In this document: positions 1-31,967 of the stretch, piece by piece
Position numbering within the stretch: position 1 is the stretch's first letter
Layout: each line of letters starts with the position of its first letter
Virus record (IMG/VR): IMGVR_UViG_3300017788_000102
Span: 1 to 31,967 of that record
Strand: one strand, 5' to 3'
Length of the DNA stretch: 31,967 bases
Source of the DNA: a virus
The notes under the pieces: generated by a model
The model's database searches: none
Seen by the model: only the letters and a program-made list of their open reading frames with translations
Told to the model about the DNA's origin: nothing
Translations under genes and position numbers: made by a program

Positions 1-3000
1 CTGCCTGTCACTGGAGTCCATATTGCTTAGGGCCTGCCCTACGCCAGCGATATTTCCTCCCAACTGGAATCCTGATTCTAGGAAGTTCGCTCTTAGAAAC
101 TCTTGGGTATTCTTTACACTCTCGGCTTTTCCAGCATCTATGGTCTTTCCCAATTGTGTTCCAACCAGAGCGTAAATAAGGTCCTCTTGACCTCGAAGGG
201 CACCATTTTCTTGGGAGAACGCTGTCCCACCTCTGCCAAATAGTTTATTAAATTCTTGGTCGGCCAACATCATGTCGCCGCCATAGAGGGCACCCAAATT
301 TTGTCTAAAATTCTCGAAATATGTCAGTAGGGATTCGGTCATCCCATCTTGTGCCTGAGCGTTAAAAATGTCTCCCTTAAGGAATTCATTTATTTGTCCA
401 CGAACGGCAAAGGTCTCCTCATCAATTCCTCTTTTGCCCTCTCTGGCCTCTCGTTCTGTTCTGAATACATCCGTTCCGGCGGCGAATACGTCAGCAGCAG
501 CATGGCGTAACTCCTGCGTTGTGTTGACCATTGCCTCAGCCAGTTTCATTACTTGTTCACGCGTAGTCTGCGCACTATCGTGGAGATTTACGCCGACAGT
601 ATCAGCCAATTGCCTAATTTCTAATTCTGTTTTGCCAAGTGATGCTGCGATGCTGCCAGCGCGCTGGTCACCAAACTGTGTTACGAGGTCAAATGCCGTT
701 GCCTGAACTTCGTTAATTTCTCGTTGAGCAGCAATGAAGGCATCGGGGTTTTTCATGGCCTCTTTAAACGCTTCATCGCTTAGTGAGCCAAATATTCCCG
801 TACCTGTCATCTGTTGTTTCTTGGCCATTTCCTTAAGTAACCCGCTATCCATGATGTCGTAGCCTTCAAGGTCGAGGCGTGCAAGGTCTGCAGCATTCCT
901 GGCGCCTCTTATATAATTGGTATCCGGTGCTCCAGTAGCACCGTGCGCTAGCGCACTCTTACCTCTTCTATTGAGCGTGCCCATAATGATGGCATCAAGT
1001 TGGGCTCCTCGGTCCCTAAACTCATTCATGCGTGTTTGCCGCATGTTCTGCATCGACTCTTTTGTGAGGGTGCCTTTTTGTATCTGCTCGCGCATCTTGT
1101 TCTGATACGAACCAACAACACTCTCCATGAAATCCTGAGCCTGTTTCTTGGCCTCGGCAATCGCCTCCTTCTTTTTGCGTTTTGCAGCACCACGAATTCC
1201 CATAATCGCACCGCCAATAACGCCGACGGCAAGGCCAGCAAGCGGATTAACCATCGCAATAGAGGAGCCAAGCGCAAGTGCCCCCTGTGACTCCTGTGGC
1301 ATTACATTGGAAAGCAGTCCCAGGCCAAGGCTTGCCCCCATCCCCGCCATCATTGAGTTATTGATACCCTTTCTCATGACAGGGTTATCTTTGGTACCCA
1401 CGTTTCCACCGAACGTCGCCTTGTACGCATACGAGTCACGCATTTGGCGACCACGTTGCGTAAAACCCCGAAATTGAGCCATCGGCCCTGGTCCGATGCC
1501 CGCAGCGGCCCTACGTTCCATTTCTTCATTTTTCATCTGAGCGCGCTGCTCTGATGACATGCGAAAATTTCTCGTGAAGAAACTATTCTGAAACTCTTTG
1601 TCTGGGGCATTGCCATATGGGCTATATGTAGGGAGACTTATGGTTCCGCGGCGTGCTTCAAACTCCGCTTTTCGCTCACGACGAAGGTCTCTGTATGCGC
1701 CGAATTTCGCAAAGCCACGCGATTCGTCATACCGCCTCTGTGCGGCTGACCGCGCGTCCTGAAGTCTTTGTTCGTTTTTGACTGCCTCTGTTTCGGCATT
1801 TCGTGCCGACCTTGCCGCCGCGCTTCGGGCGAACTGCCTATCAAGTCGTTCTTGCTTCTCCCTTTTCGAACGTGCTGTTGCTGTCGGTTTATCCGACGAA
1901 CTCATTACGGTCATGCTTCTAACACTCATGTTTGCAACGCTCTGCTTATTTATGGTTGCTGCAGCCTTGGCGAGTTGCGCCGCTCGCTTCTTTCCTTCTT
2001 CGGTGACGTTTCCTGCTGCGGTCTGTCCTGTTAGTAGACCACCGCCAGCAGTAGTGACGTCCTTCATTCCATATGAGGCCAGTACGCCACCAGGAGTTTT
2101 CTTCATGGCTCGGCCACCAACGAGCAACTTGGCAATGAGCATAAATGAACCAAGCCCACCACCGCCAAATAGGTCCCTGAACCCACCGAGAAGACTGAAA
2201 AATAGGTCAACTATTCCGGTCAAACCGTTAATTATTTTGGTAAGGAATGGCAGAGCATCAATGAATATCTCCCGAACTACTTGTGCGTACTTGGAGATAA
2301 CCGCGACAAACTGGCCAATTGCATCACCAAAGGCGTAGAACTTCTCCTCATTGGCTATGAGTTGCTCGTTGAAGGTACCAAACGCTTCCGACAGGTGGGC
2401 GCCGATTGGGCGCAGCACCCGCATCAATGTCTCTTCAAAGACCTTTGCCCCCGCGATAAGAGGGCGCAATTTATCCAGAATCGCGTTCCAGCCCTCTTTG
2501 AAGCGGTCCCACCAACGTCCAAGACCCGCGAACATTCCATCTACTTTGGGCAGATAGTCGCGTATAAAGTTTACGAAGAATTCGCCTGTTTTTTCTGTGA
2601 ACTCGGCTACATCTTCAAAAAATCCAGCATGAGCAAACATTGCAATTTCGCCAGATACTCTGTCGAATGTGCGCTTGAAGGTGCGCGAGATATCCTCAAG
2701 TAGGTCCTTCGTGGGCTTGAGGAATTGCTCACCAAAGTCAGCAAAATCACTTACAATAATTGCAAATGTTGCCTTGAAACGACTAATAAGCGTTCTATTG
2801 ACTGCATCAAATTGACCCTGAACTCCACCTGCCGCAGAAAGCGTTCCATCAAGGATGGCTTTCTTCAGTTGCTCCGCAGTCTTGATGCCCTTGCCACCGG
2901 CTTCCTTCAGCGCCTTCTCCATTTCGGGCCCCAGTGCCTTGGCTGCTTCACTGATTTGGCCGAATGTTGCTTTGGGGTCCTGCAATTTGGCGATGAGTTC

Positions 3001-3645
3001 GCCAGCCGCCTTAACGCCTTCCTCCAGAGGCTTTCCGGCACTCGCAAAGTCCATGAGGCCCTTTAGGAGATTCGCTGAGCCCGCAGTGAACGTAGAGGTC
3101 TTGGATACGGCGGCGAAAGCAGCCTGCAGATTTTGCGCACCGACTGACGCCATGTCGGCATCAGAGGCAAGTTGTCGCATCAGCACGGATGCTGCTTGAT
3201 AGTTTCCCCCACCCTTGAAGGCATACATAGCCATCTGTTGTTCGCGTATTGCCGCTGCTGCCGTTGAGACAGCCACCGTAAGTGCAGCAGCCGCTCCGGC
3301 CGCTCCGGTCGCAATCCACCTGAATGCCTTCATCGTGGCATTACCGAGAACAAATGCGGCATGAACTCCCATCATCGCGGCACCAAGAAGCCCGATTTCT
3401 AGGGCGGCAAATTTGGCACTCTTTGTTACCAACTTGGTAAGTGCTCCACCCAACATTTTGATACCCTTATCTATGGCGTCAAAGTGCTGCTTCCACCTAA
3501 CATTCGTGGCTTTAAGACTTCTGGTGCTGATTGCGTTATAGCCCTGGATAACGGCCTGCAACTTCAGGAGTTTGCGTGTTACCGAGTCGATTGACCGGTC
3601 GCCAATAGTCTTTACCCTGAGAGTTAAAGTTGAAGTTGCGGCCAT
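1..3645 (-). CDS. tail tape measure protein (3' end outside window)
   Basis: Tape measure protein, which sets tail length and occupies the tube lumen. The frame is open from ATG 3645 to base 1 (1215 codons visible) with no stop, so the C-terminus lies beyond the left edge. GAGAGGTGG lies just upstream of the ATG. Seen: a basic N-terminus, a long Ala/Gly-rich hydrophobic stretch at about residues 80-133, further hydrophobic patches near 475-510 and 770-815, and long Glu/Lys/Arg/Gln-rich segments between and after them. No peptidase or lysozyme motif was seen in the visible part. Length, low complexity and position directly after the chaperone pair are typical of the family. It is the last visible gene of the leftward tail operon. 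The assignment rests on architecture and context, not on a catalytic motif. Confidence 0.88.
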   Translation of the reverse strand, partial: MAATSTLTLRVKTIGDRSIDSVTRKLLKLQAVIQGYNAISTRSLKATNVRWKQHFDAIDKGIKMLGGALTKLVTKSAKFAALEIGLLGAAMMGVHAAFVLGNATMKAFRWIATGAAGAAAALTVAVSTAAAAIREQQMAMYAFKGGGNYQAASVLMRQLASDADMASVGAQNLQAAFAAVSKTSTFTAGSANLLKGLMDFASAGKPLEEGVKAAGELIAKLQDPKATFGQISEAAKALGPEMEKALKEAGGKGIKTAEQLKKAILDGTLSAAGGVQGQFDAVNRTLISRFKATFAIIVSDFADFGEQFLKPTKDLLEDISRTFKRTFDRVSGEIAMFAHAGFFEDVAEFTEKTGEFFVNFIRDYLPKVDGMFAGLGRWWDRFKEGWNAILDKLRPLIAGAKVFEETLMRVLRPIGAHLSEAFGTFNEQLIANEEKFYAFGDAIGQFVAVISKYAQVVREIFIDALPFLTKIINGLTGIVDLFFSLLGGFRDLFGGGGLGSFMLIAKLLVGGRAMKKTPGGVLASYGMKDVTTAGGGLLTGQTAAGNVTEEGKKRAAQLAKAAATINKQSVANMSVRSMTVMSSSDKPTATARSKREKQERLDRQFARSAAARSARNAETEAVKNEQRLQDARSAAQRRYDESRGFAKFGAYRDLRRERKAEFEARRGTISLPTYSPYGNAPDKEFQNSFFTRNFRMSSEQRAQMKNEEMERRAAAGIGPGPMAQFRGFTQRGRQMRDSYAYKATFGGNVGTKDNPVMRKGINNSMMAGMGASLGLGLLSNVMPQESQGALALGSSIAMVNPLAGLAVGVIGGAIMGIRGAAKRKKKEAIAEAKKQAQDFMESVVGSYQNKMREQIQKGTLTKESMQNMRQTRMNEFRDRGAQLDAIIMGTLNRRGKSALAHGATGAPDTNYIRGARNAADLARLDLEGYDIMDSGLLKEMAKKQQMTGTGIFGSLSDEAFKEAMKNPDAFIAAQREINEVQATAFDLVTQFGDQRAGSIAASLGKTELEIRQLADTVGVNLHDSAQTTREQVMKLAEAMVNTTQELRHAAADVFAAGTDVFRTEREAREGKRGIDEETFAVRGQINEFLKGDIFNAQAQDGMTESLLTYFENFRQNLGALYGGDMMLADQEFNKLFGRGGTAFSQENGALRGQEDLIYALVGTQLGKTIDAGKAESVKNTQEFLRANFLESGFQLGGNIAGVGQALSNMDSSDRQ

Positions 3646-3673
3646 TGGCCCCACCTCTCAATAAAGGCTTCTA

Positions 3674-3862
3674 TCAGGGGCGATTACTCTTGGATTGGCG
3701 CTCCTGCTCCTGGCGGTCTTGCTCTACAACTTTAGCACAAGCCATCAATATTAACCATTCATCATCATTTAATGACAGCAGTTCTATGGGGTTGACATGC
3801 CATAGTTCGCCGAGCCTGGCGGCGCTCTTTATGAAGGAGTCTTCGATTAGTTCGTCGAAGAC
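3674..3862 (-). CDS. tail assembly chaperone, -1 frameshift extension
   Basis: Second half of a lambda G/GT-type chaperone pair. The frame is -1 to the preceding gene, has no start codon of its own, and ends at TGA 3674-3676, 28 bases before the tape measure start. It adds 62 residues, including GELWHVNPIELLSL and DDEWLILMACAKVVEQDR. That pattern (Trp, Pro-x-Glu-Leu, acidic-Trp-hydrophobic, then D-R) is common in the C-terminal part of these chaperones. The long form would be about 230 aa. In this family the minor frameshifted product binds both the tape measure and tube subunits during tail assembly. Its place between tube and tape measure is canonical. The exact slip site is inferred. Confidence 0.8.
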   Translation of the reverse strand, partial: VFDELIEDSFIKSAARLGELWHVNPIELLSLNDDEWLILMACAKVVEQDRQEQERQSKSNRP

Positions 3863-4365
3863 CCCTTCGTAGGGTCCTCTACTTCCACCGTATCTCCATA
3901 GCCGGAGGCATCGAGGATGGCGAGCGCAGCAGACTCAACGTGAGCATCTACGCCAAAGAACGCTCGTACCGCGTCCGGAACAGGGCGTGCAGCGTCTGTC
4001 GCGGCAAGAATTGATGGCGATGCAAAGTTGACGGCATGTCCATCCTCTTCCACCTCTTCATCATTAATGACAATTCCAATGGTTGTATTGCCAATGACGT
4101 AAGCGGCAAACTTCGTGGAGTCCATTCCCTGCTTGGAATCCTCGCCAGCGTTCTTGCGCCATGCACGAATCTGCTGCTGGGAAACATTGGGAGAGATGCG
4201 AAGTTGCACGTTAGGGCGCGAAGGAACGGCAAGTAGAACGGGCGGAATCTCTACCTTGGATGAGATGACAGCCAAAAGCCTATCGAGTGGACTCTCGGTC
4301 TTTGCCGCCTTGCCCTTAGCGGGCTTGGTCTGGTCTGCTTCTTCATAAAGGGGGTTTTCACTCAT
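3847..4365 (-). CDS. tail assembly chaperone (short form)
   Basis: Acidic protein of about 172 aa, the upstream member of the chaperone pair between tube and tape measure. An in-frame TTG at 4404 would add 13 residues. I prefer ATG 4365 (MSENPLYEEAD), although neither start has a clear Shine-Dalgarno sequence. Residues about 30-75 carry a Val/Pro-rich patch and SPNVSQQQIRAWRKN. The C-terminal third is acidic and ends near VEVEDPTKGSS. The frame stops at 3847, but a G-run slip shortly before it leads into the 62-residue extension. This protein is expected to be made in excess over the fusion. No enzyme motif is seen; function is assigned from position and the frameshift architecture. Confidence 0.8.
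   Translation of the reverse strand: MSENPLYEEADQTKPAKGKAAKTESPLDRLLAVISSKVEIPPVLLAVPSRPNVQLRISPNVSQQQIRAWRKNAGEDSKQGMDSTKFAAYVIGNTTIGIVINDEEVEEDGHAVNFASPSILAATDAARPVPDAVRAFFGVDAHVESAALAILDASGYGDTVEVEDPTKGSSTN
3862..3867 (-). other. candidate -1 ribosomal frameshift site of the chaperone pair
   Basis: Read on the minus strand the zero-frame codons are AAG GGG TCT, five codons before the TAA at 3847-3849. The G run at 3862-3865 lets a GGG-decoding tRNA re-pair one base back on GGG, entering the frame GTC TTC GAC GAA. It is not a perfect X XXY YYZ heptamer, so the slip point could lie a few codons upstream, where both frames are also open. Confidence 0.5.
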
Positions 4366-4427
4366 AATGGGAAAACTAGCACAGGCGCCATCGGCATGGC
4401 GCAACTACCACGATTTTTCTGTTGTTC

Positions 4428-4441
4428 TTCCTAGTCAGGAA
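4428..4441 (-). other. small hairpin after the tube gene
   Basis: TTCCT, a 4-base loop and AGGAA form a 5-bp stem immediately after the tube stop codon. There is no T run directly after it, so it is not a convincing terminator. It could stabilise the upstream mRNA or dampen read-through into the chaperone gene. Confidence 0.25.
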
Positions 4442-4903
4442 TCAGACAACAGTGGAGATGCTAAAGGTAAGCGAAAACGTTGCTGGTGCGCCGGATGATG
4501 AGTCGCCATCGGGCTCGGTAATGCCCACAAGTAGGGCGCCAGCATAAACGCGGTCATTTCCGATTTCCTCAATATCGCAGTTGAATGTCTTGATGTTGAT
4601 GTTGTAGTAGGCCTTACCAACCAATTGACGCATATCACGAAGTTTGCGCGCGATACCGAACTGGTTATTTGACAGGTCTCCAGCAAACTCGTCGTCATAG
4701 TGGGCAGTAATGGTGATGTCGCCAATTTCAAAGGGAGCGCACAGTACGGTTGGGAACCGGGCGCCACCCTCATAAATCTTTTCTACAGACGCAGTGATTT
4801 CACCACCAGACACCTGAGCGAACTTGAAACCAATCCACTTGGGGTGGTTGGTATTAAGTGGGCTAATGTCTGCCAGAATTTGCCGCTGAGATACCTTTGC
4901 CAT
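4442..4903 (-). CDS. tail tube protein
   Basis: A 153-aa protein with a strong GGAGG before ATG 4903. It follows the sheath gene and precedes the chaperone pair, the standard place of the myovirus tube gene. Length and beta-rich composition (alternating polar and hydrophobic strands such as GDITITAHYDDEF and TFSLTFSIST) fit the T4 gp19/Mu tube fold, in which subunits stack as hexameric rings around the tape measure. The N-terminus KVSQRQILADISPL is followed by WIGFKFAQVSGGEITASVEK, typical of tube proteins that describe the 'feature' axis of the ring. No cysteine-rich or enzymatic motif is present. Probably one of the most abundant tail proteins, consistent with the strong ribosome binding site. 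Confidence 0.85.
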   Translation of the reverse strand: MAKVSQRQILADISPLNTNHPKWIGFKFAQVSGGEITASVEKIYEGGARFPTVLCAPFEIGDITITAHYDDEFAGDLSNNQFGIARKLRDMRQLVGKAYYNINIKTFNCDIEEIGNDRVYAGALLVGITEPDGDSSSGAPATFSLTFSISTVV

Positions 4904-4930
4904 TTAAAGCCTCCACTAATAGGACTTAAC

Positions 4931-6472
4931 TCATACCACCGAGGTGGAAAGATTGGACTTGATGATGTCAACCTGGATTGAATCCCCAATACCTGATACT
5001 CGCATACCGACCCTGGCGGTTACTGTGCCGTTGACAAGTTGTGCGAGTGGGTTGAGTGCTTCGTTGCACTTCACCGTGTAGCCGAAGTCAATCCGACGTC
5101 CGGTGATGTCAAAGGCCTCATATAGGGCACCAAGGGTGCGCAGGGGCTCCATGATGGCGACAAGACGAGCCTCAACCGAGGCAAAGATTCCGCCACGACC
5201 ATCAATGACACCGAACAGAACATCCTCAAGCGTGCGGTTGGCCTCTACGACAACAAAGTTGACAACGTCCTGCGCGTTGATGTACCGGAAGTTCTGTGTG
5301 TCAATCGAGCATGAACGAGCGCCATAGATGCGAACCCGATTATTGATGATTCGGATTGCATTAACGCAGTCATCATCGAGGGCATCACCAGTGGTCTTAT
5401 CCACCGATGCATACACTCCGTTAATGAAGCGAGCATCCGAGATGATTCCAGCACCGGGCTGATGTGGTCCAACCTGGTTATGGGCGCGAGCACGTGCTCC
5501 GGCAGCATATCCAGTTGGTGGGATTGCGCGATTGACGCCACTCACGCCAGTTGGCGCATATACCCAGGGATAGAACACACCGACATGCTCGGAGTGGTCG
5601 AGTGCCTGAATTGCGCGAGCGACGGTACGTGCCTCGGCTGCGGTTGCTGATGCTCCTGCATGAATAAACGCAAGGCGGTTATATGTATTGGCGTGCGTGA
5701 TAAGTGCTGCAGTTAGGGTATTTAGTGCACTTGACGAGTACGTCTCTGGAACCTCTGGGCATGCAACAACGCCAGTTCCATATGAGTCTAGGAATAGTTC
5801 TAGGGCCGAGATGTACTGCGCATTGGTTACTGATGATGTTCCGTTCGTTCCACCTGAGAAGGCAGTAATGCTGCCTGCGGCTGGCATGGTATCGGCCGTG
5901 GCAGTGCTGCCAGCATTGGTCTCGACAGCAGTCAGGTATAGCGAAGCAACTGGGTGGGCATTGATTTTGCCAACAATTTCTGCAGTAGACGCACATGCGC
6001 CCGTTGTCATGATAAGGTCGCCGTCTAGGTATAGTTTAACGATTCTCTTTGCGGTATCGGCAGCCTCATCAACATCTACATGGAGGCCGGTATATGAACC
6101 AGCAGAACCAGCACCATTGGCCCAGGTTCCAGGGCCATCTACGGTAAGAGTGACGGCAGTGGTGGGGGTAGCGAGTGAGTTCGCCAGTGTCGCGGACGCT
6201 GCTGCCGCTGCCGCTCCAGAGATAAAGCCTTCAACTCGGACGACATAGCACTGGGTTCCGCCCTCTTCAAAGAATGCCTCAACAGTTGGATGCAAGTATG
6301 TTGAGTCATAGCCGCCGTAGGAAATTTCAAATTCCTCAAGGCTGGTAACTAGGCGGGCTTCGTTGGTCGGGCCGCGCAGGGCCTCACCAACGAAGAATGC
6401 CTGCGATGACTCACGGACCGTTGAGTTGGACGGGCCAGTTCTTACTGCTGTTGAAATCTGAATACCAGGCAT
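4931..6472 (-). CDS. tail sheath protein
   Basis: Contractile sheath, 513 aa, a usual size. AAGGAAGG sits 6 bases before ATG 6472. The N-terminus MPGIQISTAVRTGP and the following FFVGEALRGPTNEARLVTSL are typical of sheath proteins, and EVPETYSSSA, GVFYPWVYAP and PPTGYAAGARAR are in the expected central and C-terminal core. The C-terminal half contains DDCVNAIRIINNRVRIYGARS followed by the strand region used for the handshake with neighbouring subunits. An Ala/Thr/Gly-rich insertion at about residues 105-225 is probably a surface domain. Presence of this gene makes the phage a myovirus. The 93-base gap upstream is the longest in this operon, so an extra promoter for sheath and tube is possible, but I see no clear one. 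Confidence 0.93.
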   Translation of the reverse strand: MPGIQISTAVRTGPSNSTVRESSQAFFVGEALRGPTNEARLVTSLEEFEISYGGYDSTYLHPTVEAFFEEGGTQCYVVRVEGFISGAAAAAASATLANSLATPTTAVTLTVDGPGTWANGAGSAGSYTGLHVDVDEAADTAKRIVKLYLDGDLIMTTGACASTAEIVGKINAHPVASLYLTAVETNAGSTATADTMPAAGSITAFSGGTNGTSSVTNAQYISALELFLDSYGTGVVACPEVPETYSSSALNTLTAALITHANTYNRLAFIHAGASATAAEARTVARAIQALDHSEHVGVFYPWVYAPTGVSGVNRAIPPTGYAAGARARAHNQVGPHQPGAGIISDARFINGVYASVDKTTGDALDDDCVNAIRIINNRVRIYGARSCSIDTQNFRYINAQDVVNFVVVEANRTLEDVLFGVIDGRGGIFASVEARLVAIMEPLRTLGALYEAFDITGRRIDFGYTVKCNEALNPLAQLVNGTVTARVGMRVSGIGDSIQVDIIKSNLSTSVV

Positions 6473-6565
6473 GGAACCTTCCTTGGTTTCGTTATTGGCT
6501 GCGTTTCTGTTGAGTTGCCTTTATGCAATACTGACGAGAGTGCGCACTAAGAGGATACCAAAATA

Positions 6566-6913
6566 TCACTCTGACTGATGCACCTCATTATCTTTCTTTT
6601 CGTCAGCATCATTTGAAATTTCTTCCTGAGCAGTTGAGGTAATCTCAATAACCTCTTCCGTCGCTGCATCTTTCGCTTTCTTCTTAGGAGCAGCCACCGT
6701 TTTTTTCATTACATGAATATTCCCACGCGATTCTTCTTCGTCTATCGATGGGTCTGATTCACTTACGGCTGCCCATTGCTGAGAGCGGAGATTCGCCCCC
6801 TCGCGAGTGATGCGTACCGTAAATGGATTGGGATTATGTACGACAATAAAGCCTTTATCCAGGTAGGAATCAGCCTCATGTCCTCCACTAAGAAAGATAA
6901 ATTCCTGAGCCAT
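6566..6913 (-). CDS. small tail-operon protein of unknown function
   Basis: A 115-aa protein between the tail terminator-like gene and the sheath gene. AGGAGAA before ATG 6913 supports the start. Residues 1-50 look like a small beta domain (FIFLSGG, GFIVVHNPNPFTVRI), while residues 60-115 are disordered: an acidic stretch, a Lys run (KKTVAAPKKKAKDA) and an acidic tail. The N-terminal half resembles the short beta proteins often found in neck operons. I do not recognise a family. A minor virion or assembly role is inferred from position only. Confidence 0.7.
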   Translation of the reverse strand: MAQEFIFLSGGHEADSYLDKGFIVVHNPNPFTVRITREGANLRSQQWAAVSESDPSIDEEESRGNIHVMKKTVAAPKKKAKDAATEEVIEITSTAQEEISNDADEKKDNEVHQSE

Positions 6914-6957
6914 TTCTATTCTCCTGTCCTGCTACAACAAATAATCTTACATCATCG

Positions 6958-7788
6958 TTAGGGGAGAATTGAGTAGGCATACGCGAGGCCGCCATTGACG
7001 TATGCGTCGAATGCCCCAGTTATCCCGGAAACCGTGAATGAACTATTTGTGCGTGCAGATATTGTTGCTTGCACGAGATTGTACGCCGTAGGGGATACGC
7101 CGACGATTGTAACCTTTTGCCCAGTCACAAAATTATTAGCAGCAGTATATACGATTGTTGTGCCAGTCTTGACAGCGTTGGTGATGTTGGTTGACCGTGT
7201 TTCGGTAATGCCTTTTTGGATAACGGTGAGGTCAATTTGATTCAATGAGCCAATTGGTTCACGCATTACAATTTCGTCTATATCCAAGTCGTACGAAATA
7301 TACGAACCAGCAAGAACGCGGTCACCTTTCAATAGCGTCAAATCTGAATACTCTTCCCTAATTGATGATTCATCTATGGAGACCCTAAATGTTTGGCGAG
7401 GGTCTGTCGCTTTTAGACAGGGGTAGTCAAGAAGGGCAGAGCGTACGACGGTTGTCATTCGGTCTCTCATGATTGTTGCCTCGGGCGACTGCTCCGTCCT
7501 TACCCAAACATACGTGCGCATCGAGTATCTAACGCGATACAGTGGATTTCCCCTGTCGTGACTAATCCTTTCAAGGCCAGTCATTGACGTCGCCGTTGTA
7601 ATGATTGTTGGCCATTCGTCAAGCGCAATCGGCTCATAGGACAGGTACTTGACCGGGTTGGGCAAAGTGATGTCGTCTACAGACCATGCATTTCTGTAAC
7701 TCAACAAACGCGTGGGCAGGTCGGCGGTTAGATAAGCGGTGACATAGGACTTTGCAAAATGCGGTCCGTGCATTGGGTCTATCGTCAT
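6958..7788 (-). CDS. tail terminator-like neck protein with C-terminal beta domain
   Basis: A 276-aa protein. The stop TAG of the upstream gene is 5 bases before ATG 7788, with GTAGG between, so translation is likely coupled. Residues about 15-195 hold a neck-type alpha/beta protein: a run of Pro-rich turns, YRVRYSMRTYVWVRT and a helix DRMTTVVRSALLD. That order and length fit tail-terminator/joining proteins, which cap the tube. The last 75 residues (about 203-272; bases 6973-7182) form a separate beta domain, with TTIVYTAAN, VTGQKVTIVGV, TAYNLV and FTVSGIT, closely similar to a domain in the connector encoded at 8245-9105. The terminator role is inferred from order between gp10-like protein and sheath. 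Confidence 0.65.
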   Translation of the reverse strand: MTIDPMHGPHFAKSYVTAYLTADLPTRLLSYRNAWSVDDITLPNPVKYLSYEPIALDEWPTIITTATSMTGLERISHDRGNPLYRVRYSMRTYVWVRTEQSPEATIMRDRMTTVVRSALLDYPCLKATDPRQTFRVSIDESSIREEYSDLTLLKGDRVLAGSYISYDLDIDEIVMREPIGSLNQIDLTVIQKGITETRSTNITNAVKTGTTIVYTAANNFVTGQKVTIVGVSPTAYNLVQATISARTNSSFTVSGITGAFDAYVNGGLAYAYSILP

Positions 7789-7795
7789 GGCCTAC

Positions 7796-8245
7796 CTACT
7801 CTGCGGCGTGTTCTGCGGCCGAGTCTGCCCATTTCCGCTCATAGCGCTCAGTAACAAAAACGACCGGACGGGCAGGCATGTTGCGTGTCCCAGATTGGTG
7901 GAACTCTGCATACTTGACATTGGTTCCGAATGTTGCTTCTTTTTTGTCAATTTCATTTGGGTTACCGCGCAGTTCAGAAAGTGAATTAAACAACTTTCCA
8001 CTACGAATCATCGGTCCTTTTCCTGGAAAGTTGACAGACTTCCATGACCCATACTCGGCATCAAGTGGCTTCCATCCGCCGACTGGTAAGCCATTCTGCA
8101 GGAAATTGTTTTTCCATAGGGTTTTGAGGTCTTCTCGTGCTTCACGAAAGACTGGACCAAAGTCATCAAGGTTGTCTTTTATTTTCTCAACCTCGTCAGG
8201 GATGTCATTGTCACTAAGACGTAGTGTCACCTTAATCCCAGACAT
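7796..8245 (-). CDS. gp10-like/virion morphogenesis tail completion protein
   Basis: A 149-aa protein of the Mu gpG/HK97 gp10-like type, which helps join head and tail. Seen: an N-terminal strand KVTLRLSDND, a helix through FREAREDLKTLWKNNF, a middle GGWKPLDAEYGSWK region, and the family-typical end TFGTNVKYAEFHQSGT followed by MPARPVVF and a final helix. Start ATG 8245 overlaps the stop TGA of the connector gene by one base (TGATG), so translation is coupled. Position between connector and terminator is standard. Confidence 0.82.
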   Translation of the reverse strand: MSGIKVTLRLSDNDIPDEVEKIKDNLDDFGPVFREAREDLKTLWKNNFLQNGLPVGGWKPLDAEYGSWKSVNFPGKGPMIRSGKLFNSLSELRGNPNEIDKKEATFGTNVKYAEFHQSGTRNMPARPVVFVTERYERKWADSAAEHAAE

Positions 8246-9105
8246 CAGGACACCCTTACTCGCTTGTATTTTTTCAGCATCATCAATTCGCGTTCGGTGA
8301 AACCGGTCTCAATTGGCGCCACATTTCTCGGCTCGAGGTCCTTGATGCCCACTACATCGTCGTGCATGTTTTGCATTTCTCGTGTAGCCGCACGCAGAAT
8401 CATCAACTTAAATACTGGGATGTTGTCTCCATCAAGACCAGCATCGTAGGAAATCTCAAAAATATCGTTAGCAAACCCACGGTACACATCTACTCCATAA
8501 CGACGCACGTTATAGTCGTAGCCGAAGGCGTCGGCAGTTCCTCCCGATACGAATGCCCCAATGCTGTCGGTGATTCCACTAATGGCAAAAGTCGTTGAGG
8601 TTACGGCGGTTATCTCCTTATTTACAAGGTTATAGCCGGTCGGGTTCATGCCAGTAATCGTTACATGCTGGCCCTTTGTGAAGCCGTGACTTGCCGCCGT
8701 ATAGGTAACGGTTGTTCCCGCTTTTGCCGCCCCAGTTACGGTTGCTCTTCTATCTATGGATTCAGCCATAAAGTCACCAGGGGTAGAAGAGTTTATAATC
8801 TTCACATAATGAACTTTACCGACAGGTGAATTCCGTAAATATATTGTCGGTGATGGCTGGGTGTATGTCAGCGGATTCATCGTGGTATCCAGTGACGTAT
8901 TGTAGAAAAATGATGCTGTCGGCATGCCAACGTGGTCGTACGGCATGATGTGCTGTTCCGTAAACGTCTCAACCTCAATGGGGCGTCGCAAATATGACTC
9001 CAACTCACTTTGGAGGCCAGCAAGAACGAGTTCAGCAGCATCGTGTTGGCGCAGGCTGAACGTAATGTCCATATAGGTTATGAGGTCATTAACAGTGACC
9101 AGCAT
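8245..9105 (-). CDS. head-tail connector with inserted beta domain
   Basis: A 286-aa head-tail adaptor of the gp6/gp15 type. GGAGGTGG lies before ATG 9105. Residues 1-110 start with the helical bundle typical of the family (LVTVNDLITYMDI, then ELVLAGLQSELESYLRRPIE), followed by a beta section with YLRNSPVGKVHYVKI. Residues about 121-195 (bases 8521-8745) are a separable beta domain: TTVTYTAASHG, KGQHVTITGMNPTGYNLV, TTFAISGIT, GGTADAF. The helical end resumes at about 200 and contains VFKLMILRAATREMQNM. Typical connectors are 100-200 aa, so the inserted domain explains the extra length. The same domain is at the C-terminus of the protein at 6958-7788. Confidence 0.75.
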   Translation of the reverse strand: MLVTVNDLITYMDITFSLRQHDAAELVLAGLQSELESYLRRPIEVETFTEQHIMPYDHVGMPTASFFYNTSLDTTMNPLTYTQPSPTIYLRNSPVGKVHYVKIINSSTPGDFMAESIDRRATVTGAAKAGTTVTYTAASHGFTKGQHVTITGMNPTGYNLVNKEITAVTSTTFAISGITDSIGAFVSGGTADAFGYDYNVRRYGVDVYRGFANDIFEISYDAGLDGDNIPVFKLMILRAATREMQNMHDDVVGIKDLEPRNVAPIETGFTERELMMLKKYKRVRVS

Positions 9106-9131
9106 TGGCCACCTCCAGACGGTGCTTTATC

Positions 9132-9278
9132 TCAGCGTCCAGCGGTACGACGGACGGCGGCTCGGAAGCGACGACCTTCACGAAAACGGCGTCCACGCTC
9201 TCCAATGCGCTGAAGACCACGACGCACTGTTCCGCGGGCGAAGTTCAGCGCTCTTCTCAGAAGTCTAGGCTTGGGCAT
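9132..9278 (-). CDS. small Arg-rich protein, first gene of tail operon
   Basis: A 48-aa frame, MPKPRLLRRALNFARG... ending TAGR. AAAGGAG sits 6 bases before ATG 9278 and the stop is 26 bases before the connector start. About one residue in three is Arg, with no acidic cluster, so it probably binds DNA or RNA or an acidic partner. It is the first gene after an extended -10 promoter. I do not recognise a family; a role in head or neck assembly is inferred from location. Confidence 0.72.
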   Translation of the reverse strand: MPKPRLLRRALNFARGTVRRGLQRIGERGRRFREGRRFRAAVRRTAGR

Positions 9279-9309
9279 TTTGGCTCCTTTGGGAAATCAC
9301 AACATTGCG

Positions 9310-9318
9310 ATTATACCA
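9310..9318 (-). promoter_or_regulatory. extended -10 promoter for neck/tail operon
   Basis: The minus strand reads TGGTATAAT, a perfect -10 box with the TGn extension, about 30 bases before the start of the 48-aa Arg-rich gene. No good -35 box is seen at 16-18 bases, which is normal for extended -10 promoters. It lies in the gap after the ParB-like gene, where a new leftward operon begins. Confidence 0.55.
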
Positions 9319-9342
9319 CCGCGAGCCGTTGGCTATGTTTAG

Positions 9343-9900
9343 TTATCTATCTGCGTTCGGTGGACGTTCGATAGATATGCCTTCGCCCTTTTCGATGGTT
9401 CCTGGTGGTGCCTCAACTGGCACCCATGCGCGAGAGTACGTATGATTTTTGATATCACGGTGCTTCAAGATGGATGGGTCAAGCATTAATTCCAACTCTA
9501 GTAATTTCATGGCGAATCGTTTACTGAAGTCTGACTCTGAGAACTTTTTGCTCTTGCTAAGCATTCTCACAATTCCAGATAATTTCTTTGCGACAATTGA
9601 GCCACGCCCACGATTTGTCTGGACATGAATAATCATTGCATCGAGTTCGTCTACGTCAACATAAATGACCGGCACGACTCCGCCCAACGATTCCAAAATA
9701 TGCTTGTTGCCAAGAACAAGGCGTAATCTCTGGGTTCCGTCAATGACAACATTTGTTGATGACTGAACAATTAGTGGGGACAGAATCCCAAATGTGCCCA
9801 GCGAGTCGGCAAGGACAATCAAGTCAGGGCGAAGGATATGGGTACAGTTCCAACTCGGCTCTTTTAGGCTGGATGCCTCAACATACTGAATGGACAACAT
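9343..9900 (-). CDS. ParB/Srx-fold protein, IbrB-like
   Basis: A 185-aa protein with the ParB N-terminal fold: SLKEPSW, a helix LADSLGTFGILSPLIVQ, and VVIDGTQRLRLVLG, which corresponds to the GxxR nucleotide-binding motif. VPVIYVDVDELDAM and HVQTNRGRG follow. An upstream in-frame start at 9972 would overlap the neighbouring gene by 68 bases. ATG 9900, 2 bases after that gene's TAG, is preferred. The pairing with a PAPS-reductase-like gene is that of the E. coli prophage IbrB/IbrA regulators and of many phage genomes. In that known pair the two proteins act together in transcriptional activation; here the substrate and targets are unknown. Confidence 0.75.
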   Translation of the reverse strand: MLSIQYVEASSLKEPSWNCTHILRPDLIVLADSLGTFGILSPLIVQSSTNVVIDGTQRLRLVLGNKHILESLGGVVPVIYVDVDELDAMIIHVQTNRGRGSIVAKKLSGIVRMLSKSKKFSESDFSKRFAMKLLELELMLDPSILKHRDIKNHTYSRAWVPVEAPPGTIEKGEGISIERPPNADR

Positions 9901-9904
9901 GTCT

Positions 9905-11041
9905 CTATTCGTCTCTTTCTTCTGCTTCTCGTGCGGCCATCCTGACCGTATGGGCGCGCGTCTTTGGTCCAACGGGGGAAATAGTGTGACCCCAAACTTC
10001 TGATGTCAGGAGTATTCGAATCAGGTACTCCAGGGGGTAGGAGTAGGGGTCTTTGGCATGCTTCTTGCGAAATTCGGCAACAAGTGATTTTGCTCGTTGG
10101 GCAGAATCTTGACCCCAGTAGAACTGCCGGACGAAGTTGCTGATACCTGCCCAACCCAGTGCGGCCTGGCTGGCAATAACCTTTTCAAGGTCATAGTCTG
10201 GCCACCAGCGCCTATGGGCATCAATGATTGGGTAAGCATCGTACAACTCATCGTAAAACTCTGGCTCTGTTGCGACTACGTCACCAATGCGGCGTATTGC
10301 GACGCTATGCAGGGGATGGCCAACCCTGTTGTTGGAGCCCGTTATGGCTGCTAGGTCATAGTATTCGCAGTATGGTGCGTTGTGCTCTTCGGACAAAAAC
10401 TTAAAGACATCATTTATTTGCCAATCATAAATCACTTTGGCAAACTTCACTGGTAGGCCCTTTTTGGATTTGAATGGAGTGACAATGTAGTTTTCGTGAA
10501 GTTTTTGCACGCACGAGCGATAGCGAATCATTGATTCTGCAGCACGAATCCCCAGAACAAAAGCGATATTGCCTTTCTTGCCTGCCGTTGTGTAGTAGTC
10601 AATATGCTCAGGGACTGGCTGTGAATGGTCTAGGCCATAGTGATATGCGGTGATTGCATTTTCCGGAAGCGGGCGAAAAAGACGGCCGGAGCGGATTCGT
10701 TCTTCGGACCAAACAATCTCGTCGAGCCTTCTGCCAAGCGAAGCCACCTCAATGCCTTGCGGCAGGCAGTACCACTCCATGTCGACCCAGTCCTGATTGC
10801 TGATGTATTGGACATACTCATCAACTGCAGGACTGACGAATTCCTCATCACGATAGATGACTTTTACAGGGCCGAGTCCTCGTTCTTCATGGACCTCCTT
10901 GGCTAGGTAAAGAACAGCCGAAGAGTCCTTACCTCCAGAAAATTGAACACACACTGTATCGAAAGTGTCGTAGACATGGCGAATTCGTTCTCGCGCGGCG
11001 TCGACGACAGACATATCGAGAAACATTCGCTGTCGCGTCAT
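9905..11041 (-). CDS. PAPS reductase-like PP-loop protein, IbrA-like
   Basis: A 378-aa protein of the adenylyl-sulfate/PAPS reductase PP-loop family. The PP-loop SGGKDS is at residues 35-40, preceded by the strand TVCVQF. FVLGIRAAESMIRYRS is at about 170-185, in the place of the sugar/phosphate-binding loop, and KVIYDWQINDVFKFL is the usual specificity region. The C-terminal third (GSNNRVGHPLHSVAIRRIG, then helices through WAGISNFVRQFYWG) is like the IbrA-type extension. The CxxC pairs used for iron-sulfur clusters in assimilatory enzymes are not evident, so ordinary sulfate assimilation is unlikely. The gene is followed within 4 bases by the ParB-like partner. No clear Shine-Dalgarno was seen before ATG 11041. 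Confidence 0.82.
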   Translation of the reverse strand: MTRQRMFLDMSVVDAARERIRHVYDTFDTVCVQFSGGKDSSAVLYLAKEVHEERGLGPVKVIYRDEEFVSPAVDEYVQYISNQDWVDMEWYCLPQGIEVASLGRRLDEIVWSEERIRSGRLFRPLPENAITAYHYGLDHSQPVPEHIDYYTTAGKKGNIAFVLGIRAAESMIRYRSCVQKLHENYIVTPFKSKKGLPVKFAKVIYDWQINDVFKFLSEEHNAPYCEYYDLAAITGSNNRVGHPLHSVAIRRIGDVVATEPEFYDELYDAYPIIDAHRRWWPDYDLEKVIASQAALGWAGISNFVRQFYWGQDSAQRAKSLVAEFRKKHAKDPYSYPLEYLIRILLTSEVWGHTISPVGPKTRAHTVRMAAREAEERDE

Positions 11042-11072
11042 AGTTGAACCCTAGCCCGCAGTGGGCAGCACG

Positions 11073-11468
11073 TCAAGCACTACCTATGGCAGAATTCTGA
11101 ATGCGTGTCCATCCCTCTTTGAGGTAGTCCTCATTCAGGACGCGGCGACGACCAAGACCATTGGGAGTATTGCTCATCAAATATCCATGGCGACCCGTAA
11201 CTTCGCATGTCATCCAGCAGATTCGTTCAAACTCGGCGATGACCCCGTCCATGGCGCGCCCATTATCTGGATTCGATGGTGAGTAGTAATATCGCAACCC
11301 ACCGAACTTCTCCTTGATTTGAAAAATCGTGTAATCGGGGTCAATCTTTTCCAACTGCGTATCACAGGCAGAAAGAAGTTTCCACCACCCCTCGCCACAT
11401 TCAATAACCTTTGGTGCCTCATTGGCAAACCGAGCCAGAAGTGGATGCAGTAATTCTGGATATTCCAT
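11073..11468 (-). CDS. phage protein with IKEKFGGLR motif, unknown function
   Basis: A 131-aa protein that starts one base after the preceding stop (TGA, then A, then ATG 11468). Core: a helix with GEGWWKLLSACDTQLEK, then FQIKEKFGGLRYYY, a motif common in small phage and bacterial proteins of unknown function. It ends in a Cys-containing region, ICWMTCEVTGRHGYL, which resembles a reduced zinc-ribbon half. It is the last gene before the PAPS-reductase-like gene. Function unknown. Confidence 0.65.
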   Translation of the reverse strand: MEYPELLHPLLARFANEAPKVIECGEGWWKLLSACDTQLEKIDPDYTIFQIKEKFGGLRYYYSPSNPDNGRAMDGVIAEFERICWMTCEVTGRHGYLMSNTPNGLGRRRVLNEDYLKEGWTRIQNSAIGSA

Positions 11469-11469
11469 T

Positions 11470-11685
11470 TCAATCTTTTTTCCTTAAGTCAAGCCTAAGG
11501 ATAAGTATTCCATCTTCCAGGGATGCTTCGCAGTCGCCAATCATTGCAAAATCTTGAAAATCAATTTTTGCTTGATTAACGAAGTTTGCTCGTTCTGCAC
11601 CCGCTACCGGCGGTAATGGACGTTTCCTGACTGCATTCGCCCTTTCACGAAAACGAAAAAGCATTTCATTGGGGTCTAGCATCAT
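11470..11685 (-). CDS. small hypothetical protein
   Basis: A 71-aa protein. Its ATG 11685 overlaps the end of the upstream gene by 20 bases; GAGGA lies about 5 bases before the ATG-ATG pair. N-terminal half is basic (FRFRERANAVRKRPL), followed by FQDFAMIGDCEASLEDGILILRLDL, which looks like a beta hairpin. Not recognised. Confidence 0.55.
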   Translation of the reverse strand: MMLDPNEMLFRFRERANAVRKRPLPPVAGAERANFVNQAKIDFQDFAMIGDCEASLEDGILILRLDLRKKD

Positions 11686-11878
11686 ATTCCTCTTTGGTAA
11701 TTCTAATCACAAGGGTCTCCCTATCCCTTGAGATTGGGTCACCTCTTGGCCACTCGTCCTCCATCGGTATCTCTAGCGTGTACCACGTGCAATTTTCGAA
11801 GACCGACACCTTGTGTCTCCTAATTCTTTCAATTGTTGATTCGTATCGAATCTTGTCAATATCGTCGTTGTGGGCCAC
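11666..11878 (-). CDS. small hypothetical protein
   Basis: A 70-aa protein starting with GTG 11878 (GTG GCC CAC AAC). Pattern: a charged helix (DDIDKIRYESTIERIRRHK), then strands WYTLEIPMEDEW and ETLVIRITKEEY. It overlaps the next gene by 20 bases, suggesting coupling. No family recognised; the start is uncertain because the ribosome binding site is weak. Confidence 0.5.
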   Translation of the reverse strand: MAHNDDIDKIRYESTIERIRRHKVSVFENCTWYTLEIPMEDEWPRGDPISRDRETLVIRITKEEYDARPQ

Positions 11879-11915
11879 AAACGGTCTTTCGTTGAATAAT
11901 TTTTACTAAAGGACT

Positions 11916-12077
11916 TTACTTATTGCGATTCTGGAGAACTTCCAGAATTTCGCCCAGTAACAACTTGATTTCCTTGAGCGTGTCGTGCATCTGGCGAGTC
12001 GGTTCTCCGGCCCTCCAAATATCATTCTGCTGTTGTAGGCGCCTGTTGGCGTCTTTTGCTGCCTGATTCATCTCCAT
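11916..12077 (-). CDS. 53-aa helical protein
   Basis: A short frame with a strong AGGAGG before ATG 12077. It is almost all helix: MEMNQAAKDANRRLQQQND, then a short turn with Trp and Pro, then MHDTLKEIKLLLGEILEVL. It lies 16 bases after the tRNA-Asn gene on the same strand. The heptad-like Leu spacing at the end suggests a small coiled coil. Function unknown. Confidence 0.65.
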   Translation of the reverse strand: MEMNQAAKDANRRLQQQNDIWRAGEPTRQMHDTLKEIKLLLGEILEVLQNRNK

Positions 12078-12093
12078 AGTTTTCCTCCTGTTG

Positions 12094-12166
12094 CTGGAGA
12101 GGCGGGGGTCGAACCTGCGACGCGCAGATTAACAGTCCGCTGTTCTGCCGACTGAACTACTCTCCA
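12094..12166 (-). tRNA. tRNA-Asn (GTT)
   Basis: On the minus strand a 7-bp acceptor (TGGAGAG with CTCTCCA), a D-arm GTTC/GAAC, an anticodon stem GCGGA/TCTGC (one G-T pair) around CTGTTAA, and a T-arm with GTTCGA are seen. Anticodon GTT reads AAC/AAU. The T stem has one A-C mismatch. The discriminator base is G, as in Asn tRNAs. CCA is not encoded. Confidence 0.93.
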
Positions 12167-12206
12167 ATATGTTTGAACAAAAACATATCACACGGTGCCA
12201 GGGGGT

Positions 12207-12290
12207 TCAAATGGCAGTCCGCGCCAAACATCGCACACTATGTCGGCTGTCTCGCGCGTGAGACGATTGTGTCGCAATGTCGTCAGTCAC
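12207..12290 (-). CDS. 27-aa mini-frame or 5' remnant of the adjacent gene
   Basis: GTG 12290 begins a 27-residue frame, MTDDIATQSSHARDSRH..., sharing the first 5 codons with the gene at 12283-12465. It starts within that gene's stop region, in the same overlap layout that joins the two genes upstream. It may be a leftover from a duplication of the gene's start, not a functional protein. Confidence 0.25.
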   Translation of the reverse strand: MTDDIATQSSHARDSRHSVRCLARTAI

Positions 12291-12291
12291 C
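12275..12291. repeat. 17-bp direct repeat, copy 1
   Basis: CAATGTCGTCAGTCACC, identical to the copy at 12450-12466, 175 bases away. The match extends to 20 of 21 when four further bases are included. On the minus strand it holds the last codons of one gene and the start of the next. Confidence 0.8.
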
Positions 12292-12465
12292 ACGCGCCGC
12301 CTTGTATGCCAGCATCTCAATGTTTGCTTTCAAGTATTCGTTCTGCTCTCGCAGTTGTTTAATTTCGTCAACGGCTTCGGCCAGAACCTCACACTTACCA
12401 CAAGTACAGTCGTAGCAACTAATGCACCCAGCACCCCTTAGTCGGGTCACAATGTCGTCAGTCAC
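12283..12465 (-). CDS. 60-aa protein: Cys cluster plus coiled coil
   Basis: Begins with GTG 12465, overlapping the upstream stop by 8 bases, with GGGGGAAG about 8 bases before it. Residues 14-25 are CISCYDCTCGKC, a likely zinc-binding knot. Residues 30-55 (VDEIKQLREQNEYLKANIEML) are a leucine-heptad coiled coil. This arrangement suggests a small dimeric regulator or adaptor, but no family is recognised. The gene is flanked by a perfect 17-bp direct repeat. Confidence 0.6.
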   Translation of the reverse strand: MTDDIVTRLRGAGCISCYDCTCGKCEVLAEAVDEIKQLREQNEYLKANIEMLAYKAARGD

Positions 12466-12466
12466 C
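12450..12466. repeat. 17-bp direct repeat, copy 2
   Basis: Second copy of the direct repeat at 12275-12291. The two copies bracket the 60-aa gene. In both copies the upstream protein ends in Gly-Asp and the downstream frame begins GTG ACT GAC GAC ATT. Confidence 0.8.
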
Positions 12467-12703
12467 GCTTGTCTTCCCCCTCATTTCGGCAAATTCTTTC
12501 AGGAGCGCGCTAAAAGCGCCACTTTGTCCTACTGTGATAGACGTAGTTCTTATCGCGGCTACCAGTTTGTCGGTAAATGCCATTTCCTGGCGGAGTAATT
12601 GCGTTAGATGATATACATCTTGCTTTAGACAAAAAACGTCGTTAGTTAATGTCTCGTACTCACGACGTAAGCCAGACAAGATGTATTCGGCATCACTACT
12701 CAT
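12458..12703 (-). CDS. small coiled-coil protein
   Basis: An 81-aa protein from ATG 12703 (MSSDAEYILSGLRREYE). The frame is open further upstream to 12739, but that would overlap the preceding gene by 44 bases, against 8 with the chosen start (ATGAGTAG). Residues 5-50 form a helix with leucine heptads, and a second helix ends FSALLKEFAEMRG. Similar in style to the coiled-coil protein at 16765-17019. Function unknown. Confidence 0.55.
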   Translation of the reverse strand: MSSDAEYILSGLRREYETLTNDVFCLKQDVYHLTQLLRQEMAFTDKLVAAIRTTSITVGQSGAFSALLKEFAEMRGKTSGD

Positions 12704-12977
12704 TTTTGCTACCACCATAATTTGAGGCTGCTTCAACATTCTGGATTACACCTACGTCATGAATTGTTTCAATCCATACTTGGGCACCACAAGACAATGG
12801 ATTGGTTGGGCAATAAATCACCCGAGCCACTGTATTGCCTTTGTCATCATAGATTTCCACTTCATTGCAGTATGTTGCTTTTGCACTTCGTGTTTTTCTA
12901 ACACTAAGTGGCGGAAGTTCTGATTCATTTTTGCGATTCGACCGTATGGTGTTACTATTTACATGAACTATCGGCAT
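12696..12977 (-). CDS. conserved-looking small phage protein
   Basis: A 93-aa protein from ATG 12977, 9 bases after the RNR stop is passed on the other side. Core: YCNEVEIYDDKGNTVARVIY, then PTNPLSCGAQVWIETI. This Pro-Leu-Ser-Cys-Gly/Trp pattern resembles small hypothetical proteins I know from actinobacteriophages; that resemblance is from memory and unverified. The first 30 residues are basic and probably disordered. Function unknown. Confidence 0.6.
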   Translation of the reverse strand: MPIVHVNSNTIRSNRKNESELPPLSVRKTRSAKATYCNEVEIYDDKGNTVARVIYCPTNPLSCGAQVWIETIHDVGVIQNVEAASNYGGSKNE

Positions 12978-12986
12978 GTCGCAACA

Positions 12987-14912
12987 CTACTTGATGGGGC
13001 AGGCGCCGGTGGCACAATCGTCCAATTCAACTGCACCATCAAATGCCGGACGATGAAGTGACACGCCAAAATCAATTTTGGCCAGCATTTTGTCGTATGC
13101 ATCTTTGCTAATTTCTTCGTACGGAGGAAGTGGGAAGTTGTGGTCCGAGTGCAGTAGGAATGATACCGATTTTACCGAGTTGTCATAGTTCTTGGCAAGC
13201 CAATCCTTGATTTCCGCAAGTTCTTCCTTGCGGTAATAGACCGTAACGGAGACAGCGTTATCTGCCCATTCTGTCTGCATCTTCTTCACCCACTCAAGTT
13301 GAGCAACCGCAGTCATGCTCTTGGCAAGAACAGAGCCTTCTGGTGACTCGCATGGGAATTCCACAACGAAACGAGTATGGTCCTCTCGTCCGTCAATGCC
13401 AACATCATATTGGACCTTGTAGCCACGCTTGCGACACGCATCAACCAGGGGGTCAGATGAGCCAAAGCGAACTCGGCGGATGTAGTGGGGGGCAAATGCG
13501 GGGTGAATTCCAGGAGTCACTCCAGGCAGTAGGGACAATGTACCTGAGGGCTGAACTGTTGTCAGACGTACTGATGTGGGCATGCCATTTTCGGCTGAGT
13601 AATCTTTGTCAAGAGCCTCAAGGTACTCATATACAGGTGACAGCCAAGAAATTTTGTCCTCTGAACACTGCAAAATACCAGTAATAGACTGACCGAGTCG
13701 CGCGTTCTTCTGCACAATCTTCGTGGTCTTCTCGTATGGATAGTTCATGCGAGTAATTTGCTTCTGTGTCTTGTACAGGAGGTAGGAAATGTCCTTGAAC
13801 TGCTCTAGTGACTCGACGTTGGGCAGGAAGATTGTAGAGAGGTTGCAGGATTCACCGTCACCTAGTGCAATTTCGGCGCAAGGGTTATAGCCCTCAATGG
13901 TGGGGTCTGGCTTTGCCTGACCGATGCGACCATACTTGCGCGCCAGGCGACGATTTACGAGGCCGTAAGGCTCGCCGCTGCCGTCATAACCACGCCATAG
14001 TTCGGGAAGAATCTCCTCATAGGCATCGGCATAGATGCTGTTATTGCTGTTGGCTCGCCAAGCGGGAATATTGCCCGTACCCCAGTTCTTGGCACGGAGA
14101 AAAAGAACGTCATCGGGGTCGCCAATGGCAATCTGGGCAGAACGACGTGATGAGCCCGACACGACGACGCGACCGATGATGTTGCAGATATCCAGAACGT
14201 CAATGGACCGCAACTTCTTGCCGATACGGTTGTCCATCACCTTGCAGATATCGGCAATCCCGTCAATGAGTGCCCCTGGGCCAGAGGCCGTCCCACCAAA
14301 AGTCTTGAGCGGTGCACCAAATTCACGAATGAGAATTGTTGAGTAAGAGAATGACTTGCCGGTCTCAAAATACGACTTAAGAACGGCATGCAGCAGACGA
14401 CGCCATCCTTGGCGCGAGTCTGGAACAATGATGTCGGCATCGTTTGAGCGTTCGTGTGAGATGGAAACCCCACCCTTTACCTTGGGTAGGTCGTGAATTT
14501 TTGCTCGCTCAACCGAGAAACCAACGCCACCACCAAGCATGAGGTAATCAAAGAGCAACTCAAAGTCTTCGACTGCCTCAATGTTCACGAAATAGCAATT
14601 GTTTAGGCTGGTTCCGGAGAATTTCTGCGTAAGTGGTGTTCCGAGTTGCCACAAAGAGCGGCCCGAGAATGAGCATCGCAGATTGAAAAGGTGGTCAAAG
14701 AGGCGCTCGGCCTCATCCTGCGTATAGGGAACCCCAATGTCAATAGCGCCATTGATGACACGCTGAATCGTTTCGGGCCACGACTCAGTGTCGCCATTTT
14801 CCTTCTTGCGACTGTAGGTGCGCAAGAAAACAATTTCCCCCATGCCATTGAAGCCCCATGGCGGCGTTTGCAGCGAATATGAACGAACAATGGCATCATC
14901 AATGCGAGACAT
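12987..14912 (-). CDS. nrdJ: adenosylcobalamin-dependent ribonucleotide reductase, class II monomeric type
   Basis: A 641-aa enzyme reducing ribonucleotides to deoxyribonucleotides, giving the phage its own dNTP supply. AAGGA precedes ATG 14912. Catalytic residues: Cys106 in SLNNCYF, Cys345 in NPCAEI (thiyl radical site, with Glu347), Cys356 in ESCNLST, and the C-terminal redox pair Cys633/Cys638 in DCATGACPIK. The substrate-site loop VQPSGTLSLLPGVTPGIHP is intact. The N-terminal order and length fit the Lactobacillus RTPR-type enzymes, somewhat shorter than the roughly 740 aa of the bacterial reference, and resemble phage homologues. It needs B12 cofactor from the host and no small radical subunit, which agrees with none being seen. 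No thioredoxin gene is seen next to it. Confidence 0.95.
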   Translation of the reverse strand: MSRIDDAIVRSYSLQTPPWGFNGMGEIVFLRTYSRKKENGDTESWPETIQRVINGAIDIGVPYTQDEAERLFDHLFNLRCSFSGRSLWQLGTPLTQKFSGTSLNNCYFVNIEAVEDFELLFDYLMLGGGVGFSVERAKIHDLPKVKGGVSISHERSNDADIIVPDSRQGWRRLLHAVLKSYFETGKSFSYSTILIREFGAPLKTFGGTASGPGALIDGIADICKVMDNRIGKKLRSIDVLDICNIIGRVVVSGSSRRSAQIAIGDPDDVLFLRAKNWGTGNIPAWRANSNNSIYADAYEEILPELWRGYDGSGEPYGLVNRRLARKYGRIGQAKPDPTIEGYNPCAEIALGDGESCNLSTIFLPNVESLEQFKDISYLLYKTQKQITRMNYPYEKTTKIVQKNARLGQSITGILQCSEDKISWLSPVYEYLEALDKDYSAENGMPTSVRLTTVQPSGTLSLLPGVTPGIHPAFAPHYIRRVRFGSSDPLVDACRKRGYKVQYDVGIDGREDHTRFVVEFPCESPEGSVLAKSMTAVAQLEWVKKMQTEWADNAVSVTVYYRKEELAEIKDWLAKNYDNSVKSVSFLLHSDHNFPLPPYEEISKDAYDKMLAKIDFGVSLHRPAFDGAVELDDCATGACPIK

Positions 14913-14980
14913 GGCAATCCTTAGAAGTGTCGGTTAATCAGAGAGGTCCATTGTAGGCGACGTGCGAATAATGAAAGTGT

Positions 14981-15292
14981 CTAGATAAGACCCAATCTTT
15001 GCGCTTCGTCGCGTCCAATGCTCTGACCCTTCTTGTATACCAGCACGCGCGCCTTGGTATAGGGCGTGATTGCTCTTTCTTCCCAAACATCTTCCTCAAG
15101 AAACACAAGCGGAGTTTTATTTTGTCCTGCAACATCAAAGCCGATGATGTGTGTTGGATTGGAAGTTTCGGTAGCACAGTCTCCGGTTGGGTGACCACAC
15201 ACAACGCATGGCTGCCGGTCTGCGCGGGCAAATTTGATATCGCGCATCATCTCAGTGCTGGCGCCGTGATATTGAGAGAAGTAATAGTCCAC
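14981..15292 (-). CDS. small protein with CxxC zinc-like motif
   Basis: A 103-aa protein from GTG 15292, directly after tRNA-Ile on the same strand. Residues about 28-40 are CVVCGHPTGDC, a half zinc ribbon. The rest is an alpha/beta region with HIIGFDVAGQNKTPLVFLEEDVWEE and KGQSIGRDEAQRLGLI. The latter looks like the end of a small regulatory or binding domain. An internal ATG pair about 45 bases in is possible, but neither start has a good ribosome binding site. Function unknown. Confidence 0.55.
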   Translation of the reverse strand: MDYYFSQYHGASTEMMRDIKFARADRQPCVVCGHPTGDCATETSNPTHIIGFDVAGQNKTPLVFLEEDVWEERAITPYTKARVLVYKKGQSIGRDEAQRLGLI

Positions 15293-15326
15293 GAGACAAC
15301 TTTACCATACGCATAAATTTTGGTAG

Positions 15327-15399
15327 TGAGCCAGGCGAGAATTGAACCCGCGACCTGCATTTTATAAGAATGCCACTCTTACCACTGAGTTACTGGCTC
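15327..15399 (-). tRNA. tRNA-Ile with anticodon TAT
   Basis: Minus strand: acceptor GAGCCAG/CTGGCTC (7 bp), D-arm ACTC/GAGT, anticodon stem GCATT/AATGC around CTTATAA, variable loop AGGTC, T-arm GCGGG/CTCGC with GTTCAA. The anticodon is TAT, which reads AUA directly. Discriminator is A, as in Ile tRNAs. CCA is not encoded. Most bacteria read AUA with a lysidine-modified CAU tRNA, so this is an unusual type. Confidence 0.88.
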
Positions 15400-15405
15400 G
15401 TTGAG

Positions 15406-16047
15406 TCAGAAACCCTGTATATTGAAACCCTCAGAACTTATTGATGCGAATAATGCTTCTATGTCTGCATCATTATTGATGATGTCTTTTTCTGCAGATA
15501 ACGCCCCAATGAGAACCCTGGATACTGACGACGTCTTCAATACCTTGTCAACACCGCCCTCAAAGCCAAGTGGCACGCCCCAGTCAATCATCCGACCCAA
15601 CTTATACTCATATGGCAACGAGGCAAGCGTCAACTCAAACTGACGATTGACGCGATTCTGTTCGCAATGGGTGACCGTTAGGCATTCCCTCACTAGGTCC
15701 TTCTCCTCCACAAAGGCAGCCCTCAATTCTCTCCCATCGAGCCTGGTTTTGTCAAGCGTCTCGAATGCTTCAGCAACGAATGTAATTGCACTAACGTTAA
15801 TAAATGACGTCGCTATTCGTGTAGCCATCTCCAAGCATCGCCCAAGACGCTGCTCCACAGGGAGAAGCATTAGGTCCTTGCGCATTTGTGCTGCAAACAA
15901 TAGGTCAGCGTTCTGCCAAAAGAAAAATGTGAAAGGTAGGTCTTCCCCAATGCCGAAGTCCCCAACGATGTAATTCTTGGCCACCTGTGCGCTGGTGAGG
16001 CTCAGAGCCATTTTGCTCATCGCATCGTCGTACTTGTTCACGGGCAC
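15406..16047 (-). CDS. hypothetical protein, largely helical
   Basis: A 213-aa protein. GTG 16047 opens the frame; ATG 16020 (MSKMALSLTSAQVAKNYI) is an alternative. Neither has a strong Shine-Dalgarno. The protein has an ordered alpha/beta pattern: FGIGEDLPFTFFFWQNADLLF, then LGRCLEMATRIATSFINVSAITFVAEAF, then FEGGVDKVLKTSSVSRVLIGAL. I do not recognise a family or catalytic motif. It is the first gene of a leftward set, divergent from the histone-like gene at 16107, separated by 59 bases. Confidence 0.6.
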   Translation of the reverse strand: MPVNKYDDAMSKMALSLTSAQVAKNYIVGDFGIGEDLPFTFFFWQNADLLFAAQMRKDLMLLPVEQRLGRCLEMATRIATSFINVSAITFVAEAFETLDKTRLDGRELRAAFVEEKDLVRECLTVTHCEQNRVNRQFELTLASLPYEYKLGRMIDWGVPLGFEGGVDKVLKTSSVSRVLIGALSAEKDIINNDADIEALFASISSEGFNIQGF

Positions 16048-16106
16048 AACCTAGTCGAGGCAATAGTTCCGCCATTGCAGCATTAGGTCGTGCTAAGTTT
16101 CCGGCT

Positions 16107-16532
16107 ATGACTACTTCCAAAAACAGCAAGAACAAGAAGACCAATGCCAAAAAGGCTACTGCCCCAAAGGCTGCACCCAAGAAGGCTGGACCCAAGAAGG
16201 CCGCAGCCAAGAAGGCTGCCCCAGTGCCTACTGCGTCTGAAAAACGCAAGCCTGGCCGTCCCCGCAAGGGGGCTGCAGCACCAGCCGCCAAGAAGACTCA
16301 GGCTAAGAAGGCACCCGCACGGCCGGTCCCCAACACTCAGGTTACTGGGGTTGAGATTGCCCCCACTTCTGTGACTACTACGGCAACTGGCTCGGTGCCA
16401 ACCTTTGCGCTTAATACCACTTGGTCTGCCGTAACCGATTCCCGCCGTGCTCCGGAAAAGTCCGTTCCGACCAAGAAGCGCGGCTTTTTCTCGCGCATTT
16501 TCGGACGCAAGAACAAAAAAAGCAAGCGTTAA
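16107..16532 (+). CDS. histone H1-like protein with AT-hook
   Basis: A 141-aa protein of extreme composition. Residues 1-75 are Lys/Ala/Pro repeats (KKATAPKAAPKKAGPKKAAAKK), like the tails of histone H1, bacterial Hc and actinobacterial HU. KRKPGRPRKG at about 47-56 is a classic AT-hook (GRP core) for the DNA minor groove. Residues 80-115 are a Thr/Ser/Val linker, and the C-terminus RGFFSRIFGRKNKKSKR is another basic, partly amphipathic tail. It probably coats or condenses DNA, phage or host, early in infection or in the capsid. First gene of a rightward cluster. No clear Shine-Dalgarno is seen before ATG 16107. Confidence 0.75.
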   Translation: MTTSKNSKNKKTNAKKATAPKAAPKKAGPKKAAAKKAAPVPTASEKRKPGRPRKGAAAPAAKKTQAKKAPARPVPNTQVTGVEIAPTSVTTTATGSVPTFALNTTWSAVTDSRRAPEKSVPTKKRGFFSRIFGRKNKKSKR

Positions 16533-16541
16533 TTCGCTACC

Positions 16542-16569
16542 TTAACCATTCATATTCGCGATGTATCAT
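16542..16569 (+). promoter_or_regulatory. candidate promoter for small-gene cluster
   Basis: TTAACC (16542-16547), a 16-base spacer and TATCAT (16564-16569), 24 bases before ATG 16593. Five of six bases match the consensus -10. The gap after the histone-like gene would allow independent expression of the following small genes. Confidence 0.35.
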
Positions 16570-16592
16570 TTGTGCGGGTCAGGTGATTCATT

Positions 16593-16772
16593 ATGGAAAA
16601 ACGAATGGGAATAATCAGGGAGGCGGCGGCACTCATAGGCGCCGACGAAAATGACCTTACTGAAGAGCAGGCAACCAAATTACTTCGTTCTTTGGTGATG
16701 AACAATAATAACTTGCGCATTCGGAAGGCGCGGGCCAATGTGGACCGAATCCGAGAGGAACGCAATGAGTGA
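16593..16772 (+). CDS. 59-aa helical protein
   Basis: ATG 16593 (MEKRMGIIREAAALIG), with CAGGTG about 10 bases upstream. The stop TGA overlaps the next start by 8 bases. Acidic middle (ADENDLTEEQATKLLRSL) and basic end (RIRKARANVDRIREERNE). Probably a small helical DNA-associated or regulatory protein; no family recognised. Confidence 0.6.
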   Translation: MEKRMGIIREAAALIGADENDLTEEQATKLLRSLVMNNNNLRIRKARANVDRIREERNE

Positions 16773-17019
16773 ACTGGTTAATCGCATACATTCACTGAAG
16801 CAGAAAGTGTCTGAACTTCAGGGTGAAGTTGCAGCCGAGCGTGCTCGTTATGTTGATGAAGTTGACCACTCTGACGAAATGGCCTACATACTTCGTTCTT
16901 TGCGCGAATCTGTTGACGGACAATTAAAGCAGGACATCGACTATTTGCTCCGCGTCAATTCGTCTAGGCGCCATGCCGACGAATCGCTTTCCGCCCTGTC
17001 TTATTCCCATGATGACTAA
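16765..17019 (+). CDS. coiled-coil protein
   Basis: An 84-aa protein from ATG 16765, with GAGAGGAAC just upstream and an 8-base overlap with the gene before. An in-frame ATG 27 bases upstream is less likely. Residues 1-65 are a long heptad helix: NRIHSLKQKVSELQGEVAAER, then EMAYILRSLRESVDGQLKQ. It resembles the coiled-coil gene at 12458-12703 in style. Function unknown. Confidence 0.55.
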   Translation: MSELVNRIHSLKQKVSELQGEVAAERARYVDEVDHSDEMAYILRSLRESVDGQLKQDIDYLLRVNSSRRHADESLSALSYSHDD

Positions 17020-17227
17020 GGCATTGAGGAAACTGGACGAGAAGCATCTCACCGGACCTCTGGCGGTCACGCTTTTCATACTTGCGTATGACATTGTCGC
17101 AGTTAAGCGCAATAGAAGCACAATTACTCGCGACATTCACCACCTAAAACAACTTGGTTTTGGGCCAGAGATTTCTGGTGCAATAGCAGGACTTTTGGCT
17201 TTTCATCTACTATTTCGCGATAGGTGA
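17009..17227 (+). CDS. small membrane-associated protein
   Basis: ATG 17009 or 17012 inside the tail of the previous gene (ATGATGACTAA). About 72 aa: a basic helix KALRKLDEKHL, a hydrophobic stretch LAVTLFILAYDIVAV, a basic loop KRNRSTITRDIHHLK and a second hydrophobic stretch ISGAIAGLLAFHLLF. Two membrane helices with an inside-positive loop are plausible. Holin-like features are possible but not specific. Confidence 0.5.
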   Translation: MMTKALRKLDEKHLTGPLAVTLFILAYDIVAVKRNRSTITRDIHHLKQLGFGPEISGAIAGLLAFHLLFRDR

Positions 17228-17230
17228 GCA

Positions 17231-17557
17231 ATGCACCTCCGCCACCTCGAGGATTATGTCGTAGAACTAGCCTCTAGCAATTTGGACAATACTGGTGAAT
17301 TCATCAGCACGAGCGACGTAGTATCGCGACTAATGGAGATAATAGTTATAGAGGAGCAACTCATACCAGATTTTGTTGTTGACGGTGACTCCTTTCATAA
17401 ATTTGAAGATGATTACTTTGGCATCAACGCATACTCTGATAATCTGCCAGAACGCAACGAGACGGGAGACAAAATGAAACTAATTGCGTGGCTTGGCGGC
17501 ACGATTCTTGTTGGTGGGATTTGCTTTCTTATCGGCTTTTTTGTTGCTCCGGCGTGA
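17231..17557 (+). CDS. 108-aa protein with C-terminal membrane helix
   Basis: ATG 17231 with AGGTGAG upstream. Residues 1-75 are soluble and acidic (TSDVVSRLMEIIVIEEQLIPDF). The last 25 residues, LIAWLGGTILVGGICFLIGFF, form one membrane helix, so it is a tail-anchored protein. The internal ATG 17474 has its own GGGAG and would give a 27-aa free membrane peptide, MKLIAWLGGTILV..., so a dual start is possible. Confidence 0.6.
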   Translation: MHLRHLEDYVVELASSNLDNTGEFISTSDVVSRLMEIIVIEEQLIPDFVVDGDSFHKFEDDYFGINAYSDNLPERNETGDKMKLIAWLGGTILVGGICFLIGFFVAPA

Positions 17558-17566
17558 GGTGCATAA

Positions 17567-17908
17567 ATGATTCCCCCCGACCCTGAAAAAATTCAAGTAA
17601 TTACTGACCCCAATGAAATTCCACAAGTGGAAACAAGTGGATTTTATGTATCCGTTCGCGCTTCCTATTTGGGCAGAACGTGGGAATTGCGCACAAACAG
17701 CAAGGCGACCGAGGCGACACTCTCTATTGTCACCAAGGCCGAACCATCCAATACCGAAGTTGTCAATATTGTTCGCTACATAAAGACCGATTTGCCGCCG
17801 GTAGATATTGTTGGTCTTGCTGGTCTGGCTACACGCCTCCAAGCACTAGTTGCTGCCTATTCGCACAAAACATTTATTCTGGAAGGGGAGGCAATAGGTG
17901 CAGCCTGA
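17567..17908 (+). CDS. hypothetical protein, alpha/beta
   Basis: A 113-aa protein, GAGGTG before ATG 17567. Pattern: IQVITDPNEIPQVETSGFYVSVRASYLGRTWELRT, then a middle with ATEATLSIVTKAEPS, then a helix LAGLATRLQALVAAYS. No motif recognised. It overlaps the next gene by 11 bases. Confidence 0.55.
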   Translation: MIPPDPEKIQVITDPNEIPQVETSGFYVSVRASYLGRTWELRTNSKATEATLSIVTKAEPSNTEVVNIVRYIKTDLPPVDIVGLAGLATRLQALVAAYSHKTFILEGEAIGAA

Positions 17909-18101
17909 AGATGGTGAGCCAATTTTTGAGGGTGGAATCGATGGCGATATTGATGCACCCAACTTCGCCGTGAGGCGGTGGAATATCTGCGTCTCGTGCG
18001 ACAGGCTATTTAAGCCGACCCGTCAGTGCAAAGAGTGTGGATGCTTCATGAAGATAAAGGTGCGCCTGAAAGGGTCAACCTGTCCACTCAAGAAGTGGTA
18101 A
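17898..18101 (+). CDS. small zinc-ribbon phage protein
   Basis: A 67-aa protein from GTG 17898, with GGGGAGG upstream. Cysteines: 31 and 34 (CVSC), 44, 47 and 49 (CKECGC), and 62 (CPLKKW end). This C-x2-C...C-x2-C-x-C...CP-x-KKW pattern is a common small phage zinc ribbon; similar proteins occur in marine and freshwater phages (from memory). The acidic N-terminal 25 residues are likely disordered. It ends two bases before the convergent ParB-like gene, and no terminator separates them. Confidence 0.72.
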   Translation: MQPEDGEPIFEGGIDGDIDAPNFAVRRWNICVSCDRLFKPTRQCKECGCFMKIKVRLKGSTCPLKKW

Positions 18102-18102
18102 T

Positions 18103-18900
18103 TCAGCACTCCGAATGGGCGTCAATAAAGGAGATTAACTTCTCGGCGTTTGTCTCTCCGTCGTATGCTGCCTCATTACGCAACCACCTGATGAAGTCAT
18201 ACCAGCGACGCTGTTGCTCTGGGTCGTCAAATACAATCGTATATTGAACCACTGCCTTGGGCATATTTTGCATTTGCCCAGTCACCAAACCACTGCCCTG
18301 AATCGCTACATCCTTATGTTCAACTGTTGATGGTGCGACTATTTGCCGCTCGCCCTCATCATTGCTTTTAACCAGTGATGAAAGAATGGCTTCGTTGATG
18401 TTGGGGATATCCTGGATTACCGGTGGCACGTATGGGGCGCGCTCTTGACCGCCAGGAGTTGTGCTGGACTCAAATGTGACCTCCTCCATTGCGGCTAACT
18501 CAAACTCGTCCCATCCCAGTTCCTCAAATAACAAGCCATAGTCGTCAACTACACCAGCAAGAAGTTCCGAAACCATGACATCATCCGTTTGCCCAAGTTC
18601 GGAGGTGCGATTGTCTGCTAGCGCAAATGCTATTGCTCGGGAATCGTCGGCATCCATGGGGACTGCAGCGATGTGGGTCCAGCCCAATTTTTTTGCTGCC
18701 ATAACCTGGTGGTTTCCGGCAATGATTGTTGCGGTTCCATCATCATTTGGCCTTATTACAACTGGCTTCACTTGACCAAATTCCGCATACGATGCAACAA
18801 TTGCATCGACATTCCCCCTTCGTGGGTTGCCTGTCAGAGGGACAAGCGTCGTAACGTCCACCAATAGGCCCGACAGGGAGTCATCTACATTGTGGTTCAT
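18103..18900 (-). CDS. second ParB-like protein
   Basis: A 265-aa protein with a ParB N-terminal fold. GGAGA before ATG 18900 supports this start; an in-frame TTG at 18933 follows the preceding stop directly but has no better signal. Residues about 20-110: LVPLTGNPRRGNVDAIV, the helix SYAEFGQVKPVVIRPN, then TIIAGNHQVMAAKKLGW, with GNHQ at the ParB nucleotide-binding position, and a region with FALADNRTSELG. The C-terminal 150 residues are a separate acidic alpha/beta part with VVQYTIVFDDPEQQRRWYDFIRWL. ParB-like proteins of phages often act as DNA-binding or CTPase/nuclease partners, including methyltransferase-associated ones. The exact role is not shown. Confidence 0.78.
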   Translation of the reverse strand: MNHNVDDSLSGLLVDVTTLVPLTGNPRRGNVDAIVASYAEFGQVKPVVIRPNDDGTATIIAGNHQVMAAKKLGWTHIAAVPMDADDSRAIAFALADNRTSELGQTDDVMVSELLAGVVDDYGLLFEELGWDEFELAAMEEVTFESSTTPGGQERAPYVPPVIQDIPNINEAILSSLVKSNDEGERQIVAPSTVEHKDVAIQGSGLVTGQMQNMPKAVVQYTIVFDDPEQQRRWYDFIRWLRNEAAYDGETNAEKLISFIDAHSEC

Positions 18901-18933
18901 TGCGTCTCCAATTAGGTTCGCGCCGTGAGACAA

Positions 18934-19281
18934 TCACGGCATTACTTGCGCGCGGACATTTGCATTTAGCGTTCTCATGGCATCAATTGATGTACGAAGA
19001 GAAAGCAATTTCTCACGCTTTGACTTAACTAATGCTTCAGAGATTTTGTAGTCAAACTGCTCATCGGCCAATTTGTAATCAGCCCATGCTTCGCGCTCTT
19101 TAATTGAGCCCTTTGCGGCTAGGTATTCTTTTGCCCAGTTGGCCTTATAGATGGCTTCTTTCTTGGCAGCATCCTCGGCCAGTTTTTCGAATGCCTCTGT
19201 CTCTTCTTCGAGCATGTCAATCAAACGAAGAAGTTCAGATTCAATCTCAACCTGACTGATTGGATTATCACGAAGCCCCAT
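18934..19281 (-). CDS. helical hypothetical protein in recombination operon
   Basis: A 115-aa protein from ATG 19281, overlapping the RuvC-like stop, with AAGGAG about 10 bases upstream. Almost all helix and highly charged: LRLIDMLEEETEAFEKLAEDAAKKEAIYKAN..., then YLAAKGSIKEREAWADYKL. The pattern resembles phage proteins next to Rad52/RecT genes, but no function is assigned. Coiled coil likely. Confidence 0.6.
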   Translation of the reverse strand: MGLRDNPISQVEIESELLRLIDMLEEETEAFEKLAEDAAKKEAIYKANWAKEYLAAKGSIKEREAWADYKLADEQFDYKISEALVKSKREKLLSLRTSIDAMRTLNANVRAQVMP

Positions 19282-19801
19282 TATTGGCAATCTCCTTCAG
19301 TGGTGACCAGTCAACATTTTTTAACGATGACATATTCACTTCCGGCCAACTGTACTTCCCTAGACCAAGGGCTTGCAAGCCCATTTCTTCAAGGAGCCAG
19401 GCGTCGCATTCATCATCAGCACTTTTCCCAGACCAAATTAAACCAGTGCGCGCAGATACGGCAGAGATGACTTCAGTTTTTGCGGCGTTACCACGACCTG
19501 TGGCAAACTTTGCACGGCTCGTGGGCGGAACATCTGCGTATGGAATCATCATCTCGTGCAATAGAAGGCGCACTACACCGCCGAGTTCGCCAATCTTGTG
19601 TGACTGAGAGTTTCTTGCTGAAAATGCATAACCCTCAATCACCGCACCCCGAACATCGTGCTCCAACAGATACAAAAAAAGTTGGTCACGGATGTCTTTT
19701 AGCCGCCGCACTTCCTTGTGCTTGCTGGTAATTGCACTAGTTGTGCCATTAACGCACATTCCCGTTGAGGTAAGGGAAAGGTCAAGGCCGACGATGAACA
19801 C
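19268..19801 (-). CDS. RuvC-like Holliday junction resolvase
   Basis: A 177-aa RNase H-fold nuclease. Start GTG 19801. Conserved acidic residues: Asp7 in GLDLSLTSTG, Glu56 in VIEGYAF, Asp130 and Asp133 in SADDECDAWLL, which match the RuvC metal-binding tetrad. HKIGELGGVVRLLLHE and PPTSRAKFATGRGNAAKTEVI are typical middle regions. Phage members resolve branched DNA before packaging, and its location in an operon with the annealing protein and exonuclease agrees with that. Confidence 0.88.
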   Translation of the reverse strand: MFIVGLDLSLTSTGMCVNGTTSAITSKHKEVRRLKDIRDQLFLYLLEHDVRGAVIEGYAFSARNSQSHKIGELGGVVRLLLHEMMIPYADVPPTSRAKFATGRGNAAKTEVISAVSARTGLIWSGKSADDECDAWLLEEMGLQALGLGKYSWPEVNMSSLKNVDWSPLKEIANNGAS

Positions 19802-19832
19802 GGATTCACAGTATCATTCAGAAATGCCAAAA

Positions 19833-19852
19833 GCGGGAGGTTGCCCTCCCGC
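19833..19852 (-). terminator. intrinsic terminator (leftward)
   Basis: A perfect 8-bp GC stem, GCGGGAGG with CCTCCCGC, and a 4-base loop. On the minus strand it is followed by TTTT. It lies 75 bases past the stop of the beta-rich protein gene and before the RuvC-like gene, so it probably ends the transcript of the former. Confidence 0.75.
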
Positions 19853-19904
19853 AAATGACTCCCAAGGTAACGGAACTGTCTACCTACGGGTATTGAATTG
19901 TCGC

Positions 19905-19918
19905 ACCCCGAAAGGGGT
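19905..19918 (+). terminator. second hairpin, plus-strand terminator-like
   Basis: A-CCCC, GAAA tetraloop, GGGG-T, followed on the plus strand by TTCTTTC. It is immediately downstream of the beta-rich protein gene. The T-rich tail points to rightward transcription, so it might block antisense transcription, or protect the 3' end of the leftward mRNA. Confidence 0.4.
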
Positions 19919-19926
19919 TTCTTTCA

Positions 19927-20337
19927 TCAGGCCTGCTGACCGAAGCGGTTATCTGGTTCGATAGCGATTGGAGTGGTCTCTTCCTCATCCAGGTCCACCG
20001 AGAGGGCCAATGCGAGGTTGGCGCCAGCAACCGATGAGCCAATCTGGTCAATGTCGATGCTGAGGAGGTCACCGGCAGCAAAGGTCGTCACATCTGGCTG
20101 ACCAGCCAGCGCCGCCGCAGTAGCCGAAACCGCAACAGTCGGGCGGTTCGCCTGCGTAGTAAAAATGGTGGTGCCATTCTTGTTGATGTCAACAATCAGG
20201 GTTGCGCCGGTTGGGGCCGTGCCGACCTTGGCTACGACATTCTTGATAACACCAGCGTGTGGGGCGACCACAAATGCTTTGCCAGCGGCTGCGGTAAGGG
20301 TTCCGAGGCTCTGGAATTGTAGAACTGCTGAACTCAT
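19927..20337 (-). CDS. beta-rich probable virion (decoration or fibre-type) protein
   Basis: A 136-aa protein with no cysteine; GGAGA before ATG 20337. The sequence alternates strands: GKAFVVAPHAGVIKNVVAKVG, ATLIVDINKNGTTIF, FAAGDLLSIDIDQIGS, and LALALSVDL. The NKNG, 'FAAGD' and 'IDIDQIG' segments resemble beta-sandwich domains of phage decoration or head fibre proteins (from memory). It is expressed alone: a promoter-like region upstream, a strong leftward terminator downstream. This setup suggests high-level expression, which agrees with a capsid or tail decoration protein. Identity not proven. Confidence 0.6.
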   Translation of the reverse strand: MSSAVLQFQSLGTLTAAAGKAFVVAPHAGVIKNVVAKVGTAPTGATLIVDINKNGTTIFTTQANRPTVAVSATAAALAGQPDVTTFAAGDLLSIDIDQIGSSVAGANLALALSVDLDEEETTPIAIEPDNRFGQQA

Positions 20338-20379
20338 AATTTGTCTCCGTGTCTAGTGGGGTTACGACAAATAGACTTT

Positions 20380-20409
20380 ACTACATTGGAGACTGTCCAT
20401 AGTGAACAA
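20380..20409 (-). promoter_or_regulatory. candidate promoter for the beta-rich virion protein
   Basis: Minus strand: TTGTTC (20404-20409), 18-base spacer, TGTAGT (20380-20385), about 43 bases before ATG 20337. Weak -10 match; supported mainly by the isolated, terminated gene it would serve. Confidence 0.3.
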
Positions 20410-20430
20410 TGGCAGCAAATTTGCGACGAC

Positions 20431-20754
20431 TTAACTATCACGTTCCCAGCCATGCTTGGCTAAGCCGAGGTCAAAAGCCAATTGAGGCTCCCGACCTATG
20501 CGATTATGGCATTCACGACATACGGCGAGCAAATTAGATTCATCAATAATTGAACCACCCTGTGAACGCCTTACCAGTTCGTGAATATCTACGCTTCCAC
20601 GACGAACATATGAGCCTTTTCCGTCATGTTTGGCAAATTTTGGACAGGCTTCGCAGTATGGGCGCTCTGCAAGCAGTCTGCTCACAATTTCTCTTCGGAT
20701 AACGTATTCTTTTTCTTTTTTCTTACTGCGACGATGTAGCACGACCCCCCCCAT
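20431..20754 (-). CDS. HNH endonuclease
   Basis: A 107-aa protein with the HNH zinc-binding layout: Cys34-x2-Cys37 (YCEACPKF), Asp56-x-His58 (VDIHELVRRSQGG), Asn74 (ESNLLAV), then Cys79-x2-Cys82-His83 (CRECH). A basic N-terminus (HRRSKKKEKEYVIRR) may bind DNA. ATG 20754 overlaps the TAA of the gene before. HNH proteins of this size in phages assist terminase in DNA cleavage or act as free-standing homing-type nucleases. The terminase is in the same operon, so a packaging role is plausible. Confidence 0.85.
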   Translation of the reverse strand: MGGVVLHRRSKKKEKEYVIRREIVSRLLAERPYCEACPKFAKHDGKGSYVRRGSVDIHELVRRSQGGSIIDESNLLAVCRECHNRIGREPQLAFDLGLAKHGWERDS

Positions 20755-21260
20755 TAGAGAAGTGACGTATCAATGTTATCAAATTCCCACTTTTCGGAGA
20801 GCGCCGCCCATAGAGCGGTATCAATGGGGGTTGCCTCAAGGTCATTCTCGTTCATCATTTTGCGATGCTGATAAATGGCCCTCTTGAGGAATTCCACAAC
20901 TTCCCAGGGGTTGCTCGTGGGGGCAATCCCGGTCTCAATCATCGCGGTAACCTCATCAAGGCGCTTATTGACATGGAAGCGGAAACGCTCAACACGAGTG
21001 CGCTTCTGTGAATACGAAGAACGCATGGATGCCTGCATCCGGCGACTACCAATGTCGGCAAATCGCTTTTCGTCCGATGATTCGCTTTCACGAATATCAA
21101 GCAATTGGTCATCGAGGTTCTCAACAAGAGCAACGAGCGCTCTTTGCCAGCGCTGCCAATTTTGTTTCTCGAGAAGGACCTCTCGTTGCGATGGGGCAAG
21201 ACGATTCTTGACCTCCTCGGCAACAAGGTAGGCAAATGCGTCATCGGTAATTGTTGTCAT
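20754..21260 (-). CDS. hypothetical protein in recombination operon
   Basis: A 168-aa protein. ATG 21260 overlaps the nuclease gene's TGA; ATG 21269 is an alternative. Mostly helical: DAFAYLVAEEVKNRLAPSQREVLLE, a Trp-rich WQRWQRALVALVENL and a basic centre with MRSSYSQKRTRVERFRFHVNKRLD, then SNPWEVVEFLKRAIYQHR. A basic DNA-contacting helix is likely. It is between the exonuclease and HNH genes. No family recognised. Confidence 0.6.
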   Translation of the reverse strand: MTTITDDAFAYLVAEEVKNRLAPSQREVLLEKQNWQRWQRALVALVENLDDQLLDIRESESSDEKRFADIGSRRMQASMRSSYSQKRTRVERFRFHVNKRLDEVTAMIETGIAPTSNPWEVVEFLKRAIYQHRKMMNENDLEATPIDTALWAALSEKWEFDNIDTSLL

Positions 21261-22045
21261 TTTTTCCATCCTGGGCATATTGATTTGTAGGCGCAGTAAT
21301 CACACAAGCGAGAACGACTGTATGGAAAGTCGCCAGTTTCGCAGGCGCTGAGTACTTGCATGTAGGTGTCTTCAACGTAATTGGCAATATCTTCGTTGTT
21401 TTCCGGAGTTATCTCGTACGAGAATGATACCCCGTCTTTCAGATATAGCAACTTCAGTTTTCCAACATTGGGTGACTCCGGCAACATCAGCGCAGCATAA
21501 ATACGCAACTGGATGAACTTATCTGCGACCCATGACTTGGCCGGTGTTTTTCCCGTCTTGTAATCAGAAATACAGATAAGTTCGTTGTCCGTTGTCTCGT
21601 ATCTGTCGATGAACCCGCGTACTGGTGCGCTTTTTAGGTTTCCCTTAACTTCGCGCTCAATTCCCAACGGACTTATTGACTTTGGATTCTCAACCTTCCA
21701 GAGGTTCTCAATGCACCACCATGCATTCCAGCGAAACATTCTGTATTCGGATGGCTTGACATATCCATCCACGCGTTCTTCCCAGCCGGAATTAGTCCAC
21801 ACCTGTGCGGCCAGTCCCTTTGCCGCCCCAATGGAACGCTCTTCATTCGGCAGAACATAAAAGTTCTCAAGAATTTCGTGCACAAAGTTTCCGAGAAGCG
21901 TTGCCTCGCTTGGACGGTCCGGTATCCCGTCTATCTTGGAGAACTTAAATTTCTGTGGGCATTGACGGAATGTCCCCATTGATGAGGGGGACAAGTACGC
22001 GGGCGGATTGAAGGGTGGTCCGACCACCCCTGGTTCGTCACTCAC
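21257..22045 (-). CDS. Cas4/AddB-like PD-(D/E)XK exonuclease
   Basis: A 262-aa nuclease from GTG 22045, three bases after the Rad52-like gene's stop. Motifs: LSPSSMGTFRQCPQKFKF at the start, GNFVHEILENF (the His of motif I), VRGFIDRYE (Asp), ICISDYKTGK (catalytic Asp and Lys) and KFIQLRIYAALM (QxxxY). Cysteines 29, 248, 251 and 257 form the C...C-x2-C-x5-C set that binds a 4Fe-4S cluster in Cas4 and AddB. It should degrade one DNA strand to make a single-stranded end for the Rad52-like annealer, as in phage recombination pairs. Confidence 0.9.
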   Translation of the reverse strand: MSDEPGVVGPPFNPPAYLSPSSMGTFRQCPQKFKFSKIDGIPDRPSEATLLGNFVHEILENFYVLPNEERSIGAAKGLAAQVWTNSGWEERVDGYVKPSEYRMFRWNAWWCIENLWKVENPKSISPLGIEREVKGNLKSAPVRGFIDRYETTDNELICISDYKTGKTPAKSWVADKFIQLRIYAALMLPESPNVGKLKLLYLKDGVSFSYEITPENNEDIANYVEDTYMQVLSACETGDFPYSRSRLCDYCAYKSICPGWKK

Positions 22046-22048
22046 CGC

Positions 22049-22852
22049 CTATTGTTCCGTTTCTGTCACAATCTCGGAGCCAGGAAAACTAATTCTGGTA
22101 CATTCCTCCAAGAGGGCCATAACGACCTGCAGCGTTGCCGTCTCCAGGGTTGGCTTGGGTGCGCTGTTGGAGAACTCATTCCAGAATTTGCCCAACTCTG
22201 CCTTTTGCTCAGCATTGAAACCACTGCTCATTGCCTTGAACTCGTCCCAGAGCCGAGAAATCTTGGGGTCAATTTGTGGACGTGACTGAATCATGTCCTG
22301 CTCAATCTCAATGTTTAGTGCCTCGTCGGAGCGAGCAAGGTATAGCGCAACACCAAATTGCTGTGCTGCCTTCTTGAGGGCATCCGATACGGCTCCCTTG
22401 AACTCATCCCCGAGGTCAACAATTTCGCCCTGCTTCGTTCGCTTGATTTTTTGACCGCCGAAGCCATCTTTTGTGATGGGGAACCCGAATTCACCACCCT
22501 GTACGCTCAATCGAACGTGAGCGACGATGAAGTCGGGGTCAAGGGTGTCTCGTTCGCACTTGATAATTTCCGAAGACCAGCCATCTACGCCAAAACACCG
22601 ATTCAGGCGAGTAATGACCTCACTGACGGGAATGTAGGTCAGCGATGTTCCGCCCTTGCGGAGTTCACGCTCAACCTCCGGAGGAAACGGTTCGCTCAAC
22701 TCCTGTAGCAGACGACGACTGTCATCCTTGCGCTCCTGCTCAGCCTTCAGGCGTTGAATGCGAAAGTCGATAATTGAGTCTGGCGTTTCCGGGCTCACTG
22801 CTTCCCCTTCTTGGTTGACGGTAACTGGTGGTTGTTTTTTGGTTGCTGCCAT
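22049..22852 (-). CDS. Rad52-like single-strand annealing protein
   Basis: A 267-aa protein of the Rad52 superfamily. Conserved core at about residues 55-185: LTYIPVSEVITRLNRCFG, WSSEIIKCERD, FIVAHVRLSVQGGEFGF, DGFGGQKIK, VDLGDEFKGAVSDALKKAAQ and FGVALYLA. This is the phage SSAP-type Rad52 sequence order. The N-terminal 50 residues are charged and likely disordered, and the C-terminal 70 form helices of uncertain role. It is followed at once by the exonuclease, which fits an annealing/resection pair for recombination-dependent replication. Confidence 0.9.
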   Translation of the reverse strand: MAATKKQPPVTVNQEGEAVSPETPDSIIDFRIQRLKAEQERKDDSRRLLQELSEPFPPEVERELRKGGTSLTYIPVSEVITRLNRCFGVDGWSSEIIKCERDTLDPDFIVAHVRLSVQGGEFGFPITKDGFGGQKIKRTKQGEIVDLGDEFKGAVSDALKKAAQQFGVALYLARSDEALNIEIEQDMIQSRPQIDPKISRLWDEFKAMSSGFNAEQKAELGKFWNEFSNSAPKPTLETATLQVVMALLEECTRISFPGSEIVTETEQ

Positions 22853-22867
22853 AATGGTGATTTAATC

Positions 22868-23359
22868 CTATTTTTTGCTGATGGAAATGCTGGTTTTGCC
22901 TTCGCTTTTCTCGCAATAGGCATCGGCGGAGATGCCGATTTTGTTGAGTTCCCCAACCCTCCAGTAAGAGGGGGCCGCGTACTCAAACATCTTCGCCATC
23001 ATATCCTTGGGCGACAATAGAACCTCGCCGGTATCCATGTCAATGGATGACTCATAGACTCTCTCGGCCACGACCGACGCAAGGGCCTTGTGGTCCCATG
23101 CCTTCCTATCGGCTCCGGTCCTCTTCTCAACCTGCTGACCGGAGGGGAGAATGATGATGCCTTCGTCCATCATCCCAATGATGGCCTGCTCAACTTCTCC
23201 ATCAAGAATCGCCAAGTCGCGCTTAAGGTCGCGGAGGGCCAGCAATACTACACAGACATCCTCAATGAGAGGCGACTCTGGGCTATTCCCGGAAAGGGCG
23301 GACACAACCACACGGTCTAGGTCTCGCCGAATTTCAGCGATACGCTCTAATGCTTCCAC
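22868..23359 (-). CDS. hypothetical protein next to Rad52-like gene
   Basis: A 163-aa protein from GTG 23359, with AAAGGGG upstream. The N-terminal half is helical (LERIAEIRRDLDRVVVSAL, then VLLALRDLKRDLAILDGEVEQAIIGMM). The C-terminal half has IILPSGQQVEKRTGADRKAWDHKALASV and MMAKMFEYAAPSYWRVGELNKIGI. Such a protein beside the annealer is a common arrangement in actinophages, but I know no function. The operon runs terminase, this gene, Rad52, exonuclease, unknown, HNH. Confidence 0.62.
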   Translation of the reverse strand: MEALERIAEIRRDLDRVVVSALSGNSPESPLIEDVCVVLLALRDLKRDLAILDGEVEQAIIGMMDEGIIILPSGQQVEKRTGADRKAWDHKALASVVAERVYESSIDMDTGEVLLSPKDMMAKMFEYAAPSYWRVGELNKIGISADAYCEKSEGKTSISISKK

Positions 23360-23385
23360 TTACGCCCCTTTGATATTGGACCTAC

Positions 23386-24690
23386 TCAGACAATGATACC
23401 CACGCGTTTGCGTTGCGGCAACCCCAACCCGGCAAGATAAGAAAATGCACCTACCGCAGAGTCGACCTGGTCGTCATGGTCGCACGCTTCGGGGAAGGTT
23501 GACAATTCATCCAGCCAATCGGTCAACCACGCACCGCGCATACAGCGGACGTTGCCATTGGCTGCAGCGGCAGCAAATGGTCGTGCCCTTGTCACCTTGT
23601 CGCCAGTGGAACGAATGCCCTGAAAATCAAATCCGGGCAGAACATACCGCGCATACTGGTCAACAAGCGCTTTTCCTGACGAACCTGGCTCTTGCTCCAT
23701 ACGAATCGTAACCGTGCGACCGTCCTCGTATGCCGTCTGTGCAATAAGTTCCTCAACCTTTTCGCCACGAACACGAGCGCGACGAACATCGAGTATGTAG
23801 GCAATACCACCATCAAACAGCATAAGCGTGCCTACGGTCCAGTCTGGGTCTGGATTGGTATGACTTGGCTCCGACGCCGCGAGGTCCCAAAACCGTACAG
23901 CGCGTGCAGTGGATGAAATTTTTGGCAAATCAGATGGGTCGATAATGATAATTGATTCACGCTGAAACATCGAGCCCAGAGTTGTGGCCCACCAATCGCC
24001 CTCCTCTAGGCGACGACGCTCGAGTGGGTCTAGCGCCTGAAGGGCAGCGCGATAGGAGTCGGCATCAATACCGGGGTTATCTGAAAGTTTTGACGGAACA
24101 AATATGCGCCCCTGCTCACGACCCTCTACAATGAACCGCTGCCTGACCCAGTTTGGCGCAGGGTTGCAAGCGGTGCGCATGCGTAGTGGTACCTGCGAGA
24201 GCGGTCCAGATACAGGGCGACGCATACGCGAGAACAGATAACGATAATCAGATTCACGAATTTCCGTAACCTCGTCCATGCCGATAAATTGAAATTCTGA
24301 GCCCTTGTAGCGCATGTAGTCTTGACTATTATTTAGGTATCCAAACGATATTCTTGCTCCTGATGGGAATGTTGCAATGTAGTTATTGGCGTTCCATCGC
24401 ACATCGTCATACGATGACATCCAACTAATGAAGCGGTCCATGATGGCTCCAGGAAGAGCCAAGTCGGCATATGTGCGACGGAAGATAATTGCAGAGTATC
24501 CTGGAACGTCAACATATTGTAACGCCGACATCAATAATGCCGAACTTTTCCCACCGCCAGCGGCTCCGCCGAATAGTGCCTCCATGCAATACGTACGAAG
24601 GAATACCTTCTGTGTTAGCGATGGTTCTTCTGGGCAGTACAGCGGCTTCTTGGGGTCCAAAAACCTAAGTACTTCATTCCAGTTGGTCAT
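23386..24690 (-). CDS. terL: terminase large subunit
   Basis: ATP-driven packaging motor and nuclease, 434 aa from ATG 24690, with GGAGTGGAAG just before it. A longer open frame to 24777 would overlap the divergent gene and add unlikely residues. Motifs: Walker A GGAAGGGKS (41-49), FIFRR-type helix after it, Walker B FIGMDE, and a nuclease domain with FWDLAAS, then ILDVRRARV, and the final acidic patch ACDHDDQVDSAVGAF. This is the usual terminase large subunit order. No small subunit gene is recognised. It is divergent from the portal gene, which is unusual because terminase and portal normally share an operon. Confidence 0.93.
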   Translation of the reverse strand: MTNWNEVLRFLDPKKPLYCPEEPSLTQKVFLRTYCMEALFGGAAGGGKSSALLMSALQYVDVPGYSAIIFRRTYADLALPGAIMDRFISWMSSYDDVRWNANNYIATFPSGARISFGYLNNSQDYMRYKGSEFQFIGMDEVTEIRESDYRYLFSRMRRPVSGPLSQVPLRMRTACNPAPNWVRQRFIVEGREQGRIFVPSKLSDNPGIDADSYRAALQALDPLERRRLEEGDWWATTLGSMFQRESIIIIDPSDLPKISSTARAVRFWDLAASEPSHTNPDPDWTVGTLMLFDGGIAYILDVRRARVRGEKVEELIAQTAYEDGRTVTIRMEQEPGSSGKALVDQYARYVLPGFDFQGIRSTGDKVTRARPFAAAAANGNVRCMRGAWLTDWLDELSTFPEACDHDDQVDSAVGAFSYLAGLGLPQRKRVGIIV

Positions 24691-24764
24691 CTTCCACTCC
24701 GCGCGCGTTTTCTGTATTAGATTGTACCTGGTCAACCAAAGTAGCCACGACGAAAAACTAACAC
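24691..24764. promoter_or_regulatory. divergent control region between terminase and head genes
   Basis: A 74-base gap with starts on both sides: terminase leftward and the membrane protein/portal rightward. It must hold promoters for at least one side. On the minus strand, TACAAT (near 24731) resembles a -10 box, but a matching -35 is not clear; nothing firmer is seen. Confidence 0.35.
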
Positions 24765-24974
24765 ATGAAAAACCCAATCGCCAAGACCCTTACCCGCCTC
24801 CGCCAATACTTGGGTCGTGAACGAATAGTTACACGTTCCTTTTCTGCTCATATATTAATGGTATTGTTTATTTTGCTAACTAGCATAGGAGCGGCAGTCA
24901 TTTTGCCCCCAGCGGGCCTTATTGTGGCAGGTGTATTTTGCGGTCTATACGGATATTTGCTTGGTTCTGAATAA
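24765..24974 (+). CDS. small membrane protein upstream of portal
   Basis: A 69-aa protein, MKNPIAKTLTRLRQYLGRERI, with a basic amphipathic N-terminus, then SAHILMVLFILLTSIGAAVIL and PPAGLIVAGVFCGLYGYLLG, two hydrophobic segments joined by Pro-Pro. It looks like a two-pass membrane hairpin. It lies two bases before the portal start, so is likely co-expressed. No Shine-Dalgarno is seen. Function unknown; holin or a head-associated membrane anchor are both conceivable. Confidence 0.55.
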   Translation: MKNPIAKTLTRLRQYLGRERIVTRSFSAHILMVLFILLTSIGAAVILPPAGLIVAGVFCGLYGYLLGSE

Positions 24975-24976
24975 CC

Positions 24977-27034
24977 ATGGCCTGGAACACAAGTGACAAC
25001 AAATCCCTCGGAAATGGTGGGCAGAAAGTAGCCTTGGGGCCCGGCGGTTTAGTCGCGCAGAATGCCTCCTACGCTGGAAAGGCCTATCGCGACCCATGGG
25101 ACATTGAGCGCGCCTATCGCGAGGGCATGCAGAAGGTCACCTGGGTGTCACGCTGCATTGATGCAATTGCAGGAAACCAAGCACGCCTGCCAATCATTCT
25201 TCGACGCGACAATTCGCCAGAGGGCAGCATTGTCAGGAACAAGGGTGGCAAGCAAAAGGGAATTCTTGACATCTTAAATACTAAGAGCAATATTGGAGAG
25301 AACTCCTTCATTTTCCGCTACCGCATGTCGTCCCAGTTGCTCCTCGGCACCCGAGGGGTATTCATTGAAAAGGTCCGGGGGCGAGATGGCGGCATCATTG
25401 GCCTAAACCTCCTCCCGCCCCAATCAACGGCCCCAATCCCCGACCCCAAAGAATTCGTTTCGGGATACGAGGTATTGATGCCGAATGGTGACAAGGTAAT
25501 CATGAAGCCACGGGATGTTGTGTGGATTCGCCGCCCACATCCGCTTGACCCCTACTTGTCACTCACCCCACTTGAATCTGCTGGCATTGCCGTTGAGATT
25601 GAGAATCTTGCCAAGTTGTACAACCGTAACTACCTCCTGAATGACGGCAGGCCTGGCGGACTGCTTGTTTTGCGCGGGGAAATTGACGATGACGACAAGG
25701 ACGAACTGCGCAATAGGTTCAGAGGGAATCTGGGCAAGGTTGGTCAGACTTCGGTTATTTCCGCCGACGATGGTGTTGATTTCGTTGATACTTCGTCAAA
25801 CCCACGTGATGCTGCCTACATTCAGATGCGTCAAATAACCAAGGAGGAGATTCTTGCCTCATTCGGCGTGCCGGAATCGGTCATTGGCAATGCCGCTGGA
25901 AGGACATTCAGTAATGCCAGTGAGGAAATTCGTGTTTTCTGGAATGAGACAATGGCCCCCCACCTGGAGGTTCTGGCTCGCGCACTAGATGAATTGGATG
26001 ACGACCACTATATTGACTTTGATACCTCAGATGTTCCTGTGTTGATTATGGCCAAACAGGAATCAGAGCGTTATCTGATGCAGGAATTACAAGCAGGGCT
26101 CATTAGCGTCAACGAGTATCGTCTTGGCACGGGCCGCAAGGATGTTGAGGCAGATTTGGCCGATAGTTTGCTAATGAATCCAAACCTGACACCAATTGCA
26201 AATACCAAAAAGCCAATGCCGACACAGCAGCCGGGCATGCCCATGCCGGGTCAGGGTGGACCTCCAGGGATGCCAGGGATGCCAGGGATGCCGCCAGACG
26301 CTGGTGCTCCACCTGCTATGCCTGGAATGCCCCCTGGTGGAGACATGTTGGCGTTGCCGCCCGAGATGGCTGGCGGCGCGCCACCCGACCCCACGACGAT
26401 GGCTGGAGCAATGGCCCTCGAATCAATGGGCGGAGCCGGACCGGGCGCACCGGGAGCAGGCGCGCCACCAGGAATGTCAATGGCTGGCGCCAGCGGTTCA
26501 GAAATCTTTACCAAGGATGACTCAAGCGACATGGCCGTCTCTCGCTGGACAGAAATTCTGGACCGAAGTATTGAGCGCGTTTTAGAGAGAATGCAACGAG
26601 TCGTTCTCGAGAAGATGAATGGTCAAAAATCCCGCCGTGCCCTTGCTTCGGGGGGCCTGGACATAGACTCAATCGTAAGCAAGGACACCTGGTTTAAGCA
26701 GTTGGACGAGGATGTGAAGCCAGTTCTGGCAACAATTGTCCGTGATTCCCAAAATGTCTATGGTGAAAAGTCTCTAAATTACAAGGCCCCAACCAAGAAC
26801 GATATTGCCGTCAACTCCGAATCACAAATGGCACGCATTAAGTCACTTGTTGATGGAATTTCTGCGGAGATTGCAACATCAATCTTCAATTCATATGGAA
26901 TACCAGGTGAAGAAGAGAGATATTCTGCATTACGGTCTTCTGTCAATATGATTTTTGCTGATGCTATTGCCAATTCTCGTCCGGCAGTTGCAGATAGGGA
27001 AGCCCGTCGAGCCTGGGATTTTAGTCGGCCCTAG
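24977..27034 (+). CDS. portal protein with Gly/Met/Pro-rich linker
   Basis: A 685-aa HK97-type portal forming the dodecameric ring at the packaging vertex. Core: GLVAQNASYAGKAY, WVSRCIDAIAGNQARLPI, ILLGTRGVF-like segment with GTRGVFIEKVRG, the stem helix EILASFGVPESVIGNAAG, and FSNASEEIRVFWNETMAPHLE, typical of the family. A region at about residues 410-510 is low-complexity, rich in Pro, Gly and Met, including GMPGMPGMP from a 9-bp triplication. The last 175 residues (RWTEILDRSIERVLERMQRVV, then KDTWFKQLDEDVKPVL) are helical and could be a scaffold-like or MuF-like extension. Standard portals are nearer 450-500 aa. Confidence 0.9.
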   Translation: MAWNTSDNKSLGNGGQKVALGPGGLVAQNASYAGKAYRDPWDIERAYREGMQKVTWVSRCIDAIAGNQARLPIILRRDNSPEGSIVRNKGGKQKGILDILNTKSNIGENSFIFRYRMSSQLLLGTRGVFIEKVRGRDGGIIGLNLLPPQSTAPIPDPKEFVSGYEVLMPNGDKVIMKPRDVVWIRRPHPLDPYLSLTPLESAGIAVEIENLAKLYNRNYLLNDGRPGGLLVLRGEIDDDDKDELRNRFRGNLGKVGQTSVISADDGVDFVDTSSNPRDAAYIQMRQITKEEILASFGVPESVIGNAAGRTFSNASEEIRVFWNETMAPHLEVLARALDELDDDHYIDFDTSDVPVLIMAKQESERYLMQELQAGLISVNEYRLGTGRKDVEADLADSLLMNPNLTPIANTKKPMPTQQPGMPMPGQGGPPGMPGMPGMPPDAGAPPAMPGMPPGGDMLALPPEMAGGAPPDPTTMAGAMALESMGGAGPGAPGAGAPPGMSMAGASGSEIFTKDDSSDMAVSRWTEILDRSIERVLERMQRVVLEKMNGQKSRRALASGGLDIDSIVSKDTWFKQLDEDVKPVLATIVRDSQNVYGEKSLNYKAPTKNDIAVNSESQMARIKSLVDGISAEIATSIFNSYGIPGEEERYSALRSSVNMIFADAIANSRPAVADREARRAWDFSRP
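26264..26290 (+). repeat. 9-bp tandem repeat in portal linker
   Basis: Three perfect copies of CCAGGGATG, coding Pro-Gly-Met, inside the portal low-complexity linker. The count could vary between strains through slippage without shifting the frame. Confidence 0.85.
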
Positions 27035-27072
27035 TTTCTGTAAAGTAATTAGAGGTTTCAGTAAACTAAATA

Positions 27073-27109
27073 AATATGTCCAATGTCTGCAAGCAACAAC
27101 TGACATATT
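27073..27109. repeat. inverted repeat between portal and protease genes
   Basis: AATATGTC at 27073-27080 and its exact complement GACATATT at 27102-27109, 21 bases apart, in the 106-base AT-rich gap before the protease gene. It could be an operator or part of an mRNA structure. No T run follows. Confidence 0.4.
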
Positions 27110-27140
27110 GACTATCATTGAGTGAAGCGATTGGAGCAAT

Positions 27141-28529
27141 ATGAGCGACTCAGTGCAGGAACAAATTAATTTCAAAGCCCTAAATGGCCAGGTCAACATA
27201 GATGAAGCACAAGGAATTGTTGAATGCTTTGTTGCTGCCGTTGGCAATAAGGACTCTGTCGGTGATGTTGTCGCGACTGGTGCGTTTAATGAAAGTCTGA
27301 AACGCCGTAAGCCTCGTGTCGTATGGGGGCATAGTTGGAATGACCCCATCGGCAAGGTGCTTGAAATTTACGAAGTACCGTCCAGTGACCCCCGCCTTCC
27401 AGCAAAAATGAAGATGGCCGGTGTTGGTGGTCTCTTTGCCAAGGTGCAGTTCAATCTGGCGACAGAAAAAGGGCGCGAAGCCTTTGCGAGCGTGGCATTC
27501 TTTGGCCATGAGCAGGAGTGGAGTATCGGCTACAAGACGCTCAACGCCACCTTTGACCCACAGGCACAGGCAAATGTCCTGCATGAGGTTGAGTTATATG
27601 AGGTGAGCCCTGTTCTGCATGGCGCCAATGCATTGACGGGAACCATCTCTGTCAAGAGCGACGAGGGTGATAAGTGCGGAATGCCAGATGGCCCTACTGC
27701 GGTAATGACCCCACGTGGTCCAGCCATCGTTGGTCGTCCAGTTCTTCCACAAGCACCCGTTCGCCATTATGGAGAACACCACCGCGAATACTCTCGCAGA
27801 CGTGAGGACATCTTTGCCGAGGGGGAGGCTCGCCAGTTGCCGGACGAGGCCCTGAATGCCCTATCAATGGAACTAATGAGTCGCTCCCGCTCACGGCTAG
27901 ATGTTCTTTATGCAACAGAAAACTCTGTTGTCTTTAATCGTGATGCGGGCAACGGCAATATGGTCACCTATCGGCTGGGTTACCACTACGACATTGACTC
28001 CGGGGAGTACATGTTTGGCAAGCCAGAGAAGATTGGCATACGCAACGAGGAAAGCCGCATGCCATCAGCAACCGTCTTTTCGCCTCAGATGCCTCCTATG
28101 CCGATGAGCGTAAAGCCCCAAATGGGGATGCCTAGCGGTTTGATGTTCATGGCCAGCGGTGGAAAGTCACTGGATGAACAGATGCACGAGGCTGCAAACA
28201 TAATCTTTGATGTGACAACGGGCGCTGGAACTCTTCCCGCAGACAAAATAACTCGCGCCATTGAACTCCTGGAGTCGCTGAAGCCAACGGCCGCTAAGTC
28301 GCAGGAACAAGAGGTATTCACGGTCCTGTGCACCCCGGTAGAGGCATACCATGTCAAGAGCCTGTTGGACCCCGTCATTGATTACCACCGCCTTGATGCT
28401 GATATTGACGACGAGGGCATTCACATTAGTAATGGTCTCACCGAGGACGCGATTACCGCCCTTGAGCGAGTCGCGGCATCAATAGACGAGGTTCTCTACG
28501 GCAAGGCCGGTGGTTCAAAAAAATTCTGA
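27141..28529 (+). CDS. prohead protease (HK97 type) with long C-terminal extension
   Basis: A 462-aa capsid-maturation serine protease. TTGGAGCAAT precedes ATG 27141. Catalytic-region motifs: His64 in VVWGHSWNDPIGKV, Ser128 in EQEWSIGYKTL, and LYEVSPVLHGANALTGT near 175-190, typical of the U35 family. The protease part is about 200 residues; the rest is an unusual extension, with a Pro/Met-rich segment near 310-340 and a final alpha/beta part (EVFTVLCTPVEAYHVKSLLD, then GLTEDAITALERVAASIDEVL), which may act as a scaffold. The last codons are TCA AAA AAA TTC TGA: a slippery heptamer two codons before the stop. See the frameshift entry. Confidence 0.88.
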   Translation: MSDSVQEQINFKALNGQVNIDEAQGIVECFVAAVGNKDSVGDVVATGAFNESLKRRKPRVVWGHSWNDPIGKVLEIYEVPSSDPRLPAKMKMAGVGGLFAKVQFNLATEKGREAFASVAFFGHEQEWSIGYKTLNATFDPQAQANVLHEVELYEVSPVLHGANALTGTISVKSDEGDKCGMPDGPTAVMTPRGPAIVGRPVLPQAPVRHYGEHHREYSRRREDIFAEGEARQLPDEALNALSMELMSRSRSRLDVLYATENSVVFNRDAGNGNMVTYRLGYHYDIDSGEYMFGKPEKIGIRNEESRMPSATVFSPQMPPMPMSVKPQMGMPSGLMFMASGGKSLDEQMHEAANIIFDVTTGAGTLPADKITRAIELLESLKPTAAKSQEQEVFTVLCTPVEAYHVKSLLDPVIDYHRLDADIDDEGIHISNGLTEDAITALERVAASIDEVLYGKAGGSKKF

Positions 28530-28553
28530 CGCCCGACTTTCCTGAGTCAGGGC
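28517..28553 (+). other. candidate programmed -1 frameshift site (A AAA AAA plus stem-loop)
   Basis: Seven A's at 28517-28523, read A AAA AAA in the protease frame. A 7-base spacer with the stop TGA follows, then a stem-loop at 28531-28553: GCCC and GACT pair with AGTC and GGGC, with a single bulged A and a six-base loop TTCCTG. Heptamer, 5-9 base spacer and stem are the three standard elements. The frame entered is exactly -1 and open to the right edge. Confidence 0.75.
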
Positions 28554-31500
28554 TAAATGCCGAATTGAAACAACTCGGCCCAAAGGTCGGTCGGCGCCTA
28601 GGTGGTGGCTTGCGCTCGGCTGGACCCGGCATGGCATTTGTTGACGTGACTGGTCGAGTCGACGCCGACGCTGACGGAATTGTCTTTGAAGGAACGCCCC
28701 TAGAGCGGCCAATTATCCCACGTTTTATAGTTCCCAAGAACCTGGCACGTCGTCTCGCAAAGTTGACCGAAGGCGATGCTGTTGAGATTGAAAATCAACG
28801 CAGGGCAGGCAACGTCAATATTGAATTCGATGAGACAAAACTACGTTCACTTATTGGGCAAGTTGACGGTGGCCCAGAGGAACTACAGGACGCACGTACT
28901 CAAAGAAGCCGTCGTTCAATGCGAAGCATACGTGAGCGCATTCCCCTGGGTGATGTGATTGATAGAGAGGTAGACAAAGACGAACCAGACTATGAGGAAC
29001 TAGATACTTATCAACGAGACCAGGTCTGGCAGGACATCCGGGGCAAACTTAAAGAAAAAATTATGTCTATGGGGAATTGGACGCCGGACCAGATAAAGCG
29101 CATCGAGGACCAGGTGCATAACCTAGTTTCGAACCTGGAGCAAATGAGAGACCGTTGGGAGTTAATGGGACGCCGCGAGCGGCGTGGACTCCTCAGGAGA
29201 GAGCGGATTGTGGATGGATTTGAATCACATCCCGATATAGACCTCACTATAGAAGATATTGTCAAACAATCAGAAATAAGAATTCATGATGATGGAACAA
29301 TTTCACTCAGACTTCCCCCTAATAAAATTTTGCGCTCCCTGCTACCGGGAGATAGGGATTACCACAATACTGAAATACCTGACGCACGCACCCTTCGGCC
29401 AATAAGGGACGATATCAAGAAGACGACAGACGCAAGACAATGGTATGACCTTGTTAATTCGTTTTTCCCCGATGATGGCTCCGCGAGCCCCAGCCTGGCT
29501 AGATTCCCAGTAGTAAAGAGTGAGCGTTTACCATTTCATGACCTCTTTTCGGTTAAATATCAAGAAAAGTTATTTAGGGCTCGTCCAGAACGAGAAGACG
29601 CAATTTTGTTGCGTGCAAATGAGATTGCGGCAAAAATTCTTAAGCATTATGTGATTCCCGAACTAGACAAAATTAAGCGTAATCAAGATGCCAGAATCGG
29701 CGCCAAAGCCAGCAATACAGAAAATTACACCAATGGATATTTGCGTCTTCTGACCGACCCGCATTCTTGGCAAAGTATTTCTCAAGAACTGGAAGAAGCG
29801 GGATATCTAGTAGACCCACTAACAATGTTGCACGATGTTCTTGGACACCACGCACTGGGCAACACTTTTGACCGCCATAGCGAATGGGGCAATATTCTTG
29901 CTACGTTGTCGCTTGCTAGAGATAAGGAATTTTGGGACCGCTTGCGGCAAATTCCAGGACTAGAGGACCTAACCGACGAGGACAGAGAAATATACTTGCG
30001 TGGAACGCTCGCTGTAGTTGCCGCCAACTGGATTGCTCTTGTTGTCAGTCCGCAATTGAGGTCCGAATTCAACCTTAAAACAATTTCTAATGCCCTACTC
30101 GATTATGACGGCCCAATTGATGACGTCATCGACCGCCTAGACCCGCCAGAAAAGCAGGGCTCAATGAGGTCGACTCGGTCAATGTCGCTTGCGGACACAT
30201 CCGATGATGACCTGAGCAATATTGCTCTCGGTTCTGTTGAGGGCATCTCAATCAGAGAAGAGCGCCTATCTGCGCCACCGGAAAAACGAGACCGAAGCCT
30301 CCTGGGCAAGCGTAGCCAGCGAACACAACGCTCGCTTAGGTCCGGGAATGTTGGGTATGCCAAGAAATGGGAAGCGCAAGCCAAACTTGAACTTGCAATG
30401 GAAAAGAAATTGGCCAAAAAGCGCAAAGAAAGAAATCGGACGCTTTTGGATTCGGTCACAAGAATACTCTCAACAGACCTAATGGGGGCAATTCATACTG
30501 CAAGTTTTGAAGACGAAGAGTATATTGCCTCTGGTGGAATTAGTGCTGTTCAGTATAGAAATAATCTATTGGGTCGATTGGCTGTTGATGCAGAAACAAT
30601 CGATAACCCACTATCAACCAATGGCCGCGCATCTCTGTCGGAGATGGAATTTAGAGATTTGGAGTCATTGTTAGTAGAGTATGGCCAAAAAATAGAACCC
30701 CTCTCCACCGAGCAGCAACAATTGGTCATTGCCCTACGTGCAGCAATTAAAAAACTTGAAAGGCCAGCAAGGAGGCAAAGAAAGGGCGGTAACGAGAGAA
30801 GCCTGCCATACGAAAGAATTTCTGTCAAAGAGTTTTTCCAAGGGCCATACGGCAAAGGCTGGATATACCCAGATGGGACAATCTACCCAGTTCTGTTTTA
30901 TCACGGCGATGAGCATGACTATGAGGAATCATTTGAGGATGGCCTAATTCGTCTTACGGTGAATCATGCCGGTGTTTCCAGAATCGGACGTCCAAACTCT
31001 TCCAATCCTCTCTACTACGAGATTCCTGGCGATATTGGAATTGAGTTTAATGGACAACCAAGTGAAGATGCCATTCGTACGATAGAAACACTCAGCGAAG
31101 TAGTTGAACATGCGAAAATGTACTTCGACCGTAAAGACGGCAAAATGGCAAGTTGGATGCTGGAGCGCGACGATGTGTGGCGGATGGGTATAGAAGAGGC
31201 ATTGCAGCCACGGTCATCGCGCTCAATGCGCTCCTCTCGCCTCATTAGCGAAGATAAGTGGGTAGAGGAAAACAGGCGCCGCGTTAGAGAGGTTGCTGCC
31301 AAGGCGCAAAAATGGAAAGAAGACCGCAAGGAAAAGGGCCTCAAAAAGCACGCCAGCCTCGTGTCGCTCTTGAACACGATTGAAGAAGGTCTTGTTGATT
31401 CTCAACAAGAAGATGAGATTATTTCCATCGACAGAGTAAAAAGTTTTATTGAAGCAACAATTATTTACGATAATCCATATGCGGCGGTTCCAAAAGAAAT

Positions 31501-31967
31501 TCGCACAGAATTGCTCAGGCTCCTTAGTCAATATGGAAAGCCATCCGCAAAACGCGACAGTTTGCTAGACGACCTAAAGTCCACAATTGCTGGCCTAGAT
31601 ACATCCGTTCGTCCTCGCCGGGGGGCAAATAAGCGGCCATTGTCGTCAAAGACCCTGTCTGTTGAAGAATTCGCCAAAGGCTTCCACTGGGGGGCGTGGA
31701 TGTATCCAGATGGGTCGATTTACCCAGTTGACCGACATGAATTGGAATTTGATTACGACGACGCATTCGATGACGGAATGGTTCGGCTCATGACTGGATA
31801 TGGCGGCGACCTAACCGTTGATGCCGCAGAGTTGAGCGATGAGCAATTGGCTGCAGTCAAGAAACTTGTGAAGATTTGGAATGCCAGTAGCATCTTCACG
31901 AGTCGTGAACAATTAATTAAACGAAATCATGGGCGCTTCCCAGAGGGTACTCGCGCAATCGGATACA
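28523..31967 (+). CDS. giant modular polyprotein, -1 frame to protease (3' end outside window)
   Basis: The -1 frame is open from 28466 to the right edge, with no stop in over 1148 codons after the slip site. No good start exists near the junction: the first ATG (28631) lacks a ribosome binding site and lies within sequence that reads as protein on both sides. A fusion would be at least 1609 aa. Order: FVDVTGRVDADADGIVFEG and PRFIVPKNLARRLAKL; then a helical part; MLHDVLGHHALGNTFDRHSEW at about 29825, an HDxxGH pattern seen in large phage polyvalent proteins (from memory); then two copies of a YPDG module (30821-30957 and 31658-31792). RS-x-RS motifs lie at 28904-28927, 30158-30190, 30293-30346 and 31211-31240, between modules. 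The sequence is charged and probably internal to the capsid. Confidence 0.8.
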   Translation, partial: MLTPDFPESGLNAELKQLGPKVGRRLGGGLRSAGPGMAFVDVTGRVDADADGIVFEGTPLERPIIPRFIVPKNLARRLAKLTEGDAVEIENQRRAGNVNIEFDETKLRSLIGQVDGGPEELQDARTQRSRRSMRSIRERIPLGDVIDREVDKDEPDYEELDTYQRDQVWQDIRGKLKEKIMSMGNWTPDQIKRIEDQVHNLVSNLEQMRDRWELMGRRERRGLLRRERIVDGFESHPDIDLTIEDIVKQSEIRIHDDGTISLRLPPNKILRSLLPGDRDYHNTEIPDARTLRPIRDDIKKTTDARQWYDLVNSFFPDDGSASPSLARFPVVKSERLPFHDLFSVKYQEKLFRARPEREDAILLRANEIAAKILKHYVIPELDKIKRNQDARIGAKASNTENYTNGYLRLLTDPHSWQSISQELEEAGYLVDPLTMLHDVLGHHALGNTFDRHSEWGNILATLSLARDKEFWDRLRQIPGLEDLTDEDREIYLRGTLAVVAANWIALVVSPQLRSEFNLKTISNALLDYDGPIDDVIDRLDPPEKQGSMRSTRSMSLADTSDDDLSNIALGSVEGISIREERLSAPPEKRDRSLLGKRSQRTQRSLRSGNVGYAKKWEAQAKLELAMEKKLAKKRKERNRTLLDSVTRILSTDLMGAIHTASFEDEEYIASGGISAVQYRNNLLGRLAVDAETIDNPLSTNGRASLSEMEFRDLESLLVEYGQKIEPLSTEQQQLVIALRAAIKKLERPARRQRKGGNERSLPYERISVKEFFQGPYGKGWIYPDGTIYPVLFYHGDEHDYEESFEDGLIRLTVNHAGVSRIGRPNSSNPLYYEIPGDIGIEFNGQPSEDAIRTIETLSEVVEHAKMYFDRKDGKMASWMLERDDVWRMGIEEALQPRSSRSMRSSRLISEDKWVEENRRRVREVAAKAQKWKEDRKEKGLKKHASLVSLLNTIEEGLVDSQQEDEIISIDRVKSFIEATIIYDNPYAAVPKEIRTELLRLLSQYGKPSAKRDSLLDDLKSTIAGLDTSVRPRRGANKRPLSSKTLSVEEFAKGFHWGAWMYPDGSIYPVDRHELEFDYDDAFDDGMVRLMTGYGGDLTVDAAELSDEQLAAVKKLVKIWNASSIFTSREQLIKRNHGRFPEGTRAIGY

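Follow-up and report, generated by a model that had tools for sequence, protein, structure and literature searches.

A probable programmed -1 frameshift site in the prohead protease gene of a family of uncultured phages, predicted to join the protease to a giant polyvalent protein

Introduction

Does the prohead protease gene of this phage simply end at its stop codon, or can it also be read on into the far longer frame that lies behind it? The stretch of DNA analysed here (the window) comprises 31,967 bases of a virus record, and ORFs, folds and profile matches were computed on it. A portal protein gene (24977-27034, +; Pfam Phage_portal, 6.9e-45) is the upstream neighbour of a gene at 27141-28529 (+) whose 0-frame product of 462 aa is a prohead (capsid maturation) serine protease, as judged by its matches to Pfam Peptidase_S78 (8.5e-13; 49.2 bits, above the cut-off of 21) and to the PHROG head maturation protease (1.1e-26). 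Proteases of the S78 type work inside proheads. The ATG of the gene has a Shine-Dalgarno sequence, GGAG, 4 nt upstream, and a GGAG-type Shine-Dalgarno is also present at the protease genes of the relatives compared. The 3' end of the ORF reads ...GGT TCA AAA AAA TTC TGA, and a preliminary description of this DNA proposed that ribosomes shift frame there and so join the protease to a polyprotein, a reading that is supported by the conservation of the slip site and by relatives in which the two proteins are fused in frame.

Elsewhere in the window, inspection by eye suggested likely genes for a tape measure protein (1-3654, -), a tail sheath (4931-6472, -) and a ribonucleotide reductase (12987-14912, -), the likely sheath gene indicating a contractile-tailed phage. 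The 578-aa protein encoded after the giant gene is without a match to any capsid family, and the capsid gene lies far downstream: in the contigs G001, G003, G005, G010 and G012 an HK97-type capsid gene is found about 24-48 kb from the protease, with giant genes in between. In the Gordonia phage DalanDe the capsid gene and the protease are direct neighbours, and gp27 of this cultured phage (L139:8632-13533) has its S78 domain about 1120 residues into a protein of 1633 aa, that is, with a large extension N-terminal of the S78 domain in place of a C-terminal one.

Slip site, spacer and hairpin

The slippery heptamer A AAA AAA (28517-28523, +) stands in the slip phase X XXY YYZ relative to the protease 0 frame (TCA AAA AAA TTC TGA), and is followed by a 7-nt spacer (28524-28530, +) that includes the 0-frame stop TGA at 28527-28529; the positions at which the preliminary description placed the heptamer, the protease end and the spacer are all accurate. 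Its view of A AAA AAA as the strongest type of slip site was overstated, as in E. coli the most efficient sites are A_AAA_AAG, G_GGA_AAG and C_CCA_AAG (PMC4066793). An A7 by itself is not rare, since the window has five A7/T7 runs, and the case for this one is made by its phase, its position and its relatives. Every nearest relative in which the junction can be read (L002-L009 and L011-L017) keeps the A7, extended to A8 in L011; L010 stops short of the junction. The spacer is exactly 7 nt throughout this window clade. After the A7 the 0 frame of the nearest relatives meets a stop within 0-4 codons, and these stops are of three kinds (TAA, TAC TGA, or TAC AAG CGC CCT TAG), with the -1 frame open until the contig or the fetched stretch ends. 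The sequence GGTGG directly upstream of the A7 is also conserved in the window clade; it encodes Gly-Gly too, and its distance to the A7 is shorter than the 6-17 nt range that has been searched for Shine-Dalgarno-like stimulators (PMC4066793).

The spacer leads into a putative stimulatory hairpin, GCCCGACTT/GAGTC-A-GGGC (28531-28553, +), with a folding energy of -13.3 kcal/mol and a z score of -2.9, equalled in stability by 1 of 200 shuffles, while the wider fold around it has a z score of -3.5. A hairpin had already been noted at this position as a stem of 8 bp with a 6-nt loop; the hairpin stands, and RNAfold adds one U.G pair, bringing the stem to 9 bp, closed by a 4-nt loop and interrupted by a single bulged A. 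All eight of the pairs first noted are kept in seven of seven distinct relatives. The hairpin hardly varies within the clade, and its covariation there is not significant. In L012-L017 a different hairpin, GCCCTTAG...CTAAGGGC, with a 27-nt loop, occupies the site at the unchanged 7-nt spacing, and is not unusually stable for its surroundings.

The -1 frame

A TGA at 28463-28465 bounds the -1 frame, which then stays open from 28466 to the end of the window at 31966, and the first 1148 aa of a predicted giant polyvalent protein (28523-31966, +) can be read from the slip site before the frame runs off the window. Shuffling this region 300 times gave open stretches of at most 189 codons. The preliminary description was borne out in calling this frame open for more than 3.4 kb, and its figure of more than 1100 aa is right up to the window end; it is a truncated view, as the ORF is cut there and the giant protein of the nearest relative, G004, has 3388 aa. 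Among window-clade relatives the full second ORF, in the fetched regions, measures 3336-3472 aa.

Substitutions among the window-clade sequences show which frame is under constraint. Upstream of the site they peak at 0-frame third positions (167/63/656), and from +46 on the peak lies at -1-frame third positions (86/42/242 and 230/119/658). The stretch over the hairpin, +1 to +45, has lost the third-position peak, such changes being suppressed there. At the slip site, coding constraint in this clade leaves the 0 frame and passes to the -1 frame. The protein alignment runs unbroken across the junction, with GGSKKI.xPxF.ELGL.AESKALG in the shifted members against GGGSKKDRGASN...KALGG in the in-frame relative L018. 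The closely related proteases L018, L103, L089 and L129 are fused to the same giant protein in one frame, from which it follows that the fusion product is real elsewhere.

The giant protein might instead be the product of a separate gene whose translation begins beyond the protease stop, either on its own or by reinitiation. Such an organisation does exist in the L019/L163 lineage, where some 23 nt separate the protease stop from an ATG that follows AAGG; that lineage, however, is without the slip site. In the window, L016 and L011 there is an in-frame TTG with a Shine-Dalgarno-like sequence at codon 29, but it is missing in L002 and L013, and the one ATG with a wide distribution, at codon 36, has no Shine-Dalgarno in most members and is a Leu codon in L011. 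The preliminary description had found no convincing start for this frame and had named a separate Shine-Dalgarno start as the thing to look for: comparison of the window clade gave no start of the second ORF with a conserved Shine-Dalgarno. Since the -1 frame is moreover conserved from the slip site onward (KKI.xPxF), two independent genes are a very unlikely explanation.

It is less probable still, to the point of being hardly credible, that a sequencing or assembly error, or decay of the gene, has split an ordinary fused gene. The junction is a homopolymer, and in the sister clade L018/L103 both parts lie in a single frame, as such an origin would lead one to expect; yet the shifted state occurs in eight clusters from many metagenomes, with TAA, TGA and TAG stops at different distances, and the window-clade second ORF, where it is readable to its end, is intact (3.3-3.5 kaa) and under purifying selection.

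The junction across the family

The protease search yielded 60 loci, about 40 of which, outside the window clade, have the protease and the giant protein in one ORF; the enlarged set, all of it metagenomic, comprised 270 fetched records (some contigs more than once), which fell into 67 protease clusters at 90% identity. In 45 of these clusters the fusion is in frame and has a slip site, 8 are shifted, 9 are fused without a canonical heptamer, 4 have separate genes, and 1 is cut by the contig end. One of the heptamers A AAA AAA, G GGA AAA and T TTT TTA is found in slip phase at the protease C-terminus in 53 of the 67, against about 0.04 per 78-codon stretch elsewhere in these genes and none in the 17 loci that have the following motif without the protease, but the heptamers were picked after the first loci had been inspected, so that these counts describe conservation and are not a blind test. 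Where the junction encodes Gly-Lys it is written xxG GGA AAA in 26/26 clusters, as opposed to 3% expected from the genes' own codon use, although these clusters had been preselected for the heptamer, and the fair comparison is therefore with that 3% and with how rarely Gly-Lys is encoded there in any other way.

Throughout the 45 in-frame clusters the -1 frame closes quickly, after a median of 2 codons and at most 13, with a background of 8. In L018 and L103-L118, for example, the site reads TCA AAA AAA GAT/GGT, a -1 slip would meet a stop after one codon, and a 6-nt spacer precedes a GGGGCG...CGCCCC hairpin; in L089 and L129-L133 the site is G GGA AAA, the -1 frame is soon closed, and all have the spacer and hairpin, that of L133 carrying a UUCG loop. 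The slip site belongs to the family as a whole and in most members would work the other way round, a point that the preliminary description had missed.

Downstream RNA structure, of the kind expected about 5-9 nt past a programmed -1 frameshift site, is also common in the family. The mean hairpin energy at slip sites is -13.5 kcal/mol versus -5.2 in windows of the same genes, and in 45 of the 53 slip-site clusters the hairpin is within the top 5% of stability of own-gene windows. Compensatory changes in the stem, one of the checks proposed at the outset, are not significant in the window clade but are strong in one G GGA AAA group, whose 12 members have two-sided compensatory changes at 4/6 pairs with all cells paired (0/500 shuffles), and weaker in a second such group.

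These features also bear on whether the polymerase rather than the ribosome slips. An RNA polymerase slipping on the A run would leave an extra or missing A in part of the mRNA and produce the fusion without ribosomal frameshifting. The A7 of the window would allow this, the large related L022-L051 family has 10-13 A and no strong hairpin, and dnaX uses either mechanism depending on the bacterium (PMC3711429). Most of the family, however, has G GGA AAA at the homologous site, and because these members are without a long homopolymer, transcriptional slippage cannot explain them; the heptamer phase, and a compensating hairpin 4-10 nt further on, are in addition hallmarks of ribosomal slippage. 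For the window, transcriptional slippage is improbable, if somewhat less so than a pair of separate genes.

Several members depart from the common form. L024, L035 and the L022-L051 family have their 10-13 A at the homologous site, possibly a transcriptional-slippage form of the same switch. The lineage of L019/L137 and L163/L135 encodes the protease and the giant protein as two separate genes and has no slip site. In the nine fused clusters without a canonical heptamer (L322, L327, L331, L333, L334, L347, L356, L210 and L214) the switch has apparently been lost, or was absent. A cultured phage with the protease-giant-protein arrangement was not found, nor were homologues of the giant protein in cultured phages, and the protease matches to cultured phages covered 38% of the query or less among the 40 matches listed.

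Exchange of frames

Eight clusters, those of the window clade together with L216, stop in the 0 frame and would make the fusion through the -1 frame; in another 45 the fusion is encoded in the 0 frame, and a slip to -1 would give the protease alone. On a tree of 48 clusters the shifted state needs two changes, one in the window clade and one in L216, and well-supported branches force each of them; the branch leading to L216 is long, and the separation of L216 from the window clade is surer than its exact position. Its protease ends A AAA AAA GAAGAC GCGCCC TCG GGGCGC TAG, and its -1 frame stays open for 557 codons. This swapping of frames suggests that what is kept is having both products in some ratio.

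The giant protein and its domains

Polyvalent proteins of phages and plasmids are giant, multidomain proteins with components such as an ArdC N-domain, MPTase-PolyVal and helicase, for which transport together with the DNA has been predicted (Iyer et al. 2017, PMC5512222). The fused protein of the in-frame relative G011/L072 contains a UvrD-helicase, sigma-70 region 4, an ArdC N-terminal domain (1.5e-24), MPTase-PolyVal (9e-43) and WYL, a set of domains that is the polyvalent signature (PMC5512222). Within the family the cargo is variable in this "polyvalent" manner, with ArdC, metallopeptidase, helicase and NUDIX domains and a C-terminal domain that is usually conserved; the giant proteins of G001 and G003 have NUDIX, and that of G003 pentapeptide repeats. 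The window's own 1148 residues, the first third only, gave no Pfam or PHROG match and no polyvalent hallmark domain, and the full giant protein of G004 gave no Pfam match.

The giant protein of the window clade begins with a conserved head motif (D-x-D-x-DG...EG.P.ERP), continues with a variable part and closes with a conserved end domain. The head motif, LGGGLRSAGPGMAFVDVTGRVDADADGIVFEGTPLERPIIPRF in the window (28598-28726, +), is common to other giant proteins of the same phages, where it recurs as VDxTGxxDADxDGIVFEGxPxERPIIPRF (L111, L117, L119, L121, L127, L128 and L099), frequently behind some 210 aa of unrelated N-terminal sequence, and it may be a shared head-targeting or processing signal. 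A query with the first 306 aa of the giant protein found one relative only; a search with the alignment of its head motif found 61 loci. Two copies of a W(I/M)YPDG(T/S)IYPV...DG(L/M)(I/V)RL repeat occur in the giant protein of the window, at about 30848-30900 and 31690-31730.

A conserved domain of about 125 aa, upstream of which the window ends, lies at or near the end of the fusion in 22 of the 26 members examined, L216 and G004 included; G005, G007, G010 and G011 are without it. An AF2 model of this domain (L062:7202-7627, -, and homologues, alignment A3) has the order E-HH-E-HH with a pLDDT of 81. The domain has no Pfam match, and its best PDB match (E 0.03) is a designed protein; no convincing fold match supported a role as scaffold. 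A [GS][MLF][RA]S-like motif often stands directly upstream of it, and in L062:7202-17365 (-) SMRS/STRS-like motifs between blocks of the giant protein are possible processing sites. The idea of a strict cleavage site was dropped: PF05065 major capsid proteins are without the motif at the delta-domain boundary, and for this reason no cleavage consensus is claimed.

A proposed switch between free and fused protease

The A7 and its hairpin are, with high probability, a programmed -1 ribosomal frameshift site, part of a family-wide switch that would fix the ratio of free protease to protease-cargo fusion. At the level of sequence this reading draws on the slip site, the hairpin, the lack of a conserved separate start, the coding constraint on the -1 frame, the in-frame fusions and the frame exchange; slippage on the ribosome, and its efficiency, we infer. 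Ribosomes that read on would stop two codons past the A7 and release the S78 prohead protease, and those that slip back one base at A AAA AAA would enter the giant polyvalent protein and produce a single chain, protease-SKK-ILTPDF...-cargo-C-terminal domain. Most relatives would use the frames the other way round, straight reading yielding the fusion and slippage the free protease. The fusion probably carries its cargo into the prohead, where the protease would free it, the cargo then entering the host with the DNA; this step is proposed because S78 proteases act in proheads and polyvalent proteins are thought to be packaged and injected (PMC5512222). The low, fixed ratio and the entry into the prohead that the preliminary description put forward are likewise inferences.

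More broadly, we would give even chances to a recoding switch in a large group of uncultured phages through which the protease is produced either by itself or at the head of a multi-enzyme polyvalent protein that is injected, with selection acting on the ratio and not on the frame, at least two exchanges of frame, and the protease serving as both vehicle and releaser of the cargo. The principle of frameshifting is known; its use at a prohead protease and the swapping of frames appear new. The preliminary description had taken a protease fused by frameshift to be an undescribed arrangement, and in the open-access literature no published case of a prohead-protease frameshift was found, nor was one found in open-access work on polyvalent proteins and frameshifting or in surveys of bacterial frameshifts. 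For the entry of polyvalent proteins into phage heads, fusion to the prohead protease would be a direct and testable loading mechanism, and such loading at a tuned ratio would offer a handle for protein packaging in capsids. There is a practical side as well: automatic gene prediction breaks up or misassigns the protease gene of these phages, and for most relatives the short product goes unannotated.

Comparison with known systems

Joining a capsid protease to an assembly protein, with a separate shorter product, is known from the herpesvirus protease-scaffold fusion and from lambda C/Nu3. Those systems use separate promoters, internal starts or self-cleavage and not frameshifting, and the conserved C-terminal domain found here shows no evidence of being a scaffold. 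In retroviral gag-pol a -1 frameshift sets the ratio of the structural product to the long fusion; in the HIV type the protease is in the extension, whereas here it is in the short upstream product. Polyvalent proteins have been reported with an assemblin-like peptidase at their C-termini only (PMC5512222), and here the S78 protease is N-terminal and joined via a recoding site. The closest phage case is that of the tail assembly chaperones of the lambda type, G/GT, in which a -1 frameshift sets how much of a short structural protein is made relative to its C-terminally extended form (Xu et al. 2004, as cited in PMC5506516); the genes are different, the extension in the window clade is about 3,400 aa, and in most relatives the frameshift shortens the product.

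Of the known kinds of switch dnaX is the closest: it occurs in the same two organisations and slips by either mechanism (PMC3711429). Like the in-frame relatives, E. coli dnaX (tau/gamma) has a slip heptamer and a hairpin, and frameshifting gives a truncated N-terminal product with sequence in common with the long one; in some bacteria dnaX takes a two-ORF form in which recoding is needed for the long product, and ribosomal and transcriptional versions both exist (PMC3711429). As reported for dnaX, the pair of products appears to be conserved and the direction of the frameshift not. What sets the present system apart is that it concerns a phage capsid protease and a giant cargo protein, that its sites are G GGA AAA and A AAA AAA, and that the frame has been swapped twice inside one phage family.
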